DNA from: Archangium violaceum
GTDB lineage: Bacteria > Myxococcota > Myxococcia > Myxococcales > Myxococcaceae
Reading direction: 5' to 3'
Assembly: GCF_016887565.1 (NCBI RefSeq)
Contig: NZ_CP069396.1
Location: forward strand, 10,026,001-10,090,000
Length of the DNA stretch: 64,000 nt
This document shows, piece by piece, positions 1 to 64,000 of this stretch. Position 1 is the stretch's first letter. The number at the start of each line of letters is the position of its first letter. A program made the translations under genes and the position numbers. Under the pieces are notes generated by a model that was not told where the DNA came from, did not search any database, and worked only from the letters and a program-made list of their open reading frames with translations.

Positions 1-1
1 C

Positions 2-841
2 GTCCGTCCCGAGGAGCCACCAGAGGTTCTCGCCAGGAAGGGCTCCACCCTGGTGCGAAACATGCTCGCCGAGTACCACTCGGATCCTCGGAGCTATCAG
101 GATGGCTCCAAGGCATTCGAATTCGCTCAAGGCGTGTATGGACACCGTGACGTCAAGAAATGCCTCTCGAACGCGCAGCACGAGAAGTGCGCCTACTGCG
201 AGGTACGAATCGTCAGCGATGCCGGAGACGTCGAACACTTCCGGCCCAAGGCATGTGTGCGTCAGGGCAAGGACCAGCCCAAGCAGAGCCCAGGCTATTT
301 CTGGCTCGCCTACACGTGGAGCAATCTTCTTTATGCCTGCTCTCGCTGCAACCGCGAGCACAAGCGGGACCTCTTCCCACTCACGGATCCAACGGCCCGT
401 GCCGATGCCCTACGCGAGGAGGGAAGCACGGCGGGGGAAGCTCCGCTCCTGCTGGACCCCGCCACCGACACGCCAGAGCTCCACATTCGTTTCAACGGGG
501 AACGCGCCGAGCCCCTGAATGAAGGACGGCGTGGACGCATGACCATCGACGTGCTCGGACTCAATCGCATGAGGCTATTGGAAGCACGCCGGGAGAGGCT
601 CGAGCACGTCCGAAAGAGGTTCAATACCTTGCGCCTCGTGCGAGCAGGCCTCTTTCCCATGAACCACCCCGAGGCACGGGAACATCTCCACGACCTGTGC
701 CGGGAGATCCTCGCGGCGACGGATTCCCGTGCGCCCTTCGCGGCGATGATCCGCGGCGCGGTGCGACAGTGGTTCGCACCGGACCTGGAATTCCCCTGCT
801 CCGAGGAACGACTCGTGGCCTGGGCGCTCACGCTCCAATGA
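2..841 (+). CDS. HNH endonuclease family protein (TIGR02646/PtuB-like), 5' end outside window
   Basis: The frame is open to the left edge and already reads family-like sequence (VRPEEPPEVL) there, so the true start lies outside; the internal GTG at 53 is probably not the start. The protein has the HNH pattern of this family: a CxYC zinc pair (KCAYCEV), then DVEHFRPK carrying the catalytic His, then a W-N-L/CSRCN segment ending in LFPL. In known systems such nucleases pair with an AAA/SMC-like ATPase encoded just upstream (Septu PtuA-PtuB, the Ec78 retron effector pair). That partner would lie outside this window, so a role in defence is inferred. It overlaps the converging hydrolase gene by 14 bases. 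Confidence 0.8.
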   Translation, partial: VRPEEPPEVLARKGSTLVRNMLAEYHSDPRSYQDGSKAFEFAQGVYGHRDVKKCLSNAQHEKCAYCEVRIVSDAGDVEHFRPKACVRQGKDQPKQSPGYFWLAYTWSNLLYACSRCNREHKRDLFPLTDPTARADALREEGSTAGEAPLLLDPATDTPELHIRFNGERAEPLNEGRRGRMTIDVLGLNRMRLLEARRERLEHVRKRFNTLRLVRAGLFPMNHPEAREHLHDLCREILAATDSRAPFAAMIRGAVRQWFAPDLEFPCSEERLVAWALTLQ

Positions 842-1697
842 AGGTCCGGAGGCGCTCGACCACGAGCTCCGGTTGCCGGATGGGCAGATCGTGGCTCGCG
901 TCCGGGATGGTCTCGCAGACGATTCCCGGCACGAGCGAGCGCGCGCGGGCCATCACCGTCTCCGCATCGTAGATGCGCTCCTGCTGGCCCACGAGGAGGA
1001 GCGTCGGCACCTGGATGCGCCGCAGCACCTCCTCCTTCACCACCGCCGGCCATGGACCGCGGTACCAGCCGAAGTGCCGGAGCCCCGTCCACATCACGTC
1101 CCCGATTCCGCTCATCACCGCGTCGTACAGGCCCCCCGCCTCCTTCGGCGGAACGGCCGCCCACCGCAGATGGGCGTGAACCCACTCGCGCCGCTTCCAG
1201 AACAGGAAGGGAAAGCCCCGCAGGGCGAACTCGGTATTGAAACGGACGAAGGTGGCTCCCGGGGCGATCATCACCAGCTTCGACACCCGCTCCGGGGCCC
1301 GCGAGGCGTACTGCGCGGTGAGCCAGCCTCCGTACGACATCCCGCCCAGGTTCGTCCGCGACAGCCCTAGCGCGGTGAGCAGCTCGTCCAACCAACCGAG
1401 GAGCTGCTCGACCCGCGTGATGGGACGATGCGGCACGCTGAAGCCGTGATCGCCCGGCAGGTCCACGGCGTAGACCCGGAACGACTTCCCGAGCTCCAGG
1501 GCGTTCGCCGCCCACATGCCGGAAGAGACCTTGAACCCGTGGAGGAGCACGAGCGGCGGTGCCCCTTCCCTCCCCCACACCTGCACCCGGGTGCGCGCGC
1601 TCGGCGTCTCGACGTCCCGGGACTCGGGTGCGGTGGTCCACAACGACAGCAGGTGCTCATACGCCCGCCGGAAATCAACCTCTGTCTGGGAGCTCAT
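828..1697 (-). CDS. alpha/beta-fold hydrolase
   Basis: This 289-residue protein has the alpha/beta hydrolase layout: the HG oxyanion segment (LLHGF, about residue 51), the nucleophile elbow GMSYG with Ser121, a candidate acid near residue 244 after the LLLVGQ strand, and the catalytic His in DASHD near residue 269. There is no signal peptide, so it is predicted to be cytoplasmic. Its ATG overlaps the stop of the upstream SDR gene by 4 bases, so the two are probably translationally coupled and may act on related small molecules. The substrate cannot be read from sequence; esterase, lactonase or dehalogenase-type activity are all possible. Confidence 0.85.
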   Translation of the reverse strand: MSSQTEVDFRRAYEHLLSLWTTAPESRDVETPSARTRVQVWGREGAPPLVLLHGFKVSSGMWAANALELGKSFRVYAVDLPGDHGFSVPHRPITRVEQLLGWLDELLTALGLSRTNLGGMSYGGWLTAQYASRAPERVSKLVMIAPGATFVRFNTEFALRGFPFLFWKRREWVHAHLRWAAVPPKEAGGLYDAVMSGIGDVMWTGLRHFGWYRGPWPAVVKEEVLRRIQVPTLLLVGQQERIYDAETVMARARSLVPGIVCETIPDASHDLPIRQPELVVERLRTFIGA

Positions 1698-2536
1698 GCC
1701 AACCCCACCTCCTTCTCACTCCAGGACCACAGCCGCTCGGCGAGCCCGCGGTCATTCGCCTTCTTCGACACGGAGACGATCTTCTTCTTGTAGAAGTACT
1801 CGCCCGAGACACGGGTGACGTCCTCGCTCGCCGCCAGGTACACGGACGTCTCGGCGCCCTGCGCCGGAGTCAGGAAGAACGGCTTGAGCAGGGCCAGGAT
1901 GGCTCCGCCGAAGCCCGTCTCCCGATCCTTCCCGAGCTGGGTGCCCACCGCTCCGGGGTGCAGGCTGTTGGCGGTGACGGCGGTGCCTCGCAGCCGCTCC
2001 GCGAGCGCCTTGGTGAACAGGATGTTGGCGAGCTTGGACTGCGCGTAGCCCTTCCACGCGCCATACTTCCGGGTGAGGTGCGGGTCATCCCAGTGGATGG
2101 ACCCCACCTTGTGCGCGCCCGACGAGACGTTGATGATCCGCCCCTGCGGCGCCCGCTTCACCTGCTCCAGCAGCAGGTTCGTGAGCAGGAAGTGGCCGAG
2201 GTGATTGACACCCAGCTGCGACTCGAAGCCGTCCCGCGTCGCCTGCCGCTTCAGGGAGAAGACCCCCGCGTTGTTGATCAGCACGTCCAGGACCTCGTGC
2301 CGGGCCTGGAAGCTCCGGGCGAACTCCCGGATGCTCCCGAGCGAGCCCAGGTCGCACTGCATCAGCTCGACCTTGCCCGGCCCGCCGTGCTGGAGGGCCT
2401 CTCGCAGCGCGGCCTCACCCCGCTCGGCACTGCGGCAGACCATGACGACCTTCGCGCCTCGTCGCGCCAGCTCCACCGTCGTGGCCAGCCCCACTCCCGA
2501 GTTGGCACCGGTCACGAGCACTGTCTTGTCTTTCAT
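1694..2536 (-). CDS. short-chain dehydrogenase/reductase (retinol dehydrogenase-like)
   Basis: A 280-residue SDR with the N-terminal nucleotide-binding motif TGANSGVG, the NNAG motif, the catalytic YAQSK (YxxxK) and a PGAV segment after it. The arginine in VCRSAE after the second beta strand fits NADP(H) preference. I chose the ATG at 2536 because it begins MKDKTVLVTGA directly and has AGGAG about 7 bases upstream; the frame is open for 100 more codons upstream but that stretch is not SDR-like. It is the first gene of a two-gene operon with the alpha/beta hydrolase and diverges from the amidohydrolase across 97 bases. Substrate unknown. Confidence 0.88.
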   Translation of the reverse strand: MKDKTVLVTGANSGVGLATTVELARRGAKVVMVCRSAERGEAALREALQHGGPGKVELMQCDLGSLGSIREFARSFQARHEVLDVLINNAGVFSLKRQATRDGFESQLGVNHLGHFLLTNLLLEQVKRAPQGRIINVSSGAHKVGSIHWDDPHLTRKYGAWKGYAQSKLANILFTKALAERLRGTAVTANSLHPGAVGTQLGKDRETGFGGAILALLKPFFLTPAQGAETSVYLAASEDVTRVSGEYFYKKKIVSVSKKANDRGLAERLWSWSEKEVGLA

Positions 2537-2633
2537 CTGATGGGCTCCTGGATTCAATCCTCGACCATACCGGGAGTGCGTGCTCACATGAAGGAGCGCA
2601 GTTCGGGGGGCTGTCCCCATTCCAGGAGGACCC

Positions 2634-4454
2634 ATGTCCGCGTCGCCGTACGAGCTCGTCATCTCCAACGGACTCTTCTTCGACGGGCAAGGCAGCCCGC
2701 CCCGGGTGCGCCACCTGGGCATCCGTGACGGCCTCGTGGCGGACATCAGCGAGTCGCCCCTGCCACGGGGGCCCGGCACGCGCGTCATCGACGCCACGGG
2801 CCGCTGGGTGATGCCCGGGTTCATCGACCTGCACACGCACTACGACGCCGAGGTGGAGCTGGCCCCCTCGCTCTCCGAGTCCGTCCGCCACGGCGTCACC
2901 TCCGTGATGGTGGGGAGCTGCTCGCTCAGCCTCGCGGTGGGTAAGCCCGAGGACCTCGCGGACCAGTTCTGCCGCGTGGAGGCCATCCCCTACGACACGG
3001 TGCGCTCGCTGCTCGAGCGCAAGAAGGACTGGAACACGCTCGGCGAGTACCTCACCCACCTGGACGGGCTGCCGCTGGGACCCAACGTGGGCTCCTTCGT
3101 GGGCCACTCGGCCATCCGGGCCCACGTGATGGGGCTGGAGCGCAGCCTGGATGACAGGGTGAAGCCCTCCTCGGAGGAGCTGGCCCGGATGGAGGCGCTG
3201 CTGCGCGAGGGACTCGACGAGGGCTACGCCGGCCTCTCCATCATGACGCTGAAGTGGGACAAGATCGGCGGGAGCCGCTCCATCCGCAGCCGGCCCCTGC
3301 CCTCCACCTTCGCGAGCTGGTCCGAGTACCGCCGCTTCACGCGCATCCTCCGCGAGCGAGGCCGCGTCTTCCAGGGCGTGCCCAACATCACCACCAAGGT
3401 GAACGTCTTCCTCTTCCTCTGGGAGAGCATGGGGCTGTTCCGCCAGCCGTTGAAGACGACGGTCATCTCCATGATGGACAGCCGGGCCAACCGGGGCATC
3501 CACTGGCAGGTGGGCCTGCTGTCGCGCCTCTTCAACCGGGTGCTGAAGGCGGACTTCCGCTGGCAGGCGCTGCCGGAGATTTTCGACCTGTGGTCGGACG
3601 GCATCGACCTGGTGGTCTTCGAGGAGTTCGGCGCGGGAGCGGCGGCGCTGCACCTGCAGGACGCAATGGAGCGCAGGCACCTGCTGGAAGACCCGGAGTA
3701 CCGGGCGGCGTTCAAGCGGCAGTGGAAGAGCAAGCTGCTGCCCAAGGTGTTCCACCGGGACTTCAACCAGTCCGAGGTGCTGAAGGCGCCGGACCCGTCA
3801 CTGGTGGGCCGCTCGTTCGCGGACATCGCTCGCGAGCGCGGACAGGACGTGGTGGACACCTTCCTGGACCTGGTGGCGCGCTACGGACCGGAGCTGCGCT
3901 GGTACACGGTGATGGCCAACGACCGGCCGCGCGCGCTGGAGTCCATCGTGAGCCACCCGGACGTGCTCATCGGCTTCTCGGACGCGGGGGCGCACCTGCG
4001 CAACATGGCGCACTACAACTTCCCGCTGCGCATGCTGCGGCTGGTGCGCGAGGCGGAGAAGCGCGGCGAGCCGGTGATGTCCATGGAGCGCGCGGTGCAC
4101 CGGCTCACGGGGGAGCTCGCCGACTGGCTGGGGCTGGACGCCGGGACGCTCGCGCCGGGCCGGAGGGCCGACGTGGTGGTGGTGGACCCCGAGCGGCTCG
4201 GCGCCGGGCTGGACGTGCCCCAGGAGTCCACCCTGGAGGGCTTCGACGGCTTCGTCCGGCTGGTGAACCAGAACGGTGGCGCCGTGGAGACCGTGCTCAT
4301 CAACGGCCGGCTCGCGGTGCACGCGGGCGCGCCCATGCCCGAGTTGGGCCGGGAGCGCGGCTTCGGACGCGTGCTGCGCGTCTCACATCTTCCGCAGTCG
4401 GATGCGGCGCACCTTGTGGTCGGGTCCCTTCACGAGGATGAGCCGCGCGCGTGA
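2634..4454 (+). CDS. amidohydrolase family 3 protein, N-acyl-D-amino-acid deacylase-like
   Basis: This 606-residue protein resembles D-aminoacylase-type amidohydrolases. A short N-terminal beta domain ([10 protein letters not shown]) is followed by the metal-binding HTH (His67, His69) in [10 protein letters not shown], a cysteine in VGSCSLS at the place where D-aminoacylases carry a metal-bridging Cys, GHSAIR, and the late catalytic Asp in GFSDAGAH. The C-terminus returns to the beta domain ([13 protein letters not shown]). Family members hydrolyse N-acyl-D-amino acids or related cyclic amides; the exact substrate is not evident. No signal peptide is seen. AGGAGG sits about 5 bases before the ATG. 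The 3' end overlaps the convergent coaA by 72 bases, an unusually long convergent overlap. Confidence 0.85.
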
Positions 4455-5336
4455 GCGGGTGGGCGCGATGTTCTGCGCCAGGTTGGGGCCGTTGATCTCC
4501 CCCCACACGGACTCGGCGCGGGCGATGGCCTGCTCCTCGGTGAGCTCGGCGAAGCGGCGGAAGAAGGAGCGCTCGTCGCGGAACGCCGTCTGCCTCAGGC
4601 TCAGGAAGCGGTCCACGTACCAGCGCCGGATGTCCTGCTCGTGCGCGTCGACGTAGATGGAGAAGTCGAAGAAGTCGGACAGGAAGATGTGCGCCGGCTT
4701 CCCGCCCGCCGCCGGCCCCGTCTGCAGGACGTTGAGCCCCTCCAGGATGACGATGTCCGGCCGGCGGATCGTCACCCCCTCGTCGGGGACGATGTCGTAG
4801 ACGAGGTGCGAGTACATGGGCGCGGTCACCTCGGCGCGTCCGGCCTTGAGCTCCGCCAGGAAGCGCACCAGGCCTCGCCGGTCATAGCTCTCGGGGAAGC
4901 CCTTGCGGTGCATGATGTTGCGCTCGGTGAGCACGCGGTTGGGGAACAGGAACCCGTCCGTGGTGACGAGCGCCACGTGCGGATGGTCCGGCCACCGCGA
5001 CAGCAGCGCCTGGAGGATGCGCGCCGTGGTGCTCTTGCCCACCGCCACGCTGCCCGCGATGCCGATGATGAAGGGCACCTTCTGGGTGAAGCCACCGAGG
5101 AACGCCTGCTGCGCCGTCCACAGGCTCTGTGTCGCGGCCACGTGGAGGTTGAGCAGCCGGGACAGCGGCAGGTAGACGTCCGCCACCTCCTCGAGATCCA
5201 GGTGCTCGCCGAGCCCCCGCAGTCCCTCGACCTCCTCCGCCGTCAGGGGGAGCGGGGTCGCGGCGCGCAGGGCCCTCCACGCATCGCGCTCGAAGTCGAC
5301 GAACATGGAGGCGGTCTGTGGCTTGGGTGCGGACAT
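4383..5336 (-). CDS. coaA: type I pantothenate kinase
   Basis: CoaA phosphorylates pantothenate with ATP, the first committed step of coenzyme A synthesis, in the cytoplasm. The 317 residues match the usual length of type I PanK. Visible signatures are the P-loop GSVAVGKST (residues 95-103), TTDGFLFPN, the [11 protein letters not shown] substrate region, YDIVP and LEGLNVLQ. Type I enzymes are normally feedback-inhibited by CoA; the fold suggests this but the sequence does not prove it. It appears monocistronic and overlaps the amidohydrolase tail at its 3' end. The ATG follows a GGAGGG run. Confidence 0.95.
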
Positions 5337-5544
5337 GGAGCCCTCCTCCCTTGTGAGGGCGGGTCATCCTACCGAAGCGTCCAGCGCTTGACGGAGTCGT
5401 CGTGAGCTGTTCGCTCGTCCACGCCCGCAACATCGCGAGAGCAACACTCACACTGATAGCGACAAATAGGCGTCACTCGGATTGCACTATTGGCGGCATT
5501 TTCTCTCTCGACCACACACTCGAAGTGTCGTTGGGAGGTGCACA

Positions 5545-6450
5545 GTGAAGAATCCAGTGAGGGTCGGGTTACCTGCCGCGATGCTGCTGTGGACGGCCAC
5601 CCTGGCCTGTGGCCCGGCGGAGGAAGCCCCCGGGGACGAGGAGCCCGCCAGCCAGCGCCAGGCAGCCCGCTCCTCCAACAGCGAGACGCTCAACGGACTG
5701 GCCTTCAATGGCCTCGCCTTCAATGGACTGGCCTTCAACGGCCTGGCCTTCAACGGGCTGAACAGCGCCAGCTTCTCGGCCTGGTTCCAGCAGAACGACT
5801 CGCTGGCAGACATGGTCATGCGGTACGTCGTCACCTGTGCCGTGCCGGCCGGAGAGACGCGCATGTACACGGATCCCCAGGGAAGGACGTACGTGTGGGC
5901 GGGCTCGCTGGGGCTGGCGCCGGACTGGGCCAACGGCCAGCCGGCGACCGTGAGGGAGCAGCAGCTCGTCTCCGGGTGCCTGGCCGCCCACGTCAACAAA
6001 TACGGGCGGACCGTCCCCATCTCCATCCTGGGCGCCAACGCGCGGGGGCAGCCCATCCCCACCACCCAGGCGGAGCTCCAGGAGTTCTCCCAGCGGGAGG
6101 GATGCTTCTTCGGCAACCTCTTCAAGAACGAGGGCATCTACGTCGGCAACGACGCCAGTCCGCTGGGCAGGAACAGGAGCAGCGTGCGGGCCTGTGCGCT
6201 CTCGGGCAGGAGTGACGAGTGTCCGCCGATCGTCCCCATCGGGAGCTGCGCCGCGAGCTGCACGCCCGACGCCACGAACACGTACTACACGCGGTGCAAC
6301 CGCAACGGCATCACCTACGTCCCCCTCATCACCCGCATCCATCCCCAGGACATCTACGTGTGCGGTGACGGCACCTGCCAGTTCACCGAGTCCTGTGGCA
6401 TCGGCCTGAGCACCGTGCAGTGCACCCTCGACTGCGGCATCTGTCGCTGA
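5545..6450 (+). CDS. lipoprotein with NGLAF pentapeptide repeats
   Basis: I start this at GTG 5545, which has GGGAGG about 6 bases upstream and gives a lipoprotein signal peptide ending TLAC (Cys22). After a Glu-rich stretch come four perfect NGLAF repeats plus NGL (residues 50-72), then a roughly 230-residue domain I do not recognise. That domain has many cysteines and ends in a Cys-rich module (CGDGTCQFTESCGIG ... CTLDCG) like the short cysteine modules on secreted myxobacterial proteins. NGL-type repeats in front of otherwise varied domains recur in large myxobacterial proteins of unknown role. It is probably anchored to the cell surface or in the periplasm. Function unknown. Confidence 0.8.
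   Translation: MKNPVRVGLPAAMLLWTATLACGPAEEAPGDEEPASQRQAARSSNSETLNGLAFNGLAFNGLAFNGLAFNGLNSASFSAWFQQNDSLADMVMRYVVTCAVPAGETRMYTDPQGRTYVWAGSLGLAPDWANGQPATVREQQLVSGCLAAHVNKYGRTVPISILGANARGQPIPTTQAELQEFSQREGCFFGNLFKNEGIYVGNDASPLGRNRSSVRACALSGRSDECPPIVPIGSCAASCTPDATNTYYTRCNRNGITYVPLITRIHPQDIYVCGDGTCQFTESCGIGLSTVQCTLDCGICR
5692..5760 (+). repeat. 15-base tandem repeat encoding NGLAF
   Basis: Four consecutive 15-base units each encode Asn-Gly-Leu-Ala-Phe, followed by a partial NGL. Units differ mainly at synonymous wobble positions (ggactg/ggcctc/ggcctg), so the peptide is conserved more tightly than the DNA. Confidence 0.9.
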
Positions 6451-6467
6451 GCGCCGGGCACCGAGCG

Positions 6468-8294
6468 CTACTCACCCGCCGCCTTGAAGATGAAGGGGTA
6501 CGTCACGGTGACCATCCCGCCCCCCTTGAGCTTGGGGAACACCCACCCGCGCACGCGGCCGGCCACGCACTTCTCCAGCTCGACGTTGCCCGCGGTGGAC
6601 TGAGACACCTCCGAGGAGGCGACCGAGCCCTCCGCCGAGATGATGAAGCGGACGGCCACCTTGCCGGACAGCGCCGGGTAGCGGTTGAGCAGGCTCTCGT
6701 AGCAGTAGCGCACCTGCGAGCGGTTGAGCTGGATGACCCGGCGGATGAGGTCGCGGTCCAGGGGATTGGAGACTTGTGGCTCCTCGGCGGCGAGGCCCAC
6801 CGTCACGCCCTGCTTCTGCCCCACCCGCGCGGGTCCGTTGCCATAGTCGGACTCTCCCGTGGAGCGGCCTCGGAGTCCCGCGTTGCCGACGAGGCCGACC
6901 GTCTCGCCGCCCCCGTTGCCGCCGGGACCGGAGCGCAACCCCAGCATGCCGAGGTTGCCAGCGCTGCTGGTCCGGGTGCTGCCCACGTGTCCCAGGGCGC
7001 TCGCGAAGCTGCTTCCCGGGCCCTGGAAGAGGTTGGCGGTATTCACTCCGCCGAGCAGCCCCCGCGCGACCTCGCGGGCATCCATCCGCTTCCCCTTCGA
7101 GCCCTTCGTGGAGAGGAGCGGCCCCGGTAGGGCCTTCAGGGGCTTCTCCGCCCGCGGCTCCGGTTCGCGTGGCCGGCTGGCCTCCCGCCGGACCTCGCGC
7201 TCCTTCTTCACCGCGTCGAGCTGCTGGAGCAGCCGATTCTTCTGGACCTCGGGCGGCTTGACGATGAGCTTCGCGATGCGCGACTGGCCTCTCGCGAGCT
7301 CATCCGCGAACCCGGCCGCGTCCGCGTCGTGGTTGGCGGCGCTGATGACGAAGAAGCCCGCGAGGAAGAACGTCACCAGGAAGATGTTGAGCAGGGTGGT
7401 GTCCAGCGAGTCCGTCAGCCGCGCCACCACCGGACGGGGCACCGGCTGGAAGCACACCTCCAGCACCACGCCGCCGAGCTCCACCCGGAGGAAGTCGTCC
7501 ATCTCCAGCGCGAGGGCATAGGCCTCGCCCTCGTGCGCGGCGAGCCCGGACTCGATGACCGCTCGCAGGTCGCGCGTGTCCCCGCTCCGGGTGAGCTCGC
7601 CCTTCATCCTCCCCGTGAAGCAGACGGTGAAGCCCTTCCCGTCGGTGCGCAGCACCTCGAAGCGGGGCGCGCCCAGCCGGGCATCCCCCATGACGAAGTC
7701 CACGCCCGCGGCACTGCCCACGCTGAAGCTCTTGCGCGCACCCGGAGCGACGAAGAACTCGCCCACGTCACGGTCTCCCCAGAGGAAGCGCAGGCCCACC
7801 CCGAGCGGTCCACGGGCCTTGCGCGGCACCGCCCGGCGCTCGCGCGGCACGGCCACGGGGGAAGGCGCGTCGGGCACCGCCACCGCGGGAACCGGCACGG
7901 CCTGGGGCGGGATTGTGCTCGTGGCCACTGGCGCCGGTGGCTCAACGGGCCCGGCACTCTCGACGGCGGAGGCGAGGTTGCGCGCGGCCACCTCCGTGGG
8001 GTTCTCCAGGCGGAGCGTCGTGCCGCCCACCTGGAGCTCATCCCCGAAGGTGATGCGACTCTTGCTCACCCGTCTGCCATTGACGTGGGTCCCCCCGATG
8101 CTGCCCATGTCCGTGATGAACAGACCGCCGTCGGCTCCCACCTCGATGACGGCGTGGATGCGGCTGACCTTCTCGTCCTCCAGACAGAGGTGCGCGGACG
8201 CGAGGCGGCCGATCTTGATGATGTCGCGCTCGAAATCCCGGGACGTGACGAGCACGTCCCCCTTGAAGACCTTGAGTCTGACAGGAATGGCCAT
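6468..8294 (-). CDS. FHA-domain protein with transmembrane segment and AgmX/PglI-type C-terminal domain
   Basis: The 608-residue protein starts at ATG 8294 (GGAG 5 bases before). An N-terminal FHA domain (about 20-95) has the phosphothreonine-binding set G29R30, S44-RIH and N72G73. A Pro/Ala linker follows, then a roughly 130-residue middle domain, one transmembrane helix (about 300-320), a long basic/Gly-rich stretch, and a C-terminal domain of about 95 residues (VRYCYESLLNRYP ... GKVAVRFIISAEG ... YPFIF) of the TonB-like AgmX/PglI type named for myxobacterial gliding genes. Cytoplasmic FHA plus periplasmic TonB-like end suggests a phospho-signal transmitted across the inner membrane. It converges with the preceding lipoprotein gene across 17 bases. 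Confidence 0.85.
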   Translation of the reverse strand: MAIPVRLKVFKGDVLVTSRDFERDIIKIGRLASAHLCLEDEKVSRIHAVIEVGADGGLFITDMGSIGGTHVNGRRVSKSRITFGDELQVGGTTLRLENPTEVAARNLASAVESAGPVEPPAPVATSTIPPQAVPVPAVAVPDAPSPVAVPRERRAVPRKARGPLGVGLRFLWGDRDVGEFFVAPGARKSFSVGSAAGVDFVMGDARLGAPRFEVLRTDGKGFTVCFTGRMKGELTRSGDTRDLRAVIESGLAAHEGEAYALALEMDDFLRVELGGVVLEVCFQPVPRPVVARLTDSLDTTLLNIFLVTFFLAGFFVISAANHDADAAGFADELARGQSRIAKLIVKPPEVQKNRLLQQLDAVKKEREVRREASRPREPEPRAEKPLKALPGPLLSTKGSKGKRMDAREVARGLLGGVNTANLFQGPGSSFASALGHVGSTRTSSAGNLGMLGLRSGPGGNGGGETVGLVGNAGLRGRSTGESDYGNGPARVGQKQGVTVGLAAEEPQVSNPLDRDLIRRVIQLNRSQVRYCYESLLNRYPALSGKVAVRFIISAEGSVASSEVSQSTAGNVELEKCVAGRVRGWVFPKLKGGGMVTVTYPFIFKAAGE

Positions 8295-8368
8295 GGTGGC
8301 TCCGATGCGTTGATGGAGCACCAGACACCCCGCGCGGCCACGGGTTCCCGCGAAGTCGCGGGGCCTGC

Positions 8369-8803
8369 TCAATCCAGCGGTGTGAACTCGCTACAGATGA
8401 AGCCACTGCCCTCCTCGCCCGAGGAGAACATCGCCCGCTTCGGGAAATGGTGGACGGGGTCGTAGTCCACATCCACCCGCGCGGAGGTGTTCAAGCCCGA
8501 CTCCACCTGCTGGAAGAGGGTGTCGATGGTGGGCGCGCTGTCCACGTCGATGCCGGGTGTGGGCGCGGTACCCTGGCCGACGTAGCGCACCGACACCACC
8601 TCGTCTCCCCGCACCTCGATCCGCCACGGCCCCCGCCCGGGCGCGAAGCCCGTCACCGTGTAGTCGTAGCGGTAGTGCTCGGGGTGCGTCTCGTTCCAGG
8701 CCTCGCGCTCGGTGCTCCACTGCGACTGCTCGCTCCCGCAGCCCACCAGACCCCACGTCAACAGCAGACCCAGACACCACCCGATGCTCACTCTCCTGTT
8801 CAT
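8369..8803 (-). CDS. DUF6174-type lipoprotein
   Basis: A 144-residue protein from ATG 8803 (AGGAAG just upstream) with a clear lipoprotein signal ending GLVGC. The mature part has the DUF6174 pattern: HYRYDYTVTG, then V-x-V-R-G-D-E-V-V-S-V, then PTIDTLFQ and VDYDPVHHFPK. DUF6174 proteins are small secreted or lipid-anchored proteins of unknown function. The gene lies 74 bases upstream of the FHA/AgmX-type gene in the same direction and may be co-transcribed. It diverges from the lipoprotein gene at 8999, with two palindromes between them. Confidence 0.75.
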   Translation of the reverse strand: MNRRVSIGWCLGLLLTWGLVGCGSEQSQWSTEREAWNETHPEHYRYDYTVTGFAPGRGPWRIEVRGDEVVSVRYVGQGTAPTPGIDVDSAPTIDTLFQQVESGLNTSARVDVDYDPVHHFPKRAMFSSGEEGSGFICSEFTPLD

Positions 8804-8922
8804 GTCCTTCCTCGATAGGCATGCGTGGCGCTCCCTGCTCCGCCAGCGGTGTGCCCGCCGACCGTGCAAGCCATGCGCCGGGCCGGGCTCCCTCGGAACA
8901 GCGCGAGGAGCGGGCCTGTGAG

Positions 8923-8963
8923 CCTCGAATATTCGAGGGGGCCTCGTGGATTCACGGAGGCCC
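8923..8963. promoter_or_regulatory. adjacent palindromes in a divergent intergenic region
   Basis: A perfect 16-base palindrome CCTCGAATATTCGAGG (8923-8938) is followed directly by an imperfect inverted repeat, GGGCCTC..GTG - GATT - CAC..GAGGCCC (8939-8963). Both lie between divergent lipoprotein genes starting at 8803 and 8999. They could be an operator for a dimeric regulator plus a leader hairpin; no binding protein is known. Confidence 0.4.
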
Positions 8964-8998
8964 GGACGTCCCCGCGCGGCTGTGGCACAGTCGCGCTC

Positions 8999-9460
8999 GT
9001 GAACCGCTCCGCACTCCTCGTGTTGCTGCTGCTGTCCTGTGCCGTGGCCTGCTCGCGCCGCATGGAGTCCCAGGCGCTCGGTGTCCAGTACGAGCCCCCG
9101 CCGGGCATGACCCCGCGCGCCGAGGAGTCCGGCCCGCCCGCCGTGGCGCGCTTCGAGGGCGGGCTGGAATTGCGCTCGGTGCAGGGCACGCCGCCCAAGC
9201 TCGAAGCACCTCCAGAGGAGGTCCTGGCCGCGGCGGGTGTCCCGGTGCCGGGGACGAGGCTCAATGCCACGCAGGGCACGCTCACCGCGGGTCCGGTGGC
9301 GCGCTACGAGTTCCAGCAGGGCGGGTCCCGGACCCTCGTGTACTTCCTCCCTCGCACCGACCGGTTCGTGCTCGTCCTCTATACCGCTCCGGAGCGCGAC
9401 TACGGGCCCGGCTCCGCGAGGGTCGAGCGCTCGCTCTCCACCCTGAAGCCCACGCGCTGA
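8999..9460 (+). CDS. small lipoprotein of unknown function
   Basis: The best start is the GTG at 8999, which gives a 153-residue protein opening with a hydrophobic signal and lipobox AVAC. The frame runs further upstream but through non-signal sequence containing the intergenic palindromes. The mature protein is Pro-rich and ends in a compact region (GPVARYEFQ ... TLVYFLPRTDRFVLVLYTAPE) that may be a small beta domain. I do not recognise the family. No strong ribosome-binding site is visible. It is followed 57 bases later by the transglutaminase-like gene on the same strand. Confidence 0.65.
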   Translation: MNRSALLVLLLLSCAVACSRRMESQALGVQYEPPPGMTPRAEESGPPAVARFEGGLELRSVQGTPPKLEAPPEEVLAAAGVPVPGTRLNATQGTLTAGPVARYEFQQGGSRTLVYFLPRTDRFVLVLYTAPERDYGPGSARVERSLSTLKPTR

Positions 9461-9517
9461 CCCGGGGACGTCCCGGGACCTTCCCTCGCCGTGCTTCCTC
9501 CTGGGAGGATGCCGGCC

Positions 9518-11878
9518 ATGTCACCCCAGCGCCTGCTGCTGCTGCTGTCCGTCCTCGCCACGCTCCCCGCCTGGGGTGAGGCCGGCCTCACACTGACCGA
9601 GCCTCCCGCCTGGGTGGAGCCCACTCCGGTCGATACGCAGCGCCCGCTGCGCGCCGAGGACGCGGTCTCGGGCCTCCATCAGCTGCTGTCCGAGGAGCAG
9701 GTCCGCGTCTCGCCCGAGCTGACCGAGCGCTTCCACCGTCAGGTGCGGCGCGTGGCCAGCAGCCGGGGCGTGGAGGAGGGCTCCAAGCTCGAGGTCACCT
9801 TCTCCAACGCCCACGAGCGCCTGCGCCTGCACGGCGTCTGGCGCACCCGCGATGGCGTGCGCACCCAGATTCTCCGCGCCGAGGACGTGAAGCTGCTGCA
9901 GCAGGAGCGCGGGCTGGACCTGGGCATCTACCGCGACGAGCGCACCGCCCTCGCCTTCCTCCAGGACGTGCGCGCGGGGGACCTCCTCGAGGAGGCCTAT
10001 ACCGTGGAGAACACCCACCCGCTCTTCAAGGGACACCACCTGGACTCGCTCGTCCTCGCGAGCGAGGTGCCCGTGGCCCACTTCGTCCACCGGCTGCTCG
10101 CCCCGGCGGGACTGAAGCTCCACTTCAAGACCCATGGCACGCAGGAGGCCCGGCCCGTGGAGCGCGACGTGGGCGGACTGCGCGAGTACCGGTGGGAGCG
10201 CGAGGACGTGCCCGCCTTCGAGCCGGAGCAGGGAATCCCCTCGGACCTGGCGGAGTGGCCGCACGTCCAGGTGAGCAGCTTCGGGAGCTGGGCCGACGTG
10301 GCCTCCTGGGGCCTCGCGCTGATGGAGGGCATGCCGGAATCCCCCGAGGTGAAGGCGCGGGCCGAGTCCTGGCGCTCCCTGCCCACCGAGGAGGCGCGCT
10401 TCCTCGCGGCGGTGCGCTTCGTCCAGGACGAGGTGCGCTACCTGGCGATCGCCATCGGCCCCAACACCCACCAGCCCCACGCGCCGGAGCAGGTGCTCGC
10501 CCAGCGCTTCGGCGACTGCAAGGACAAGGCGCTCCTGCTCACCACCCTGCTGCGCACGCTGGGCATTCCCGCGCACGTGGCCCTGGTGAGCGCCCACCGG
10601 CACGGCGGTGTGGACCACCTGCTCCCCTCGGCCTGGGCCTTCGACCACGCCATCGTGCGCGCCCAGGTGGCCGGACGCACCGAGTGGGTGGATGCCACCC
10701 AGACGCATCGGCGCGGGCGGCTCGGCGCGCGGAGCCCGCTCCCCTACGGGAAGGCGCTCGTGCTCGCTCCCGGCACCACCGCCCTGGAGTCCATTCCCCA
10801 GCCCGCCGCCGAGGGGCCGGAGGTGGACACGCGCTACGTGCTCTCCGTGAACGACGACGGCACCGGGGCACTCGCCATCACCAGCCGCCACACGCGCGAG
10901 GGAGCGGACAGCCTCCGCTCGTTGCTGGCGGGACTGTCGGCGGAGCAGCTCTCCACCCGGCAGCTCGAGCAATACCGCCCCCTCTTCCCCAAGCTGAAGC
11001 CCGAGGGCACTCCGCGCGTGGTGGATGACGAGAACACCAACACGTTGACGCTGGAGGCGACGTACACCCTCGAGGACGCCTGGGCCAACGGTGGCCTGAA
11101 GGTCGCGGCCCCGCAGGTGGGCGGGCAGCTCGCCCTCCCCCGGCGCACCGAGGGGCGCTCCTTCCCCCTGGAAGTGGACCACCCCACCCACCTCCGCGTG
11201 CGCTGGGAGGTCCACTCCGATTCGCTGCTGAACGTGGCCTCGGAGCGGCACACGGTGGAGGGCCCCGCCTCCCGCATGGAGATGACGGTGACGTCCGACC
11301 TCGGCGGATTCACCTACCAGGTGGAGTACCGCAGCCTCGCGGACCGGGTGGCGCCGGACGCGATGGCCCGGCACACCGAAGCCGTGGGGAAGATGGGCCC
11401 CCTGCTCGGCCTGTCCTTCGCCGCGCCGGTGGGTACCGTGCTCTCCGCCAACGTCTCCACGTCCGACTCCTTCCTGCTCTCGCGCGAGGTCAGCCTCGCC
11501 CTCAGCGCGGTGTTCCTGCTGGTGCTGGCGGTCTTCGGGCTGGGCCTCCCCCGGCGCATCCGCGAATTCGTCCAGAAGCGCCGGACCCGGCAACAGGCCC
11601 GCCGGGCCTCACCGGGCGACGTGCGGTACCTGCGCGAGCGCGAGAAGCGCGAGAAGGAGGAGGAGGGAGCGCGCCCCATCCTCGTGGACAGCCTGGAGCA
11701 GGCCGATCAGCACATCCGCAAGGAGCGCTGCTCCTGCGGCGGTACCTTCGAGCGCGTGCCGGATGCCCTGCAACTGCGGCACACGGGGAGCGACGGCAGG
11801 AACATCACCGTCCTCCGCGTGCGCTGCACCTCCTGCCACGCGCCCCAGTTCCTCTCCTTCGACGTGCGGCCCAGCTGA
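9518..11878 (+). CDS. DUF3857/transglutaminase-like membrane protein with C-terminal zinc-ribbon-like end
   Basis: The 786-residue protein starts at ATG 9518 (GGGAGG 9 bases upstream) with a signal peptide. An N-terminal DUF3857-like beta region is followed by a transglutaminase-like core with the triad Cys334 (FGDCKDK), His377 (FDHAI) and Asp392 (WVDAT). A transmembrane helix (about 665-685, ALSAVFLLVLAVFGLGL) precedes a basic/coiled region. The last 50 residues hold CSCGG and CTSC pairs that look like a zinc ribbon. If the signal is cleaved, the transglutaminase part is periplasmic and the ribbon cytoplasmic. Such proteins may cleave or cross-link peptides; the substrate is unknown. Confidence 0.85.
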   Translation: MSPQRLLLLLSVLATLPAWGEAGLTLTEPPAWVEPTPVDTQRPLRAEDAVSGLHQLLSEEQVRVSPELTERFHRQVRRVASSRGVEEGSKLEVTFSNAHERLRLHGVWRTRDGVRTQILRAEDVKLLQQERGLDLGIYRDERTALAFLQDVRAGDLLEEAYTVENTHPLFKGHHLDSLVLASEVPVAHFVHRLLAPAGLKLHFKTHGTQEARPVERDVGGLREYRWEREDVPAFEPEQGIPSDLAEWPHVQVSSFGSWADVASWGLALMEGMPESPEVKARAESWRSLPTEEARFLAAVRFVQDEVRYLAIAIGPNTHQPHAPEQVLAQRFGDCKDKALLLTTLLRTLGIPAHVALVSAHRHGGVDHLLPSAWAFDHAIVRAQVAGRTEWVDATQTHRRGRLGARSPLPYGKALVLAPGTTALESIPQPAAEGPEVDTRYVLSVNDDGTGALAITSRHTREGADSLRSLLAGLSAEQLSTRQLEQYRPLFPKLKPEGTPRVVDDENTNTLTLEATYTLEDAWANGGLKVAAPQVGGQLALPRRTEGRSFPLEVDHPTHLRVRWEVHSDSLLNVASERHTVEGPASRMEMTVTSDLGGFTYQVEYRSLADRVAPDAMARHTEAVGKMGPLLGLSFAAPVGTVLSANVSTSDSFLLSREVSLALSAVFLLVLAVFGLGLPRRIREFVQKRRTRQQARRASPGDVRYLREREKREKEEEGARPILVDSLEQADQHIRKERCSCGGTFERVPDALQLRHTGSDGRNITVLRVRCTSCHAPQFLSFDVRPS

Positions 11879-11893
11879 GTCACACGCGCCGGC

Positions 11894-13222
11894 TCACGGG
11901 CACGGCTCCGCGTACCGCACGGAGCTGCCCACGACCTCCGTGCCGTTGCCGACGAGGGCGTACCAGTAGCCAATGCGCACCTCCCCCAGGGGCCCCAGCC
12001 CGAGCGCGTACTCCCAGGGGTGGGTCACCCCTTCCTTCCCATCGAGGGCGATGATGGGAGTGTAGGACCAGGACTGACGCCCCGCGGGCAGGAAGGCACG
12101 AACGAGCTTGGGATTCTCGAAGCGGTCCAGCACCGCGTGGAGGTTTCCCCGCGAGTCCGCCACCAGATCGAGCGCGATCCCAGCGGAAGGTCCCACCTCC
12201 TCGATCCGCCAGCCGCCGTCCTCCTTCACCGCGTGCTGGACGTACGAGCCACCGTACGAGTAGAGCAGGTGGGGACGCATCGAGGAATCGATCGCCAGCA
12301 CGGGCTCATTGCCCGAGATGTCCGCGACCCGCTCCTGCATCCAGGTGCCCGAGGCATTGGTGGCGTAATAGATGCCGGACTCGGCATTGGTATGCCAGGC
12401 GATGTGGGCATGGCCCCAGGCGTCGACCGCGAGATCCGCTCCGCCGCTACGGGACTGGATGCCGAGATCCGTGATCACCCACTGCCCGGACCGGTTGGTC
12501 GCATGGGCGAGGCGGCGCTCGCTGCCCGTCTCCATATCGAGAAGGACATGGGCGAAGCCGGACGGGTCGAGGGCCAGCGCGACCGGAACGCCACGGGCGA
12601 TCGCGGTGCTCTGCCAACTGACGGATCCGCTGTAGGCGTAGACGGTGCTGCCGGAGTAATCGACAACCAAGTGCCGGCCGCCGTCCGCGTCGATGGCGAA
12701 GCCCCGCACGTATCCTTGCAGCTCGCCCGCTTGAATCAGCGCATGCCCCTGCCCCATTCCGCCCACGAACACCTTGCCCTCGTCGGTCATGGCGAGATAC
12801 CCCAGGCCCTGGGAATCGAAGGCAAAAGCCGCGCTCTCCACATCCACGGCGACCTCCCGCGACCGCCGCCCCTCCACGCAGGAGGCATCCGGCAGACCCC
12901 CGTCCGATAGGCCCCCGTCCGATGTGCCCGCGTCCGATAGGCCCCCGTCCGATGTGCCCCCGTCCGATAGGCCCCCGTCCGATGTGCCCGCGTCCGATAG
13001 GCCCCCGTCCGATAGGCCCCCGTCCGATGTGCCCGCGTCCGTCATGATCGGAGGCAGACCCGCATCGCCTCCGACCTTGTCCGGAGGCGGGCCTCCATCC
13101 TGTGTGTCCTGCACATAGGTGTTGTGGTTCTCGAAGATGATGTCGATCTGGATGGGATCGCAAGCGCCCAGCAGGAGCGAGGTGAGCACCACGGCGGGCG
13201 GAAGGACGTGGGGGAGTTTCAT
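11894..13222 (-). CDS. repeat-linker lipoprotein with predicted beta-propeller-like domain
   Basis: From ATG 13222 (GAGGAA upstream) the 442-residue protein has a lipoprotein signal ending LLGAC (Cys21), then an Asp/Ser/Gly/Thr-rich linker of five-residue units (SDGGL, SDGGT, SDAGT) over about residues 60-105. The large C-terminal part has recurrent beta-strand motifs (GFAHVLLD, GHAHIAWH, MRPHLLYS, GNLHAVLD) suggesting a beta-propeller. It lies 86 bases downstream of the caspase gene on the same strand and may be the last gene of that sigma-factor operon. Surface display on an extended linker is likely; the binding target is unknown. Confidence 0.75.
   Translation of the reverse strand: MKLPHVLPPAVVLTSLLLGACDPIQIDIIFENHNTYVQDTQDGGPPPDKVGGDAGLPPIMTDAGTSDGGLSDGGLSDAGTSDGGLSDGGTSDGGLSDAGTSDGGLSDGGLPDASCVEGRRSREVAVDVESAAFAFDSQGLGYLAMTDEGKVFVGGMGQGHALIQAGELQGYVRGFAIDADGGRHLVVDYSGSTVYAYSGSVSWQSTAIARGVPVALALDPSGFAHVLLDMETGSERRLAHATNRSGQWVITDLGIQSRSGGADLAVDAWGHAHIAWHTNAESGIYYATNASGTWMQERVADISGNEPVLAIDSSMRPHLLYSYGGSYVQHAVKEDGGWRIEEVGPSAGIALDLVADSRGNLHAVLDRFENPKLVRAFLPAGRQSWSYTPIIALDGKEGVTHPWEYALGLGPLGEVRIGYWYALVGNGTEVVGSSVRYAEPCP
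12901..13041 (-). repeat. 15-base tandem repeat inside the lipoprotein gene
   Basis: The plus strand shows nine copies of TCCGAT at exact 15-base steps from 12903. Unit variants alternate (GCCCCCGTCCGATAG, GTGCCCGCGTCCGAT). They encode SDGGL, SDGGT and SDAGT. Nucleotide identity is near perfect, so copy number may change by slippage without shifting the frame. Confidence 0.9.
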
Positions 13223-13308
13223 GAAGGCGTTCCTCGGTTGGGTGTGCTGTCGGAGATACGAAGCGAGGAGCGCCGCCGGGTCGTCCGCCCTCTCTTTTTC
13301 CTCACGGC

Positions 13309-15021
13309 TCAATGCCCGAGCGACAGCTCCACGCCCCACGTGGCGCCCCACGCCTCCTCGCCATCCGCGGTGATCCGGTCCGTGCCGATGAAGCCCGCCG
13401 CGCGCAACCGCCAGGAGTCCATGCGCGCCACCACGCCGCCCGAGAGGTGGCCGGACAGCACGGTGGGATCGCCCTGCAGTCCTCCCCGGAACTTCACGCC
13501 GATCAGACTCCAGCCCGCGGCGGCCTCCACGAACGGACCCACCCGCCCGGGACCCTGGAAGCCCGCGAGTCCCTGCACGGACAACCGGTGGAGGGTCACG
13601 TCGGCCAGGGACAGGAGCGAGAGGGCGTAGGAGACACGCACGCCCAACGTATAGGGCGCCGAGGTGCGCAGGGCGACGCTCGGCCCGGTGGTGAAGCCCC
13701 CGAGCCCGAGCGGCGTCCGCGCGACCACGGCCCCCACCTCCCAGGGAGAGGGGGGCTCCGGCACGAACGCGGCGAGGGGCACGTCCAACGGCACCACCCT
13801 GCCCGGCACGAAGTCCACCGGAACGAAGGACGAGGTGGACACGTACCGCTCGTAGAAGCTCCGGTCGAAGGCCACCGAGAAGAGCCCGCGCCGCAGGGCG
13901 TCCTCCACCGGCCCGCGCTCCTGCAGCTCGCGCGGACGCAGCCGGGGCACGCCAGCACCGAGCTGCGCGAGCGCGATACGGGCCTCGGCGGTGGGCGTGC
14001 GCACCCAGTAGGCCTCCCGGACGGGCAGGCGCAGCGCGAGCGGCTGTCCCTCGGCGCGCCGCACGTCCGCCAGCCTCCGGCCCTCCTCGTCCTCCACCGA
14101 GATGCGCGCATGCTCGAACTCCGCCGGGAGCAGGAGGCTCGGCCCCTCGGGCGAAGGGCCCACCAGCGGGCGCCGGGGATCGCGCGCGGGAGCCTGGGCA
14201 CGGACGGAGAGCCGGGCGGGCAGCGCCTTCACCCCCTGCAACGAAGCGGCGACGAAGCCGGCCAGCTCGCTGTACTCCACCGCGCCATCCCCGTTGACGT
14301 CCGCCCCTCCCATCAGCCCCGAGCGCACCACGTGGCTGAAGACGCCCGCGCGCAGGCGGGACCACTCGTGCGTCTCGCCGGTGTCGCTCTCGGCGAAGAG
14401 GGCGCCCACGTGGGGCCTCGCGGCGAGCTGCTCGCGCTCCAGCGTTCCACGCAGCTCCGCCAGCACCGCCGCGTCCGCCTGTCCCCGGCTGCCCACCACG
14501 CCCGAGGCCCGGCACGCATCCACGATGACGTGGACGAAGTCCGCCCCGAGCGGGTCCACCAGTTGCGCGTAGAAGGCCGTCCGGTCCAGCCGTCCGCCCT
14601 TCACGGTGAAGTAGGCACGGCCGACCTCGTCGGTGTTGCCATGCCCCACGTAGACGAGCAGCACGTCCGTCCGCCGCCCCGTGGCGTGGTCCGCCTGGAT
14701 GGCGCCGCGCAGGGACTCCACCGCCCGGGACACCTCCTCGGGCGTGGGCGGCCGGACTCCCGACGCCAGCACCGCGGCGCCCGTCTGGCGCGTCTCCGCG
14801 TCGGGCTCCACCAGCAGCGTGGTCTCCACGCCCAGCCGCCGCAACAGCTCCGTCCACAGCACCCCGTCGTCGTCCGCGTAGCGCAGCGGAGGGAGGGCCG
14901 GGTCATCGCTGGCGTTGTGCGCGATGACGAGCGCGCGGCGCACGGGCGGGGCGGCGAGGCCCTGGGAGGCGGCGAGCAGCACCACGGCCGCGAGCAACGT
15001 TCCCCAACGGCGGCGAGTCAT
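13309..15021 (-). CDS. caspase-like (C14) protein with EF-hand loop and predicted C-terminal beta-barrel
   Basis: A 570-residue exported protein (signal peptide about 1-23). A caspase/metacaspase-like p20 domain carries the catalytic dyad His127 (YVGHGN) and Cys170 (VDACRA). Just after it is a canonical EF-hand calcium loop from Asp241 to Glu252 (DVNGDGAVEYSE). The last 160 or so residues alternate hydrophobic and polar residues with Gly/aromatic turns, as in a membrane beta-barrel or beta-sandwich. Metacaspases are Cys proteases often activated by calcium; substrate and location here are inferred. Its ATG overlaps the anti-sigma gene by 4 bases, so it is translationally coupled to the sigma/anti-sigma pair. 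A second set with the same order lies at 59.6-62.5 kb. Confidence 0.85.
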   Translation of the reverse strand: MTRRRWGTLLAAVVLLAASQGLAAPPVRRALVIAHNASDDPALPPLRYADDDGVLWTELLRRLGVETTLLVEPDAETRQTGAAVLASGVRPPTPEEVSRAVESLRGAIQADHATGRRTDVLLVYVGHGNTDEVGRAYFTVKGGRLDRTAFYAQLVDPLGADFVHVIVDACRASGVVGSRGQADAAVLAELRGTLEREQLAARPHVGALFAESDTGETHEWSRLRAGVFSHVVRSGLMGGADVNGDGAVEYSELAGFVAASLQGVKALPARLSVRAQAPARDPRRPLVGPSPEGPSLLLPAEFEHARISVEDEEGRRLADVRRAEGQPLALRLPVREAYWVRTPTAEARIALAQLGAGVPRLRPRELQERGPVEDALRRGLFSVAFDRSFYERYVSTSSFVPVDFVPGRVVPLDVPLAAFVPEPPSPWEVGAVVARTPLGLGGFTTGPSVALRTSAPYTLGVRVSYALSLLSLADVTLHRLSVQGLAGFQGPGRVGPFVEAAAGWSLIGVKFRGGLQGDPTVLSGHLSGGVVARMDSWRLRAAGFIGTDRITADGEEAWGATWGVELSLGH

Positions 15022-15767
15022 GGAGCGTCCTCTACCCGAACCGGCATCCGGAGCACCACCGCACCCGGGATGACCTCACCCCGCAGCGCTCCGAGCGCCG
15101 ACCGGGGCGAGTCCGCGAACGCGGCGGTGACCTCGGCCGTCCCCGGGGACATGGGGAGGGGAATGGTGGCCTCCAGCGGCTGCTCCGCGCCCGGACGGCC
15201 GGCGACGGCGTAGGGACCCTCCGTCACCTGGAGCCCGGCTCCGCGCACCTCCACCGCGACATGCGACAGCGGCGCCGACGCCCCCACGGCGAAGGCCAGC
15301 ACCGAGTCCGGTGGACACGCCTGCTCCCGCTTCAGCTCACGAAGGGGCTGCTGCCGCACGGCGCAGAACACGCGCAGCACGGCACCAGGGGGAAGCCCCA
15401 CGCCCCGGGATTGCCACTGCCCGACGTCGCCGGGGTGGACGAGCACCAGCGCCGCGAGGCCCAGCGCCGCCACGAGCCCTCCCACCATGGCCAGCGGGGG
15501 CCACCGCCAGCGCTCCGCCTCCGAGGCCGCCGCCGACAGCGCCGCCGCGAACCCCGTGTCCGCCAGCACCGCCACCTCCAGCTCGGTGGGGACGTGGAGG
15601 TCGCCGCGCTCCAGCATGCGGTGGGCCTGGACCAGCCTCTCGTATCGGCCCCCGCACCGCGCGCAGGCGTGGGCATGTCTCAGCAGCCGGGCGGACTGGC
15701 GCGGGGACAGGGTCCCCTCGGACCAGCGCGCCAGCAGGCCATCCACGTGCTCGTCGAACCACCTCAT
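15018..15767 (-). CDS. membrane anti-sigma factor with N-terminal zinc finger
   Basis: The ATG at 15767 overlaps the stop of the sigma-factor gene by 4 bases and gives a 249-residue protein. The N-terminus has an HxxxCxxC zinc-binding anti-sigma motif (His31, Cys35, Cys38, HAHACARC). One transmembrane helix (about 92-110, MVGGLVAALGLAALVLV) separates it from a roughly 130-residue periplasmic domain with beta character. By analogy with ZAS-type anti-sigma factors it holds the co-encoded ECF sigma factor at the membrane until an envelope signal is sensed. It is between the sigma and caspase genes with overlaps on both sides. Confidence 0.85.
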   Translation of the reverse strand: MRWFDEHVDGLLARWSEGTLSPRQSARLLRHAHACARCGGRYERLVQAHRMLERGDLHVPTELEVAVLADTGFAAALSAAASEAERWRWPPLAMVGGLVAALGLAALVLVHPGDVGQWQSRGVGLPPGAVLRVFCAVRQQPLRELKREQACPPDSVLAFAVGASAPLSHVAVEVRGAGLQVTEGPYAVAGRPGAEQPLEATIPLPMSPGTAEVTAAFADSPRSALGALRGEVIPGAVVLRMPVRVEDAP

Positions 15768-16462
15768 ATGCCACTCCCCATTCCACACAGGGCGATGAAG
15801 GCCACGAGGAGTCCCTCCGTGGCACGCGAGGAGGCGGGGGCGGAGTCATCCAGCCACCCCCGGACCCGCAGGTATTCGGTGAACCGCGTCCGCAGGTGGC
15901 GCTCGCGCACCCGCACCTCGCCGCGCGTGAGGTGGAGGCGCTCGGCGGCCACCTCCTGCGAGAGTCCTTCCATGAAGCGCAGCCGCGCGAGCTCCCGCGT
16001 CACCTCGGGCAGCCCATCGAGGAACTCGCGCACCAGCGTGCGCACCTCGGACTCCAGCGCCCGCTCCTCGGGGCCGCTGTCCCCGGCGGGGACCTGGTTC
16101 AGCTCGGGGATGTCGTCCAGCGGCACGGCCTCGCGAGCCACGCGGCCCGAGGCACGCAGCAGGTCCAGGGCCGTGGAACGCGCGATGGTCAGCAAGAAGC
16201 CGAGGTAGGGCCGCACCCCGTCATAGGCCTGGCGCATGGCGGGGCGGAAGGCGCGGACGAACGTCTCCTGGTGCGCCGCGTCCAGGTCCAACGCCCCCAG
16301 CGTGACGCTGTCCACCCCCGCCGTGGAGCGCACCTGGAAGCGTCGGGCCAGGTAGCGCACCACCTCCGGCGAATAGGCGCGGTACACCCGCGTGAGGGTG
16401 GCACGGTCCCCCTCGCGGAATGCCCGCAGCACGGCCTGATCGCTTCCGCTCGGCAGCAGCAC
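15764..16462 (-). CDS. ECF-type RNA polymerase sigma factor
   Basis: The 232-residue protein has a sigma region 2 (DAAHQETFVRAFRP, then TIARSTALDLLRASGR) and a region 4 helix-turn-helix (LPEVTRELARLRFMEGLSQEVAAERL). It starts at GTG 16462 with AGGAG 5 bases upstream. The C-terminus extends beyond region 4 and ends hydrophobic (LLVAFIALCGMG), unusual for an ECF factor and perhaps a contact with its anti-sigma. It heads the sigma/anti-sigma/caspase/lipoprotein operon, so it probably drives that operon and envelope-stress genes. The target promoter cannot be defined from this window. Confidence 0.85.
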   Translation of the reverse strand: MLLPSGSDQAVLRAFREGDRATLTRVYRAYSPEVVRYLARRFQVRSTAGVDSVTLGALDLDAAHQETFVRAFRPAMRQAYDGVRPYLGFLLTIARSTALDLLRASGRVAREAVPLDDIPELNQVPAGDSGPEERALESEVRTLVREFLDGLPEVTRELARLRFMEGLSQEVAAERLHLTRGEVRVRERHLRTRFTEYLRVRGWLDDSAPASSRATEGLLVAFIALCGMGSGI

Positions 16463-16580
16463 GACGCTCCTGTTTTCCAGCCCTTTTCCAACATACGAGG
16501 CGAGCCCGCCGGTCTGGTCGTTCGAGGTGTCGGAATCGTGCCGGAAACCCGCTCCGGCGGAAAATCACACGGGCACGAAA

Positions 16581-16611
16581 AGCCCATCTGAAAAGCCCAT
16601 CTAGCCCATCT
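16581..16611. repeat. three short direct repeats AGCCCATCT
   Basis: AGCCCATCT occurs at 16581-16589, 16594-16602 and 16603-16611 in the 208-base region between the divergent ECF sigma gene and the gene at 16671. The first two are each preceded by A-runs. It could be a regulator-binding cluster or simple slippage. Confidence 0.5.
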
Positions 16612-16670
16612 AAAGAGAGACGGAGCGTCAGTGGTCCGAGCCACAATGCGCCCCCCACACAGGAGACGAC

Positions 16671-17339
16671 ATGAGCATCGGAAAGCCAGCCGCTGAGCCC
16701 CTCTGGTTGCAGGGACGTGACGCCGTCGTCGAGAACGATCAGGGTGTGAAGTGGCGCCACGGCCGCCCGGACTATCACCTGACGCGCATCACCGTGGACA
16801 AGGAGCGCACGCGCCACTTCCCGGCGAACTCGCTGGAGATGGTGGCGGAGAACCTCGTGCGCGTGTTCGAGATGGAGGTCTCGCACAAGGCCGATCCCGC
16901 GCAGTGGATATCGGTCGTGCTCGACAGGTTCCGCACCAACGTCAACGGCGGGCCGTGGGCCAGCGCCCAGGACATCGCCGAGCGGGGCAGCTACAACCTC
17001 TTCATCGGTGACACGCCGTACTACAAGGCCAGCGAGGAGACGTTCGAGTCGTCTCACGACATCTTCCACACCGCCTTCCCGGAGGGCTTCTTCTGGGAGG
17101 TGCTCGAGGTGTACTCGCCGCCTCCGACGGTGAGCTTCAAGTGGCGCCACTGGGGCAACTTCACCGGCCCCTACAAGGGCCAGCAGCCCACCGGCAAGCG
17201 CGTGGAGATCTTCGGCATGAGCGTGGCGCGCGTGGCCGAGGACCTGCGCATCCTCGAGGTCGAGCACTACTACGACAACAGCCAGTTCCTCCGTCAGATC
17301 GCCACCGGCTGCCCGATGCACGCCGCCGCGGCGAAGTAG
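16671..17339 (+). CDS. SnoaL-like/NTF2-fold protein resembling plant pathogen-related proteins
   Basis: A 222-residue soluble protein without signal peptide. It resembles the NTF2/SnoaL-like cone-fold proteins annotated as pathogen-related protein in plants and bacteria: WRHGRPDYHLT, then FEMEVSHKADP, FESSHDIFHTAFP, FKWRHWGNFTGP and a final VEHYYD. No catalytic residues can be assigned with confidence; family members bind small hydrophobic ligands or act as cyclases/isomerases. AGGAGA lies 6 bases before the ATG. A clear intrinsic terminator follows the stop, so it is probably a single-gene unit. Confidence 0.65.
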   Translation: MSIGKPAAEPLWLQGRDAVVENDQGVKWRHGRPDYHLTRITVDKERTRHFPANSLEMVAENLVRVFEMEVSHKADPAQWISVVLDRFRTNVNGGPWASAQDIAERGSYNLFIGDTPYYKASEETFESSHDIFHTAFPEGFFWEVLEVYSPPPTVSFKWRHWGNFTGPYKGQQPTGKRVEIFGMSVARVAEDLRILEVEHYYDNSQFLRQIATGCPMHAAAAK

Positions 17340-17372
17340 CCGGACCCACACCGTCTGGCTCGACGGACCCAC

Positions 17373-17409
17373 GCCCCCGGTCACATCCGTGGCCGGGGGC
17401 TTCGTTTTT
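17373..17409 (+). terminator. intrinsic terminator
   Basis: A perfect 8-base stem GCCCCCGG / CCGGGGGC (17373-17380 with 17393-17400) with a 12-base loop is followed by TTCGTTTTT. It ends the gene at 16671-17339 and lies only 23 bases before the first codon of the SWIM gene. Confidence 0.9.
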
Positions 17410-17432
17410 CGGGCACCGGACCTGTCAGCCGG

Positions 17433-18791
17433 ATGGATATGCTGCCAGGCCTCGACACCATGTCCGCCTCGCCCCTCACCTCAGAGCAGGCCCTGGCCCT
17501 CGCGCCGGACTCCTCCTCGGCCTCCGCCGGCCAGAAGCTGGCCACGGAACGCTCGTGGCAGGGACTCGGCCGGGATGAACGCGCGGCCTGGGGCGAGTGC
17601 AAGGGCAGCGCCCTGTACCAGGTGCGCATCGACCTCTCCGACCTCGCCACGAAGTGCACCTGCCCCAGCCGCAAGTTCCCGTGCAAGCACGCCATCGGGC
17701 TCCTGCTGCTCGTCGCGGCGGAGCGTCTCCCCTCGGGACAGCCGCCCACGTGGGTGGAGGAGTGGCTCTCCAAGCGGACCTCCACCGCCGAGCGCAAGGC
17801 GAAGCGTGAGGCCGCCGGAGCCGAGGGCGCCGCCCCCGCCGACCCGGAGGCCCGCGCCAAGCGCACCGCCGAGCGCCATACCCGCGTGCAGCGGGGACTG
17901 GAGGCCCTGTCCCTCTGGATGGAGGACCTGGTGCGCGGCGGCTTCGCCGGGCTCGAGGCGGAGACCGCCATGTGGAACACCCAGGCGGCGCGGCTGGTGG
18001 ATGCACAGGCTCCGGGCCTCGCGTCCCAGGTGCGCCAGCTCGCGGCGCTCCCGGGCAGCGGCCCCGACTGGCCCCGGAAGATGCTCGAGAGACTCGGGCG
18101 CCTCGCGCTCGTCACCGAGGCCTGGCGGAGGATGGACCAGCTCGCGCCTCCCCTCGCGGCGGACCTCCGCTCCGTGGTGGGCATCCCCCTGCGCGAGGAG
18201 GAGGTCGTCGCCCAGGGCGAGCGCCTCGAGGACACCTGGGTCGTCGTCGGCCAGGAGGTCGAGGACACGGAGCGCGTCCGCGCGCAGCGGACGTACCTGC
18301 TCGGAGCCACCTCGGGCCGCACGGCGCTCGTCCTCCAGTTCGCGGCGGGCCCCGGCGCGCGGTTCGCCGAGTCCTTCCTCCCCGGCACCGCCTTCCCGGC
18401 GGAGCTGGTGTACTGGCCAAGCGCCGCGCCCCAACGCGCCCTCGTCCACGAGCGGAAGGGCGACGTCCGTCCCTGGCTGGAGGCCCTGCCCTCGCTCACG
18501 CTCGATGGGCTCTGTCAGCGGTTCGCCGACGAGCTGGCCCGGCAGCCCTTCCGCGAGCGCACGTTGGCGCTGCTCGGGGCGGTGGTACCCGTCGTGGATG
18601 GCAGGCGGCGCTGGTGGCTCCGGGATGCCACCGGCGCGGCCGTCCTCCTCGGCCCGAGCGACCGGTGGCGGCTGCTCGCGCTCTCCGGTGGCCAGCCGCT
18701 CGACGTCTTCGGTGAGTGGGACGGGGAGGAATTCCGGCCCCTGAGCACCCGCGTGGACGGGCGCTTCCTTCCGCTGGGAGGCCTCTCGTGA
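17433..18791 (+). CDS. SWIM zinc-finger protein, first gene of MoxR/VWA operon
   Basis: The 452-residue protein has a SWIM zinc finger (CxCx6CxH: Cys75, Cys77, Cys84, His86 in KCTCPSRKFPCKH) near its N-terminus; the rest is not recognised. SWIM fingers bind DNA or proteins. The start is uncertain: ATG 17433, 17439 or 17460 are in frame and none has a strong ribosome-binding site. Its stop overlaps the next gene as GTGA, and four more genes follow with overlaps: DUF5691, MoxR ATPase, DUF5682 and VWA. The set resembles the Escherichia coli yehL/yehM/yehP/yehQ group in domain content, as I recall it; the cellular role of these systems is not established. Confidence 0.85.
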   Translation: MDMLPGLDTMSASPLTSEQALALAPDSSSASAGQKLATERSWQGLGRDERAAWGECKGSALYQVRIDLSDLATKCTCPSRKFPCKHAIGLLLLVAAERLPSGQPPTWVEEWLSKRTSTAERKAKREAAGAEGAAPADPEARAKRTAERHTRVQRGLEALSLWMEDLVRGGFAGLEAETAMWNTQAARLVDAQAPGLASQVRQLAALPGSGPDWPRKMLERLGRLALVTEAWRRMDQLAPPLAADLRSVVGIPLREEEVVAQGERLEDTWVVVGQEVEDTERVRAQRTYLLGATSGRTALVLQFAAGPGARFAESFLPGTAFPAELVYWPSAAPQRALVHERKGDVRPWLEALPSLTLDGLCQRFADELARQPFRERTLALLGAVVPVVDGRRRWWLRDATGAAVLLGPSDRWRLLALSGGQPLDVFGEWDGEEFRPLSTRVDGRFLPLGGLS

Positions 18792-20296
18792 ACGAGCTCG
18801 ACGCCCTGACACGCCTCGCCACGCTGGGGACCTCCCGCTCTCCGGAGCTCGGGGCCACGGCCGGAGTGGAGGGCCAGGTCCTCCGCGCGCTGGAGGAAGT
18901 CCCCCTGGAGAAGCGCCTCCTGCTCGCGGCGGGGGCGCGCTCGGTGGCGCGGGCCGCGGGACGGAAGCTCGCCCGGCTGGAGACGCGAGGCGACGTGGCC
19001 CCGCCCGACACGCTCCCCGTGTGCCCGCCGCGCGTGAGCGCCGTTCTCACGGAGCTTCTCGTATCTAATGATGTGGAGGTGCTGCGCGAGGCCTTCGAGC
19101 TCCTGGCCCGCGCCCGCCGCCGGCTCCCGCCGGAGCTGCTCCCGCGGGTGCTCGGGCTCAAGGAGCGCGCGCTGCGCGTGGCGGCGGAGCCGGTGCTCGG
19201 CGAGCGCGGCCTGTGGCTCGCCCACCAGAATCCCGAGTGGCGCTCCGACACGGACACCCCAGCAGTCGACCCGGCGGACGCCGAGCGCGTGTGGACGGAA
19301 GGAACGCCCGAGGAGCGGCGCGCGGCGCTCGTCCAGGCGCGGAGCACCGACCCGGCGAAGGCCCGGGCGTGGTTGCAGGCCACGTGGGCCCAGGAGAAGG
19401 CCGAGCACCGCGCCCGGTTCCTGGCCTGCCTCGACGTGGGGCTGTCCCCGGAGGACGAGTCCCTGTTGGAGCTTGGCCGGAAGGACCGCGCGGCCGCGGT
19501 GCGCGAGGTGGCGCGGTATCTGCTGGCCCGACTGCCCGAATCGGCCTTCGCGCGACGCATGCTGGAGCGGGCCCGCGCCGTGCTCACCTGGGAGAAGCCG
19601 GCCACGCTCCGCGTCCATTTCCCGGACAAGTGGGACGCCGAGGCCGAGCGCGACGGCCTGGACAAGCCACCGGCCGGTGTCGGCCAGAGCGAGCACTGGC
19701 TCATCCGCCTCCTCGAGGCCATCCCCCTGAGCACCTGGGAGAGCGGCTTCGAGGCCACACCGGGGCAGCTCGTCGGCGCCGCCGCGCGGACGGACCACGC
19801 CATCGCCCTCACGGAGGGCTGGGCCCAGGCGCTCCGGTTGGGAGTCTCCTCCGCCTGGGCGATGGCCCTGCTCGGCTTCTGGACGCGCTGCGAGTCGAAG
19901 GTGCTCGACGCCGAGCGGGCCCAGACGCTGGCCATCTCCGTCATGGAGCAGCTCCCGCCCGCCGAGCGCGCCGCGCGCACCCTGCGCATCCTCCTGCGCT
20001 CCGAGTCCCTGCCCTCGTTGGACCGGGCCCTCGCGGTGACGTCCGCGCCGTGGCCGGCGGATCTCGGCCATGCCTGGCTCCAGTCCCTGCGCGAGCTGTA
20101 CGACCCGAGCACCCGGGCCACGGCCCTTCTCGGCGCCCTGCGGAAGGCGTCCACCGCCCTGCCGCCGCAGTGCCTGCCCAACGCCGTGGATCCTCTCGTG
20201 CTGCCCTCACCGCTCCAGCGTTGGAACCCGGAGCTGAACCGCTTCCAGCAGACCGTCTCGCTGCGCCGCATCTTGTACGAGGAGTTGAAACCGTGA
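18788..20296 (+). CDS. DUF5691 family protein
   Basis: The start is GTG 18788, whose bases overlap the previous stop (GTGA), giving 502 residues (MNELDALTRLATLGTS). It is Ala/Leu/Arg-rich and predicted to be alpha-helical, with a conserved N-terminal segment (PLEKRLLLAAGARSVARAAG) and repeated helical hairpins (FELLARARRRLPPELLPRVL; LELGRKDRAAAVREVARYLL) suggesting a HEAT-like scaffold. I assign DUF5691 from sequence style and from its place between a SWIM gene and a MoxR gene. Function unknown; a scaffold or client adaptor for the ATPase is a guess from context. Confidence 0.75.
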   Translation: MNELDALTRLATLGTSRSPELGATAGVEGQVLRALEEVPLEKRLLLAAGARSVARAAGRKLARLETRGDVAPPDTLPVCPPRVSAVLTELLVSNDVEVLREAFELLARARRRLPPELLPRVLGLKERALRVAAEPVLGERGLWLAHQNPEWRSDTDTPAVDPADAERVWTEGTPEERRAALVQARSTDPAKARAWLQATWAQEKAEHRARFLACLDVGLSPEDESLLELGRKDRAAAVREVARYLLARLPESAFARRMLERARAVLTWEKPATLRVHFPDKWDAEAERDGLDKPPAGVGQSEHWLIRLLEAIPLSTWESGFEATPGQLVGAAARTDHAIALTEGWAQALRLGVSSAWAMALLGFWTRCESKVLDAERAQTLAISVMEQLPPAERAARTLRILLRSESLPSLDRALAVTSAPWPADLGHAWLQSLRELYDPSTRATALLGALRKASTALPPQCLPNAVDPLVLPSPLQRWNPELNRFQQTVSLRRILYEELKP

Positions 20297-21378
20297 CCGC
20301 TACCGCCCTTCTGCGCCAGCACGCCGAACAGCAGTACGCCGAGGAGCTGGCCGAGCTCGCCAAGGCCGATGACCGCCCGAAGCCCGAGGGCTGGAAGCTC
20401 TCGCCCTGGGCCGTGCGCACCTACCTGCTCGGCGGCCAGCTGCCGAGTGGCTTCAAGGTGGGAGCCAAGTACATCGGCAACGCGCGGCTGGTGGAGATCG
20501 CCGTGGCGACGCTCGCCACGGACCGGGCCCTGCTGCTCTACGGGGTGCCGGGCACCGCGAAGTCGTGGCTGAGCGAGCACCTCGCGGCGGCCATCTGCGG
20601 GGACTCGACGCTGCTGGTGCAGGGCACCGCCGGCACGGACGAGGCGTCCCTGCGCTACGGATGGAACTACGCGCGGCTGCTGGCCGAGGGCCCCTCGGAG
20701 AAGGCCATGGTGCCCAGCCCGGTGATGAGGGCCATGCGCGAGGGCAAGCTGGCGCGCATCGAGGAGCTGACGCGCATGCCGGGCGAGGTGCAGGACGCCC
20801 TGATCACCCTGCTGAGCGAGAAGACGCTGCCCGTGCCCGAGCTGTCCAGCGAGGTGCAGGCCCACGCGGGCTTCAACGTCATCGCCACGGCGAACAACCG
20901 GGACCGGGGCGTGAACGAGCTGTCGAGCGCCCTCTTGCGCCGCTTCAACACGGTGGTGCTCCCGGTGCCCGACTCGCTGGAGCAGGAGGTGGAGATCGTC
21001 GAGAAGCGCGTGGCGGAGCTCGGCCGCACCCTGGCGCTGCCGGCGGAGAAGCCGGCCCTGGAGGAGATCCGCCGGGTGGTCACCCTCTTCCGCGAGCTGC
21101 GGGGCGGCGCGACGACGGACGGCGCGACGAAGCTCAAGACGCCCTCGGGCTCGCTGTCCACGGCGGAGATCATCTCGGTGGTGAACGGCGGCCTGGCCAT
21201 GGCGGGCTACTACGGGGATGGGGTGCTCCGGGCGCCGGACATGGCCGCGGGCCTGACGGGTGCCATCGTGAAGGATCCGGTGCAGGACCGGGTGGTGTGG
21301 CTGGAGTACCTGAAGACGGTGGTGAAGGAGCGCGAGGGCTGGAAGGACCTCTACCGCGCCTGCATGGAGGTGCTGTGA
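20293..21378 (+). CDS. MoxR-family AAA+ ATPase
   Basis: The GTG at 20293 overlaps the previous stop (GTGA), giving a 361-residue ATPase. Walker A is GVPGTAKS (84-91), a MoxR-type variant with Ala before the Lys. The Walker B region is ARIEEL (154-159, Glu-Glu instead of Asp-Glu), sensor 1 is Asn in TANNRD (199-204), and arginine-finger candidates are in LLRRFN. MoxR ATPases usually act with VWA proteins to remodel or insert cofactors into target complexes; a VWA gene ends this operon. Cytoplasmic. The next gene overlaps it by 4 bases. Confidence 0.92.
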   Translation: MTATALLRQHAEQQYAEELAELAKADDRPKPEGWKLSPWAVRTYLLGGQLPSGFKVGAKYIGNARLVEIAVATLATDRALLLYGVPGTAKSWLSEHLAAAICGDSTLLVQGTAGTDEASLRYGWNYARLLAEGPSEKAMVPSPVMRAMREGKLARIEELTRMPGEVQDALITLLSEKTLPVPELSSEVQAHAGFNVIATANNRDRGVNELSSALLRRFNTVVLPVPDSLEQEVEIVEKRVAELGRTLALPAEKPALEEIRRVVTLFRELRGGATTDGATKLKTPSGSLSTAEIISVVNGGLAMAGYYGDGVLRAPDMAAGLTGAIVKDPVQDRVVWLEYLKTVVKEREGWKDLYRACMEVL

Positions 21379-23621
21379 GCGCGGAGGCGGGCGCGTCGGT
21401 GCACGTGCTCGGCGTGCGGCACCACGGCCCGGGGAGCGCGCGCAGCGTCCGGGCCGCGCTCGAGCGGCTCCAACCGGACGTGGTGCTCATCGAAGGCCCG
21501 CCGGACGCGGACGCCCTGCTGCCGCTGGCGGCGCACGCGGAGATGAAGCCGCCCGTGGCGCTGCTCGTCTACTCGGTGGACCACCCGGCGCGGGCCGTCT
21601 TCTATCCGTTCGCCGTCTTCTCGCCGGAGTGGCAGGCCCTCCAGTACGCCCTGGAGCGCACGCTGTCGGTGCGGTTCATCGACCTGCCGCAGATGCACCG
21701 GCTGTCCCCCGAGGACGAGGGCGCCGAGAAGCCCGAGGCCGTGGAGCAACCCGGAACGCCCCGGGCGGATCCGCTCGGAGCGCTCGCGCGTGCCGCGGGC
21801 TACGAGGACGGTGAGCTCTGGTGGGACCACCTCATCGAGCAGCGCCAGAACCCCGAGGGCGTGTTCGAGGCCGTGCTGGAGGCCATGAGCGCCCTGCGCG
21901 AGGGCGAGGGAGAGCTGTCCCCCCACGAGGCCCGGCGCGAGGCCCACATGCGGCGGAGCATCCGCCAGGCGAAGAAGGACGGCTTCCAGCGGATCGCCGT
22001 CGTGTGCGGCGCGTGGCACGCCCCGGCGCTCGTGCAGCAGCGGCCCGCGAAGGAGGACGACGCACTGCTGCGCGGCCTGCCGAAGGCGAAGGTGGCCGCC
22101 ACGTGGATTCCCTGGACGTATGACCGGCTCGGCTGGCGCAGCGGGTACGGCGCGGGCGTGGAGTCGCCGGGGTGGTACGCGCACCTGTGGCTGTCGCCCC
22201 AACGGGCGGTGACGTCGTGGGCGGCGCGCATCGCTCACCTGCTCCGCGACGAGGGGCTGGACGCCTCCTCCGCGAACGTCATCGAGACGGTGCGGCTCGC
22301 CGAGACGCTCGCGGCCCTGCGAGGCCTGTCCTCGGCGGGGCTGGCGGAGCTGAGGGACGCGGCGCTCGCGGTGCTGTGCGGCGGAGACGCGACACCGCTG
22401 GCGCTCGTCCACGAGAAGCTCGAGGTCGGCACCGGGCTGGGCGTGGTTCCCTCCGAGGTGCCCTCGGTCCCGCTCGCCCGGGACCTGGCCGCGCTGCAGA
22501 AGTCGCTGCGCCTGCCGCCCTCCGCCGAGAGCAAGGTGCAGGAGCTGGACCTGCGCAAGGACATGGACCGCGAGCGGAGCCGGCTGCTGCACCGCCTGCG
22601 GCTGCTCGACATCCCCTGGGGCACACCGGAGGAGGACCCCCGGAATTCGACGGGCACCTTCCGCGAGACGTGGCGCCTGAAGTGGGACCCCGAGCTGGCC
22701 GTGCGCGTCGTCGAGGCGAGCCTCTTCGGGAACACGGTGGAGTCGGCGGCGACCTCGCGCGTGGTGACCCGCGCGGCGGAGGCGACCGAGCTCGACACGC
22801 TGACGGCGCTGCTCGACGCGGCCCTGCTCTCGGAGCTGTCCGCCGCCATCGACACCGTGCTGCGCCACGTGCAGGCGCTCTCCACGCGCTCGGCGGACGT
22901 GCCGAAGCTGCTGAACGCATTCCCTGCCCTGGCGCACGCGGTGCGCTACGGCAGCGTCCGCGAGACGCCCACCGGCCCCATCCTCGCCATCGCCGACGGG
23001 CTGTTCGAGCGCATCCTCATCGGCCTGCCCGGGGCGTGCGTCTCGCTGGATGACGAGGCCGCGCACCAGCGCCGGGACCAGCTGCGCGCGATGCATGCCG
23101 CGGTGGCGCTGCTGGAGGGCGGGGAGCGCACGGAGGAGTGGGCCGAGACACTGGGCCAGCTCGTGCACCGGGACGCCGTGCACGGGCTCCTGCGCGGGGC
23201 GGCGCTGCGGCTGGGGGTCGAGCTCGGACGGGTGCGGGACGAGGAGCTGGGGACGCTCTCCCGGAGGGCCCTGTCGCCGGCCGTGCCTCCCGCCGAGGCG
23301 GCGGCGTGGCTGGAGGGGCTCGTGTCGGGGAGCGCGCTGCTGATGCTGCACCGTCAGGACCTCTGGGCGGCGCTGGACGGCTGGCTCGCGAGCCTCACGC
23401 GGGAGTCCTTCGTCGAGCATCTGCCCCTGGTGCGGCGCGCGTTCGCCGACTTCAGCACCGCCGAGCGGCGCGCCATGGGGGAGCGGGTCAAACAGCTCTC
23501 CTCCGCTCCGGCGGGGGGACGAGAGCAGGCGGCCACGGAGGAGCTGGACGCGGAGCGCGTGGCGCGGGTCCTTCCGGTGCTGTCCACCATCCTGGGAGTG
23601 CGAATCCATGAAGTCGCCTGA
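21375..23621 (+). CDS. DUF5682 family protein
   Basis: From GTG 21375 (GTGA overlap) the protein has 748 residues. Its N-terminus, VHVLGVRHHGPGSARS followed by DVVLIEGPPDADALLP, is the recognisable DUF5682 signature and resembles the start of ChaN/TraB/erythromycin-esterase-like domains. Later VCGAWHAPAL supplies another conserved His. The C-terminal half is helical and less conserved. The His/Glu layout suggests a possible metal-dependent hydrolase, but this is inference. It overlaps the VWA gene by 14 bases and is bracketed by MoxR and VWA genes, its usual company. Confidence 0.85.
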   Translation: MSAEAGASVHVLGVRHHGPGSARSVRAALERLQPDVVLIEGPPDADALLPLAAHAEMKPPVALLVYSVDHPARAVFYPFAVFSPEWQALQYALERTLSVRFIDLPQMHRLSPEDEGAEKPEAVEQPGTPRADPLGALARAAGYEDGELWWDHLIEQRQNPEGVFEAVLEAMSALREGEGELSPHEARREAHMRRSIRQAKKDGFQRIAVVCGAWHAPALVQQRPAKEDDALLRGLPKAKVAATWIPWTYDRLGWRSGYGAGVESPGWYAHLWLSPQRAVTSWAARIAHLLRDEGLDASSANVIETVRLAETLAALRGLSSAGLAELRDAALAVLCGGDATPLALVHEKLEVGTGLGVVPSEVPSVPLARDLAALQKSLRLPPSAESKVQELDLRKDMDRERSRLLHRLRLLDIPWGTPEEDPRNSTGTFRETWRLKWDPELAVRVVEASLFGNTVESAATSRVVTRAAEATELDTLTALLDAALLSELSAAIDTVLRHVQALSTRSADVPKLLNAFPALAHAVRYGSVRETPTGPILAIADGLFERILIGLPGACVSLDDEAAHQRRDQLRAMHAAVALLEGGERTEEWAETLGQLVHRDAVHGLLRGAALRLGVELGRVRDEELGTLSRRALSPAVPPAEAAAWLEGLVSGSALLMLHRQDLWAALDGWLASLTRESFVEHLPLVRRAFADFSTAERRAMGERVKQLSSAPAGGREQAATEELDAERVARVLPVLSTILGVRIHEVA

Positions 23622-24759
23622 AGAGGAGCGGCTGGAGCGCTGGAGGCTCGTGCTGGGCGAGCCCGCGCAGTCGACGCTGGGAACGCCCCTGGGCGAGGCG
23701 GAGCTGCGCATGGACCGGGCGCTCTCGGCGCTGTACGACTCCGAGCGCAAGGGAGGCCTGGGAGGCTCCTCGCCGCACGTGACGCGCTGGCTGGGGGACA
23801 TCCGCGAGTACTTCCCGGCCTCGGTGGTGCGCGTGATGCAGGGCGATGCGATGACGCGGCTCGGGCTCACGGAGATGCTGTTGCAGCCGGAGATGCTCGA
23901 GGCGGTGGAGCCGGACGTGTCGCTGGTGGCGACGCTGCTCTCGCTGCGCAAGGTCATCCCGCAGAAGACGAAGGAGACGGCGCGCAAGGTGGTGCGCAGG
24001 GTGGTGGACGACCTGGAGCGGCGCCTGCGAGCGCCCACCGAGCGGGCCGTCCGGGGCGCGCTGTCGAGGTCCTCGCGCACCCGGAGGCCGAGGGCGGGGG
24101 AGATCGACTGGGAGCGGACGCTGCGGGCGAACCTGGGCAACTACCAGCCGGAGCGCAAGGCGGTGGTGGTGGAGAAGCTGGTGGGCCAGGGGCGCAAGCG
24201 CTCGAGCCTGCGAGACGTGGTGCTGTGCATCGACCAGAGCGGCTCGATGGCGGCCTCGGTCGTCTACTCGAGCATCTTCGGGGCGGTGCTCGCCTCGATG
24301 CGTGCGGTGACGACGCGGATGGTGGTCTTCGACACGGCGGTGGTGGACCTGAGCGAGGAGCTGTCGGACCCGGTGGACCTGCTGTTCGGCACGCAGCTGG
24401 GCGGTGGCACGGACATCGACCGGGCGCTCGCGTACTGCCAGCAGCTCGTCACGCGGCCGGCGCAGACGATCCTCGTGCTCATCACGGACCTGTACGAGGG
24501 AGGCAATGCGCAGCGAATGATTCAACGGGCCGCGTCGCTGGTGCGCAGCGGCGTGGTGGTCATCTGCCTGCTGTCGCTGAGCGATCAGGGCACCCCGGCC
24601 TATGACAGCCACAACGCCGCGCAGCTGGCGGCCCTGGGCATCCCCACCTTCGCCTGCACACCGGACCAGTTCCCGGAGTTGATGGCGGCGGCCATTCAAC
24701 GACAGGACATTGGAGCCTGGGCGGCGCGCAACGACATCCAGCTCGCGCGCTCGGGCTGA
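23608..24759 (+). CDS. VWA-domain protein, MoxR partner
   Basis: A 383-residue protein. The N-terminal 195 residues are helical and basic; the C-terminal half is a von Willebrand A domain with a complete MIDAS metal site: DQSGS (Asp209, Ser211, Ser213), Thr268 in GGGTD and Asp294 in LITDLYEGG. VWA proteins of this type bind MoxR ATPases and deliver them to a target complex. Its length is close to E. coli YehP. It starts 14 bases inside the DUF5682 gene and is the last member of the overlapping operon; the methyltransferase gene begins 27 bases downstream and may be read through. Confidence 0.9.
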   Translation: MKSPEEERLERWRLVLGEPAQSTLGTPLGEAELRMDRALSALYDSERKGGLGGSSPHVTRWLGDIREYFPASVVRVMQGDAMTRLGLTEMLLQPEMLEAVEPDVSLVATLLSLRKVIPQKTKETARKVVRRVVDDLERRLRAPTERAVRGALSRSSRTRRPRAGEIDWERTLRANLGNYQPERKAVVVEKLVGQGRKRSSLRDVVLCIDQSGSMAASVVYSSIFGAVLASMRAVTTRMVVFDTAVVDLSEELSDPVDLLFGTQLGGGTDIDRALAYCQQLVTRPAQTILVLITDLYEGGNAQRMIQRAASLVRSGVVVICLLSLSDQGTPAYDSHNAAQLAALGIPTFACTPDQFPELMAAAIQRQDIGAWAARNDIQLARSG

Positions 24760-24786
24760 GCCGGTTGTGCTTTCATCCAACGCCCA

Positions 24787-25695
24787 ATGAGAAAGCACAC
24801 AGCCAGTCGAACAGCGGTGAAGGTGGGCCGAATCCTCGCGATGCTCGCTCGACAGCCCCGGTTCGCGCCACTGCTGCCAAGGGGAGCCGCGGAGGCCTCG
24901 GAGCGGCTCATGAAGCAGGTGGGGCTGCTGAAGCCCTGGATGCTCCAGATTCTCGGCGCGCCCTGGTACGGCCGCCTGATCATCGCCATCGAGGGGCACA
25001 CCCTTCCGGGTATGTCCCTGGAGATCGGGCTGCGCAAGCGCTTCATGGACGATGAGACCCGCGCCGCGCTGGCGGCCGGTACGCGGCAGGTGCTGGTCGT
25101 CGGAGCGGGGCTCGACACGCTGTGCTGGCGGCTGGCTCCCGAGTTCCCGGAGGTCACCTTCGTCGAGGTGGACCACCCGGCCAGCCAGGCGATGAAGCGC
25201 GAGGCGCTCGGCGGCCTGGGGCCCCTGCCCTCCAACCTGCACCTGGCGGAGGCGGACCTGGCCCGCGTCCCCCTGGACGAGGCGCTCTCCCATGTTCCGG
25301 TATGGCGGAAGGAGGCCCCGAGCGTCGTCATCATCGAGGCGGTGCTGATGTACCTGGACACGGCCAGCGTGTCGGCCTTGCTGAAGGCGGTCCACCGGAG
25401 CACCGGGCCCGGGAGCCAGCTGCTCTTCACGTGCGTCCGCAATGACGAGCACGGACGGCTCCAGGCGGGACCGGCCACCCGCTGGGTGACGGAGGTCGGG
25501 CTGCGGCTCGCGGGCGAGCCACTGCTCTGGGACATCCGGGCAGGAGAGCTGGCCTCCTTCATGGAGCGGCACGGCTTCCGGTTGGACGAGTCTCCCGAGC
25601 GGGTGGATCTGCACCGCCGTTACCTGGTACCCGCGGGCATGCCGGAGCAGCCCGTGGGGGGAGTCGAGTTCCCGGCCGCGGCGGAGAAGCGCTGA
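24787..25695 (+). CDS. class I SAM-dependent methyltransferase, LCMT/Ppm1-Tcmp type
   Basis: A 302-residue enzyme with the leucine carboxyl methyltransferase-like fold: motif I VLVVGAGLDTLCWRL (102-116), the acidic loop FVEVDHP (125-131), and EAVLMYLD where this family binds SAM and substrate. Members methylate carboxylates, often on natural products or protein C-termini; this substrate is unknown. A short hydrophobic stretch lies at residues 50-75. It begins 27 bases after the VWA gene and may be co-transcribed, but I see no functional link. Ribosome-binding site weak. Confidence 0.82.
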   Translation: MRKHTASRTAVKVGRILAMLARQPRFAPLLPRGAAEASERLMKQVGLLKPWMLQILGAPWYGRLIIAIEGHTLPGMSLEIGLRKRFMDDETRAALAAGTRQVLVVGAGLDTLCWRLAPEFPEVTFVEVDHPASQAMKREALGGLGPLPSNLHLAEADLARVPLDEALSHVPVWRKEAPSVVIIEAVLMYLDTASVSALLKAVHRSTGPGSQLLFTCVRNDEHGRLQAGPATRWVTEVGLRLAGEPLLWDIRAGELASFMERHGFRLDESPERVDLHRRYLVPAGMPEQPVGGVEFPAAAEKR

Positions 25696-25856
25696 GCGTC
25701 GAAAGCGGCGCACCCAGAGTCGAGAGCCTCACTCACACCGGGTGGGATCGGGCTCCCTCCTGGCGTAGGGCAACGATTTTTCCCACCCCCCGAGGCACTG
25801 GGCAGAGCGCTCCATCGGCCCCACCCTCCCCTCACCAATCCATGGGGAGGTAGGGG

Positions 25857-27389
25857 ATGAGAAAGTGGCGTGGGATGGCACTGGCCTGCTCGCTGGCACT
25901 GGGGTGCGGCGGGCCGCTACCGGAGGAGGACGTGCAGGAGGGCGAGCGCTCGCAGGCCAGCGCTCCGAGCGAGCAGGGCGAGGGGGAGCTGGGCGCGATG
26001 TGGGAGCGCGCGGAGCCAGGCACCGCGCGGCTCGTCAAGGACATCTTCCCCCCGGTCCTGGGGCCGCCGTGGTTCGGGCCCTTCCCGGAGAGCCTCACGG
26101 CGTTCCGCGGGAAGCTCTACTTCGCCGCCAACTTCGAGGATGGCCGCAGGGAGCTGTGGAAGAGCGACGGAACCTCGGTGGGCACCGTGCCGGTGAAGAA
26201 GTTCCCACCGCTCTCCGGGTTCTCCTTCCCCAACTCGCTGACGGAGCTGACGCCGCGGGGCTCGCGGCTCTTCTTCGTGGTGAGCGACGAGGAGCACGGC
26301 CGTGAGCTGTGGGTCAGCGATGGCTCCACCGGGGGAACGCGGCTGGTGAAGGACATCGCTCCGGGGTCCGCGGATGCCTCCCCGTTCAACCTGAAGCTCG
26401 TGGGGGACACCCTGCTCTTCTTGCGCGTCGTCCCCGCGACACCGTCCACACCCGAGCGCACCGAGCTCTGGAAGAGCGATGGCACCGAGGCGGGCACGGT
26501 GCGGGTGAAGGACCTGGGACCCGAGTCGTCGCTGATCTTCTCGCAGACCATCGTGGGCGACACGCTCTTCTTCGTGCTCTCGGATCCGGAGCACGGGTCC
26601 GAGCTGTGGAAGACCGATGGCACCGAGGCGGGCACGGGGCTCGTCAGGGACATCCGCCCGGGAGCCGACAGCTCCTTCCCATTCCATCTCACGGCGGTGG
26701 GCCCGTACGTCTTCTTCACCGTCACGACCGAGACCAACGGCTCCGAGCTGTGGAGGAGCGACGGCACCCCGGCCGGCACGGTCCGCGTCGAGACGCTCTC
26801 GCCGGGCCCGGAGAGCTTCAACCCGCGGCTGCTCGGCCCCATCGGGAACTGCCTGTACCTCACGCTGTCGGATCCCTCCGACCACCGCCTGCGCCTGTAC
26901 AAGCTGAAGGTGGACGAGGCGGGCGGCGTCTCCCGGAGGCTCGTCTCGACCCTCCCCAATCCCTTCGCCGACCAGCCCGACTCGGATCCGTTCATCACCA
27001 CCTTCACCGTCGCGGGCAGGAAGCTCTTCTTCGCGATGGCCATCTCCAGCTCGGGCCCGGCGCCGCGCGACGCCCAGCTCTGGGTGACGGATGGAACGGG
27101 CTCGGGCACGAGGCTGCTGCACCAGCCGCTGAGCCTGTTCGACGAGTTCGGGACCACGCTCCACACCCTGGACGACCGCGTCCTCTTCAGTGGCGCCGAT
27201 GACACCCGGGGCCTGGAGCTCTGGGTGAGTGACGGGACGGTGGCCGGTACCCGGCTGCTGCAGGAGCTCGCACCGGGCGGGGCCTCCTCGTTCCCGCAGG
27301 CCTTCACCCGCGTGGGCACGAAGCTCTTCTTCGTCGCCAACGACGCGGTCCACGACGGCGAGCTGTGGATGCTTCCGCTGAATCGCTAG
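25857..27389 (+). CDS. lipoprotein with ELWxxDGT repeats
   Basis: The ATG at 25857 is preceded by GGGGAGG and gives a lipoprotein signal ending SLALGC. The 510 residues contain seven ELW/QLW-xx-DGT-xx-GT repeats at about 50-70-residue spacing (for example ELWKSDGTSVGT, ELWRSDGTPAGT, QLWVTDGTGSGT) and a final partial ELW at the C-terminus. Between them are strands of the LFFVVSDEEHG/TLFFVLSDPEHG type. The spacing suggests a beta-propeller, with each DGT turn linking blades. ELWxxDGT proteins are common in myxobacteria and are usually secreted or surface-attached; their role is unknown. Confidence 0.85.
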   Translation: MRKWRGMALACSLALGCGGPLPEEDVQEGERSQASAPSEQGEGELGAMWERAEPGTARLVKDIFPPVLGPPWFGPFPESLTAFRGKLYFAANFEDGRRELWKSDGTSVGTVPVKKFPPLSGFSFPNSLTELTPRGSRLFFVVSDEEHGRELWVSDGSTGGTRLVKDIAPGSADASPFNLKLVGDTLLFLRVVPATPSTPERTELWKSDGTEAGTVRVKDLGPESSLIFSQTIVGDTLFFVLSDPEHGSELWKTDGTEAGTGLVRDIRPGADSSFPFHLTAVGPYVFFTVTTETNGSELWRSDGTPAGTVRVETLSPGPESFNPRLLGPIGNCLYLTLSDPSDHRLRLYKLKVDEAGGVSRRLVSTLPNPFADQPDSDPFITTFTVAGRKLFFAMAISSSGPAPRDAQLWVTDGTGSGTRLLHQPLSLFDEFGTTLHTLDDRVLFSGADDTRGLELWVSDGTVAGTRLLQELAPGGASSFPQAFTRVGTKLFFVANDAVHDGELWMLPLNR

Positions 27390-27405
27390 CACCCGACCCG
27401 CGGGA

Positions 27406-27434
27406 GGAGGCCCGCGAGAGCGTCGCGGGCCTCC
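27406..27434. terminator. bidirectional hairpin between convergent genes
   Basis: A perfect 11-base stem GGAGGCCCGCG / CGCGGGCCTCC with a 7-base loop lies between the stop codons at 27389 and 27441. It has no T-run on either side, so it may act as a 3'-end barrier or need Rho. Confidence 0.6.
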
Positions 27435-27440
27435 CGGGCT

Positions 27441-27794
27441 CTACCGGGCGAACAGGCCGCGCAGGCAGAGGGCCACGTAGGCGGCGGAGAGCCCCGCCAT
27501 GGCCGACTGGGACACGATGGCGGCGGGCCGTTCGAGCTTGTCACCGCGCAGCAGCGCGGGCAGCCGGGCGAGCGCCCGAGCCGTCCCCAGGAAACCCAGC
27601 AGCCCGAGGAGCGCCGAGCCTCCCACCACCGCCTTCCGCTGGGAGCCGCGCCGCCCCAGCAACCCGAGGCCGAGGGCAGCCGTTCCGAAGCCCGCGGGGA
27701 TGAGTGCCGTCTTGTGCTGCGCTCCCGTCGCGACGAACCCGCCCACTCCGAGCGTCGTCAGCAGGGTCCCGTACCCGAGCGTCCAGTTCTCCAC
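27441..27794 (-). CDS. small multi-pass membrane protein
   Basis: A 117-residue hydrophobic protein with about four predicted helices: TLLTTLGVGGFVATGA, TALIPAGFGTAALGLGLLG, VVGGSALLGLLGFLG and SAMAGLSAAYVALCL, separated by short basic loops (RRGSQRK, RGDKLERP). The two-fold helix pattern resembles small TMEM14-like proteins, but I cannot assign a family. It lies 88 bases downstream of the small lipoprotein gene on the same strand and converges with the ELWxxDGT gene. Confidence 0.7.
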   Translation of the reverse strand: MENWTLGYGTLLTTLGVGGFVATGAQHKTALIPAGFGTAALGLGLLGRRGSQRKAVVGGSALLGLLGFLGTARALARLPALLRGDKLERPAAIVSQSAMAGLSAAYVALCLRGLFAR

Positions 27795-27882
27795 GCCATA
27801 CCTCCTCGATTTGGATTCACCTGGGCCCGAGAAAGGGCCCCGGGAAATCTGGGCATGGCGCTGGAGTTCTGCTCGACTCCGC

Positions 27883-28341
27883 CTACTTCCCGACCCGGGT
27901 GAGGGTGGCGTTCTGGATGATGGTGCCTGGATACGTCTTCCCCTCTCCCGTGAACATCAGGTTGCCGGAGTAATTCAACTGGACAGCCTTGCCGGAGAGT
28001 GAAGCCATTCCGTTCGTGATCGTCTTGGTGAACGTGTAGCCATTCTGCACCTGGGTGCAGGCGGTTCCAGGCCTGAGGGTCGCCACATCACCCTCGACAT
28101 CCGCGGGATAGGTACACGGTGTCCCCGCCGCCGGGATCTCGGAGATGAGGATGTCCGAGTCGGTCCCTTCCGAGATGCGGTAGGTGAACGAGAGCGGGTT
28201 GGTCGAACTCCCCTGGCCCGTCAAGGTGACGGTGGCGGTGCCCGCCACGTTGTAGGTGCCGTGGAACCGCTGACCGCCGAAACCACAGCCAGAGGTGGTG
28301 AGCGCGAGCAGGACAACGAGGGAGAGGGACAGGTTCTTCAT
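27883..28341 (-). CDS. small lipoprotein of unknown function
   Basis: The ATG at 28341 (AGGAG upstream) gives 152 residues with a lipoprotein signal ending TTSGC. The mature part is Thr/Gly-rich with alternating strands (GTYNVAGTATVTLTG, FTYRISEG, VQLNYSGNLMFTG, GTIIQNATLTRV) and two cysteines that could pair, consistent with a small beta-barrel or sandwich in the periplasm. The frame runs upstream into the neighbouring region but without signal-like sequence. No family recognised. Confidence 0.7.
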   Translation of the reverse strand: MKNLSLSLVVLLALTTSGCGFGGQRFHGTYNVAGTATVTLTGQGSSTNPLSFTYRISEGTDSDILISEIPAAGTPCTYPADVEGDVATLRPGTACTQVQNGYTFTKTITNGMASLSGKAVQLNYSGNLMFTGEGKTYPGTIIQNATLTRVGK

Positions 28342-28529
28342 GATGGCTCCTGGGGGTGTCATCGCGGCGCGTGGATGGATGAGAGGCATTGCCGCGTGTG
28401 CGCCGCGCCTGATGCAGGAGCCCTGCCAATCACGGAGGCAGCGGCGTTCCGAGTGACACATCCCTCGAGACGGCCCGTCGGCCATCCGGAAAGCAGGACG
28501 GAAATCCCGCCAGCGGGACGGAGCAGCCG

Positions 28530-30332
28530 TCAGTGCAGGAGCGGAACGGGTGAGCGTTCCGGATGACGGGGGAGCTCCACCGTGAAGACCGAGCCGGCCC
28601 CCAACGTGCTGCACACGCAGATGGAGCCACCCAACCGCTGGACGATCTCCCGGACGATCCACAGCCCCAGACCGAAGCCGCCGTAGTGCTGCTCGGACAC
28701 GGCCCGCTCGAAACGCTCGAAGATGCGCACATGGTCCCGAGGCGCGATGCCGATCCCCTCGTCGCTCACGGTGAGCCACACGGTGTCCGCGTCCGAGCGC
28801 AGCTCCACCCGGATGGGCCGGCCCTTTCCGTACTTGATGGCGTTGGTGAGCAGGTTGATGACCACCTGCTCCAGACGCAGCCGGTTCCACTGCCCCACCG
28901 CGGGCGCGTCCACTCCGGCCAGCACCAGCATGCTGCCAGAGCGCGACATGTCCTCGTGGAAGCGCGTCACCACTTCACGCACCACGTCGGCCAGGTCCAC
29001 ACGCTCGAGCTGGAAGGACAGGTACCCTTCCTTGATGCGGGAGATGTCCAACAGCTCGTCCACCAGGTGCCCCAGCCGCTCCACCTGCCGGGAGATCACC
29101 CGCGCCTTGCTGGACACCTCTCCCGGCCCGAGGGGCCGCGCCTGGTGGGCGCCGCGCAACAGGCTCTGCGCCTGCAACCGCAGCGCCGTCAGGGGCGTTC
29201 GCAACTCGTGCGAGGCGATGGAGAGGAACCTGTCCCTCAGCTGGATGGCCTCGTTCGCCTCCTCGTACAATCGGGCGTTCTCCACCGTCATCGCCATGCG
29301 GCGCGCCACGTCTCGCGCCAGGGCCAGCTCGGTCTCGCCTGGGTGGCGCGAGGGAGAGGAGGTGAAGACGACGGCACCGAGCACCCGGCCGTGGATCGAC
29401 AACGGCAGCCGGAGGGAGGAGCCCTCGGGCCCGGTGACGCGCATGTGCCCGGCGACCGGCGGGCCTCCCCGAGGCTCGGGCTCGAGCAGGACCCGCGATT
29501 CGGGCAGCGAGCGGAGCCGCTCCTCCTCGTGAGCATCCTGGTGGAACACCGCCACCCGCCGCAGCCGGCCGTCCCTGTCGAGCAGCTCCACCATGCACCC
29601 CTCGGCCACCAGGGGCACCACCAGCCGCACGGCCCGGGCGAGCACGGCCTGGAGCTCGAACCCCTCGGCGAGCACGGCGCTCAGCTCCGCCAGCAGGGCG
29701 AGGCGCTCGCGGGCGGCCTCCGACTCGGCGTGCGCCGTCTCAGCCGCCCGGGCCTGGAACTCCAGCGCGCGGCTGGCGCGCAGCTCTATCTCCGTCATCA
29801 CCGAGATGGCCAGTGCCACGAGGATGTCCAGATCGCCATCCGTCCAGGCACGCGGCCGGGTGTCGATGACACAGAAGGTGCCGATGACCTCCCCCTCCGA
29901 GGCCGTGAGGGGAACGCCGGCGTACGCCACCACGCCGAGCTGGTCGATGGCCAGGTTCTCCCGCAGCACGGGATGCTGGCGTGCGTCCTCGATGAGGAGG
30001 GGCTGGCCCGTGGCCACCACGTGCATGCAGAAGGAATGGGTCAGGGGCGTCTGGCGGACGTCACACCAGGGGGGAGGCAGGCCCACGCAGCTCTTGAAGA
30101 ACTGCCGGTCCTCGGCCACCAGGGTGACGAGTCCCACCGGGACGCCAATCACCCGCGTGGCCAGCCGGGCCAGTCGATCGAATGCCTCCTCGGCGGGGGT
30201 GTCCAGGAGGGCCGTGTGGCGCAGGACCTCCAGCCGGCGCTCGCGGCAGAGGGCGGGCTGGAGCTCCCTCGGCGCCGCATTCCGCTCCGCGCCATGTTCC
30301 AGCCCTCCGGTATGAGATGCGGAGTCGGACAC
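28530..30332 (-). CDS. GAF-GAF sensor histidine kinase
   Basis: A 600-residue soluble kinase. It has an N-terminal GAF domain (about 30-180, with FFKSCVGLP and HSFCMHVV), a second GAF (about 215-350), a short coiled region, a HisKA domain with phosphoacceptor His375 in ASHELRTPL, and an HATPase_c domain with N-box NLLTNAIKYG, G1 DEGIGIA and G2 FGLGLWIV. It lacks transmembrane segments, so it senses a cytoplasmic ligand. No response regulator is adjacent; its partner is probably encoded elsewhere, a common arrangement in myxobacteria. The MMPL gene lies 78 bases away at its 5' side on the same strand. Confidence 0.9.
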   Translation of the reverse strand: MSDSASHTGGLEHGAERNAAPRELQPALCRERRLEVLRHTALLDTPAEEAFDRLARLATRVIGVPVGLVTLVAEDRQFFKSCVGLPPPWCDVRQTPLTHSFCMHVVATGQPLLIEDARQHPVLRENLAIDQLGVVAYAGVPLTASEGEVIGTFCVIDTRPRAWTDGDLDILVALAISVMTEIELRASRALEFQARAAETAHAESEAARERLALLAELSAVLAEGFELQAVLARAVRLVVPLVAEGCMVELLDRDGRLRRVAVFHQDAHEEERLRSLPESRVLLEPEPRGGPPVAGHMRVTGPEGSSLRLPLSIHGRVLGAVVFTSSPSRHPGETELALARDVARRMAMTVENARLYEEANEAIQLRDRFLSIASHELRTPLTALRLQAQSLLRGAHQARPLGPGEVSSKARVISRQVERLGHLVDELLDISRIKEGYLSFQLERVDLADVVREVVTRFHEDMSRSGSMLVLAGVDAPAVGQWNRLRLEQVVINLLTNAIKYGKGRPIRVELRSDADTVWLTVSDEGIGIAPRDHVRIFERFERAVSEQHYGGFGLGLWIVREIVQRLGGSICVCSTLGAGSVFTVELPRHPERSPVPLLH

Positions 30333-30410
30333 AACCCCTCCTGAGCAGGGAACAGCATCGGTTCCGGAGCGATTGCGACCAGAGGGAGAACGGAGCGCCC
30401 GAGCCCCCTC

Positions 30411-32711
30411 TCAACGCTCGCGAGCCGGGCCCAGGTCCGGCTTCAGCGCCATCAACAACACCGGGCCGAGGAACGCATCCGCCAGGCCCGCCACCCACAG
30501 CGTCATCCCGGTCAGCAGGCCCAGGTGGGCGATGCCCTCGAAGCGGGAGAGCTGCAACAGCAGGAAGCCTCCCGCCACCGCCGCCGAGGTGACGAACATC
30601 GCCCGCCCGCACTCGTTGAGCGACTCCAGCGCCGCGCGCCGGTGCGGAGCCTCGGCCCCCTCGGCCTTCAGCGCCAGGTAGCGCCGCTTGAAGCGCACCA
30701 GGTACTGCAGCGTGTCGTCGTCCGCGATGACCAGCGCCATGCTCGCGATGATGACCGTGGACGGCTTCAGGCTGATGCCCAGCAGCGACATCGTCCCGAA
30801 CAGCACGCCCACCGGCAGCACGTTGGGCACCAGACCGATGAGCGCCAGCTTCACGCTGCGCAGCACCAGGAAGAACGCCAGGAAGCTCACCCCCAGGGCC
30901 GACAGGAAGCTGCGCAACAGCCCCTGCGTCAGCATCCCCGTCACGTGCTCGGTCATCGCCAGGTTGCCCGTCACCGTGGCCCGGTAGCCCGGCGGCACCT
31001 CGCGCGACACGAAGGCGCGTGCCGACTCCACCAGCTCGTGCATCCGCTCCGAGCCCACGTTGGGCAGCAGCGCCACCACCCCCGCCGCGCTCCGATCCCC
31101 CGACAGCACCGTGTCCAGCGGCTGGTACTTCGCCAGCCGCGTCACCGCCCGCGCCGTGGACGCCTCGCTCTTCTCGAGCAGCCCCAGCGGCCCGAACACC
31201 GCCCGGTACACCGGCTCCAGCAGGCGCGGCAGGCTCACCACCGGCGGGTGCTCGGGGAGACCCGCGAGGTACGCATCCACCCGCTCCTGGAAGCCCAGGG
31301 CCTCCGGCGACAGCGCCGCCCCCTCGCGCCCCCGCTCCGGCTCCAGGAACACGGCCAGCGGCACCAGCCCGCCCAGCGCCCCCTCCGCGTACGTCAGCTC
31401 GGCCGCCAGCGGCGAGTCCTGCCGCAGGTCATCGAACACGCGGTACTCGTGCCGCAGCCGCGTGATGGACAGCACGCTCACCACCGCCACCGCGGAGGCC
31501 AGCACCAGCACCCGCCGGGGGCGGTGCACCACCTGCCGCTCCACCCATGCCAGCACCGAGTCCAGGGGTCGCGTCCGCGAGGCCTTCAGCTCCCTGCGAG
31601 CCCGCGCCGCCGAGGCCCTCGAGCGCAGCGAGAGCACCCACGGCAGCACCAGCATGTTGGCCCCCCACGCCAGCACCACGCCCAGGGCGGTGGCCAGACC
31701 GAACTCCCACACCGCCGTGAGGCCGATGAAGCCCATGGACAGGAAGCCCGAGGCGATGACGAGCTCGGTGGCCAGACACGGTCCGGCCGCGTGGGCCATG
31801 GCCTCGATCAGGGCCCGTGCGTACGGCGTGCCCGCGCGGCGGCGCTCCTCCAGGTCCGACAGCACGTGCACCGTGTCCGTCAGCGACACGATGAGGATGA
31901 CGATGGGCGCGAACGAGGTGAGCACGCCGAAGGGCACCCCCACCCACCCCATGGCGCCCACCATCCACAGCCACGACACCACCAACGTCGCCGCCGTGGC
32001 GAGCACGGACCAGAGCTCCCTGTACGCGAACGCCACCAGCCCGAGGATGACGAGCAGCGCCAGGGGCAGCAGCAGCCCCATGTCCTCCTCCACCATGCGG
32101 GCCAGCGTGGCGCGCACCGCGGGCGCCCCCGATAGTGTCAGCTTCACCTCCGGCCCCGCGTGGCGGGCCAGCAGCTCCCCCGCCGCCAGGGTGAAGGCGC
32201 GCTCGGCCAGGATGCGCTCGACCCCCGCCCCCGAGGAGAGCGCCACCTGCACCACCGCGAGCTCCCGAGTGGGGTGCACCAGCACCCGGGCCAGGGGCTC
32301 CTTCCGGGCCTGGGCGAGCGCCTCGCGCAGAGCCTCCCCGCTCCCCCGCGACGCCTCGGGGAAGAGGAGTCCCTCCACCGTCATGGCCGACGCGGGCCCC
32401 ACCACGTGCCGCACGCGGGGCAGGCCGCGCAGCGCCTCCTCCAGCTTCGCCAGCGAGGCCAGCCCCCCGGGGGTGAAGACGCCGGGGCCCTCGGCGATGA
32501 CGAACACCTGCGAGTCCTCGCCGGGGAAGGCCCGCCGGTAGCGATCGAAGTCCGTCTTGGCCGCGTCGCCGATGGGGTGCATCCGCTCGATGGAGGGATC
32601 CATCGGCACGCGCGCGGCCCCCAGGACCGCCACCGCGCACAGCGCGAGCAGGCCCAGGCCCAGGGGCCACCGGCGGGCCAGCAGTCGCTCGAAGAAGGAG
32701 AGCCAGGTCAC
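30411..32711 (-). CDS. MMPL/RND-superfamily lipid transporter
   Basis: A 766-residue inner-membrane protein of the MMPL class. A transmembrane helix at about 15-35 precedes a large periplasmic loop, then a block of five or six helices (LLLPLALLVILGLVAFAY, FAPIVILIVSLTDTVH, ELVIASGFLSMGFIGL), and the pattern repeats in the C-terminal half (FLSALGVSFLAFFLVL, VIIASMALVIADDDTLQYL). Acidic residues in helix 4 and its repeat (SLTDTVH, IADDDT) match the proton-relay positions. MMPL proteins move hydrophobic lipids out of the inner membrane. The sterol-desaturase-family gene upstream overlaps it by 4 bases, so a modified lipid is a plausible cargo. Confidence 0.85.
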   Translation of the reverse strand: MTWLSFFERLLARRWPLGLGLLALCAVAVLGAARVPMDPSIERMHPIGDAAKTDFDRYRRAFPGEDSQVFVIAEGPGVFTPGGLASLAKLEEALRGLPRVRHVVGPASAMTVEGLLFPEASRGSGEALREALAQARKEPLARVLVHPTRELAVVQVALSSGAGVERILAERAFTLAAGELLARHAGPEVKLTLSGAPAVRATLARMVEEDMGLLLPLALLVILGLVAFAYRELWSVLATAATLVVSWLWMVGAMGWVGVPFGVLTSFAPIVILIVSLTDTVHVLSDLEERRRAGTPYARALIEAMAHAAGPCLATELVIASGFLSMGFIGLTAVWEFGLATALGVVLAWGANMLVLPWVLSLRSRASAARARRELKASRTRPLDSVLAWVERQVVHRPRRVLVLASAVAVVSVLSITRLRHEYRVFDDLRQDSPLAAELTYAEGALGGLVPLAVFLEPERGREGAALSPEALGFQERVDAYLAGLPEHPPVVSLPRLLEPVYRAVFGPLGLLEKSEASTARAVTRLAKYQPLDTVLSGDRSAAGVVALLPNVGSERMHELVESARAFVSREVPPGYRATVTGNLAMTEHVTGMLTQGLLRSFLSALGVSFLAFFLVLRSVKLALIGLVPNVLPVGVLFGTMSLLGISLKPSTVIIASMALVIADDDTLQYLVRFKRRYLALKAEGAEAPHRRAALESLNECGRAMFVTSAAVAGGFLLLQLSRFEGIAHLGLLTGMTLWVAGLADAFLGPVLLMALKPDLGPARER

Positions 32712-33472
32712 GACCGCTGCCTACGCCCTCCGGAGAGGAAGTACAGCATCTCCTTGCGGAAGCCGAACGGCTCGCGGGCGTGCGGAGGCAGCCCCACGGG
32801 CGCGGTGGCCGTCTCGGGCTCGGGCCAGCGCACCGTGCCGAAGACGACGTCCCACACCGTCAGCGTCCCGCCGTAGTTGCCCTTCCCGTCCTGACGGTGG
32901 TGGTGGCGGTGGTACGCCGGGCTGATGATGAGCCAGTCCAACCACCCCAGCGAGTACCCGCGCGCCGAGTGGTGGTACGTCAGCACCACCGAGTACAGCG
33001 CGAAGTAGAGCTGCACGGACAGGGGAGAGAAGCCCAGCCCCGCGAGCAGCGCCACCATGGCCGTGCCCGACAGCACCACCTCCAGCGCGTGCGTGTGCGT
33101 CACCATCCACACGCTGAAGTGCTCCTCGCGGTGGTGCTGGAAGTGGAAGCGCCAGAGGAAGGGGTGCTGGTGCTTCACCCAGTGGCTCAACCAGCTCACC
33201 AGCTCGGCCACCAGCATGCAGGCCACGAAGTCCACCACGGGGGGCAACAGGCCCGGCCGCATCAGCGTCGGCAGGTGCGCGTGGAACCACGCTCCCGCGG
33301 ACTGCACCGCCAGCGTGGGAACGAAGCTGGTCACGAAGAAAGCCCAGTTGCGCCGCCGCCTCGGCCCCGCCTCGAAGCTGTCCGCCCGGAACTGCGGGTC
33401 GCGCAGCTCCAGCAACACCAGCGTCAGCATCGCCAGGGCCGTCCCGGTGTGAAGCATTCCTAGGATGTTCAT
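32708..33472 (-). CDS. fatty acid hydroxylase/sterol desaturase superfamily membrane enzyme
   Basis: From ATG 33472 the protein has 254 residues and about five hydrophobic helices. It carries the di-iron histidine clusters of the family: SHWVKHQ, FHFQHHREEH and, after the last membrane segment, AYHRHHHR, with HTHALE between. Such enzymes use O2 and a di-iron centre to hydroxylate or desaturate membrane lipids. The stop overlaps the start of the MMPL transporter by 4 bases, suggesting synthesis and export of one lipid. The ribosome-binding site of this start is weak; ATG 33457 (MLHTG) is an alternative. Confidence 0.85.
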   Translation of the reverse strand: MNILGMLHTGTALAMLTLVLLELRDPQFRADSFEAGPRRRRNWAFFVTSFVPTLAVQSAGAWFHAHLPTLMRPGLLPPVVDFVACMLVAELVSWLSHWVKHQHPFLWRFHFQHHREEHFSVWMVTHTHALEVVLSGTAMVALLAGLGFSPLSVQLYFALYSVVLTYHHSARGYSLGWLDWLIISPAYHRHHHRQDGKGNYGGTLTVWDVVFGTVRWPEPETATAPVGLPPHAREPFGFRKEMLYFLSGGRRQRS

Positions 33473-33800
33473 CCGTGAACGAGACTTGCACGAGCCGGGC
33501 CGTGACGCCCAGGCACCCCGTCCCCTCCGCCAGCCAGGTGGGAAGGAGGAGCACCTGTGCACGGCGTGACACGCAAGTCGTGCAGCACAGGGACCAACCA
33601 GGGGAGCCCGTCCCGAGGGGCGAGCAGAACGGACTTGCAGGAGTCCTGCCCTTTCACTATCTCTCATGAAGGTGCCGAGGGGTGCCTGCCCGAAAAAGAC
33701 GACGTCACCCTCGTTTGTCCCCGCGGTTCGACATGTTCGTTCTCGATGAATTCCTTCCACGGCCCACACTCGGGTAAGGGCCGACGACGAGGGACTTTTC
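33473..33800. other. 328-base divergent intergenic region
   Basis: This separates the desaturase gene from the gene at 33801. I see a 13-base palindrome GCAGGAGTCCTGC and the GAGGGA ribosome-binding site of the right-hand gene, but no convincing promoter pair and no coding sequence. Confidence 0.4.
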
Positions 33801-34376
33801 ATGGGAACCGACTCCCGCGCAGCCGTCACTCCCCTCCCACTCCGCGAGTGCAAGATCCGAGCGTCGTTCCTGCTCAAGGATCTGCTCTCTCCCGACACCC
33901 AGCGCTCCACCCGAGCGGCTGAGCGTCTGCGTGCCCTTCCGGCCTTCGCGGGCCAGACCCTGGGAGAGGTGCTCGCGAGCAAGGAGCGGATCCGCCGCAA
34001 GCATGCGCTCGCCGTCATCGCCCGCGAGCAGGGTCACGCCTCCTGGGAGGAGTTGAAGAACGCTCGCGGCGAGGAGGAGGAGACCCCTCCCCAGGTCGAC
34101 TTCGAGCGCTTCTTCATCCAGCACTCGAGCGTCTTCCTCAACCGCTGGTTCTCCTCCTACCCGGAGGCACTCGCCTCGCTCCGGGCCATGGGGGGCTACC
34201 TCTTCCCCTACCGGCGGCAGTTCTTCATCTGCGAGGCCGACTTCCTGAAGGCTCGCGGCGTGGATGCCGCGGATCCCGACTGGGAGCGGATGGGACGCAA
34301 CTGGGTGGAGCCGCTCGACCCGGCCGCCCGCGCACGCCTCGAAGAGAAGCTCATCGCGCTCGGCTACGAGAGCTGA
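33801..34376 (+). CDS. hypothetical protein with ankyrin-leader-like N-terminus
   Basis: A 191-residue soluble protein with GAGGGA 7 bases before its ATG. The N-terminal half (FLLKDLLS ... AAERLRALPAF ... HALAVIAREQGHASWEELK) resembles the short helical leader found in front of ankyrin-repeat proteins, where a sequence like AREYGFxSWxxLK recurs; no ankyrin repeats follow. The C-terminal half has an aromatic-rich segment (FFIQHSSVFLNRWFSSYPEA ... GYLFPYRRQFF). I do not recognise a function. The GIY-YIG-like gene begins 39 bases downstream, so the two may be an operon. Confidence 0.65.
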   Translation: MGTDSRAAVTPLPLRECKIRASFLLKDLLSPDTQRSTRAAERLRALPAFAGQTLGEVLASKERIRRKHALAVIAREQGHASWEELKNARGEEEETPPQVDFERFFIQHSSVFLNRWFSSYPEALASLRAMGGYLFPYRRQFFICEADFLKARGVDAADPDWERMGRNWVEPLDPAARARLEEKLIALGYES

Positions 34377-34415
34377 AGCGCAGTCCCTTCACATCACGAC
34401 ACGAGGAGAATCCGC

Positions 34416-34808
34416 ATGTCTTCCACCGATGACCGCGCCGCGCGCGGCGGTCCGACTTCGCGCGCCGAGCTGAAACGAGCCTACAAGGAGAAGCCGCCCC
34501 CGATGGGGGTGTTCATCATCCGCAATCGCGCCAACGGCAAGGTGCTGGTGGGCTCGGCCCTCAACATGCCGGGCGCGCTCAACCGCGCCCGCTTCGAGCT
34601 GGACAGGGGGATGAGCCGCAACCTCGAGCTGCAGGAGGACTGGCGGCGCCACGGGCCCGACAGCTTCACCTTCGAGCAGCTCGACGTCCTGAAGCCGCCG
34701 GAGGAGCCGGGCGCGGATCCAAAGGAGGAGCTGCGGGTGCTGGAGTCGCTCTGGCTCGAGCGGCTCCGACCCTACGGTGAGGCCGGCTACAACACCCCGC
34801 CGGAGTGA
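34416..34808 (+). CDS. degenerate GIY-YIG nuclease-like protein
   Basis: A 130-residue protein with the outline of a GIY-YIG domain: GVFIIRNRANGKVLVGSA occupies the GIY...YIG hairpin (GVF and LVG replace GIY and YIG), followed by LNRARFELDRG, a WRRHGPDSFTFE segment, and LESLWLERL ... GYN matching the late Glu and Asn region. The missing Tyr residues suggest reduced or altered catalysis. Similar short proteins are usually annotated as GIY-YIG family. AGGAG lies upstream of the ATG. The 3' end overlaps the converging hybrid kinase gene by 22 bases. Confidence 0.7.
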   Translation: MSSTDDRAARGGPTSRAELKRAYKEKPPPMGVFIIRNRANGKVLVGSALNMPGALNRARFELDRGMSRNLELQEDWRRHGPDSFTFEQLDVLKPPEEPGADPKEELRVLESLWLERLRPYGEAGYNTPPE

Positions 34809-36742
34809 GACCCCGTCCCGGCGTCGGGCGCGGGGTCCACCAGCGAGCGCAGGTCCTGGGAGGAGAACGGCTTGTCGATCCGGCGGTTCTTCACCTGGCT
34901 CAGGAAGGTGCGGGCCTTGGGCGTGAAGGCGCCCCCCGTCATGAACACCATCCGCTCGGCCAGCTCGGGCGAGTGGCGTGAGAGCTCCTGGTGCAGCTCC
35001 ACGCCGCTCATCTCCGGCATCATCACGTCACACAGGATGAGGTCGAAGCACTCTCCACCCGTGAGCCGCTCACAGGCCTCTCGCGCGCTCGTCAGCGTCA
35101 CGACCTCGTGATCACGCTGGAACGTCCGGCGGATGGCCATTCCGATCATGGGCTCGTCATCCACCACCAGGATGCGGCAGCGCCGTGGCGCCGCGACCTT
35201 CACCGGGGTGCGTGGTGGCTCGGCTGGCCGCGCGGCGGCCGCCGCCTTCAGGGTGACGTGGAAGACGCTCCCCTTTCCGACGCGACTCTCCACGCCCATG
35301 CGTCCACCGAAGCTGGTCACGATGCCGTGGCAGATCGACAGGCCGAGCCCCGTTCCCACTCCGATGGGCTTGGTGGTGAAGAACGGCTCGAACACCCGCT
35401 CCAGGTTGTCCTCGGGGATGCCCGCGCCCGTGTCGTGCACCTCGATGAGGACCTCCGAGCCCTGGGCGCGTGTGACGACGCGGATCTCGTTGCGCTCCAC
35501 GTGCCCCTCCGGAATGGCATGCGCGGCGTTGACGAGCAGGTTGAGGAACACCTGTCCGAGCCGTCCCTCTTGCGCCTCGACCGCGAGCGGCTCGCCATAG
35601 TCACGCACCAGCCGCGCGCGGTGCTTGAGCTCGTTCATGGCCATGCCGATGGACATCTCGAGCACGCGGTGCACGTCCACGGACTCGGGGCGCGCGTCCT
35701 CGTCCACGCGCGAGAACATCTTCAACTGCCGGACGATGTCACTCACCCGGACGGCCCCCTGCCGGGTATCGGAGAGCAGCTCGCGGGCCTCTCTCCGCGA
35801 CCCCTCGGACAGCTCCGCCCGTGGGAGGACGCTCGTCTCCAGGTGGTCGAGGTTGGAGATCACATAGGCGAGCGGGTTGTTGATCTCATGCGCGACGCCC
35901 GCGGCCAGGACGCCGAGCGACGCCATGCGGTCCGCGCGCAGCAGGCGGGCCTGCAACTGCCTGCGCTCGGTCAGGTCGCGGACGCACCACAGCAGGCACG
36001 GCTTGCCATCGAACATCATGGGGACCTGGGTGATCTCCACGAGCGAGTGGCCGCCCGCCTCGCGCAGGACGCGGTTCTCCCTGGGAGGAATCGGGCACCC
36101 CGAGCGCAACGACTCGGAGATGTCATGCTGGAGCTCGACCCACGCTTCCGGTTGAAGGAACTTCTCCCCCAGCGCGGTGATCGATTGCCCCACGAGCTCT
36201 TCCCGGGACGAGCACCCCAGCAGGGTGACGAGCGCGGGGTTGGCGTAGATGAGATGATCTCCCTCCTGCACGCTCACGCCATCGGGGAGCCGCTCGATGA
36301 GCTCGCGGAAGCTCTCCTGGGAGCCGCGCAGCGCCTGCACCGTGCGCGCGTGCTTGAGCGCATAGCGGATGGACCGCCCCAGGAGCGTCGGCGTGAGCTG
36401 GGACTTCTGGAGGAAGTCGTCGGCCCCGGCCTCCTCGGCCTGATGGTCGATGGTGTCGTCCTCCTGCCCGGTCAGCAGGATGAACGGGCCATGCCATCCG
36501 CGTTGCCGGGCCCGTTGGAGCAGCTCGAGCCCCGTCATCGAGCCGAGCCGGTAATCCAGCAGGCACACGTCATGACGGCCGGACTCCAGCGCCGCCAGGG
36601 CCTGCTCGCAGTTGGCCACCCACTCGAGCACCACCCGTCGCGGACCGATGGAGCGCAGGCAGTCCCGGGTCAGGATGAAGTCGTCCTCGTCATCCTCGAC
36701 GAGCAGCACCTGGATGGGGGAAGCGTTGGCCTCAAGGCTCAT
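34787..36742 (-). CDS. REC-PAS-HisKA-HATPase-REC hybrid histidine kinase
   Basis: A 651-residue soluble kinase. It has an N-terminal receiver (phosphoacceptor Asp63 in LLDYRLG), a PAS domain (about 140-265), HisKA with His285 in GVAHEINNP, an HATPase_c domain (N-box FLNLLVNAAHAI, GTGLGLSIC) and a C-terminal receiver (Asp572 in LCDVMMPEMSG). Receivers on both ends imply both input phosphorylation and internal relay. The ATG overlaps the 3' end of the response-regulator gene by 11 bases, so the pair is probably one phosphorelay, with the small regulator feeding or receiving phosphate. Confidence 0.92.
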   Translation of the reverse strand: MSLEANASPIQVLLVEDDEDDFILTRDCLRSIGPRRVVLEWVANCEQALAALESGRHDVCLLDYRLGSMTGLELLQRARQRGWHGPFILLTGQEDDTIDHQAEEAGADDFLQKSQLTPTLLGRSIRYALKHARTVQALRGSQESFRELIERLPDGVSVQEGDHLIYANPALVTLLGCSSREELVGQSITALGEKFLQPEAWVELQHDISESLRSGCPIPPRENRVLREAGGHSLVEITQVPMMFDGKPCLLWCVRDLTERRQLQARLLRADRMASLGVLAAGVAHEINNPLAYVISNLDHLETSVLPRAELSEGSRREARELLSDTRQGAVRVSDIVRQLKMFSRVDEDARPESVDVHRVLEMSIGMAMNELKHRARLVRDYGEPLAVEAQEGRLGQVFLNLLVNAAHAIPEGHVERNEIRVVTRAQGSEVLIEVHDTGAGIPEDNLERVFEPFFTTKPIGVGTGLGLSICHGIVTSFGGRMGVESRVGKGSVFHVTLKAAAAARPAEPPRTPVKVAAPRRCRILVVDDEPMIGMAIRRTFQRDHEVVTLTSAREACERLTGGECFDLILCDVMMPEMSGVELHQELSRHSPELAERMVFMTGGAFTPKARTFLSQVKNRRIDKPFSSQDLRSLVDPAPDAGTGSHSGGVL

Positions 36743-37196
36743 GGGAGCGGCGCGCGGGTGGCAGCTCGACGATCTGGAACCAGTGCTTGTCGAGCACCCT
36801 CACGACATCGACGAGCCCCTCGAAGGTCACCGGCTTGGTGATGAAGCAGTTGGCCCCCAGGTCGTAGCTGCGCAGGATGTCCTCCTCGGCCTTGGAGGTG
36901 GTGAGGACCACGACGGGGATCATCTTGAGCACCGGGTCGGACTTGATCTCCCGCAGCGCCTCGCGGCCGTCCTTGCGGGGCATGTTCAGGTCCAGGAGGA
37001 TCAACCCGGGCCGGGGGGAGTCCTTCGGGTCGGTATAGCGGCCGCGGCGGTGCAGGTAGTCGAGCAGCTCCTCGCCGTCCTCGACGAACCGGAGCTCGTT
37101 GACGAGCCGGCTCTCCTCCATCGCGGTGCGGGCGAAATCCCGGTCGTCCGCGTCGTCATCCGCCATCAAGATGGTTACGGGCTTCTTCTGCTCCAT
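36732..37196 (-). CDS. single-domain response regulator (Rcp1-like)
   Basis: A stand-alone receiver of 154 residues with acidic pocket DDDADD, phosphoacceptor Asp69 (LLDLNMP), Thr in LTTSK and Lys in ITKPV. It has no output domain, as in Rcp1-like regulators encoded beside bacterial photoreceptor-type or hybrid kinases. I start at ATG 37196 (MEQKKPV); a GTG at 37208 is also possible. It overlaps the hybrid kinase gene and is the first gene of that operon. Confidence 0.9.
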   Translation of the reverse strand: MEQKKPVTILMADDDADDRDFARTAMEESRLVNELRFVEDGEELLDYLHRRGRYTDPKDSPRPGLILLDLNMPRKDGREALREIKSDPVLKMIPVVVLTTSKAEEDILRSYDLGANCFITKPVTFEGLVDVVRVLDKHWFQIVELPPARRSHEP

Positions 37197-37510
37197 GATG
37201 TCTCTCACTTGTACATGTGCCGCTGGAGCGGCAGCGTGCCGATGAAGGCCGACCCGGCGAGGCCAATTCCCAAATGAGTTTTTCCCCTCTTGGACACGCT
37301 CCCCTCAGCCGCCAGCTCTACGGCCGGAGAGAATTTCTACGAGGGGAACGTAGCATGGAGGCAGACGAGGTGAAGCATTCGTCACCTCGGACAGACAGGC
37401 ATGCCAGGACTCGCACGTGCTGTCTGGGAAGGCGCTGGCGGGTGCTTCTCCCGTTGCTCCCTGGGAGGGTGGTGCACCAGGCGCCCGGCTCGAAGCGGGT
37501 GTGCCGGGGT
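37197..37510. other. 314-base intergenic region
   Basis: It lies between the divergent response-regulator and cupin genes. A short inverted repeat TGCCGCT-GG-AGCGGCA (37218-37233) sits just upstream of the response regulator and could be an operator. Otherwise I see nothing recognisable. Confidence 0.35.
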
Positions 37511-37861
37511 ATGGTCCAGGACATGTGGAACCCGGAGAAGGAGCACGAGGCCATCGCGGCGTTGTTCGGGGGCAAGGGCATCGTGCGTGTCTGGAACCTG
37601 TACACCGGCGAATTCACTCCACCGTTCACGGCCGTGCTCGCGTGTGAGCTGGAGCCCGGTGGCAGCGTGGGCCCCCACGTCCAGAAGGAGGACGACGAGC
37701 TCGTGCTCGCGCTGGAGGGGCACGGCGCCGCGTACGTCGATGGACAGCGTGTCGCGCTCGAGCCCGGAAGCCTCGTCGGCCTGGCGGTCGGGAAGACCCT
37801 GGCGCTGGAGAATGCCTCCAGCGAGACCGCGCTGCGCTACCTCATCATCAAGGCGCGCTGA
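37511..37861 (+). CDS. small cupin-domain protein
   Basis: From ATG 37511 the protein has 116 residues and opens MVQDMWNPEKE. It is a single small beta-barrel of cupin type: GGSVGPHVQKEDDELVLALEG matches cupin motif 1 in layout with His and Glu/Asp ligands, and the later GSLVGLAVGKTLALEN matches motif 2 without its usual His. Loss of that His suggests altered metal binding or a non-enzymatic ligand-binding role. The frame extends upstream but the extra sequence is not cupin-like. The HAD gene follows 21 bases later. Confidence 0.7.
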   Translation: MVQDMWNPEKEHEAIAALFGGKGIVRVWNLYTGEFTPPFTAVLACELEPGGSVGPHVQKEDDELVLALEGHGAAYVDGQRVALEPGSLVGLAVGKTLALENASSETALRYLIIKAR

Positions 37862-37882
37862 GCCTGGGCTAGAGTCGCCACC

Positions 37883-38527
37883 ATGAAGGCCCTGCTCAAC
37901 CAGTTGGATGCGCTGCCCCCCGGAGACGCCGTCTTCGATCTCGACAACACCCTGCTCGTCGGAGACATCGGCGAGGCCACCCTGCGGCGTCTGCTGCACC
38001 GGCTGCCCCCACGGGCCGCCTCCCTCCTCGGCACCACCGATCCTTGGGGCGCCTACGAGGCGCTGGCGGCTCGCGACTGGTGCGGAGCGGGCGACGTGGC
38101 CGCCCAGGCCCTGGCCGGGCTGAGCCCCGGCGAGGTCGAGGCGCTCGCCACTGACGTGCTGGAGCGGGGCGAGGTGCGGCTCAACCCGCACACCGTCGAG
38201 TTGGCCCGAGCGCTCTCCCGGCGCCACCGGGTGTGGATCCTCACGGGCTCGGCCGAGCTGCTCGGACGGGTGGCGGGGGCGCGCATGGGCATCGAGCGCG
38301 TGGTCGGCATGCGCCTGCGCGAGGTGGAGGGGCGGCTGAGCGATGAGCTGCTGCCGCCCTGCACCTGTGGCGAGGGCAAGGTCCTGGCCACCCGCCAGCT
38401 CATCACCGAGCGCCCGGTCTTCGCCATCGGAGACTCCCCAACGGACCTTCCCGTCCTGCGACTGGCCACGGTCGCGCGGACGCTCGGGAAGATCGCCGGC
38501 AGGGAGTTCCCCGCCCTGGAGACGTGA
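37883..38527 (+). CDS. HAD-superfamily phosphatase (SerB-like, HAD-IB)
   Basis: A 214-residue HAD hydrolase: motif I FDLDNTLL (the first Asp is the nucleophile), a helical cap, motif II ILTGS, a motif III Lys in GEGK, and motif IV GDSPTDLPVL. The layout matches the phosphoserine-phosphatase-like branch that dephosphorylates small metabolites. There is a CTC pair (PPCTCGEG) before the Lys. The substrate is not evident. It starts 21 bases after the cupin gene and 75 bases before the RNase J gene, all on the same strand. Confidence 0.85.
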   Translation: MKALLNQLDALPPGDAVFDLDNTLLVGDIGEATLRRLLHRLPPRAASLLGTTDPWGAYEALAARDWCGAGDVAAQALAGLSPGEVEALATDVLERGEVRLNPHTVELARALSRRHRVWILTGSAELLGRVAGARMGIERVVGMRLREVEGRLSDELLPPCTCGEGKVLATRQLITERPVFAIGDSPTDLPVLRLATVARTLGKIAGREFPALET

Positions 38528-38602
38528 GCAGGCAGGGGAGCGAGGAAGCCGGCGTACGATTCCTGAGGGCGCCCGGCCTCCCATGCCCATATATGTAGGC
38601 GC

Positions 38603-40246
38603 ATGCTCCATGTGATTCCCCTGGGAGGACTGGGTGAGATTGGCCTCAACGCCATGGTCATCGCCTGCCGGGGGGAGATGCTGCTCATCGACTGCGGCTT
38701 GATGTTTCCCCCCAGCGGCACACTGGGCGTGGACATCGTCGTGCCGGACTTCACGTACCTGCGGCAGAACGCCTCGCTGCTCAAGGGCATCGTCCTCACC
38801 CACGGCCACGAGGACCACGTCGGCGCCCTGCCCTTCCTGCTCAACGACGTGCCCGTGCCCGTGTACGGCACCCGCTTCACGCTCGGCATGGTGCGCAACC
38901 GGCTGGAGGAGCTGGGCGTGGAGGCGGACCTGCGCGAGATAGAGCCCCGCAACCCCTTCCGGGTGGGGGCCCACTTCACCGTCGAGGCCTGCCGGGTCAC
39001 GCACACGGTGCCGGACGCGGTGGGCTACATCGTCCGCACCCCCGAGGGGCCCGTCATCCACACCGGCGACTTCAAGCTGGATCCGGACCCCATCGACGGC
39101 CTGCGCACGGACCTGGAGCGCTGGGGCGAGCTCGGCGACGAGGGCGTGCTCTGCCTGCTGTCCGACTCCACCAACTCCGAGCGCACGCACGAGACGGGCA
39201 GCGAGCGCGAAGTGGAGCAGACCTTCGAGCGGCTCTTCCGCGATGTGCAGGGCCGCATCGTGGTGAGCATGTTCGCCTCCAACCTGCACCGCATCCATCA
39301 CGTGCTGCAGCTGGCGCAGAGGCTGGAGCGCAAGGTCGTCACCATGGGCCGCAGCATGGCGCGCAACATCGAGATGGCGCGCCAGCTCGGGTTCCTCCCC
39401 GGCATCCATGACGCCCTCTTCGTCCCCCTGGACGCGGCGCCCACGGTGCCCGCCGGGCGCCTGCTGGTGCTCGCCACCGGCTCCCAGGCCGAGCCGCGCG
39501 CCGGCCTCTCGCAGCTCGCCGCCGGAGACGGTGCCCTGCGCCTGGAGCCCGGAGACATGGTCGTCCTCAGCGCCCGCGCCATCCCCGGCAACGAGCGCGC
39601 CGTGTCCGGCCTCATCGACCAGCTGCTCTGGCGCGGTGCCCGCGTCATCTACCCGGAGCTGGAGCCGGGCGTGCACGTCTCCGGCCACGCCAGCCAGCCC
39701 CAGCAGCGGCGCGTGCTGGACCTGGTGCGCCCGCGCAACTTCGTCCCCATCCACGGCGAGCTGCACCACCTCCACCGCCACCTGGCCACGGCGAAGGAGT
39801 CCGGGCTGGCCCCCGCCAACCTCCTGCTCGCCCAGGATGGGGACTTGCTCGTCTTCGAGGAGGGCCAGGGCCGCTTCGCGGGCAGTGTGCCCACCGGCCG
39901 CATCTACCGGGACCGCTTCGGAGGAGGTGTGGTAACACCCGACATCCTCCAGGATCGCACACGGATCGCCGAGACGGGGCTGATCGTGGCCGCCCTCGTC
40001 ATCGACCGGGCGAGCCTGTCCGTGATGGCGGGGCCGCAGCTCACCGGCCAGGGACTGAGCCTGGACGAGCAGGTGTTGCTGCCCCGGGTGGCGGAGGACG
40101 CCCGCGCCTTCTTCCTGGAGATGTCCCCCCAGCTCCGGGGGGATGACGCCCGGGCCCGGGAGGAGCTGGCACGCGCCGTGCGCCGGGCCTTCAAGCTGTA
40201 TACATCCAAGCGGCCCGTCGTGGTGCCGATGATCATCAAGGTGTGA
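38603..40246 (+). CDS. rnj: ribonuclease J
   Basis: RNase J is a metallo-beta-lactamase/beta-CASP nuclease with endo- and 5'-3' exoribonuclease activity in mRNA decay and RNA maturation. The 547 residues match the family length. The signature HGHEDHVG (residues 67-74) binds zinc, GDFKLD and SDSTNSE belong to the catalytic core, and the beta-CASP His/Gly motifs follow (SGHASQ, PIHGELHHL). The C-terminus has the usual short oligomerisation domain. No clear Shine-Dalgarno sequence precedes the ATG; it may be poorly led or leaderless. yajQ, a secreted-protein gene and rimO follow with small gaps. Confidence 0.95.
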   Translation: MLHVIPLGGLGEIGLNAMVIACRGEMLLIDCGLMFPPSGTLGVDIVVPDFTYLRQNASLLKGIVLTHGHEDHVGALPFLLNDVPVPVYGTRFTLGMVRNRLEELGVEADLREIEPRNPFRVGAHFTVEACRVTHTVPDAVGYIVRTPEGPVIHTGDFKLDPDPIDGLRTDLERWGELGDEGVLCLLSDSTNSERTHETGSEREVEQTFERLFRDVQGRIVVSMFASNLHRIHHVLQLAQRLERKVVTMGRSMARNIEMARQLGFLPGIHDALFVPLDAAPTVPAGRLLVLATGSQAEPRAGLSQLAAGDGALRLEPGDMVVLSARAIPGNERAVSGLIDQLLWRGARVIYPELEPGVHVSGHASQPQQRRVLDLVRPRNFVPIHGELHHLHRHLATAKESGLAPANLLLAQDGDLLVFEEGQGRFAGSVPTGRIYRDRFGGGVVTPDILQDRTRIAETGLIVAALVIDRASLSVMAGPQLTGQGLSLDEQVLLPRVAEDARAFFLEMSPQLRGDDARAREELARAVRRAFKLYTSKRPVVVPMIIKV

Positions 40247-40263
40247 TAAGGGCGCGAACTGCC

Positions 40264-40761
40264 ATGCCTTCCTTCGACGTCGTCTCCAAAATCGATATCG
40301 CCGAGCTCGACAACGCGGTCAACCAGGCCAAGAAGGAGATCTCCACCCGTTACGACTTCCAGGGCGTCAACGGGGACATCGTGCTCGCTCCGGACAAGAC
40401 CTCCATCACGGTGAAGGCCAACAGCGAGGAGAAGGTCCAGGCCGCCAAGGAGGTCCTGCTCAACAAGCTGGCCAAGCGCGGCATCTCGCTGCTGGCGCTG
40501 GAGTACGAGCCCATCGAGAAGACGGGCCTGTCCAACGTGAAGCAGCTCATCAAGCTGCAGCAGGGCATCCCGGTGGAGAAGTCCAAGGAGCTGGTGAAGC
40601 TCCTCAAGGACTCGAAGATGAAGGTCCAGGGCTCCATCCAGGCCGATCAGCTGCGCGTCACGGGCAAGAACAAGGATGACCTCCAGGCGGCCATCGCCCT
40701 GTTCCGCAAGGAGCAGGACCGGCTGCAGCTCGACATGCAGTTCACCAACTTCCGGGACTAG
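40264..40761 (+). CDS. yajQ: YajQ family cyclic-di-GMP/nucleotide-binding protein
   Basis: The ATG at 40264 gives 165 residues, matching the family (about 163), with hallmark N-terminus MPSFDVVSKID, STRYDF, SNVKQLIKLQQGI and the late VQGSIQADQLRVTGK. YajQ proteins fold as two ferredoxin-like domains; some bind cyclic di-GMP and regulate transcription, others affect RNA-related processes. Cytoplasmic. It follows rnj by 17 bases and precedes the CBM9-like gene by 2 bases, so it is likely read as part of the rnj-rimO group. Confidence 0.95.
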   Translation: MPSFDVVSKIDIAELDNAVNQAKKEISTRYDFQGVNGDIVLAPDKTSITVKANSEEKVQAAKEVLLNKLAKRGISLLALEYEPIEKTGLSNVKQLIKLQQGIPVEKSKELVKLLKDSKMKVQGSIQADQLRVTGKNKDDLQAAIALFRKEQDRLQLDMQFTNFRD

Positions 40762-40763
40762 CC

Positions 40764-41888
40764 GTGCGCGCACTCGTCGTTTCCGCCGTGCTCGGGGCGC
40801 TCGCCCCGGTGGCCGCCTCCGCCCAGGAGCAGGAGCCGGCTCCGGAGCAGCAGCGTCCCACCAAGGCCGTGCCCTCGCTGCCCAAGGCCCCGAAGCTGGA
40901 TGGGGACCTCAAGGACTTCCCCGGCACGCTCACCCTCAAGCCCCCCGCGTCCATGGACGCGAGCGCCTCCTTCACGGCCCGCGCCGGGTGGCGCAAGGAC
41001 ATCCTCTACGTGGGGGTGGAGGCCACGGACGATCAGCTCCAGGCCGGAGACGTGCTCACCCTCACGCTCTTCTTCCCCGATGCGGGGGCCACCGCGAGCG
41101 GCCACGTGTTCCGCTTCGCCTTCGACGGCAAGCGCGCCTCGCCGCCGGAGAGTGGCACCTCCGAGTTCGCCCAGAAGCTGGTGGACGCGGGGGTGAAGCG
41201 CAAGGACAGCAACCTGGCACTCGAGGTGGCCATCCCCGCCCGTGCCCTGCCGCGCATCCCCGCGGTGGAGCCGCTCGTCCTCGACCTGTGTCTCACCTAT
41301 GACGACGTGGATGGAGCGGGCGCCAAACCCGTCCCCGTCACCAACTGCAAGGACGGGAGCATGGTGGGGGATGCCCTCAAGCTGCCGGACGACTTCCGCA
41401 AGGGTCTCAAGCTCAAGCCCCCGGAGGGCGTGGTGGCACTCGAGGGTCAGCCGGACGGCTGGCTGGGCTACGGCGTGCTCCACTATCCGCTGTGGGTGGA
41501 GGCGGACGCGCCCCTGACCCCTGGCCTGGTCAAGGCCCTGGTGGCCCCGAATGCCGTCTCCGCGGAGAAGGTCGGCGTGAATGTGCCGGAGACGTTGTCC
41601 CTGCCGGATGGAAGGCCCCTGCTCGCGGTGTTGACGGGCGACAATCCGTACACCTCGGACGGCAAGTGCAACGCGGACAAGGAGTTGCGCCTCGCCCTCT
41701 ACCTCGTGAAGGGGAAGACGGCACAGCGGGTGCTCGAATGGCCGGCCGCCACGTGTGGGCTGGGCCGAGCGACGAATGTGGTGCTCGATGAAGAGGGCGC
41801 GTTGAGCATCGGTTACTCGAACGGCCCGACCATCAACTTTGCTTGGAGTGGAGACCACTTCGAGCGGACCGAACTCGGAAAGCGGTAA
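40764..41888 (+). CDS. exported CBM9/DOMON-like protein
   Basis: The GTG at 40764, two bases after yajQ, gives 374 residues with a signal peptide ([19 protein letters not shown]). After a Gln/Glu/Pro linker comes a carbohydrate-binding-family-9-like sandwich ([17 protein letters not shown] ... [20 protein letters not shown] ... LTLTLFFPD) of the type used to bind sugars or other ligands, then a longer C-terminal part with cysteines ([27 protein letters not shown]). Periplasmic or surface location is likely. I cannot say what it binds; its place among RNA-metabolism genes looks incidental. Confidence 0.7.
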
Positions 41889-41893
41889 GAGCT

Positions 41894-43303
41894 GTGCAGA
41901 ATCCCCCCGATACCAAGAACCTCTACATGATGACCCTCGGCTGCCCGAAGAACCGGGTGGACTCCGAGGTGATGCTGGGCACCCTCAAGCAGCGGGGCTA
42001 CGCCCTGGTGCAGGATCCCTCCGAGGCGCAGGTCATCGTCGTCAACACCTGTGCCTTCATCGGGCCCGCCAAGCAGGAGTCCGTGGACTCCATCCTGGAG
42101 ATGGCCGAGTTCAAGAAGTCGGGGGCGTGCAGCACGCTCGTCGTCACCGGCTGTCTCTCGCAGCGCTACGGCGCCGAGCTGTCCAAGGAGATGCCCGAGG
42201 TGGACCATTTCCTCGGCACGGGCGCCTACGCGCAGATCGGCGACCTGCTCGCCGCCGAGGCCAGCCCGCGTCAGGTGATTCCGGACCCGGACTACATCCA
42301 CGACGCGAAGACGCCGCGCGAGAACTCGATGCCGTCCTACACGGCATACCTGAAGATCTCCGAGGGCTGCGACAACGCGTGCGCCTTCTGCATCATCCCC
42401 ACGCTGCGTGGCGGCCAGCGCTCGCGCACCATCGAGGACATCGTCGCCGAGGCGAAGCGCCTGTCCGAGCAGGGCGTGCAGGAGCTGAACCTGGTGGCGC
42501 AGGATCTGACGGCGTACGGGCATGACCTGCCGGGCAAGCCGAAGCTGCATGACCTGCTGCGCGAGCTGGTGAAGGTGGACGTGCGGTGGATCCGCCTGCA
42601 CTACGCCTACCCGCGCGTGTTCACCGACGAGCTCATCGAGCTGATGGCGACGGAGAAGAAGATCGCCCGGTACCTGGACATGCCGCTGCAGCACGCGAGC
42701 GACAAGCTGCTGCTGTCGATGAAGCGCGGCCGGGACTCGAAGTTCCTCAAGGAGCTGCTGGCGAAGCTGCGCGCCCGCGTACCGGGGCTGGTGATGCGCA
42801 CCTCGATGATCGTCGGCATGCCCGGCGAGACCGAGGAGGACTTCGAGATGCTCAAGGAGTTCGTGAAGGAGCAGCGCTTCGAGCGGCTCGGCGTGTTCCA
42901 GTACTCGGACGAGGAGGGCACGGCGGCGTACGAGTACGAGAACAAGGTGCCCAAGCAGACCATCGAGCGCCGCTGGCGCGAGGTGATGGCCATCCAGAAG
43001 CGCATCAACCGCGAGCAGAACAAGAAGCTGGTGGGGCAGCGGATTGAGGTTCTGGTGGAGGGCCCGAGCGAGGAGTCCGAGCACCTGCTGGTGGGCCGCC
43101 ACGAGGGCCAGGCGCCGGAGATCGACGGACTGGTCTACATCAACGACGGTCTGGCCTACCCGGGCGAGTTCGTCACCTTGGAGGTGACGGAGGCGCACGA
43201 CTACGACCTGGTGGGCAAGGTGGTCGAGCGGCCGAACCCGAAGGACCGCGTGCACAAGCCGCGTGACTCCTTCCCGATGGCCGTGGTGCCGTCGGCGCGG
43301 TGA
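41894..43303 (+). CDS. rimO: ribosomal protein S12 methylthiotransferase
   Basis: RimO adds a methylthio group to an Asp of ribosomal protein S12 using two Fe-S clusters and radical SAM chemistry. From GTG 41894 the protein has 469 residues. The N-terminal cluster cysteines are Cys17, Cys53 and Cys87; the radical-SAM CxxxCxxC is Cys159, Cys163, Cys166 (CDNACAFC). It has GGGQRS-like and MIVGMPGET segments and a C-terminal TRAM domain. The start lies 5 bases after the CBM9-like gene and has GGTAAGAG upstream. The last 11 residues and stop are duplicated at 45.3 kb, bracketing the toxin-immunity insert. Confidence 0.95.
43269..43301 (+). repeat. 33-base direct repeat, rimO 3'-end copy
   Basis: This segment encodes the end of RimO ([11 protein letters not shown], then TGA). 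It matches 45287-45319 at 31 of 33 positions, differing at 43274 (C/T) and 43297 (G/T). Confidence 0.85.
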
Positions 43304-43345
43304 TAGCGCTCAGGGCTCGCTGAAAGGCCAGTATCGGGCAGTTGG

Positions 43346-43377
43346 AAGGCGGTCCTCCCCATGGAGGCCGCCTTTTT
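43346..43377 (+). terminator. intrinsic terminator downstream of rimO
   Basis: AAGGCGGTCCTCC / GGAGGCCGCCTT pairs with one bulged T around a CCAT loop and is followed by TTTTT. It lies inside the insert, 42 bases after the rimO stop, and can also serve the convergent immunity gene. Confidence 0.85.
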
Positions 43378-43383
43378 GCTTTC

Positions 43384-43905
43384 TCAGGGACGCGCCGACC
43401 GCCCCGTGGCCATTGCACGCAGCCACTCCCACTCCACATCCAGCTTTCGGATGTCGTCCGGAAGACGCGCCTCCTCTTGTGCCGACAGCAGTCCGGCAGC
43501 AGCACGAAGGCTGGTATACGCAACTCCCCTGAGCTCAGCGTCCGCGCTCTCGTTCAACGCGACACGCGCAAGCACCCTGAAGGTCTCTTCATCAGGGGAG
43601 CCACAGCGCTCGACCATCGAGCCAGCGGAGCGGGCGGCGAGGAGCAGCACCTCCAAATCCTTCTCTCGCCCCTCCAGCATGGCCCGAAGCATGGGAAGCG
43701 TGCGCATGTGCCCCCAATGGAGGCACAAGGCCCAGATGGCCTCATACCGCAGCTCGACATCAGGGCTCTTCATCAACTCCAGCCCTGCATCCACGACCTC
43801 ATCGGATGGAGGTGTGCCCTTGTCCAACTTGAGTTCTCGAAGGGCATCCAGGATCTCCTCCGTGTCGTTGGAGGTCAGGCGCCGCACTCGCTCTCTATTG
43901 TCCAC
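43384..43905 (-). CDS. probable immunity protein (HEAT-like helical) for the adjacent toxin gene
   Basis: The GTG at 43905 has GGAGG 8 bases upstream; a GTG at 43914 is also in frame but too close to it. The 173-residue protein is soluble and helical, with repeats (VDAGLELMKSPDVELRYEAIWALC, VALNESADAELRGVAYTSLRAAA) like a small HEAT scaffold. Its start overlaps the end of the toxin-domain frame by 11 bases, as in toxin-immunity pairs. The frame is intact although the toxin gene is broken. Base composition is lower in G+C than the flanking housekeeping genes (37 of 60 in one line counted here, 42 of 60 in rimO). No known immunity family is recognised. Confidence 0.6.
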   Translation of the reverse strand: MDNRERVRRLTSNDTEEILDALRELKLDKGTPPSDEVVDAGLELMKSPDVELRYEAIWALCLHWGHMRTLPMLRAMLEGREKDLEVLLLAARSAGSMVERCGSPDEETFRVLARVALNESADAELRGVAYTSLRAAAGLLSAQEEARLPDDIRKLDVEWEWLRAMATGRSARP

Positions 43906-45215
43906 TCGGACCACCTCCAGAAAGGGCTCCCTCCATCCGAGAGATCATGACCCTGGCCTTGTCTATCGTCTTCTGGAGATACGAACGTACGTCGGTTGAG
44001 TGTGCCGGGTTCTCCAAACTGCCTTCAAGCGCTCTGACATGCCTCTTGAGGTCTCTCATGGACTGGAGCATCTCGCGCCGATGATCCCAATAGCCCCCAC
44101 CAGGCTTGGGGATCCGCTGGCCAGCAAGCTCCTTGGCGACCCCCTCGAAATCACTCGGCTTCGCATGATCACGAATGATGTTGTCTATCTTGGTGACGTG
44201 CCTGGCTTGTGAATCGAGTAACCCTTGCGGTAGGGGAAACGCCGTTACTGGCCCTCACTTGTGAATTCTGATCGGGTGGCGAACCGTCGCCCTGCCTCAT
44301 GGAAGTGGCGGCTACGGCCGTGGGCGCCAACACCACGGTCAGTTGCTTGGCGCCCAGCGCCACCGACCGTACCTGCCCCGCCGCCTCCAGCATCACACCC
44401 ATGCGCGCCGGTGAGGCCAGCGCCGCTCGTCCGAAGCCCGGAAGCTTCGGCCCCTTGCTCACGAAGTTCGTCTCACCCGACAACGCCGCCGTCGCCAGCA
44501 GCAGCAGCACGCGCATGCCACTGTCCCCCAGCACCCGACCGAAACGGTGGCCCGCCGCCTTCATCTCCTCGGTGGTGGTGGCGCGCTTCGTCTCCTCCAG
44601 CAACTTCCAGCCGGCCTCCACCATGGACCACACCGGCCCCAGGCCCAGGTACGCCACCAGGTACAAAGTCAGTATCGCCGCCAGTCCCTTGGTCACTGGC
44701 TCGGGAATCATCAACGTGAGCAGATAGGTGCTCATCGCCGTGCAGACCATGAGCTTGAAAGCCAGCGGATCCAGGTACTCGCTGATGGGCACGGCTGCTC
44801 CCTCCCACACGGTGTCCATGGCGGACGAGAGCGCCAGCCGCATGCGTGCCAGCATCTCTGGAGGCGGCGCGCCTGTTGGCGGCACGAGGCAGCCATCCGT
44901 GGAGTCCAAGAGTACGCACTGACGATCCATCATCCTCTGGGCCGGGTCTCGCGAGCCTCCTTCCCAAGAAGCGCGCTGTATCCCGCCTTCTCACCGAGGC
45001 ATGTCCACGGCCAGGGGCATGTCCAGTAGCAGGTCCGCCAGAGACGAGACGAACTCCTCCTCGCGGACTTCCACCGGCGGAGGTTCAGAGGCCGGCGGGG
45101 TGTAGACAATGGGCGCGCCCTGACCTGTGTCCAAGCGAATCTGGGGCCCGCTCACACAGCCCACCAGCCAAGGCACCACCAGCAGCAATCCGAGCCCACT
45201 CCACGTGCCGCGCAT
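43895..45215 (-). pseudogene. broken SitA-like lipoprotein polymorphic toxin gene
   Basis: From ATG 45215 a lipoprotein signal ends VGC, followed by IRLDTGQGAPIVYTPP, the conserved start of myxobacterial SitA-type lipoprotein toxins delivered by outer-membrane exchange. An in-frame TGA at 44991-44993 interrupts it after DMPR. The same frame then continues through EGGIQRASWEGG and MMDRQCVLLDS, a membrane-active middle region (YLLTLMIPEPVTKGLAAILTL) and on to a stop at 44169. The C-terminal toxin domain (LLDSQARHVTKIDNIIRDHA, later GGGYWDHRREML) is in another frame, open from 44254 to the TAG at 43895. So one nonsense change and one single-base frameshift separate the parts. The tail resembles domains annotated polymorphic toxin type 28; this is tentative. 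Confidence 0.7.
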
Positions 45216-45286
45216 ATGCCTCTCTTTTCCCAACAGGTTGGGAGCGTGACACAGGTGCGTAAAGGGCACATCCTGGTGGCCAGAAT

Positions 45287-45319
45287 CCTTCTCGATGGCC
45301 GTGGTGCCGTCGGCTCGGT
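45287..45319 (+). repeat. 33-base direct repeat, second copy of the rimO 3' end
   Basis: In the RimO frame this copy reads [11 protein letters not shown] followed by TAG, i.e. the RimO C-terminal tail including a stop codon, with no RimO sequence upstream. With 43269-43301 it brackets the toxin-immunity insert. Confidence 0.85.
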
Positions 45320-45362
45320 AGCCGCGGATGGGAACCCCGGACGATTGATACCCTCACCCCGT

Positions 45363-45383
45363 CCCTCTCCCAAAGGGAGAGGG
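45363..45383. terminator. hairpin CCCTCTCCC-AAA-GGGAGAGGG
   Basis: A perfect 9-base stem with an AAA loop lies just outside the second rimO repeat and downstream of the lipoprotein gene ending at 45394. The wider CCCTCACCCCGTCCCTCTCCC motif resembles dispersed palindromic elements of high-GC genomes. It may end either neighbouring transcript; no T-run is present. Confidence 0.5.
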
Positions 45384-45393
45384 GATAGTGGGT

Positions 45394-46845
45394 TCAGTGA
45401 GGGTCCTCGGGTTCCTGCTCGCGTTCCTTCTGTGTCGGTGGCTTCGGCGTATTGCTTCGCCGAGGCACCGCCATCGTGTCTCCCAGCGGCGTCGGCTGAC
45501 ACTCGCAGACCGTCCGCCCCGTGCTCGGCTGGTGCACGAAGATGCACGCGTTGGGGCATTCCTGCAGTTGCCCCTCCTCGAACAGCGCCAGCGTGTACCC
45601 GCGTACTGATTTCAGGGCCTCGCTGCACTCGGGCATCGACTGCGCCAGCCTCGGCCACGGCACCAGGTGCTGTGTCGTCGCGCCCCGGCTCGTCGGCGCG
45701 AACGAGAACCCCACCTTGCAGTCCAGTGGCAGCGGCTTGCCGTCCTCGCCCAGCGGCTCCAGGTGCACCCGGCCGCCCTCGGGCAGGTCTCGGAACACCG
45801 CCCCCGTGACCGCCGTCCGCCCCTCCGCACCTCGCCTCACGTGCAGCCCGAAACAGGACTCCTCCCGGAGTTCCTCCGCGTTCGGGGCTCCCGATCTCGC
45901 GCAGCGCTGGCGGTCCTCGACGACCTGCACGCGCGGCCGGCGCAACACCAGCGTGTCTCCCTGCACGTCCACCGTCGTGCGGAAGTGGCCCCAGACGTCC
46001 GGTCCGATACGGCCCAGCGTGGTCGGATTCCTCCACCCCACCCCGGCCTCCATCACCAGCGGCTTCACCCCCACGTCCGAGGACAGCTCCACAGCGTCCA
46101 CCACGTAGGCCCTCGGGGGCAGATTGGCCGCGGTCTCCAGCGGTTGTATTCCCTGCGCCTCCGCGGCTCCCATCGCGAGCCGCGAGAAGGGCTCACGCGT
46201 GCTCAGCACGTAGGGTCCGGTGAGGGCCGCCTCTTCCTGCGTCACCCGCGCCGCGATCAGCGGCCAGTCGCCCACCGGGTCTCTCGTGAGCTCGAGCCGG
46301 TACACCTCCTCGGCCGGGTCCGCCCCGGGAGCCGCCGCCTGCGCCAGGTACTCCGCGCGCGGGCGCGACTTCTCGAAGGTCACCTCCCGCCGCAGCGGGT
46401 CCACCGTGAAGGCATACGCAGACAGTACGTCCGCCCCCAGCGTCACCGAGCAGGTGCGCTCGCCGGTGAGACCCATGCCTCGAGGTCCCAGCGGAACACT
46501 CCCCACCCGCAGGCCCGGCACGCGCACCAGCGGCCAGTCTCGCAGGCCTCCGGGTCCGGCGTAGACGTCCGGCACACGCGCATTGCCCATGATGGGCGGC
46601 GGGGGCATCTTCTCATCCCAGCAGCCCTCGGATACCGCCGAGAGCGCCCGGGACACGTCCAGCACCACCGGCACCGGACGTCCATTCAAGTGGCCCTCCA
46701 CCACGAGCCGCAGGTGGGGCGAGGGCAACAGCGGCAGCGTCTGGTCCGCGAGGCTGCCCGGCCGCTCGGGCGCGGCGGGACCCGCCGCTCCCCGGTGACA
46801 CCCGGCGAGCACCAGCAACAGGGCCCCGAGACGCGCGCTCCGCAC
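45394..46845 (-). CDS. lipoprotein with retropepsin-like first domain
   Basis: A 483-residue lipoprotein with signal ending VLAGC (Cys16). The first domain has LVVEGHLNGRPVPVVLDVSRALSAV, which looks like a bacterial retropepsin-like fold (strand, NGxPVxVVLD) but has DVS in place of catalytic DTG/DSG, so protease activity is doubtful. A second similar half is possible further on (LVMEAGVGWRNP). The C-terminus is Cys-containing and Pro/Lys-rich. It lies 3 bases after the lolA stop, so it is the last gene of the rplU-rpmA-obgE-trmH-lolA string. Function unknown. Confidence 0.65.
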   Translation of the reverse strand: MRSARLGALLLVLAGCHRGAAGPAAPERPGSLADQTLPLLPSPHLRLVVEGHLNGRPVPVVLDVSRALSAVSEGCWDEKMPPPPIMGNARVPDVYAGPGGLRDWPLVRVPGLRVGSVPLGPRGMGLTGERTCSVTLGADVLSAYAFTVDPLRREVTFEKSRPRAEYLAQAAAPGADPAEEVYRLELTRDPVGDWPLIAARVTQEEAALTGPYVLSTREPFSRLAMGAAEAQGIQPLETAANLPPRAYVVDAVELSSDVGVKPLVMEAGVGWRNPTTLGRIGPDVWGHFRTTVDVQGDTLVLRRPRVQVVEDRQRCARSGAPNAEELREESCFGLHVRRGAEGRTAVTGAVFRDLPEGGRVHLEPLGEDGKPLPLDCKVGFSFAPTSRGATTQHLVPWPRLAQSMPECSEALKSVRGYTLALFEEGQLQECPNACIFVHQPSTGRTVCECQPTPLGDTMAVPRRSNTPKPPTQKEREQEPEDPH

Positions 46846-46848
46846 CGG

Positions 46849-47649
46849 CTACTTCCGCTGCTGCGTCTTGGTGAAGTCGTCGATGCGCGTGCCCTCGGGC
46901 GGGTTGAGCTTGAAGGCGTCCGCCGCGACACCCACGTTCGTCTTCAGGTTCAGGAAGGCGATGGCGTTCTCGCTGCCGTCCGGATCCACCACCGTGCTCT
47001 TCAGCACCTGCGCCGTCTTCGGGTCCACCTCCAGGCGCACCTGGCGGAAGCGCGGCTCGTTCTTCAGCGGGTCCAGCACCAGCAGCGTGCCCTTGCAGTC
47101 CTTGCACTCGCCCTTGGAGATGGAGAACTCGTTCGCCAGATTCCCCTGGCCGAAGAGGAACGTCACCGACGCCGACAGCTGGCTGGTGTCGATGCGACCC
47201 ACGCTCAGCGTCTGCGCCTCCGGGTCGAACGCGTACACCTTCTCGCCGGCCAGCACGAAGGTGCGCTTGGAGGGCTTCTCGTACTCCCAGCGCATCAACC
47301 CCGGCTTCTTGTAGATGACCTTGCCCGTCGAGGTTTGCGTGCGCCGCAGCGCCTTGTACTTGTAGTCCTGCTTGAAGTCGGACGAGAAGTCCTGCGTCTT
47401 CTCGTAGAAGGCCTGCATCCGGTCCACCAGGTCCTTCACCTCCGGAGTCATCTTCTTCTCGGCGGCCTTCGGCGCCTCCGCCGGCTTCGGAGCCTCGGCG
47501 GCCTTCGGCGCCTCCGCCTTGGGGGCGGCCTGGGGAGCGGGCGCCTGCGCGGCGGGCGCCTGGGCGACCACCTGGTGGGAGACAGTGGCAGGCGCCGTGG
47601 CCATCACGGGCGCGGCCAGCAGGGTCACGAGCAGCTTCTCGAGGTACAT
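46849..47649 (-). CDS. lolA: LolA-like outer-membrane lipoprotein carrier
   Basis: A 266-residue periplasmic protein with a signal peptide, an Ala/Pro/Lys repeat linker (PKAEAPKAAEAPKPAEAP) not found in short LolA proteins, and then a LolA-type domain (YEKTQDFSSDFKQDY ... GKVIYKKPGLMRWEYEKP ... LLVLDPLKNEP). LolA carries lipoproteins from the inner membrane to the outer-membrane receptor. The central CKDCKG pair is unusual and may form a disulfide. It lies 76 bases after trmH and 3 bases before the next lipoprotein gene. Confidence 0.85.
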   Translation of the reverse strand: MYLEKLLVTLLAAPVMATAPATVSHQVVAQAPAAQAPAPQAAPKAEAPKAAEAPKPAEAPKAAEKKMTPEVKDLVDRMQAFYEKTQDFSSDFKQDYKYKALRRTQTSTGKVIYKKPGLMRWEYEKPSKRTFVLAGEKVYAFDPEAQTLSVGRIDTSQLSASVTFLFGQGNLANEFSISKGECKDCKGTLLVLDPLKNEPRFRQVRLEVDPKTAQVLKSTVVDPDGSENAIAFLNLKTNVGVAADAFKLNPPEGTRIDDFTKTQQRK

Positions 47650-47725
47650 GGCTTGAGCTCTCTCCAGGCGGGCGCTCGGCCCGCGGTTCCAACTGTACCT
47701 ACAGACGGGCCCCCGGCCCCTGCAT

Positions 47726-48415
47726 TCAAGGCCTGGACGGGGGCTGCTTCTTGAAGATGCGCCGCCGCTGCTTCACGGCGAGCACGTAGAAGCGGTCACG
47801 CAGTTCCTGGGCCTCCGCCTCGGTGAGGTCTCCCACGCGCCCGAGGTGCTCCTCGCGCCAGGAGATCGCCCGGGTGATGGAGGCCGACGCGGCGGCCGAG
47901 ATGTTCAGGCTCTGGCTGAAACCGCGCATCGGAATCCAGAAGGTGCCGTCCGACTGCTCCAGCACCTCCTGGCTCACGCCCTCGCGCTCGTTGCCGAAGA
48001 CGAGGGCGATCTTCGAGTCGAAGCGCAGCGAGTAGAGGCTGGTGGCGTCCTCGCGGATGGCCGAGGCGTACAGGGCGAAGCCGCGCGACTTGAGGTGCTC
48101 GCGGCACGAGGCGAAGTCCTTGTAGAGCTTCACGTCGAGCCACTTGTCGCAGCCCTGCGCCACCCGCGAGTTCGGCATGAAGGGCGCCTCGGGGTTCACG
48201 ATGACGTGCACCTCCTGGAGGCCATTGGCCTCGCAGGTGCGCAGCACCGCGGCCATGTTGAAGCTGTCCTCCAGCCGATCCAACACCACCGTGAAGGTGC
48301 GCGTGCGCTGGGAGATGACCTTGTCGATCTTCTCCTTGCGCACGTCGAGCAGGAGGGCCTCCGCTTCCACCGGAGCCTTCTCGAGCTTCTCGTAATGAGG
48401 ACCGCCGCCCGCCAT
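47726..48415 (-). CDS. trmH: TrmH-family RNA 2'-O-ribose methyltransferase
   Basis: A SpoU/TrmH-class enzyme of 229 residues with a deep-knot fold: motif 1 DSFNMAAVLRTCEANGL, motif 2 ALVFGNEREGVS and motif 3 IPMRGFSQSLNISAAASA. These bind SAM and the target ribose. The length and the basic C-terminus (KQRRRIFKKQ) fit tRNA Gm18 methyltransferase TrmH, but rRNA targets cannot be excluded. It starts 4 bases after the obg stop and is probably co-transcribed with the ribosomal-protein genes. Confidence 0.88.
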   Translation of the reverse strand: MAGGGPHYEKLEKAPVEAEALLLDVRKEKIDKVISQRTRTFTVVLDRLEDSFNMAAVLRTCEANGLQEVHVIVNPEAPFMPNSRVAQGCDKWLDVKLYKDFASCREHLKSRGFALYASAIREDATSLYSLRFDSKIALVFGNEREGVSQEVLEQSDGTFWIPMRGFSQSLNISAAASASITRAISWREEHLGRVGDLTEAEAQELRDRFYVLAVKQRRRIFKKQPPSRP

Positions 48416-48419
48416 CGCG

Positions 48420-49823
48420 TCAGGACCTCCGGGCCCGCTTCGGCGCGGCCTTCTTCGACGCCGCCTTGCGCGCCGGTGCCTTCTTCGCCGCCTTCGTGGC
48501 CACCTTCCGGGCCGCCGCCTTCTTCACGGGAGCCTTCTTCGCCACGGTCTTCTTCGCGGCCACGGCCTTCTTCGCCGGAGCCTTCTTCACGGGCGCGGCC
48601 TTCTTCGCGGCCACGGCCTTTTTCGCGACCGCCGCCTTCTTCGCCGGAGCCTTCTTCACGGGCGCGGCCCTCTTCGCGACCGCCGCCTTCTTCGCGGGGG
48701 CCTTGACCGGAGCCTTCTTCGCCGCGGCCTTCTTCACGGCGGGCTCGGAGGGCCGCGCGGCGGGAGCCTTCTTCTCCGCCCGGGGCTTCGGCGGCGGCTC
48801 CACGTGCAGCTTGTCCGTCTTGCCGGTGAAGAGCACCTCGGCCACCGCGTCGAGCAGCGGCTGCATGCCCTGGCCCGTGGCGCACGAGACGGGGAACACG
48901 GCGATGCCCCGCTTGCGCATCTCCTCTGTCACCGTCCCGAGCCGCTCCTGCGCGTTCGGCAGATCCAGCTTGTTGGCCGCCACCACCTGCGGCTTGCCCG
49001 ACAGCTCCTCGCTGTACTTGCGCAGCTCCGTGTTGAGGACGTCGAAGTCGTGCAGCGGATCACGCCCCTCGCCCTCGGCGCCCATGTCCAGCAGGTGGAT
49101 GAGCACCTTGCAGCGCTCCACGTGCCGCAGGAACTGGAGCCCCAGCCCCACACCCTCGCTGGCGCCCTCGATGAGACCGGGGATGTCCGCCATCACGAAG
49201 GACAGGCCGTCCTTGTACTGGACCAGGCCCAGGTTCGGCACCAGCGTGGTGAACGGGTAGTCGGCGATCTTCGGCCGCGCCCGGCTCACGATGGAGATGA
49301 GCGTGCTCTTGCCCGCGTTGGGGAAGCCCAGCAGCCCCACGTCGGCCAGCAGCTTCAGCTCCAGCCGCAGGGTGCGCTCCTCGCCCTTGGTGCCATCCTG
49401 GGCGAAGCGCGGCGTCTGCCGCGTGGAGGTGGCGAAGTTCATGTTGCCCAGGCCACCCCGGCCGCCCTGGCACACCACCACGCGCTGGTCGGCATCGCTC
49501 AGGTCCGCCAGCAGCTCGTCGGTGTCCGCGTCCCGGATGAGCGTACCCACCGGCACCTTGAGGACCAGGTCATCCGACGAGCGGCCATTGCAGTCGCTGC
49601 CCATGCCCTGCTCACCGTTCTTCGCCCGGTGGTGCTGCTGGTAGCGGTAGTCCAGCAGCGTGGTGAGCTGGGGATCGGCCACGAAGATGACCGAGCCTCC
49701 ATCGCCCCCGTCTCCACCGCTCGGACCGCCGCGATCGACGTACTTCTCCCGGCGGAAGGCAACGGCCCCGTTGCCTCCGTCCCCGGCCTTCACGTGGATG
49801 CGGACTTCATCGACGAATTTCAT
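48420..49823 (-). CDS. obgE: Obg GTPase with histone-H1-like Lys/Ala tail
   Basis: Obg is an essential GTPase linked to 50S assembly and the stringent response. From ATG 49823 the protein has 467 residues: the Obg fold with Gly-rich MKFVDEVRIHVKAGDGGNGA (1-160), a G domain with P-loop GFPNAGKS (166-173), DIPG, and NKLD, ending near residue 343. In place of the common OCT domain is a tail of about 120 residues built of AKKAP/AVKKA/VKKAP repeats ending PKRARRS. That resembles histone-H1/AlgP-type nucleic-acid-binding tails. The gene follows rpmA by 132 bases. Confidence 0.95.
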   Translation of the reverse strand: MKFVDEVRIHVKAGDGGNGAVAFRREKYVDRGGPSGGDGGDGGSVIFVADPQLTTLLDYRYQQHHRAKNGEQGMGSDCNGRSSDDLVLKVPVGTLIRDADTDELLADLSDADQRVVVCQGGRGGLGNMNFATSTRQTPRFAQDGTKGEERTLRLELKLLADVGLLGFPNAGKSTLISIVSRARPKIADYPFTTLVPNLGLVQYKDGLSFVMADIPGLIEGASEGVGLGLQFLRHVERCKVLIHLLDMGAEGEGRDPLHDFDVLNTELRKYSEELSGKPQVVAANKLDLPNAQERLGTVTEEMRKRGIAVFPVSCATGQGMQPLLDAVAEVLFTGKTDKLHVEPPPKPRAEKKAPAARPSEPAVKKAAAKKAPVKAPAKKAAVAKRAAPVKKAPAKKAAVAKKAVAAKKAAPVKKAPAKKAVAAKKTVAKKAPVKKAAARKVATKAAKKAPARKAASKKAAPKRARRS

Positions 49824-49955
49824 CCCAGACCCCAGAAATGCGGAACGGGCCGCCTCCACGTCCACCGCCCGAAGGCACGTGGACCGGGAGCGACCCGCTC
49901 ACGAGGCAAACAGGGACCCGCTACGCGCGGGCCCCTTCAGACGACGACGCCTGGA

Positions 49956-50222
49956 CTAGGCGCTCGCCTGGGCCGGATAGACGGAGACCTTCTTGCGGTC
50001 CCGTCCCTGGCGCTCGTACTTCACCACTCCATCCACCGTGGCATAGAGGGTGTAGTCACGACCGAGCTTCACGTTGGAGCCCGGGTGGATGACCGTGCCG
50101 AGCTGCCGCACGAGGATGCTCCCCGCGCTGACGGTCTCGCCCGCGAACACCTTCACGCCGCGGTACTGCGGATTGGAATCGCGACCGTTGCGCGAAGAAC
50201 CCTGTCCCTTTTTATGAGCCAT
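49956..50222 (-). CDS. rpmA: 50S ribosomal protein L27
   Basis: An 88-residue protein with the canonical L27 start [19 protein letters not shown] and the [19 protein letters not shown] core. L27 sits at the peptidyl-transferase centre. It has no Firmicute-type N-terminal extension needing cleavage. It follows rplU by 60 bases in the usual rplU-rpmA-obg order. Confidence 0.97.
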
Positions 50223-50282
50223 GACACCGATCCCTGATGCTGCCGGCGCGCCACTCGACGCTCCGGGAAGTTGTGACCCGGA

Positions 50283-50591
50283 CTAGCCGGAGATGGAGGT
50301 CACCTTGACCTCGGTGTAGGGCTGACGGTGGCCACGGCGGCGCGTCCAGCCCTCCTTCTCCTTGCGGAAGTGCAGCACCTTGCGGTGCTTGTCCTGGGCC
50401 AGGATCTTGCCCACGACCTTGGCGCCCGACACGGTCGGCTGCCCCACCTTCGGGCTGTCGGAACCACCGAGCATCAGGACGTCGTTGAAGGTCACCTCGG
50501 TGCCCACGTTCCCCGAGACCTTCTCGATCCGGAGCACGTCGCCCTCGGCCACGCGGTACTGCTTCCCGCCCGTGCGAATGACTGCGTACAT
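50283..50591 (-). CDS. rplU: 50S ribosomal protein L21
   Basis: The ATG at 50591 (AGGGG 7 bases upstream) gives the normal 102 residues starting [18 protein letters not shown] and ending with the KRRRG-like basic segment and VTSISG. L21 is an early-assembly 23S rRNA-binding protein. It is the first gene of the rplU-rpmA-obgE operon and has a 90-base leader with a hairpin. Confidence 0.97.
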
Positions 50592-50613
50592 CGTAGAACC
50601 CCTGGTTTTTGTC

Positions 50614-50630
50614 CGGGTTGTTTCAACCCG
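50614..50630 (-). promoter_or_regulatory. hairpin in the rplU leader
   Basis: CGGGTTG-AAA-CAACCCG (minus strand) is a perfect 7-base stem with a 3-base loop, 23 bases before the rplU start. It could be an L21 autoregulatory leader or an mRNA-stability element; no T-run follows, so it is not a clear attenuator. Confidence 0.35.
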
Positions 50631-50687
50631 TGAAAGGCCGGAGTGCATTTCCTCGGACGGACCTGCCCGAGGATGCAAAGGGGGCCC

Positions 50688-50716
50688 GATCTACGGGAGA
50701 AGACCAGGGGAGTCAA
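50688..50716 (-). promoter_or_regulatory. candidate housekeeping promoter of rplU-rpmA-obgE
   Basis: On the minus strand TTGACT (50716-50711) and TAGATC (50693-50688) are separated by exactly 17 bases. The -35 matches TTGACA at five of six positions; the -10 is weak. It lies about 95 bases upstream of the rplU start. Confidence 0.4.
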
Positions 50717-50870
50717 GGCAAGATGGAGGGTTGCCGCACACCCGGTGTACCCCGCCACTCCCCGAATCCCCTCCTGCCCGACTGTGGACAGGACAGGCCC
50801 GCCTCCCGCCCGGTCGGCTGCCCGCCCGGTAGGATGCCCCTTTTCCCTCTTCTAACAAGGAGTTGGCCCC

Positions 50871-51212
50871 ATGCGGAAGTCTGGATGGGTGCTCGTCCCC
50901 CTGGCCGCCGGGTTCTGGCTCGCCGGGTGCCGGAGCACCGCCTGCGCGGATCTGGCGGCGGCGTACGCCGACGTGGATCAGAAGGCCCGGCCCTGCATGG
51001 AGCGCGCGCCCCTGCCCGCCCTGGACCCGAGCCGGTGCGAGCAGAACCTCCACGCGTGCGCCGAGGACGACGTGACCACGATCGAGAGCCAGGTCAGGTG
51101 CTACCAGAGGCTCGACACCTGCCAGCCCGGCCAGAAGGACGCCTTCCTCCAGGACATCACCCTGTGCGACAGCAGGGCCCTCAGCAATCCGTGCGAGGCG
51201 GCCATCTTCTAG
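50871..51212 (+). CDS. small Cys-rich lipoprotein
   Basis: A 113-residue protein with AAGGAG 8 bases before the ATG and a lipoprotein signal ending LAGC (Cys20). The mature part has about eight further cysteines (TACADLA, RPCMERA, RCEQNLHACAEDD, RCYQRLDTC, TLCDSR, NPCEAA), enough for several disulfides, and is mostly helical. No family recognised. It is divergent from rplU across about 280 bases and precedes the 2OG-Fe(II) oxygenase gene by 62 bases. Confidence 0.7.
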   Translation: MRKSGWVLVPLAAGFWLAGCRSTACADLAAAYADVDQKARPCMERAPLPALDPSRCEQNLHACAEDDVTTIESQVRCYQRLDTCQPGQKDAFLQDITLCDSRALSNPCEAAIF

Positions 51213-51274
51213 GTGGCCGGTTCACCCCCGGGCGGTTCACGTCACGCCCGGGTGACGGCTACAGTGTGCGCGCC

Positions 51275-52237
51275 ATGTCGCGTTCCTCCCGTCGCATCCC
51301 GCTCGTCAACCTGTCCCATTACCGCTCCGGCAACCCCGAGGAGCGCGCTCGCTTCGTCCGGGTGTTCGGCGAGGCCCTCAAGGAGTTCGGCTTCGTCTCC
51401 GTGGAAGGACACGGCATCGAGGACGCGCTCATCCGCCGCACCTACGCGGACGTGGAGGCCTTCTTCCGCCTCCCGGAGAACGTGAAGCACCGCTACCACG
51501 TCCCCGAGTTCGGCGGGCAGCGCGGCTACACCCCCTTCGGCAAGGAGCACGCGAAGAACCGCACCGTCGGCGACCTCAAGGAGTTCTGGCACGTCGGCCG
51601 CGACCTCCCCGAGGGCCACCCGCGCCGCCCCGACGTCGCCGCCCACAACGTCTGGCCCGAGGAGGTCGCCTCCTTCCGCGCCAACACGCTCGAGCTCTAC
51701 CGCGCGCTCGACGAGGCCGCCTCCGTGATGCTGCAGGCCATCGCCGAGTTCTTCGGCATCGACCGCAACACCTTCAGCGACATGGCCCAGGACGGCACCT
51801 CGGTGCTGCGCGTCATCCACTACCCGCCCCTCAAGGACAAGTTCATCCCCGGCGCCGTCCGCGCCGCCGAGCACGAGGACATCAACCTCATCACCCTGCT
51901 GTGCGAGGGCACCGCCTCGGGCCTCGAGATCCTCACCCGCGATGGCGAGTGGATTCCCGTGGACACGCTGCGCGGGCAGATCGTCGTGGACTCGGGTGAC
52001 ATGCTCAGCCGCATCACCAACAACGTCATCCCCTCCACCACCCACCGCGTCGTCAATCCGCCCTCGGCCGCCGAGGACAACACGCGCTACTCCATGCCCT
52101 TCTTCGTGCACCCCTATCCGGAGTGCGTGCTGAAGCCGCTGCCGGGCACCGTCACCCCCGAGAACCCCGGCCAGCCCCCCATCACCGCCGACGCCTTCCT
52201 CAAGCAGCGTCTGCGGGAGATCGGCCTCATCAAGTAG
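51275..52237 (+). CDS. 2-oxoglutarate/Fe(II) oxygenase, isopenicillin-N-synthase-like
   Basis: From ATG 51275 the protein has 320 residues. The N-terminal domain reads IPLVNLSHY ... FGFVSVEGHGI, and the Fe(II) facial triad is His200 and Asp202 (HEDIN) with His257 (TTHRVV); Arg271 (RYSMPFF) binds 2-oxoglutarate. The cosubstrate Arg/Ser motif RYS fits 2OG-dependent enzymes rather than IPNS itself. Members oxidise small molecules; the substrate is unknown. Cytoplasmic. The frame is open further upstream, but that stretch overlaps the lipoprotein gene and lacks the family start. Confidence 0.88.
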   Translation: MSRSSRRIPLVNLSHYRSGNPEERARFVRVFGEALKEFGFVSVEGHGIEDALIRRTYADVEAFFRLPENVKHRYHVPEFGGQRGYTPFGKEHAKNRTVGDLKEFWHVGRDLPEGHPRRPDVAAHNVWPEEVASFRANTLELYRALDEAASVMLQAIAEFFGIDRNTFSDMAQDGTSVLRVIHYPPLKDKFIPGAVRAAEHEDINLITLLCEGTASGLEILTRDGEWIPVDTLRGQIVVDSGDMLSRITNNVIPSTTHRVVNPPSAAEDNTRYSMPFFVHPYPECVLKPLPGTVTPENPGQPPITADAFLKQRLREIGLIK

Positions 52238-52242
52238 CCTGG

Positions 52243-52410
52243 TCATGGAACGGTCTTTGGGCCTTCAACGAACCCGGTGAGCAGCAGCTCCGCCGAGAGC
52301 AGTGGTTCAACGAGGGCCTGTTCGCCCAGCCGCGCGGCCCGCGCCACGTGCGCCACGCGGTGAATCCCCAGCAGGTGGCGAGCCGTCCGCTCCCATGGAG
52401 ACGGGTCCAC
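52243..52410 (-). other. possible small gene or gene remnant
   Basis: In the 244-base gap a minus-strand frame from GTG 52410 reads 55 codons with high GC3 (WERTARHLLGIHRVAHVAR, then AELLLTGFVEGPKTVP). It is open some 20 codons further upstream to a TAG, without a good start. It could be a decayed helical protein end or a short real protein. No ribosome-binding site. Confidence 0.3.
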
Positions 52411-52481
52411 GCCTGCCCCGCGAGCAGGAACGACTTCGGGGCTGGCACGGGTAGTGAACCTGTGGCACTAGAATTCGCATC

Positions 52482-53852
52482 ATGGACGACAACGCGCGCC
52501 CCTCTCGCCGTCCGCGTCCGTGGGTGCTCCTGGCAGTGGTGCTCATCACCGGGGCCGTGCTCGCGGCGCTCGTCCTGTCCGCTCGCCACTCGCGTGCCCC
52601 CGAGTCCGCCAGCACGCCAGCCGACTCCAGCCTTCCCTCGCTGCGCGGCGAGACATTCCGGGTGCTGCTCATCGGAGACCCTTTCGCGCTGGCCATCCAG
52701 GAGGCCTCCGCCGAGTTGGAGCAACTCACCGGCGCCAGGTTCGAGCTCGAGGTGGTCGGCTACGATGACGTGCGGCGGATGACGCTGCGCAACGCCCAGG
52801 ACAAGCTCAGCGCGTACGACATCGTCAGCGTCGACGCGGTCTGGATGGGCGAGTACGGGGAGCGGAACGTGCTGCTGCCTCTCGACGAGCTCATCTCCCG
52901 CTCGCGCGCCCAGGTGGAACCCGAGGACTTCCTGGACATCGCCTACGCCCAGGGCCGCTACCAGGGGCGACAGCTCGGCCTGCCCATCCAGACACACGCC
53001 GAGCTGCTCTGGTACCGCGAGGATCTGCTGGCCGCCGATGGCCTGCGGCCGCCCCGTACCACCGAGGAGTTGCTCGCGGTGGCGCGGCAGTACCAGAAGC
53101 CGGAAGCCGGCAACTACGGCATCCTCTGGAACGGCCAGCGGGGCCAGCCCTTCGGCCAGCAGATGGCCCACTTCTACGCCGCCTTCGGCCAGCCGCTGCT
53201 GGACGCCCGGGGCCGCCCCACCCTGAACACCCCCAAGGGCGTGGCCGCGGCCCGCTTCGCCCTGGAGCTGCTGAAGGTGTCTCCCCCCGATGTCGTCAAC
53301 ACGGCCTGGGACCAGCGCCCGCTCCGCATGGCCCGGGGGAGCGTGGCGATGACCTACGAGTGGGGCGCCCGCACGTACCTCGTGGAGGAGACTCCCTCCT
53401 CCGTCGTGGCGGGGAAGGTCGGTTACACGGCGGCGCCTCATGCGCCCGGCGAGGCGGCGGTGACGCCCATCGGCACCTGGAGCCTCGGCATCCCCGCCAA
53501 CATCGGCCCACGGCGCGAGCTGGCCTGGCAGGCGCTCGTCTGGCTCACCTCGCGCGAGACGCAGCGGTTGCTGGCGGGGCACGGCAGCGGGGGCATGCCG
53601 CGCAAGAGCCTGCTGCGCGACCCCGAGCTCGTCCGCCGCTACCCGGTGTTCTCCGTCATGGACCAGCTCGGCCAGGCCGGCCAGCTCCAGGACTGGATGC
53701 GCCCCGCCGTGCCACAGTGGCCCCAGCTCGCCGAGATTCTCGGCACCACCTACCACGACATGCTCCTGGGCCGGCTGACACCCGAGCAGGCCGCGGCCCA
53801 GGCCCAACAGCAGGCGGAAGCCCTGTTCCCGCCCCCCTCCGCGGAACCTTGA
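52482..53852 (+). CDS. extracellular solute-binding protein (sugar-type), membrane-anchored
   Basis: A 456-residue protein. An N-terminal helix (about 14-34, VLLAVVLITGAVLAALVL) without a lipobox precedes a two-lobed periplasmic-binding fold like family 1 (sugar) ABC solute-binding proteins: YDIVSVDAVWMGEYGE, LGLPIQTHAELLWYRED, and a C-terminal WLTSRETQRLLAG segment. No permease or ATPase gene is adjacent. The next gene, one base away, is a membrane sensor kinase, so this protein probably presents a ligand to that kinase rather than to a transporter. Confidence 0.85.
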   Translation: MDDNARPSRRPRPWVLLAVVLITGAVLAALVLSARHSRAPESASTPADSSLPSLRGETFRVLLIGDPFALAIQEASAELEQLTGARFELEVVGYDDVRRMTLRNAQDKLSAYDIVSVDAVWMGEYGERNVLLPLDELISRSRAQVEPEDFLDIAYAQGRYQGRQLGLPIQTHAELLWYREDLLAADGLRPPRTTEELLAVARQYQKPEAGNYGILWNGQRGQPFGQQMAHFYAAFGQPLLDARGRPTLNTPKGVAAARFALELLKVSPPDVVNTAWDQRPLRMARGSVAMTYEWGARTYLVEETPSSVVAGKVGYTAAPHAPGEAAVTPIGTWSLGIPANIGPRRELAWQALVWLTSRETQRLLAGHGSGGMPRKSLLRDPELVRRYPVFSVMDQLGQAGQLQDWMRPAVPQWPQLAEILGTTYHDMLLGRLTPEQAAAQAQQQAEALFPPPSAEP

Positions 53853-53853
53853 G

Positions 53854-56427
53854 ATGGCCGAGGGACCTCCTCCCCAGCGCGCCGGAACACCTCTACCCGC
53901 GGCCGGGAGGCGCCCCTCGCTGCTGCGCTCACCGCTCTACCTGCGCATGGTGGCGCGCGTGGCCCTGGTGCTGCTCATTCCAGCGGCCATCACCTCCATC
54001 TACAACATCCAGCGCTCCTCCTCGGCGCGCATCGAGTCCAGCCAGCCACAGTTGCTGCAGGCCACCGAGGCCAAGGCCACCGCCGTCGAGGCCATCCTCC
54101 TGCGCTCCATCAACAACGTGCTCCTGCTCGGCCAGGCTCCGCCGCTCCAGCGCTACGCCAATGCCCTCGCCACCACCCCGGCCCCGCCCTCGAGAGACGT
54201 GGAGGACCTCTTCCATGGCTTCCTCCGCCGCTCCGGCGGACTCTTCGATGGCATCAGCGTGCTCGACCGCACCGGGCAGGAGCAGCTGACCGTCTCCCTC
54301 GAAGGCCGGAGCACCCGGCTGAAGCCCGGGTCCTCGGAAAAGAACGAGGCGCTCCTGTCCGGAGCCATGGGCCTCACCAGCATCTCCGGCCAGCTGGCGC
54401 CCGTCTTCGTGAGTCCTATCGAGCTGGCCACCACACCGGACGGACGCCCGCTGTCCCCACCCCGGCCCTTCATCCGCTACGCCTCGCCTCTCTTCGCGCT
54501 CGACGGCAGCGTCGCCGGCGTGCTGGTGGTCTCCGCTCCCCTGACGCCCCTCCTCCAACCGCTCACCCCCAACGAGACCTCGGACCACGTGTACCTGGTC
54601 GATGCCTCCGGCGACTACCTCTCGGGCCCCGAGCCCCAGCGGCTCCATGGCGGCCAGCGGGGCACCGGCATCACCCTGCGCACCGAGCGCCCGGAGGACG
54701 CCGGGGAGATCCTCGGCCGGCCCAGAGGCACGCTGCTGGACACCCCCAACCGGCCCGGCTTCCTCCAGGCCTTCGCGCGCATCCGCCCCGCGGGCCATGC
54801 CTCCATCCAGTGGACCGTGGTCACCGAGAGGCCCCTCTCCGCCATCCTCGCCAGCGAGCGGGCGATCGGACTCGTCATCCTCGCCACCACCTTGGGCTCG
54901 CTGCTGCTGGCGCTGCTGGTGACGCTGCTCTTCGCCCGCGGCATCGTCATCCCCATCCACCAGCTCGCCACGGCGGCGGGCGCCATCAGCCAGGGAAGAT
55001 GGGAGACGCCACTGCCCTCCCTCGACCGCCATGACGAGCTCGGCGAGCTCACCGATGCCTTCACGAGGATGGGCCGGCAGCTCCAGTCCGCCTGGCGCGA
55101 CCTGCAGCAGCACGTGGACGACCTCCAGCGCTCCGAGGCCGAGCTGCGCTCCAGCCGCAACCTGCTGCAGGCGCTGATCGACCACAGCACCGCCGTCATC
55201 TACGTGAAGTCGGTCAAGGGTCCCTACCTGTTCGTCAACCGGCAGTTCGCATCGCTGACGAAGCACTCCCCCGAGGACATGGTCGGCAAGACGGATGACG
55301 AGATCTTGTCGCCCGAGTGGGCCGCCAGGCGCAAGGCGGAGGACCAGCAGGCGCTGGACGCGGCGGGCCCGGTGACACACGAACAGGAGATACCCCTGTC
55401 GGATGGCATCCATACCTATCTGTCCGTCCGCTTCCCGCTGCTCGATACCCACGGCGAGGCCTACGCGGTGGCCAGCGTCGCCACCGACATCACGGATCGC
55501 AAGCGCGCGGAGGAGGTGCTGCGCCGGGCCCATGACGAGCTCGAGCAGCGGGTGCAGGAGCGCACCCAGGAGCTGCGCGAGGCCCACCTCCAGCTCGTGG
55601 AGTCCGCGCGCGTGGCCGGGCGCGAGGAGATCGCCACCACCGTCCTGCACAACGTGGGCAACGTCATCAGCAGCGTCAAGGTCTCCGCCTCCATCATGGA
55701 GAGCCGGCTGCGCCAGTCGCGCATCCAGCCCCTCACCCGGGCCACCAGCCTGCTGATGGAGCACCAGGAGGACCTCGTCCGCTACCTCACCGAGGACCCG
55801 AAGGGAAAGCTCCTCCCGCGCTACCTCTCCGCGGCCACCGAGGCGCTCGTCGAGGAGAACACGAACCTCCTGAAGGAGATGGAGGGGCTGCAGAACAACC
55901 TCGACCACGTCACCAACATCATCGCCGTGCAGCAGTCGCTCGCCTCCCGGACGATGCAGATCCTCGAGGACGTCGACGTGTGCGCCACCGCCGATGACGC
56001 CCTGCGCATCCAGCTGCGTCAGTCGCTCGACATCGAGGTGCTGCGCGACTACACCGAGCTGCCGAGACTCCACACGGATCGGCACAAGTTGCTGCAGATC
56101 CTCGTCAACCTGATCAGCAACGCCAAACACGCCCTGATGGCCTCCCAGTCGCCACGGCGCCGCCTGGAGGTGCACATCCGCGACATCGGTGAGTACGTTC
56201 AGCTCCAGGTGAGCGACAACGGCATCGGCATCCCCGCGGAGAACATGCTGCGCATCTTCCAGTACGGCTTCACCGCCAAGAAGGACGGCCATGGCTTCGG
56301 GCTGCACAGCTGCGCGTTGCACGCCCGCTCCATGGGAGGCTGCCTGCGCGCGCACAGCGACGGGCTCGGCCGGGGCGCGACGTTCACCCTGGAGCTTCCG
56401 TGGAACCCGAAGAGCGAGGAACCGTGA
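53854..56427 (+). CDS. membrane sensor histidine kinase (Cache-HAMP-PAS-HATPase)
   Basis: An 857-residue kinase with two transmembrane helices (about 30-48 and 330-355) flanking a large periplasmic, probably double-Cache, domain. Then come HAMP (about 355-425), a PAS domain (about 440-560, STAVIYVKSVKGPYLF), a dimerisation region in which His599 (TVLHNVGNV) replaces the usual SHELRTPL box, and HATPase_c (LVNLISNAKHAL, DNGIGIP, HGFGLHSC). The VLHNVGN box is a known alternative phosphoacceptor motif. It is tightly linked to the solute-binding protein gene upstream and the barrel-like gene downstream (GTGA overlap). Confidence 0.9.
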   Translation: MAEGPPPQRAGTPLPAAGRRPSLLRSPLYLRMVARVALVLLIPAAITSIYNIQRSSSARIESSQPQLLQATEAKATAVEAILLRSINNVLLLGQAPPLQRYANALATTPAPPSRDVEDLFHGFLRRSGGLFDGISVLDRTGQEQLTVSLEGRSTRLKPGSSEKNEALLSGAMGLTSISGQLAPVFVSPIELATTPDGRPLSPPRPFIRYASPLFALDGSVAGVLVVSAPLTPLLQPLTPNETSDHVYLVDASGDYLSGPEPQRLHGGQRGTGITLRTERPEDAGEILGRPRGTLLDTPNRPGFLQAFARIRPAGHASIQWTVVTERPLSAILASERAIGLVILATTLGSLLLALLVTLLFARGIVIPIHQLATAAGAISQGRWETPLPSLDRHDELGELTDAFTRMGRQLQSAWRDLQQHVDDLQRSEAELRSSRNLLQALIDHSTAVIYVKSVKGPYLFVNRQFASLTKHSPEDMVGKTDDEILSPEWAARRKAEDQQALDAAGPVTHEQEIPLSDGIHTYLSVRFPLLDTHGEAYAVASVATDITDRKRAEEVLRRAHDELEQRVQERTQELREAHLQLVESARVAGREEIATTVLHNVGNVISSVKVSASIMESRLRQSRIQPLTRATSLLMEHQEDLVRYLTEDPKGKLLPRYLSAATEALVEENTNLLKEMEGLQNNLDHVTNIIAVQQSLASRTMQILEDVDVCATADDALRIQLRQSLDIEVLRDYTELPRLHTDRHKLLQILVNLISNAKHALMASQSPRRRLEVHIRDIGEYVQLQVSDNGIGIPAENMLRIFQYGFTAKKDGHGFGLHSCALHARSMGGCLRAHSDGLGRGATFTLELPWNPKSEEP

Positions 56428-57083
56428 CCTCCCCCGCCCTCGGCCGCGGACTGCTCCTGCTCGGCTGGCTCACGGCGGCGCCAGCCCTGGCCCAGGCCGA
56501 GGAGCCCCGCCCGCTCATGCGCCCGGGCAACCTCGACCTCCGCCTGGAAGGAGCCGCCTCGCTCCTCCCGCTCTCCGTGGAGGCCGGCGCCGCCGTGGAC
56601 CTCGGGGTCATCCAGGTGGGCCCCGGCACGCTGTCCCTCGGCGCGGAAGTCGACGTCAACCAATGCGCGCTCGCCTGCTGGGTGCCGAACCTGTTCTCCG
56701 AGCGCGATGTCTCGCGCCGTGACTTCTCCGGCTTCGGCCGGCTGAGCTACCACTTCACCCTGGCCGACCGGAACTACCGCAAGGCGGACCTCTACGGCGT
56801 CCTGCTCGGGGGCGTGATGGAGACGCGCACCACCGTCACCGCCCCGGACTACCGCTACGAGGGCCGGGGCCGTGCGCCGGCCTTCGGCATCGGTCTGGGT
56901 GGCAACTACTTCCCCTCGCCCGAGTCCCGCTTCTTCGTGGGGGGCGAAGCCCGCCTGCGCTTCTCCACCGGCGACTACGCGCTCACCCTCACCCGAGGCG
57001 AGCATGCGTTCACCCGGGAGGAGCGCCGGTGGACCCGTCTGGGGCTGAGCACCGCGTTCTTCCTGGGGGTCCGGCTGTTCTGA
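56424..57083 (+). CDS. outer-membrane beta-barrel-like protein
   Basis: The GTG at 56424 overlaps the kinase stop (GTGA), giving 219 residues with a signal peptide (LLLLGWLTAAPALAQA). The rest alternates polar and hydrophobic residues in strands with turns (LDLRLEGAASLLPLSVEAGAAVDLG, FSGFGRLSYHFTL, FGIGLGGNYFPS, FFVGGEARLRFSTG) and ends with FLGVRLF, a typical C-terminal barrel signature. Cysteines in NQCALACW may pair. Its position suggests it senses or transports the ligand of the preceding kinase/binding-protein pair. Confidence 0.75.
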   Translation: MTSPALGRGLLLLGWLTAAPALAQAEEPRPLMRPGNLDLRLEGAASLLPLSVEAGAAVDLGVIQVGPGTLSLGAEVDVNQCALACWVPNLFSERDVSRRDFSGFGRLSYHFTLADRNYRKADLYGVLLGGVMETRTTVTAPDYRYEGRGRAPAFGIGLGGNYFPSPESRFFVGGEARLRFSTGDYALTLTRGEHAFTREERRWTRLGLSTAFFLGVRLF

Positions 57084-57090
57084 GGACGGC

Positions 57091-59532
57091 TCAGGCCAGG
57101 GGCAGCGTGAAGATGAAGGACGTGCCCTGGCCCAGGGTGCTCTCCACCCGGATCTTCCCACCGTGCGCCTCGACGATGCCCTTGACGATCGCCAGGCCCA
57201 GGCCCGCGCCCATGTGACGCGTGTGGCGCGCCTGCCAGAAGCGATCGAAGACGTGCGGGAGGGCGTCGGGCTCGATGCCCGTGCCCGTATCCGAGACGGA
57301 GAAGCGCACCCACCTACCGTCCAGCTCCGCCCGCAGGTGGATGGAGCCTCCCGAGGGCGTGAACTTGATGGCGTTGCCCACCAGGTTCTGGAGCACCTGG
57401 AGCACCCGCGCCCGGTCGGCGCGCACGGGCGGCAGGGGGGAATCCCGGGTCGCCTCGAGCCGGAGGGCCTTGGCCCCGGCGAGCGGCTCGAGCGTCTCGA
57501 GCGCCTGCGAGAGCAGCCGGGACACCTCCAGCGGTTCGGGATCCAACGACAGGCGCCCGGCCTCCATACGGGCCACCGCCAGCAGATCCTCGATGAGCCG
57601 GTTCATGTCGCCCACGGACTGGCGGATCCGCTTCAGCGAGTCGCGGGCCCGGTCTCCCTCGTGCGTCTGGGGAATCTGGTACAGCTCGATGGCGCTGCTG
57701 AGCAGCGAGATGGCGCTCAGGGGCGAGCGCAGATCATGCGAGACGATGCCGAGCGTCTCGTCCCGCACGGCGATGGCCTGCTGCGCCGTGTGGTACAGGC
57801 GCGCGTTCTCGAGCGCCAGGGTGGCGCGACGCGCGACCTCTCGGACCAGGGTGTACTCCTCGACGCCGAAGCGCCGCGCCGGGCAGTTCAGCACCAGCGC
57901 GAGCACCCCCAGCATCCGCTCCTGGATGCGCAGGGGAATGGCCAGGATGGGCGCGTCGGAGAGCACCACCGGCTCTCCCGTCCGGGCCGCCTGCTCCAGG
58001 GCGGTCCCCACGGGACCCCCGAGGCCGGAAGGTCGGGTGAGCACCTCCCGGAGGGAGCACTCCAACTCCGGCTCGACCGCCGACACCACGGAGGCCTGGC
58101 CCGCCGGCTGCCCGCCATCGGCGGTGAGGATGCATCCGTCCGCGAGCCCTGGCACCACGAGCTTCACCACGGCCCGCAGGGTGTCCTGGAAGTCGAGCGA
58201 GTACGCCAGCGTGGCACCCACCTCGGCCAGGAAGCGCTGCTGCTCCTCGGCACGCCGCTGCTCGGTGATGTCCCGCAGCACGGCCGTGAACACCTGCTCG
58301 TTGCCGAGCTCGAGCCGGGTGATGGAGACCTCCGCCGGAAACACCTCGCCGCTCTTGCGCTGGCCTTCCACGCACAGGCGCGCGCCCATGCGGCGGGAGG
58401 CCACCTCGGCCGACGCCGCGAAGCTCCGCATGTGCTGGTCATGCACCTCGCGCCGCGTCTCGGGCAGGAGCAGCGAGAGCGGCTGGCCCAGCACCTCCTC
58501 GGGCGTGTACCCGAAGGTGTGGCGCGCGCCCTCGTTGAAGATACGGATGCGCTGCTGCCCGTCCACGGCGATGATCGCATCCGCCGCGGACGAGACGATG
58601 CCCCGCAGCTTCTCCTCGGAGGAGCGCAGCGCCTCCTGGCTCACACGCTGCTCGGTGATGTCACGGAAGTAGACGGAGAGGCCCTCGGTGGAGGGATAGG
58701 TGACGAGGCGCAACCACCGGTCCGAGAAGGTGGAGGGCAGCTCGGCCTCGAGTGGCCGCTGCTCACCCACCGACTGGTGGAGAAACGCATGGAGCCGCGA
58801 GCCCACCATCCCGGGAAAGACGCTCCACATGCTCTGTCCGAGCAGCTCCTCCCGATTCCGGCGGAGGTAGACCTCCGCGTTCCGGTTCACGTAGGTGAAG
58901 CGCCACTCCCGGTCGTACGCGACGAAGCCATCGGAGATGCGCTCGAACACCGCGAGGAGGTGCTCGCGGGCCGCCCTGACCCGCTCCAGCTCCAGCGTGG
59001 CCGCCTCCAGGCGGGCCGACCTCTCGCGCACGAGCTTCTCCAGCTCCGTGGGGAGCTGCTCCCGCGCCCGCTGCCGCTCGGTGACGTCGCGGGCGATGTG
59101 GAAGGCCCCCACGAGCGTCCCCGTCGAATCCCGGAGGGGGCGGAAGCCGAACTCGTAGACGTTCTGGCTGCGTTGCGCGCTCCCGAGGGCGGCGATGGTG
59201 GAGTACTGCGCTCCCTGGAGCGCCCGCTGCCACGACTCCACCAGGATGGCCTGTTCACACGGCAGGTGGGCCAGGGCATCCCGCAGGTCCATCCCCAGCT
59301 CGATCGGGACGCCGAAGCTCCTGATGAACTCTTCCCGGTAGGCACGGTTGAAAGCGGTGAAGCGGAAGGACGTGTCCAGCGCCGCGATGAGCTCCTCGCT
59401 GCTCTCGACGAGGTGCCGCAGGATGCCGTCGGCGGCCCCGCCCGAGACGGCATTGGAAAGGGGCTGCTCTTGATTGGCTGGAGAGAGCGCCTGTGTCGAA
59501 CACAGGTGGGCTACCGGCGGGGGCGGGGGCAT
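57091..59532 (-). CDS. PAS/GAF sensor histidine kinase
   Basis: An 813-residue soluble kinase with three PAS domains (about 40-155, 200-310 and 330-450; the third reads AIIAVDGQQRIRIFN), a GAF domain (about 460-585), HisKA with His599 in VSHDLRSPLSA, and HATPase_c (LQNLVGNAIKFTP, DTGTGIEP, GAGLGLAIV). There is no membrane helix. Multiple PAS and GAF domains imply cytoplasmic redox or small-ligand input. Convergent with the barrel-like gene 7 bases away; no response regulator adjacent. Confidence 0.9.
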   Translation of the reverse strand: MPPPPPVAHLCSTQALSPANQEQPLSNAVSGGAADGILRHLVESSEELIAALDTSFRFTAFNRAYREEFIRSFGVPIELGMDLRDALAHLPCEQAILVESWQRALQGAQYSTIAALGSAQRSQNVYEFGFRPLRDSTGTLVGAFHIARDVTERQRAREQLPTELEKLVRERSARLEAATLELERVRAAREHLLAVFERISDGFVAYDREWRFTYVNRNAEVYLRRNREELLGQSMWSVFPGMVGSRLHAFLHQSVGEQRPLEAELPSTFSDRWLRLVTYPSTEGLSVYFRDITEQRVSQEALRSSEEKLRGIVSSAADAIIAVDGQQRIRIFNEGARHTFGYTPEEVLGQPLSLLLPETRREVHDQHMRSFAASAEVASRRMGARLCVEGQRKSGEVFPAEVSITRLELGNEQVFTAVLRDITEQRRAEEQQRFLAEVGATLAYSLDFQDTLRAVVKLVVPGLADGCILTADGGQPAGQASVVSAVEPELECSLREVLTRPSGLGGPVGTALEQAARTGEPVVLSDAPILAIPLRIQERMLGVLALVLNCPARRFGVEEYTLVREVARRATLALENARLYHTAQQAIAVRDETLGIVSHDLRSPLSAISLLSSAIELYQIPQTHEGDRARDSLKRIRQSVGDMNRLIEDLLAVARMEAGRLSLDPEPLEVSRLLSQALETLEPLAGAKALRLEATRDSPLPPVRADRARVLQVLQNLVGNAIKFTPSGGSIHLRAELDGRWVRFSVSDTGTGIEPDALPHVFDRFWQARHTRHMGAGLGLAIVKGIVEAHGGKIRVESTLGQGTSFIFTLPLA

Positions 59533-59632
59533 GGGCAGAGCGATCGTTTCTGGAAGCGCAACCTCGCGATCCTACCCAACTGACCTCCTGTTCACACGAG
59601 CCGCGAACGTTGGAGTTGCTTCCCATCACCCG

Positions 59633-61213
59633 TCAGAGGGTCCAGTGCACGGACAGGTGCAGCTGGGCCGAGGGCCGGAGCTCCACCGAGCCATCGTATC
59701 GGGGCGCGCGCGTGAGCCCGGCGGAGCCCTCTACTCCCAACAGGAGCCGCTCCGACAAGGAGTACGTCACGCAGGCGAAGGGCCCCACGCCCCAGATGAG
59801 TCCCCAGCGCGGAGGCTCCTCGATGCCGAAGATGCGGCCAGCCTGCTCCTCGTCCACCCGGGCGATGGATTGCCGCACCCAGGTGCCCTGTCCCTCGGCC
59901 CCGAGGGTGAGCTCCACCGGCCCCGCTGGCAACAGGAGACCCCCGCCCAGCGAGAGCCGCAGCTCCGTCTGGGAGAGAGCGAAGGTCTCGCGCTCCATGC
60001 GGGCGCGCGTGAAGCCCAGCCGCGCGTGCGCCACGAACCGGGAAACGCGGTGCCTCAACCCCACCTCGCCGAAGTGCTCCGGCGCCATGCCGCGCACCGA
60101 GCCGGAGGACAGGGCGTAGCCGGCGCTCACCGACCAGGGGCGCGGCACCAGGGGCTGGCTCCCCCGCAGGCGGGCCCGCTCGAGGGGGACCCGGATGAAA
60201 TCGGCGCGTGTCAGCACCCGCTCCGTCCGCCAGCCGAGCAGCACATCCGTGGCCTCCGCGAACCGTCCCTGGGGGAGGACCACCCGGTAGCGGCCGGGCT
60301 TCACCGCCAGCCGCTTGGACTCGCCCCGGTACTTGCGGATCTCCGCCACCAGTTCCTGCTGGTGGTCCGCCACCCAGAGGCTGCCCTCCACGTCCTCGCC
60401 GAGCACCAGGCTGGCCCCGAGCCGCGCCGGGCGTGCCATCACCCATTCGCCCCAACCGCTCGAGCGGATGTCGAAGCTCGGGTGCTGCGTCCCGGCGCCG
60501 CTCAGCGTGGAGCCCGCGAGGGTGTGGCGCCAGGCATGCGCATAGACCTCGGACAGGGTGATGGCGCCATCGCCATCTCCATCCGCCAGGCCGTGCAGGG
60601 CCGAGAGCACATGGTGCGTGAAGAGCGAGCCACGCAGGGAGGGCCACTCCTGGGCGGGCTCTCCCTCCGCGGCCGACATCAGCAGCACCGTCCCCTCCAC
60701 CTGGGAAGGAACCTCCAGGCGGACCGGAACCTCCTCGGAGACGGGCACACCCCCCTTGGCGCGGGAGGCCACGGGCGTGCGGCACGCATCCAGGATGGCG
60801 AGCCGCAGGGTGAACGGCGAGGCCGAGAGCACCTGCTTCAGCTCGGCCAGGGGCAACCGCGTTCCCTCCAGGTGCAGCGCCTCCGCGTCGGCATGGGAGG
60901 AGACGTAGAGCACCAGGGCACTCGGTCCCTGGGGTCTCTCGCGCGCCAGCACCCGTTGCGCCTCGGCCAGCGCGCGACGGACCGCCGCCGCGTCTCCCGC
61001 CGTCACCAGGAAGGCGTGCTCGGGAGAGACCCCGCCCAGTTCCAGCAGCAGCTGGTGGAAGCGCCGGGCATCCGCCTCGGCGTACTCCAGGGGCACATCT
61101 CCACCGACGCCCACGTTGCTGCCCACCACCACCGCCACCCGCAGCTCGTCCGCCACCCCGGCGGCCGACACCCCGGAGCACAGCAGCAGCGCGGCCAGCG
61201 CGCCCCACCTCAC
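59633..61213 (-). CDS. second caspase-like protein with EF-hand loop and predicted beta-barrel end
   Basis: A 526-residue exported protein (signal about 1-22). The caspase-like domain has His107 (YVSSHADA, where the usual GHG becomes SHA) and Cys144 (LDACRTP). The EF-hand calcium loop is Asp211-Glu222 (DGDGDGAITLSE). The C-terminal 170 or so residues are beta-rich (FGEVGLRHRVSRFVAHARLGF, TELRLSLGGGLLLPAG, CVTYSLSERLLLGVEG) and end SAQLHLSVHWTL, like an outer-membrane barrel. Its 5' end overlaps the anti-sigma gene by 4 bases. Order and architecture match 13309-16462; sequence identity is low, suggesting old paralogues. Confidence 0.85.
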   Translation of the reverse strand: MRWGALAALLLCSGVSAAGVADELRVAVVVGSNVGVGGDVPLEYAEADARRFHQLLLELGGVSPEHAFLVTAGDAAAVRRALAEAQRVLARERPQGPSALVLYVSSHADAEALHLEGTRLPLAELKQVLSASPFTLRLAILDACRTPVASRAKGGVPVSEEVPVRLEVPSQVEGTVLLMSAAEGEPAQEWPSLRGSLFTHHVLSALHGLADGDGDGAITLSEVYAHAWRHTLAGSTLSGAGTQHPSFDIRSSGWGEWVMARPARLGASLVLGEDVEGSLWVADHQQELVAEIRKYRGESKRLAVKPGRYRVVLPQGRFAEATDVLLGWRTERVLTRADFIRVPLERARLRGSQPLVPRPWSVSAGYALSSGSVRGMAPEHFGEVGLRHRVSRFVAHARLGFTRARMERETFALSQTELRLSLGGGLLLPAGPVELTLGAEGQGTWVRQSIARVDEEQAGRIFGIEEPPRWGLIWGVGPFACVTYSLSERLLLGVEGSAGLTRAPRYDGSVELRPSAQLHLSVHWTL

Positions 61214-62016
61214 CGCGTCCCCTTCTGGTGGAAGCGCGCCACCGACTGGCCCGGCAATCCGGTCTCCTCGAAGCGCAGCCCGCCGGCCCGCTCGAAGGCG
61301 CCGCGCAGGGCCGCCTCGATGTCCCGCTCCTCCATCGGCTCCGGGCTCAGGAGCAGGGTGATGCGCTCCTCGCCCCGCGAGTCGTCCAGCACGACGCCGC
61401 CCGGCAACAGGTGCTCGCCTGGCGCGAGCGGCGCACCGCGTGTGCCACCAGCAGGGAAGTAGCGGGTGAAGTGGCCCGCCTCATCCAGGTTGGCGATGAA
61501 GACGTGGCCCTTCTCCGGGAGGACCACGCGGAAGCGCAGCGTGTCTCCTGGCAGCAGCGGCGTCCCTTCCGGCACGGGAACGGCGGGCCGCCCCTCGCGG
61601 CTGACGAGCACCTCCAGGCGCACCGCGGGCGCACCCTTGAGGTGGACGGGGAGCGCGCCTCCTCCTTCCGCTCCTGGTTGAAGCACACGCGGCGGCACCA
61701 TCAGGAGGACCAGGGCCACGGCCACCGCCGCGGGGAGCACACCGAACGCCCACACCGACCGCCTCCACCAGGAGACGCGACGCTCCCGCTCCACCACGCG
61801 CGCCGCGAAGGCACGTGCCGGCCGGGCCTGGAGGAAACGGGCTCGCTCCTCACGAAGCGCCGCCACCCGTGCCTCGCACGAGGCACAGGCCCGCACGTGC
61901 TCCTCCACGTCCGGAGCCCGAGGCTCGCTCCCGGGCGCGAACGCCAGCGTCTCGAGCGCCAGCGCCGAGGGATGGCCCGCCTCGCGGGAGGCCCGGAGGG
62001 ACTCGAAGTCGCTCAT
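61210..62016 (-). CDS. membrane anti-sigma factor with N-terminal zinc finger (second set)
   Basis: A 268-residue protein with an HxxxCxxC zinc site (His40, Cys44, Cys47 in EEHVRACASCEAR), a transmembrane helix (about 92-110, FGVLPAAVAVALVLLMV) and a periplasmic beta-rich domain of about 155 residues. It overlaps the sigma gene and the caspase gene by 4 bases each, so all three are translationally coupled. It probably sequesters the adjacent ECF sigma factor and senses the envelope through its C-terminal domain. Confidence 0.85.
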   Translation of the reverse strand: MSDFESLRASREAGHPSALALETLAFAPGSEPRAPDVEEHVRACASCEARVAALREERARFLQARPARAFAARVVERERRVSWWRRSVWAFGVLPAAVAVALVLLMVPPRVLQPGAEGGGALPVHLKGAPAVRLEVLVSREGRPAVPVPEGTPLLPGDTLRFRVVLPEKGHVFIANLDEAGHFTRYFPAGGTRGAPLAPGEHLLPGGVVLDDSRGEERITLLLSPEPMEERDIEAALRGAFERAGGLRFEETGLPGQSVARFHQKGTR

Positions 62017-62513
62017 CCTGTACCTCTCCTGGCCTTGCCTCCCGTCAACAACCGGGTGGCCACGACCTTGAACTGGGCGAGCCGCTCCTTCACCGTCTTG
62101 CGCGAGCAGCCGAGGCTCTCCGCCACCTCGTCCTGCGTGAGCTCATCCAGGTAGTAGAGGATCGCGGTGTCACGCACCCGATCCTTGCACGCCGCGAGCA
62201 CCTGACCGAACAGATGCAACTGCTCGGACGGGCCCGGAGCGGCGACCTCCTCGGGAAGGGACGCCTTCACGTCCTCGGAGGGAATCTGGCGCGCGCGTCG
62301 GCGAAGCAGGTCCACGCAGTGCCGATCCGCGATGCGGTAGAGCCAGGGCAGCGGCGCTTCACCCTGGAGCGTGTGCGCGTAGCGCCAGGCGCGCAGGAAG
62401 ACTTCGTGCAACGCATCATCCGCCTCGGCCTCGGATTGCAGGAGCCGGACGCAGCGGCGGTGCACGGCATACCCGTACAGCGCATACCATTGCTCGAGCG
62501 TCGCCGCTTCCAT
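62013..62513 (-). CDS. ECF sigma factor (second caspase operon)
   Basis: The ATG at 62513 has GGAGGGG directly upstream and gives 166 residues, a normal ECF length. Region 2 reads AEADDALHEVFLRAWRYAHT ... YRIADRHCVDLLRRR; region 4 has LDELTQDEVAESLGCSRKTVKERL, a complete helix-turn-helix. It lies 7 bases after the lipoprotein gene and overlaps the anti-sigma gene by 4 bases. It should drive this operon and a small regulon of unknown promoter. Confidence 0.9.
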   Translation of the reverse strand: MEAATLEQWYALYGYAVHRRCVRLLQSEAEADDALHEVFLRAWRYAHTLQGEAPLPWLYRIADRHCVDLLRRRARQIPSEDVKASLPEEVAAPGPSEQLHLFGQVLAACKDRVRDTAILYYLDELTQDEVAESLGCSRKTVKERLAQFKVVATRLLTGGKARRGTG

Positions 62514-62520
62514 CCCCTCC

Positions 62521-63216
62521 TCACGGGCACGCGTGCCGCGAGCCCTCCAGCGCCAGCGAGGTGGAGGCCGGGAGCGAGACGAATGACGCGGGCCCGCCCT
62601 CGGGCCGCTGGACGCCGAGGAGGCTGAAGCCCCGAGGCACCTCGCGAGGCCACCGCTCCCACGCGCCCGAGCGCTCGGACGGAAGGGTCCCATCCAGGAA
62701 GAGCACGGCCAGCCCCGAATCGAGTGAGGTGGCCACCACACGCTCCCCTCCCGCCCCCTCCGAGCCCAGGTCCAGGCTCCCGTTGCCGTTGTCGTCCTGG
62801 AAGAAGACGATCCACCCGAGCGCCAGACGGCCCCGCCCACCCGACGGCTCCAGCGCGAGCTGGGCGGCCGGTACGGGAGTCGTGGACAGAGGTAGGACGA
62901 AGCTGGAGGGGAAGTGCGGCTGGAAGGACGTCGGCTGTAGGAGTGCCTCCCGCTCCGTCCCGCACGAGGACCCCTCCGCCAGCAGCAGCGAGGCGAGCCG
63001 CTCCGTGGCGGCGAGCTCCGGCGCCCACGCCAGGGTCATCGCCGTGGGGCCCTGCCCGCTACCCACCTTCGCGCGGAGCTCGCCCTCCAGGATGGCCACC
63101 GGCTCGACCGGATACGTCTCATCCGCCAGCCCATACTCCCCGCAGCCGGCCACGCCCACCGCCAGGGTGGTCAGCCACGAGGTGAGCCGCGACACGTGTG
63201 TCTGAGGATGGGTCAT
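62521..63216 (-). CDS. lipoprotein between matrixin and sigma-factor genes
   Basis: From ATG 63216 (ATGA overlap with the metalloprotease gene) the protein has 231 residues with a lipoprotein signal ending GVAGC. The mature part has a Cys-containing segment (GSSCGTEREALL) and an Asp/Asn loop DDNGNGSLDLG resembling a calcium-binding DxNxDG type turn. No family is recognised. It is in a string from matrixin to caspase and may be a partner or substrate of those proteases. Confidence 0.7.
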   Translation of the reverse strand: MTHPQTHVSRLTSWLTTLAVGVAGCGEYGLADETYPVEPVAILEGELRAKVGSGQGPTAMTLAWAPELAATERLASLLLAEGSSCGTEREALLQPTSFQPHFPSSFVLPLSTTPVPAAQLALEPSGGRGRLALGWIVFFQDDNGNGSLDLGSEGAGGERVVATSLDSGLAVLFLDGTLPSERSGAWERWPREVPRGFSLLGVQRPEGGPASFVSLPASTSLALEGSRHACP

Positions 63217-64000
63217 CCGCCGTTCTCCGGTCTCCGGCGCCGCGGCGCCAACAGTGTCACCAGCCCGAGCAGCAGCGCCCCCGCTCCCGCACCAGGGGCG
63301 GCGCTGCACCCCTGGGGCTTGCTCGTTAGCTGACGGAGCTCGGGCTCCGCCTCGACACAGTCTACAGCGGGAGCCCCGGGCGGGTAGATGGAGCACATGG
63401 CCTGCCGCGAGCCCTCGTCGATGGCACTCGAGGAGCCCTGCCCCTGGTAATGGGGATACATCGTCGAGCGGGAGTCCGGCGAGTGCGCCAGGCCCAGTGC
63501 ATGCCCCAGCTCGTGCGTCACGGCCCCCTGAAGGTCCACGGTGGGGGTCTGGGAGAAGAAGGCCACCGCGTTGAGCTCGATGTCCGTGTCGAGCACCTCG
63601 CCCGAGCGCATCCGGAAGGTGCTCGTCGTCATGGCCAGGGTCTCCGTCCCGTGCCGCCAGCAGTCCTCGCTCTCCGGCTGCGTACAGGCCCGATCCCTCA
63701 GGAGGATGATGTTCTCGTTCGGGCCAGAGGGGACGTAGCCCACCTGCCGCGAGGCCGTGACGGGCCCCTCGGAGAGGCGCAGGCTCGTGCACCCCGCGAG
63801 GATTTCATCCCAGCCCTGGAGCGCGAGGCCCACCGACGCCTGGCGCGCCGTGCAATCCGGTTCTCCGGACATGCACTGCTGCTGGTGGAAGGTGAGCGTG
63901 CTGCCCCCTGGCCACCACAGGCAATGTCCCTCCGGTGCGCTCTCGGTGGGAGGCGTGCGCGTCCGGACGAAGGGAGGTGGCGACGTCGGCTCGTCGAGAG
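63213..64000 (-). CDS. matrixin-type (M10-like) zinc metalloprotease, 5' end outside window
   Basis: The frame stays open to the right edge, reading GGSTLTFHQQQC and earlier Pro/Thr-rich sequence before any start, so the N-terminus is missing. The metzincin zinc site HELGHALGLAHS is complete and followed by STMYPHY, whose Met is the Met-turn. The C-terminus has PGAGAGALLLGLVTLLAPRRRRP, a hydrophobic stretch followed by a basic tail, like a MYXO-CTERM-type sorting tail. It should be secreted and act on extracellular or envelope proteins. First seen gene of the second caspase operon. Confidence 0.85.
   Translation of the reverse strand, partial: LDEPTSPPPFVRTRTPPTESAPEGHCLWWPGGSTLTFHQQQCMSGEPDCTARQASVGLALQGWDEILAGCTSLRLSEGPVTASRQVGYVPSGPNENIILLRDRACTQPESEDCWRHGTETLAMTTSTFRMRSGEVLDTDIELNAVAFFSQTPTVDLQGAVTHELGHALGLAHSPDSRSTMYPHYQGQGSSSAIDEGSRQAMCSIYPPGAPAVDCVEAEPELRQLTSKPQGCSAAPGAGAGALLLGLVTLLAPRRRRPENGG

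Follow-up and report, generated by a model that had tools for sequence, protein, structure and literature searches.

Matched [K/R]-G motifs suggest that exported caspases of Archangium violaceum and its relatives act on the anti-sigma factors encoded next to them

In Archangium violaceum, genes for exported caspases share conserved operons with genes for an ECF sigma factor and a membrane anti-sigma factor, and a [K/R]-G dipeptide in a loop of the caspase recurs in the periplasmic stalk of the anti-sigma factor. This matching points to the anti-sigma factor as a substrate of the caspase. We therefore propose, with a probability of about 0.6 on the strength of sequence comparison, that the caspase would make the site-1 cut in its own anti-sigma factor, within a self-contained trans-envelope signalling unit.

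The stretch analysed, referred to as the window, covers 64,000 nt (GCF_016887565.1, NZ_CP069396.1, positions 10,026,001-10,090,000, forward strand) and holds two of these operons, both on the minus strand. Set A comprises the sigma factor P0001 (15764..16462, GTG start), the anti-sigma factor P0002 (15018..15767, ATG start, TM residues 92-110) and the caspase P0003 (13309..15021). Set B consists of the sigma factor P0004 (62013..62513), the anti-sigma factor P0005 (61210..62016, TM residues 89-107) and the caspase P0006 (59633..61213, GTG start). The sequence-only reading had noted 4-nt overlaps at 13309-16462 and a second set in the same order at 59633-62513; neighbouring genes overlap by 4 nt in both, with ATGA at both junctions of set A and ATGA and GTGA in set B. 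Together with promoter-like elements, these overlaps support co-transcription of the predicted operons. Both sigma proteins are ECF sigma factors with sigma-70 regions 2 and 4, and their TIGR02937 scores (64.9 bits in set A, 74.6 bits in set B) exceed the cut-off of 42.9. In P0004 both regions are above cut-off (Sigma70_r2 48.0 bits, r4_2 29.1 bits); in P0001 Sigma70_r4 passes (27.4 bits), and r2 reaches 22.5 versus 24 when taken alone and 25.2 with its neighbours in frame. The anti-sigma factors had been called zinc-finger proteins. Both indeed have H-x3-C-x2-C (HxxxCxxC), a single TM helix and an adjacent sigma gene, which places them in the zinc-type class I, but zf-HC2 as a Pfam family stays below its cut-off in P0002 (17.0 versus 22.2 bits) and gave no match in P0005. 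Residues 156-227 of P0005 match DUF4384 below cut-off. When the two sets are aligned, as had been suggested, the caspases share 30% identity over 224 aa and the sigma factors 32% over 168 aa, and BLASTP detects no similarity between the anti-sigma factors (best E 0.20). Judged by these alignments the sets are distant paralogues; speaking of two paralogous sets was an understatement, since the genome contains at least 12 caspase loci.

The C14 caspase domains of P0003 (27.5 bits) and P0006 (32.2 bits) lie above the Pfam cut-off of 21.4. Their His/Cys dyad is invariant, as H127/C170 of P0003 in 34 aligned set A-type caspases (A2) and as H107/C144 of P0006 in 33 aligned set B-type caspases (A1). 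By domain and dyad, both proteins fit the Peptidase C14 / orthocaspase group; proteolysis after Lys/Arg would be in line with the motifs described below. An Asp precedes the catalytic Cys by two residues (D-x-C), as in basic-P1 caspase relatives, in which it has an S1 role. As a candidate calcium site, an EF-hand-like loop follows, whose D211 and E222 are invariant in the A1 alignment; the A2 profile matches an EF-hand protein (E 3.7e-5), and Pfam EF-hand matches in the caspases remain below cut-off. According to AlphaFold (AF2) models and Foldseek, both window caspases continue into an Ig-like domain and an outer-membrane-type barrel. The P0003 model (mean pLDDT 84, pTM 0.67, barrel strands 427-569) matches MALT1, NspA and OmpA, and the P0006 model (mean pLDDT 84, pTM 0.62, eight strands at 360-525) matches caspase-7, OmpX and Ail; at these pTM values the placement of the domains is uncertain. 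The two proteins are thus predicted to end in a small outer-membrane beta-barrel of 8 TM strands, and an outer-membrane anchor of the caspase is likely in most sets. Because the caspases of two further loci of the genome, L038 and L040, lack the barrel, it cannot be essential.

Ten of the at least 12 caspases in the 13.2 Mb genome were found via Pfam and two via tblastn, and an ECF sigma gene adjoins each of the 12. The order sigma / anti-sigma / caspase is seen in ten loci, including L037, whose anti-sigma factor has lost the TM helix and the periplasmic part although the caspase is still present. L040 has the order caspase / sigma / anti-sigma, and in L038 a divergent sigma plus anti-sigma pair lies beside the caspase. 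Two others of the ten, L034 and L036, have anti-sigma factors devoid of HxxxCxxC. Chance neighbourhood can be rejected, because all 12 caspases found are sigma-adjacent and the Sigma70_r2 matches of the genome number 53, at least 11 of which are, by position, sigma genes of caspase loci. All six DUF4384 matches in the genome at E <= 1 are located beside caspases, with a single one above cut-off. DUF4384 also co-occurs with 23 cyanobacterial orthocaspases in a table of PMC8283722. A bridging part for this domain is at most suggestive and was set aside.

A phylum-wide survey gave 197 distinct caspases. Duplicates with residues 31-230 identical to those of a counted caspase had been dropped, for example L101 and L102, which duplicate the contigs of L003 and L005. 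After 12 caspases with less than 1.3 kb of upstream sequence were set aside, a sigma gene was found directly upstream of 156 of the remaining 185 and divergent or downstream of another 13, in a sample that favours barrel-bearing caspases because P0003, P0006 and profile A1 were the queries. The concern that caspases of this type might mostly lack sigma neighbours is therefore not borne out. A TM protein lies between sigma and caspase in 151 of the 156 sigma-first loci, and 127 of these 151 proteins contain HxxxCxxC. A less biased tally of six genomes of the genus (which omits the fragment L055, the barrel remnant L044 and the weak match G004:C214, E 8.5e-4, and counts the fragment L130) comprises at least 65 caspase-domain matches, at least 53 of them next to a sigma gene. 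Among the 12 listed cases in the remainder, four keep the TM protein (L105, L114, L123, L130), one has the sigma factor in the same ORF as the caspase (L122), three are L038 orthologues without a sigma gene close by (L009, L030 and L041, the last with one about 3 kb away), and four are distant C14 proteins (L110, L113, L117, L132). Spread on plasmids was set aside, as P0006 found no match among 72,556 records.

Set A is preceded by an ECF-type promoter-like element, ACGACC-N18-CGTAT (16493..16521, minus strand), 30 nt before the sigma start. Among 17 aligned loci of the set A type, 13 have it in exact form ahead of the sigma gene. The genome has five exact copies, two of them at the set A locus. 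The second (13256..13284, minus strand) is situated 33 nt before the gene of a companion lipoprotein (11894..13222, minus strand) with lipobox LGAC and an Asp/Gly-rich linker, homologues of which stand behind L002, L081, L092 and L098. An ORF with a lipoprotein signal follows the caspase gene in 81 of 148 operons. In set B the companion lipoprotein gene (62521..63216, minus strand) is located upstream of the sigma gene; its product is homologous to lipoproteins behind other caspase operons (best E 3.9e-13), and the end of a set B-type lipoprotein gene also precedes sigma in L052-L054. A whole-window pattern search with one mismatch allowed returned three matches, all away from set B, and a set B promoter of the set A type was set aside.

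The evidence that carries our proposal is the matched dipeptide. In set A, the proposed cleavage site of the anti-sigma factor is QS-R|G-VG with Arg121 of P0002 as P1 (codon 15405..15407, minus strand), 11 residues past the TM helix. The proposed self-cleavage site of P0003 is GS-R|G-Q with Arg179 as P1 (codon 14485..14487, minus strand), in the loop after catalytic Cys170; this Arg is invariant in the 34 aligned set A-type caspases. Correspondingly, set B offers HL-K|G-AP with Lys127 of P0005 as candidate P1 (codon 61636..61638, minus strand), 20 residues past the helix, and RA-K|G-G with Lys153 of P0006 (codon 60755..60757, minus strand), invariant in the 33 set B-type caspases. As a caveat, it was visual inspection of this genome's own loci that brought the motif to notice, and nine of these loci are among the 53 cluster representatives used for counting. 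The 53 remain of 56 after removal of L122, L177 and L180, whose TM neighbour is an ORF of another kind than an anti-sigma factor; for two of the 53 (L200, L204) the upstream DNA is too short to see a sigma gene. In 49 of 53 representatives, the stretch 4-34 residues beyond the TM helix of the anti-sigma factor contains the family-matched dipeptide, versus a mean of 7.2 and a maximum of 17 in 2000 rounds of shuffling. Any [K/R]-G is present in the stalk of 52 of 53 caspase-linked anti-sigma factors, but only in 1 of 24 not next to caspases, a control that is not a census because its extra loci were 30 of 125 matches and include near-orthologues. These 24 were counted from 51 loci after exclusion of proteins without zinc motif and TM helix, with fewer than 40 periplasmic residues, or adjacent to a caspase. 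On the caspase side, the loop after the catalytic Cys has K-G in 41 of 43 A1 and R-G in 9 of 10 A2 representatives; in 47 of 53, anti-sigma factor and caspase share the dipeptide of their family. The A1 anti-sigma consensus at the motif is [I/V]-R-x-K|G. One locus, L209, shows an independent double switch to R-G in anti-sigma factor and caspase, and the differently arranged L038 (SRG/SRG) and L040 (KG/KG) match as well. In orthologous loci without sigma (L061, L105, L114, L123 and the fragment L130), the TM protein is still present and has K-G, so that the pairing of anti-sigma factor and caspase outlasts the sigma factor. A basic P1 followed by Gly is in keeping with known relatives: after P1 Arg, MALT1 accepts almost exclusively Gly at P1' (PMC6207715), and the metacaspase AtMC9 has VRPR as its optimal tetrapeptide (PMC4713714).

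Several observations count against the proposal. The other family's dipeptide occurs in the same stalk window of 12 of 53 representatives, in nine besides their own and in three instead of it; of these three, L209 has R-G in its caspase too, and L215 and L217 are mismatches. As A1 and A2 are two clades, the K/K versus R/R pattern is mostly one deep difference, and the match of a P3 Arg among A1 members is weak (Fisher p = 0.034, uncorrected for relatedness). All six L034-type caspases are without D-x-C and loop dipeptide, while their anti-sigma factors retain K-G. L199 has a TM anti-sigma factor without the dipeptide, and L047 a caspase loop without it. In L037, as noted, the caspase persists beside an anti-sigma factor that lacks TM helix and periplasmic part. 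The scan found no zinc-type anti-sigma factor for comparison at L144 and L021, both of them non-canonical. Distance-matrix correlations with the caspase (r 0.78 for sigma, 0.62 for the periplasmic and 0.38 for the cytoplasmic part of the anti-sigma factor, all above 500 shuffles) were set aside as proof of contact, because the lengths differ and common inheritance explains the values.

Among the alternatives, the caspase might be output only: other proteases would release sigma under envelope stress, and the exported caspase would degrade proteins or promote lysis during development or predation. Its last position in a sigma-led operon, with the promoter-like element ahead of set A, agrees with this, and a role in autolysis has been called conceivable for myxobacterial metacaspases (PMC3501461). 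We consider this explanation unlikely, since it accounts neither for the matched dipeptides, nor for the retention of anti-sigma factor and caspase without sigma, nor for a barrel fused to a supposedly degradative enzyme. Even less probable is that the [K/R]-G stalk sits uncut in the active site and holds both proteins together until a signal separates them. Binding without cleavage would leave equal conservation of the motif, but with its basic P1 and P1' Gly the motif looks like a sequence that caspase relatives cut well, and the invariant dyad suggests that catalysis is selected for. We give similarly little credit to the view that the dipeptide forms a structural turn ahead of the periplasmic domain's first strand, independently of the caspase, in operons linked only for co-expression: the position of the dipeptide, common descent within families and the 12 representatives with the other dipeptide would fit, but not its rarity in other anti-sigma factors, its presence before the periplasmic parts in both window sets, which show no detectable similarity to each other, its recurrence at or beside a caspase loop of low confidence (pLDDT <50 at 179-185 and 148-168) where structure alone would not demand one, or its absence from L113 and L117, two distant unlinked caspases.

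In the proposed site-1 protease mechanism, the ECF sigma factor would be held in the cytoplasm by the inner-membrane anti-sigma factor. The third gene would encode the zymogen of an exported caspase that contains an EF-hand-like loop and, typically, a C-terminal 8-stranded outer-membrane barrel; with its C-terminus in the outer membrane, the protease domain should face the periplasm. A signal from barrel or envelope, be it a ligand, failed assembly or changed spacing, may trigger self-cleavage of the caspase within the loop that follows its catalytic Cys, the site being R-x-K|G-G in the set B type and x-R|G in the set A type. The caspase would next cut the anti-sigma factor at this motif, which lies there 6-24 residues beyond the inner-membrane helix, and intramembrane proteolysis would free sigma to transcribe its own operon and the companion lipoprotein gene. 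The geometry counts against this proposal, because the anti-sigma site lies near the inner membrane and the protease would be tethered to the outer one. The sequence-only reading had the anti-sigma factor regulate the caspase. Conserved units and a connection to the envelope are supported, but this direction is probably only half of the relation, as the matched dipeptides make the anti-sigma factor a likely substrate. We advance more tentatively, at somewhat less than even odds, that a bacterial phylum has multiplied a one-protein sensor-protease, in which a barrel with a calcium-type caspase senses the state of the outer membrane and switches on a dedicated ECF sigma factor by cutting the anti-sigma factor at the caspase's self-activation motif. 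The dozen or so loci in one genome would then be insulated channels from envelope to transcription.

The role of bacterial caspase homologues is a long-standing question, often discussed in terms of programmed cell death. With the anti-sigma factor encoded next door, a large phylum-wide family gains a concrete candidate substrate at residue level. If the proposal holds, bacterial caspases would have a signalling rather than a killing role, an outer-membrane protein would supply the site-1 protease in a trans-envelope signalling design, and the caspase-to-sigma logic of type III-E CRISPR systems would be widened. The candidate sets, each matching a protease with a cleavage site and a sigma factor, could be useful insulated parts, if orthogonal.

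The linkage of sigma factors and caspases as such, taken for undescribed when the window was first read, is already on record: Asplund-Samuelsson et al. reported in 2012 sigma-70 genes in four of five M. xanthus metacaspase operons, and the same association in Anaeromyxobacter, Haliangium, Sorangium, Ralstonia and Fibrobacter (PMC3501461). Those operons of several Deltaproteobacteria likewise unite a sigma-70 gene and a caspase homologue, but the available text of that paper makes no mention of anti-sigma factors, barrels, cleavage motifs or lipoprotein companions. In the literature at hand we found no description of the caspase-barrel architecture, the matched [K/R]-G or the following lipoprotein gene. 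EACC2 caspase systems also have adjacent caspase and ECF sigma genes, but their partners are EACC2 and DUF1822 TPR proteins instead of a membrane anti-sigma factor and a barrel (PMC8195603). In type III-E CRISPR systems (Csx29 / Csx30 / CASP-sigma), which offer a precedent for the mechanism, a caspase-fold protease, Csx29, cleaves Csx30, an inhibitor of an ECF sigma factor (PMC10028731). In the text available, that protease is an RNA-guided CHAT enzyme without membrane parts (PMC10028731), whereas here an exported Peptidase_C14, mostly with a barrel, is combined with a membrane anti-sigma factor. None of the 12 caspases found in the genome has a CHAT match, Peptidase_C14 matching instead, which separates them from Craspase / CASP-sigma with its CRISPR effector. 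Metacaspases and the paracaspase MALT1 share the fold and the H/C dyad, and MALT1 also the succession of caspase and Ig domains and the R|G specificity, but the proteins described here are exported and add an EF-hand-like loop and an outer-membrane-type barrel. FecI/FecR/FecA combines an ECF sigma factor, an inner-membrane anti-sigma factor and an outer-membrane barrel with a periplasmic N-terminal domain. Our loci resemble this plan, but an 8-stranded barrel with a caspase domain takes the place of the TonB-dependent transporter with signalling domain, neither TonB-receptor nor signalling-domain Pfam matches being present in the 12 found caspases. As in DegS / RseA / sigma-E, a periplasmic site-1 protease would open an ECF anti-sigma factor; unlike DegS, which is trypsin-like, has a PDZ domain and senses outer-membrane proteins other than itself, the proposed protease would be fused to its own barrel and paired one-to-one with its own anti-sigma factor.

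Both gene sets lie on the minus strand in the order sigma factor, anti-sigma factor, caspase, with a 4-nt overlap at every junction, exactly as the sequence-only reading had described them. In set A the sigma gene occupies 15764-16462, the anti-sigma gene 15018-15767 and the caspase gene 13309-15021; the corresponding genes of set B are located at 62013-62513, 61210-62016 and 59633-61213. Sigma factors were assigned by Pfam and NCBIfam and the caspases by Pfam. Since zf-HC2 scored below cut-off or was absent, the anti-sigma assignments rest on an HxxxCxxC motif plus a transmembrane (TM) helix. According to pairwise sequence comparison, the two sets are distant paralogues. The set A sigma factor (15764-16462, minus strand) ends in a hydrophobic tail, GLLVAFIALCGMGSGI, which is kept in the listed Myxococcus/Corallococcus-type orthologues and missing from the A. 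violaceum-type loci L003 and L004; this sigma factor is possibly membrane-associated.

AlphaFold2 models of the set A and set B caspases, P0003 and P0006 (mean pLDDT 84 each; pTM 0.67 and 0.62, respectively), place a caspase domain first, then a beta-sandwich, and then eight long strands reaching the C-terminus. In Foldseek searches the front part retrieved caspases for both proteins, and the MALT1 caspase-Ig region for P0003; the rear part retrieved OmpX, Ail, NspA and OmpA. An export-type N-terminus was recognized by eye in all 12 caspases of the A. violaceum genome. All ten caspases encoded in sigma-first operons of this genome have the long C-terminal region, and eight of these end in Phe, Trp or Leu, as barrel proteins do; in loci L038 and L040 the protein is shorter and this region is absent. 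Profiles were built for the set B-type (A1) and set A-type (A2) subfamilies, and matches to A1 are near full-length in many listed genomes, including other families of the phylum. As the models cover P0003 and P0006 only, we infer the barrel of other members from alignment. Neither alignment shows any change at the His or Cys of the catalytic dyad, and an EF-hand-like loop is conserved as well. Within A1, conservation is lowest in the barrel (mean majority fraction 0.32 vs 0.55-0.64 in the caspase segments), as one would predict for a region in contact with the exterior.

A comparison of A. violaceum anti-sigma factors with their caspases revealed a K-G or R-G dipeptide both just past the TM helix and in the loop after the catalytic Cys. 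For a motif test, 168 loci in which a TM-bearing ORF immediately precedes the caspase gene were clustered at 60% identity into 56 representatives, three of which were excluded as not being anti-sigma factors. Among the remaining 53 (43 A1, 10 A2), nine of which are the A. violaceum loci where the motif was first spotted, 49 have the family-matched dipeptide (K-G in A1, R-G in A2) 4-34 residues past the TM helix; across 2000 rounds of shuffling the periplasmic parts, this number averaged 7.2 and reached 17 at most. In these 49 the distance from the TM end to P1, the proposed cut residue, is 6-24 residues (median 12). Either dipeptide occurs in 52/53 caspase-linked anti-sigma factors vs 1/24 zinc-motif anti-sigma factors from A. 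violaceum and relatives that do not adjoin caspases (Fisher p 2e-17, ignoring relatedness). The caspase loop carries K-G in 41/43 A1 and R-G in 9/10 A2 representatives, and the own-family dipeptide is present in both partners in 47/53. The consensus in A1 is [I/V]-R-x-K|G-G for the anti-sigma factor (P3 Arg in 26/39) and T-R-x-K|G-G for the caspase loop (P3 Arg in 34/41). In A2 both sides have R|G without a P3 Arg, and the residue after the Gly is mostly small. Model confidence falls below 50 in P0006 (residues 148-168) and in P0003 (residues 179-185), so the invariant K153-G154 and R179, respectively, are hard to ascribe to folding alone. The loop dipeptide is absent from L113 and L117, two distant caspases that have no neighbouring sigma gene. 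For MALT1, Gly is almost the only residue tolerated at P1′, and natural substrates are split between Arg and Gly (PMC6207715); the optimal tetrapeptide of AtMC9 is VRPR (PMC4713714), and an algal metacaspase reportedly cleaves within its linker after an Arg, a site placed by alignment (PMC10896300).

These observations point, with a probability of about 0.6, to the caspase as the protease that makes the site-1 cut in its own anti-sigma factor. The caspase would cleave itself and then the anti-sigma factor, intramembrane proteolysis would follow this cut, and release of the sigma factor would be the final step. The trigger might be a ligand, the spacing of the envelope, or an outer-membrane barrel that signals its assembly state. 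The barrel-tethered protease would have to approach the inner membrane.

Several loci depart from the pattern. The stalk window contains the other family's dipeptide in 12/53 representatives, three of which lack their own; for these three the caspase loop is also R-G in L209 and remains K-G in L215 and L217. As A1 and A2 are two clades, the K/K vs R/R correspondence is largely one event, and within A1 the association of P3 Arg is weak (p = 0.034). The dipeptide is missing from the anti-sigma factor of L199 and from the caspase loop of L047. Six L034-type caspases lack both the loop dipeptide and the Asp two residues before the catalytic Cys, and their anti-sigma factors retain K-G. In L037 (A. 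violaceum genome, 10882000-10891000) the caspase keeps its dyad and K-G loop, and the anti-sigma factor has neither TM helix nor periplasmic part, apparently through an internal deletion relative to L035. For L144 and L021 the scan gave no zinc-type anti-sigma factor for comparison. As a separate observation, all six DUF4384 matches of the A. violaceum genome at E ≤ 1 (one above the Pfam cut-off) fall in anti-sigma factors beside caspases; this domain is also found with cyanobacterial orthocaspases (PMC8283722).

The 13.2-Mb A. violaceum genome encodes 12 caspases, ten found by Pfam search and two (P0003 and one at 11896559) by tblastn, a total that an additional divergent gene could have escaped. 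An ECF sigma gene adjoins all 12: ten loci have the order sigma, anti-sigma, caspase, L040 has caspase, sigma, anti-sigma, and L038 has a divergent sigma gene plus an anti-sigma gene. By position, at least 11 of the genome's 53 Sigma70_r2 matches are sigma genes of these loci; the divergent sigma gene of L038 is absent from that list. Locus L036 contains a second Sigma70_r2 match (7847790-7847990, minus strand) about 1.5 kb downstream of its caspase. Across six genomes of the genus, sigma genes adjoin 53/65 fetched caspase-domain matches. In the phylum, taken as Myxococcota from the named relatives, profile A1 matches 120/146 genomes. Out of 197 distinct caspases, the 185 with at least 1.3 kb of upstream DNA were counted: the sigma gene is directly upstream in 156, divergent in nine, downstream in four and absent in 16. 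A TM-bearing ORF lies directly upstream in 8 of these 16. Five of the eight, relatives of L036 (L061, L105, L114, L123 and the fragment L130), have no sigma gene in the fetched DNA; their upstream ORF encodes an anti-sigma-like protein with K-G and overlaps the caspase gene by 4 nt. In L122, L177 and L180 the upstream TM-bearing ORF is not an anti-sigma gene. No sigma or anti-sigma gene precedes the caspase in L020, L065 and L179, a result that counts against the proposed mechanism. In L122 (genome G002, plus strand, about 3092-4972) one ORF holds both caspase and sigma factor (sigma profile E 1.2e-37); it is apparently an orthologue of L040, where the two are separate, and represents a fusion or a sequence error. 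L097 comes from a record labelled Comamonas sp. KCTC 72670; its locus is about 60% identical to set A, as in Myxococcus records, and the label is probably wrong.

Among the 17 set A-type loci with sufficient DNA ahead of the sigma gene, 13 carry an exact copy of a promoter-like element, ACRACC-N18-CGTAT, in that position; in three more the first base differs, and L081 has no such element. The element is also found ahead of the sigma gene in the window, L002 and L003. The whole A. violaceum genome holds five exact matches (backward control pattern, two), and two of the five fall in the set A locus, one 30 nt ahead of the sigma gene and the other 33 nt ahead of the lipoprotein gene that follows the caspase gene. 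A second copy also precedes the following gene in L002, L003, L004 and L081. Judged from sequence, this suggests a small local regulon, whose element the set A sigma factor would itself read. Of 148 sigma-first operons whose downstream sequence was long enough, 81 have an ORF with a lipoprotein signal starting between -10 and +130 nt from the stop codon of the caspase gene, vs 2/444 control windows. The companion of set A lies at 11894-13222 (minus strand); that of set B (62521-63216, minus strand) is upstream of the sigma gene and homologous to the downstream ones elsewhere. A Matrixin-type metalloprotease gene (63213-63872, minus strand; Peptidase_M10, 40.7 bits) shares a 4-nt overlap with the beginning of this set B companion gene. 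In L044 (genome G003, 1100000-1109000) the match is confined to the C-terminal barrel region of a set A-type protein, and a single copy of the element lies some 1.8 kb from it; this looks like a decayed locus.

A sigma-metacaspase operon has been known since 2012 (PMC3501461), a caspase-fold protease acts on an ECF sigma inhibitor in type III-E CRISPR systems (PMC10028731), and ECF sigma neighbours accompany caspases in EACC2 systems (PMC8195603) and caspase-type CHAT proteins in ECF54 contexts (PMC8999054). In the portions of the open-licence literature consulted, neither a caspase with an outer-membrane barrel nor the cutting of an anti-sigma factor by a protease of this kind is described.
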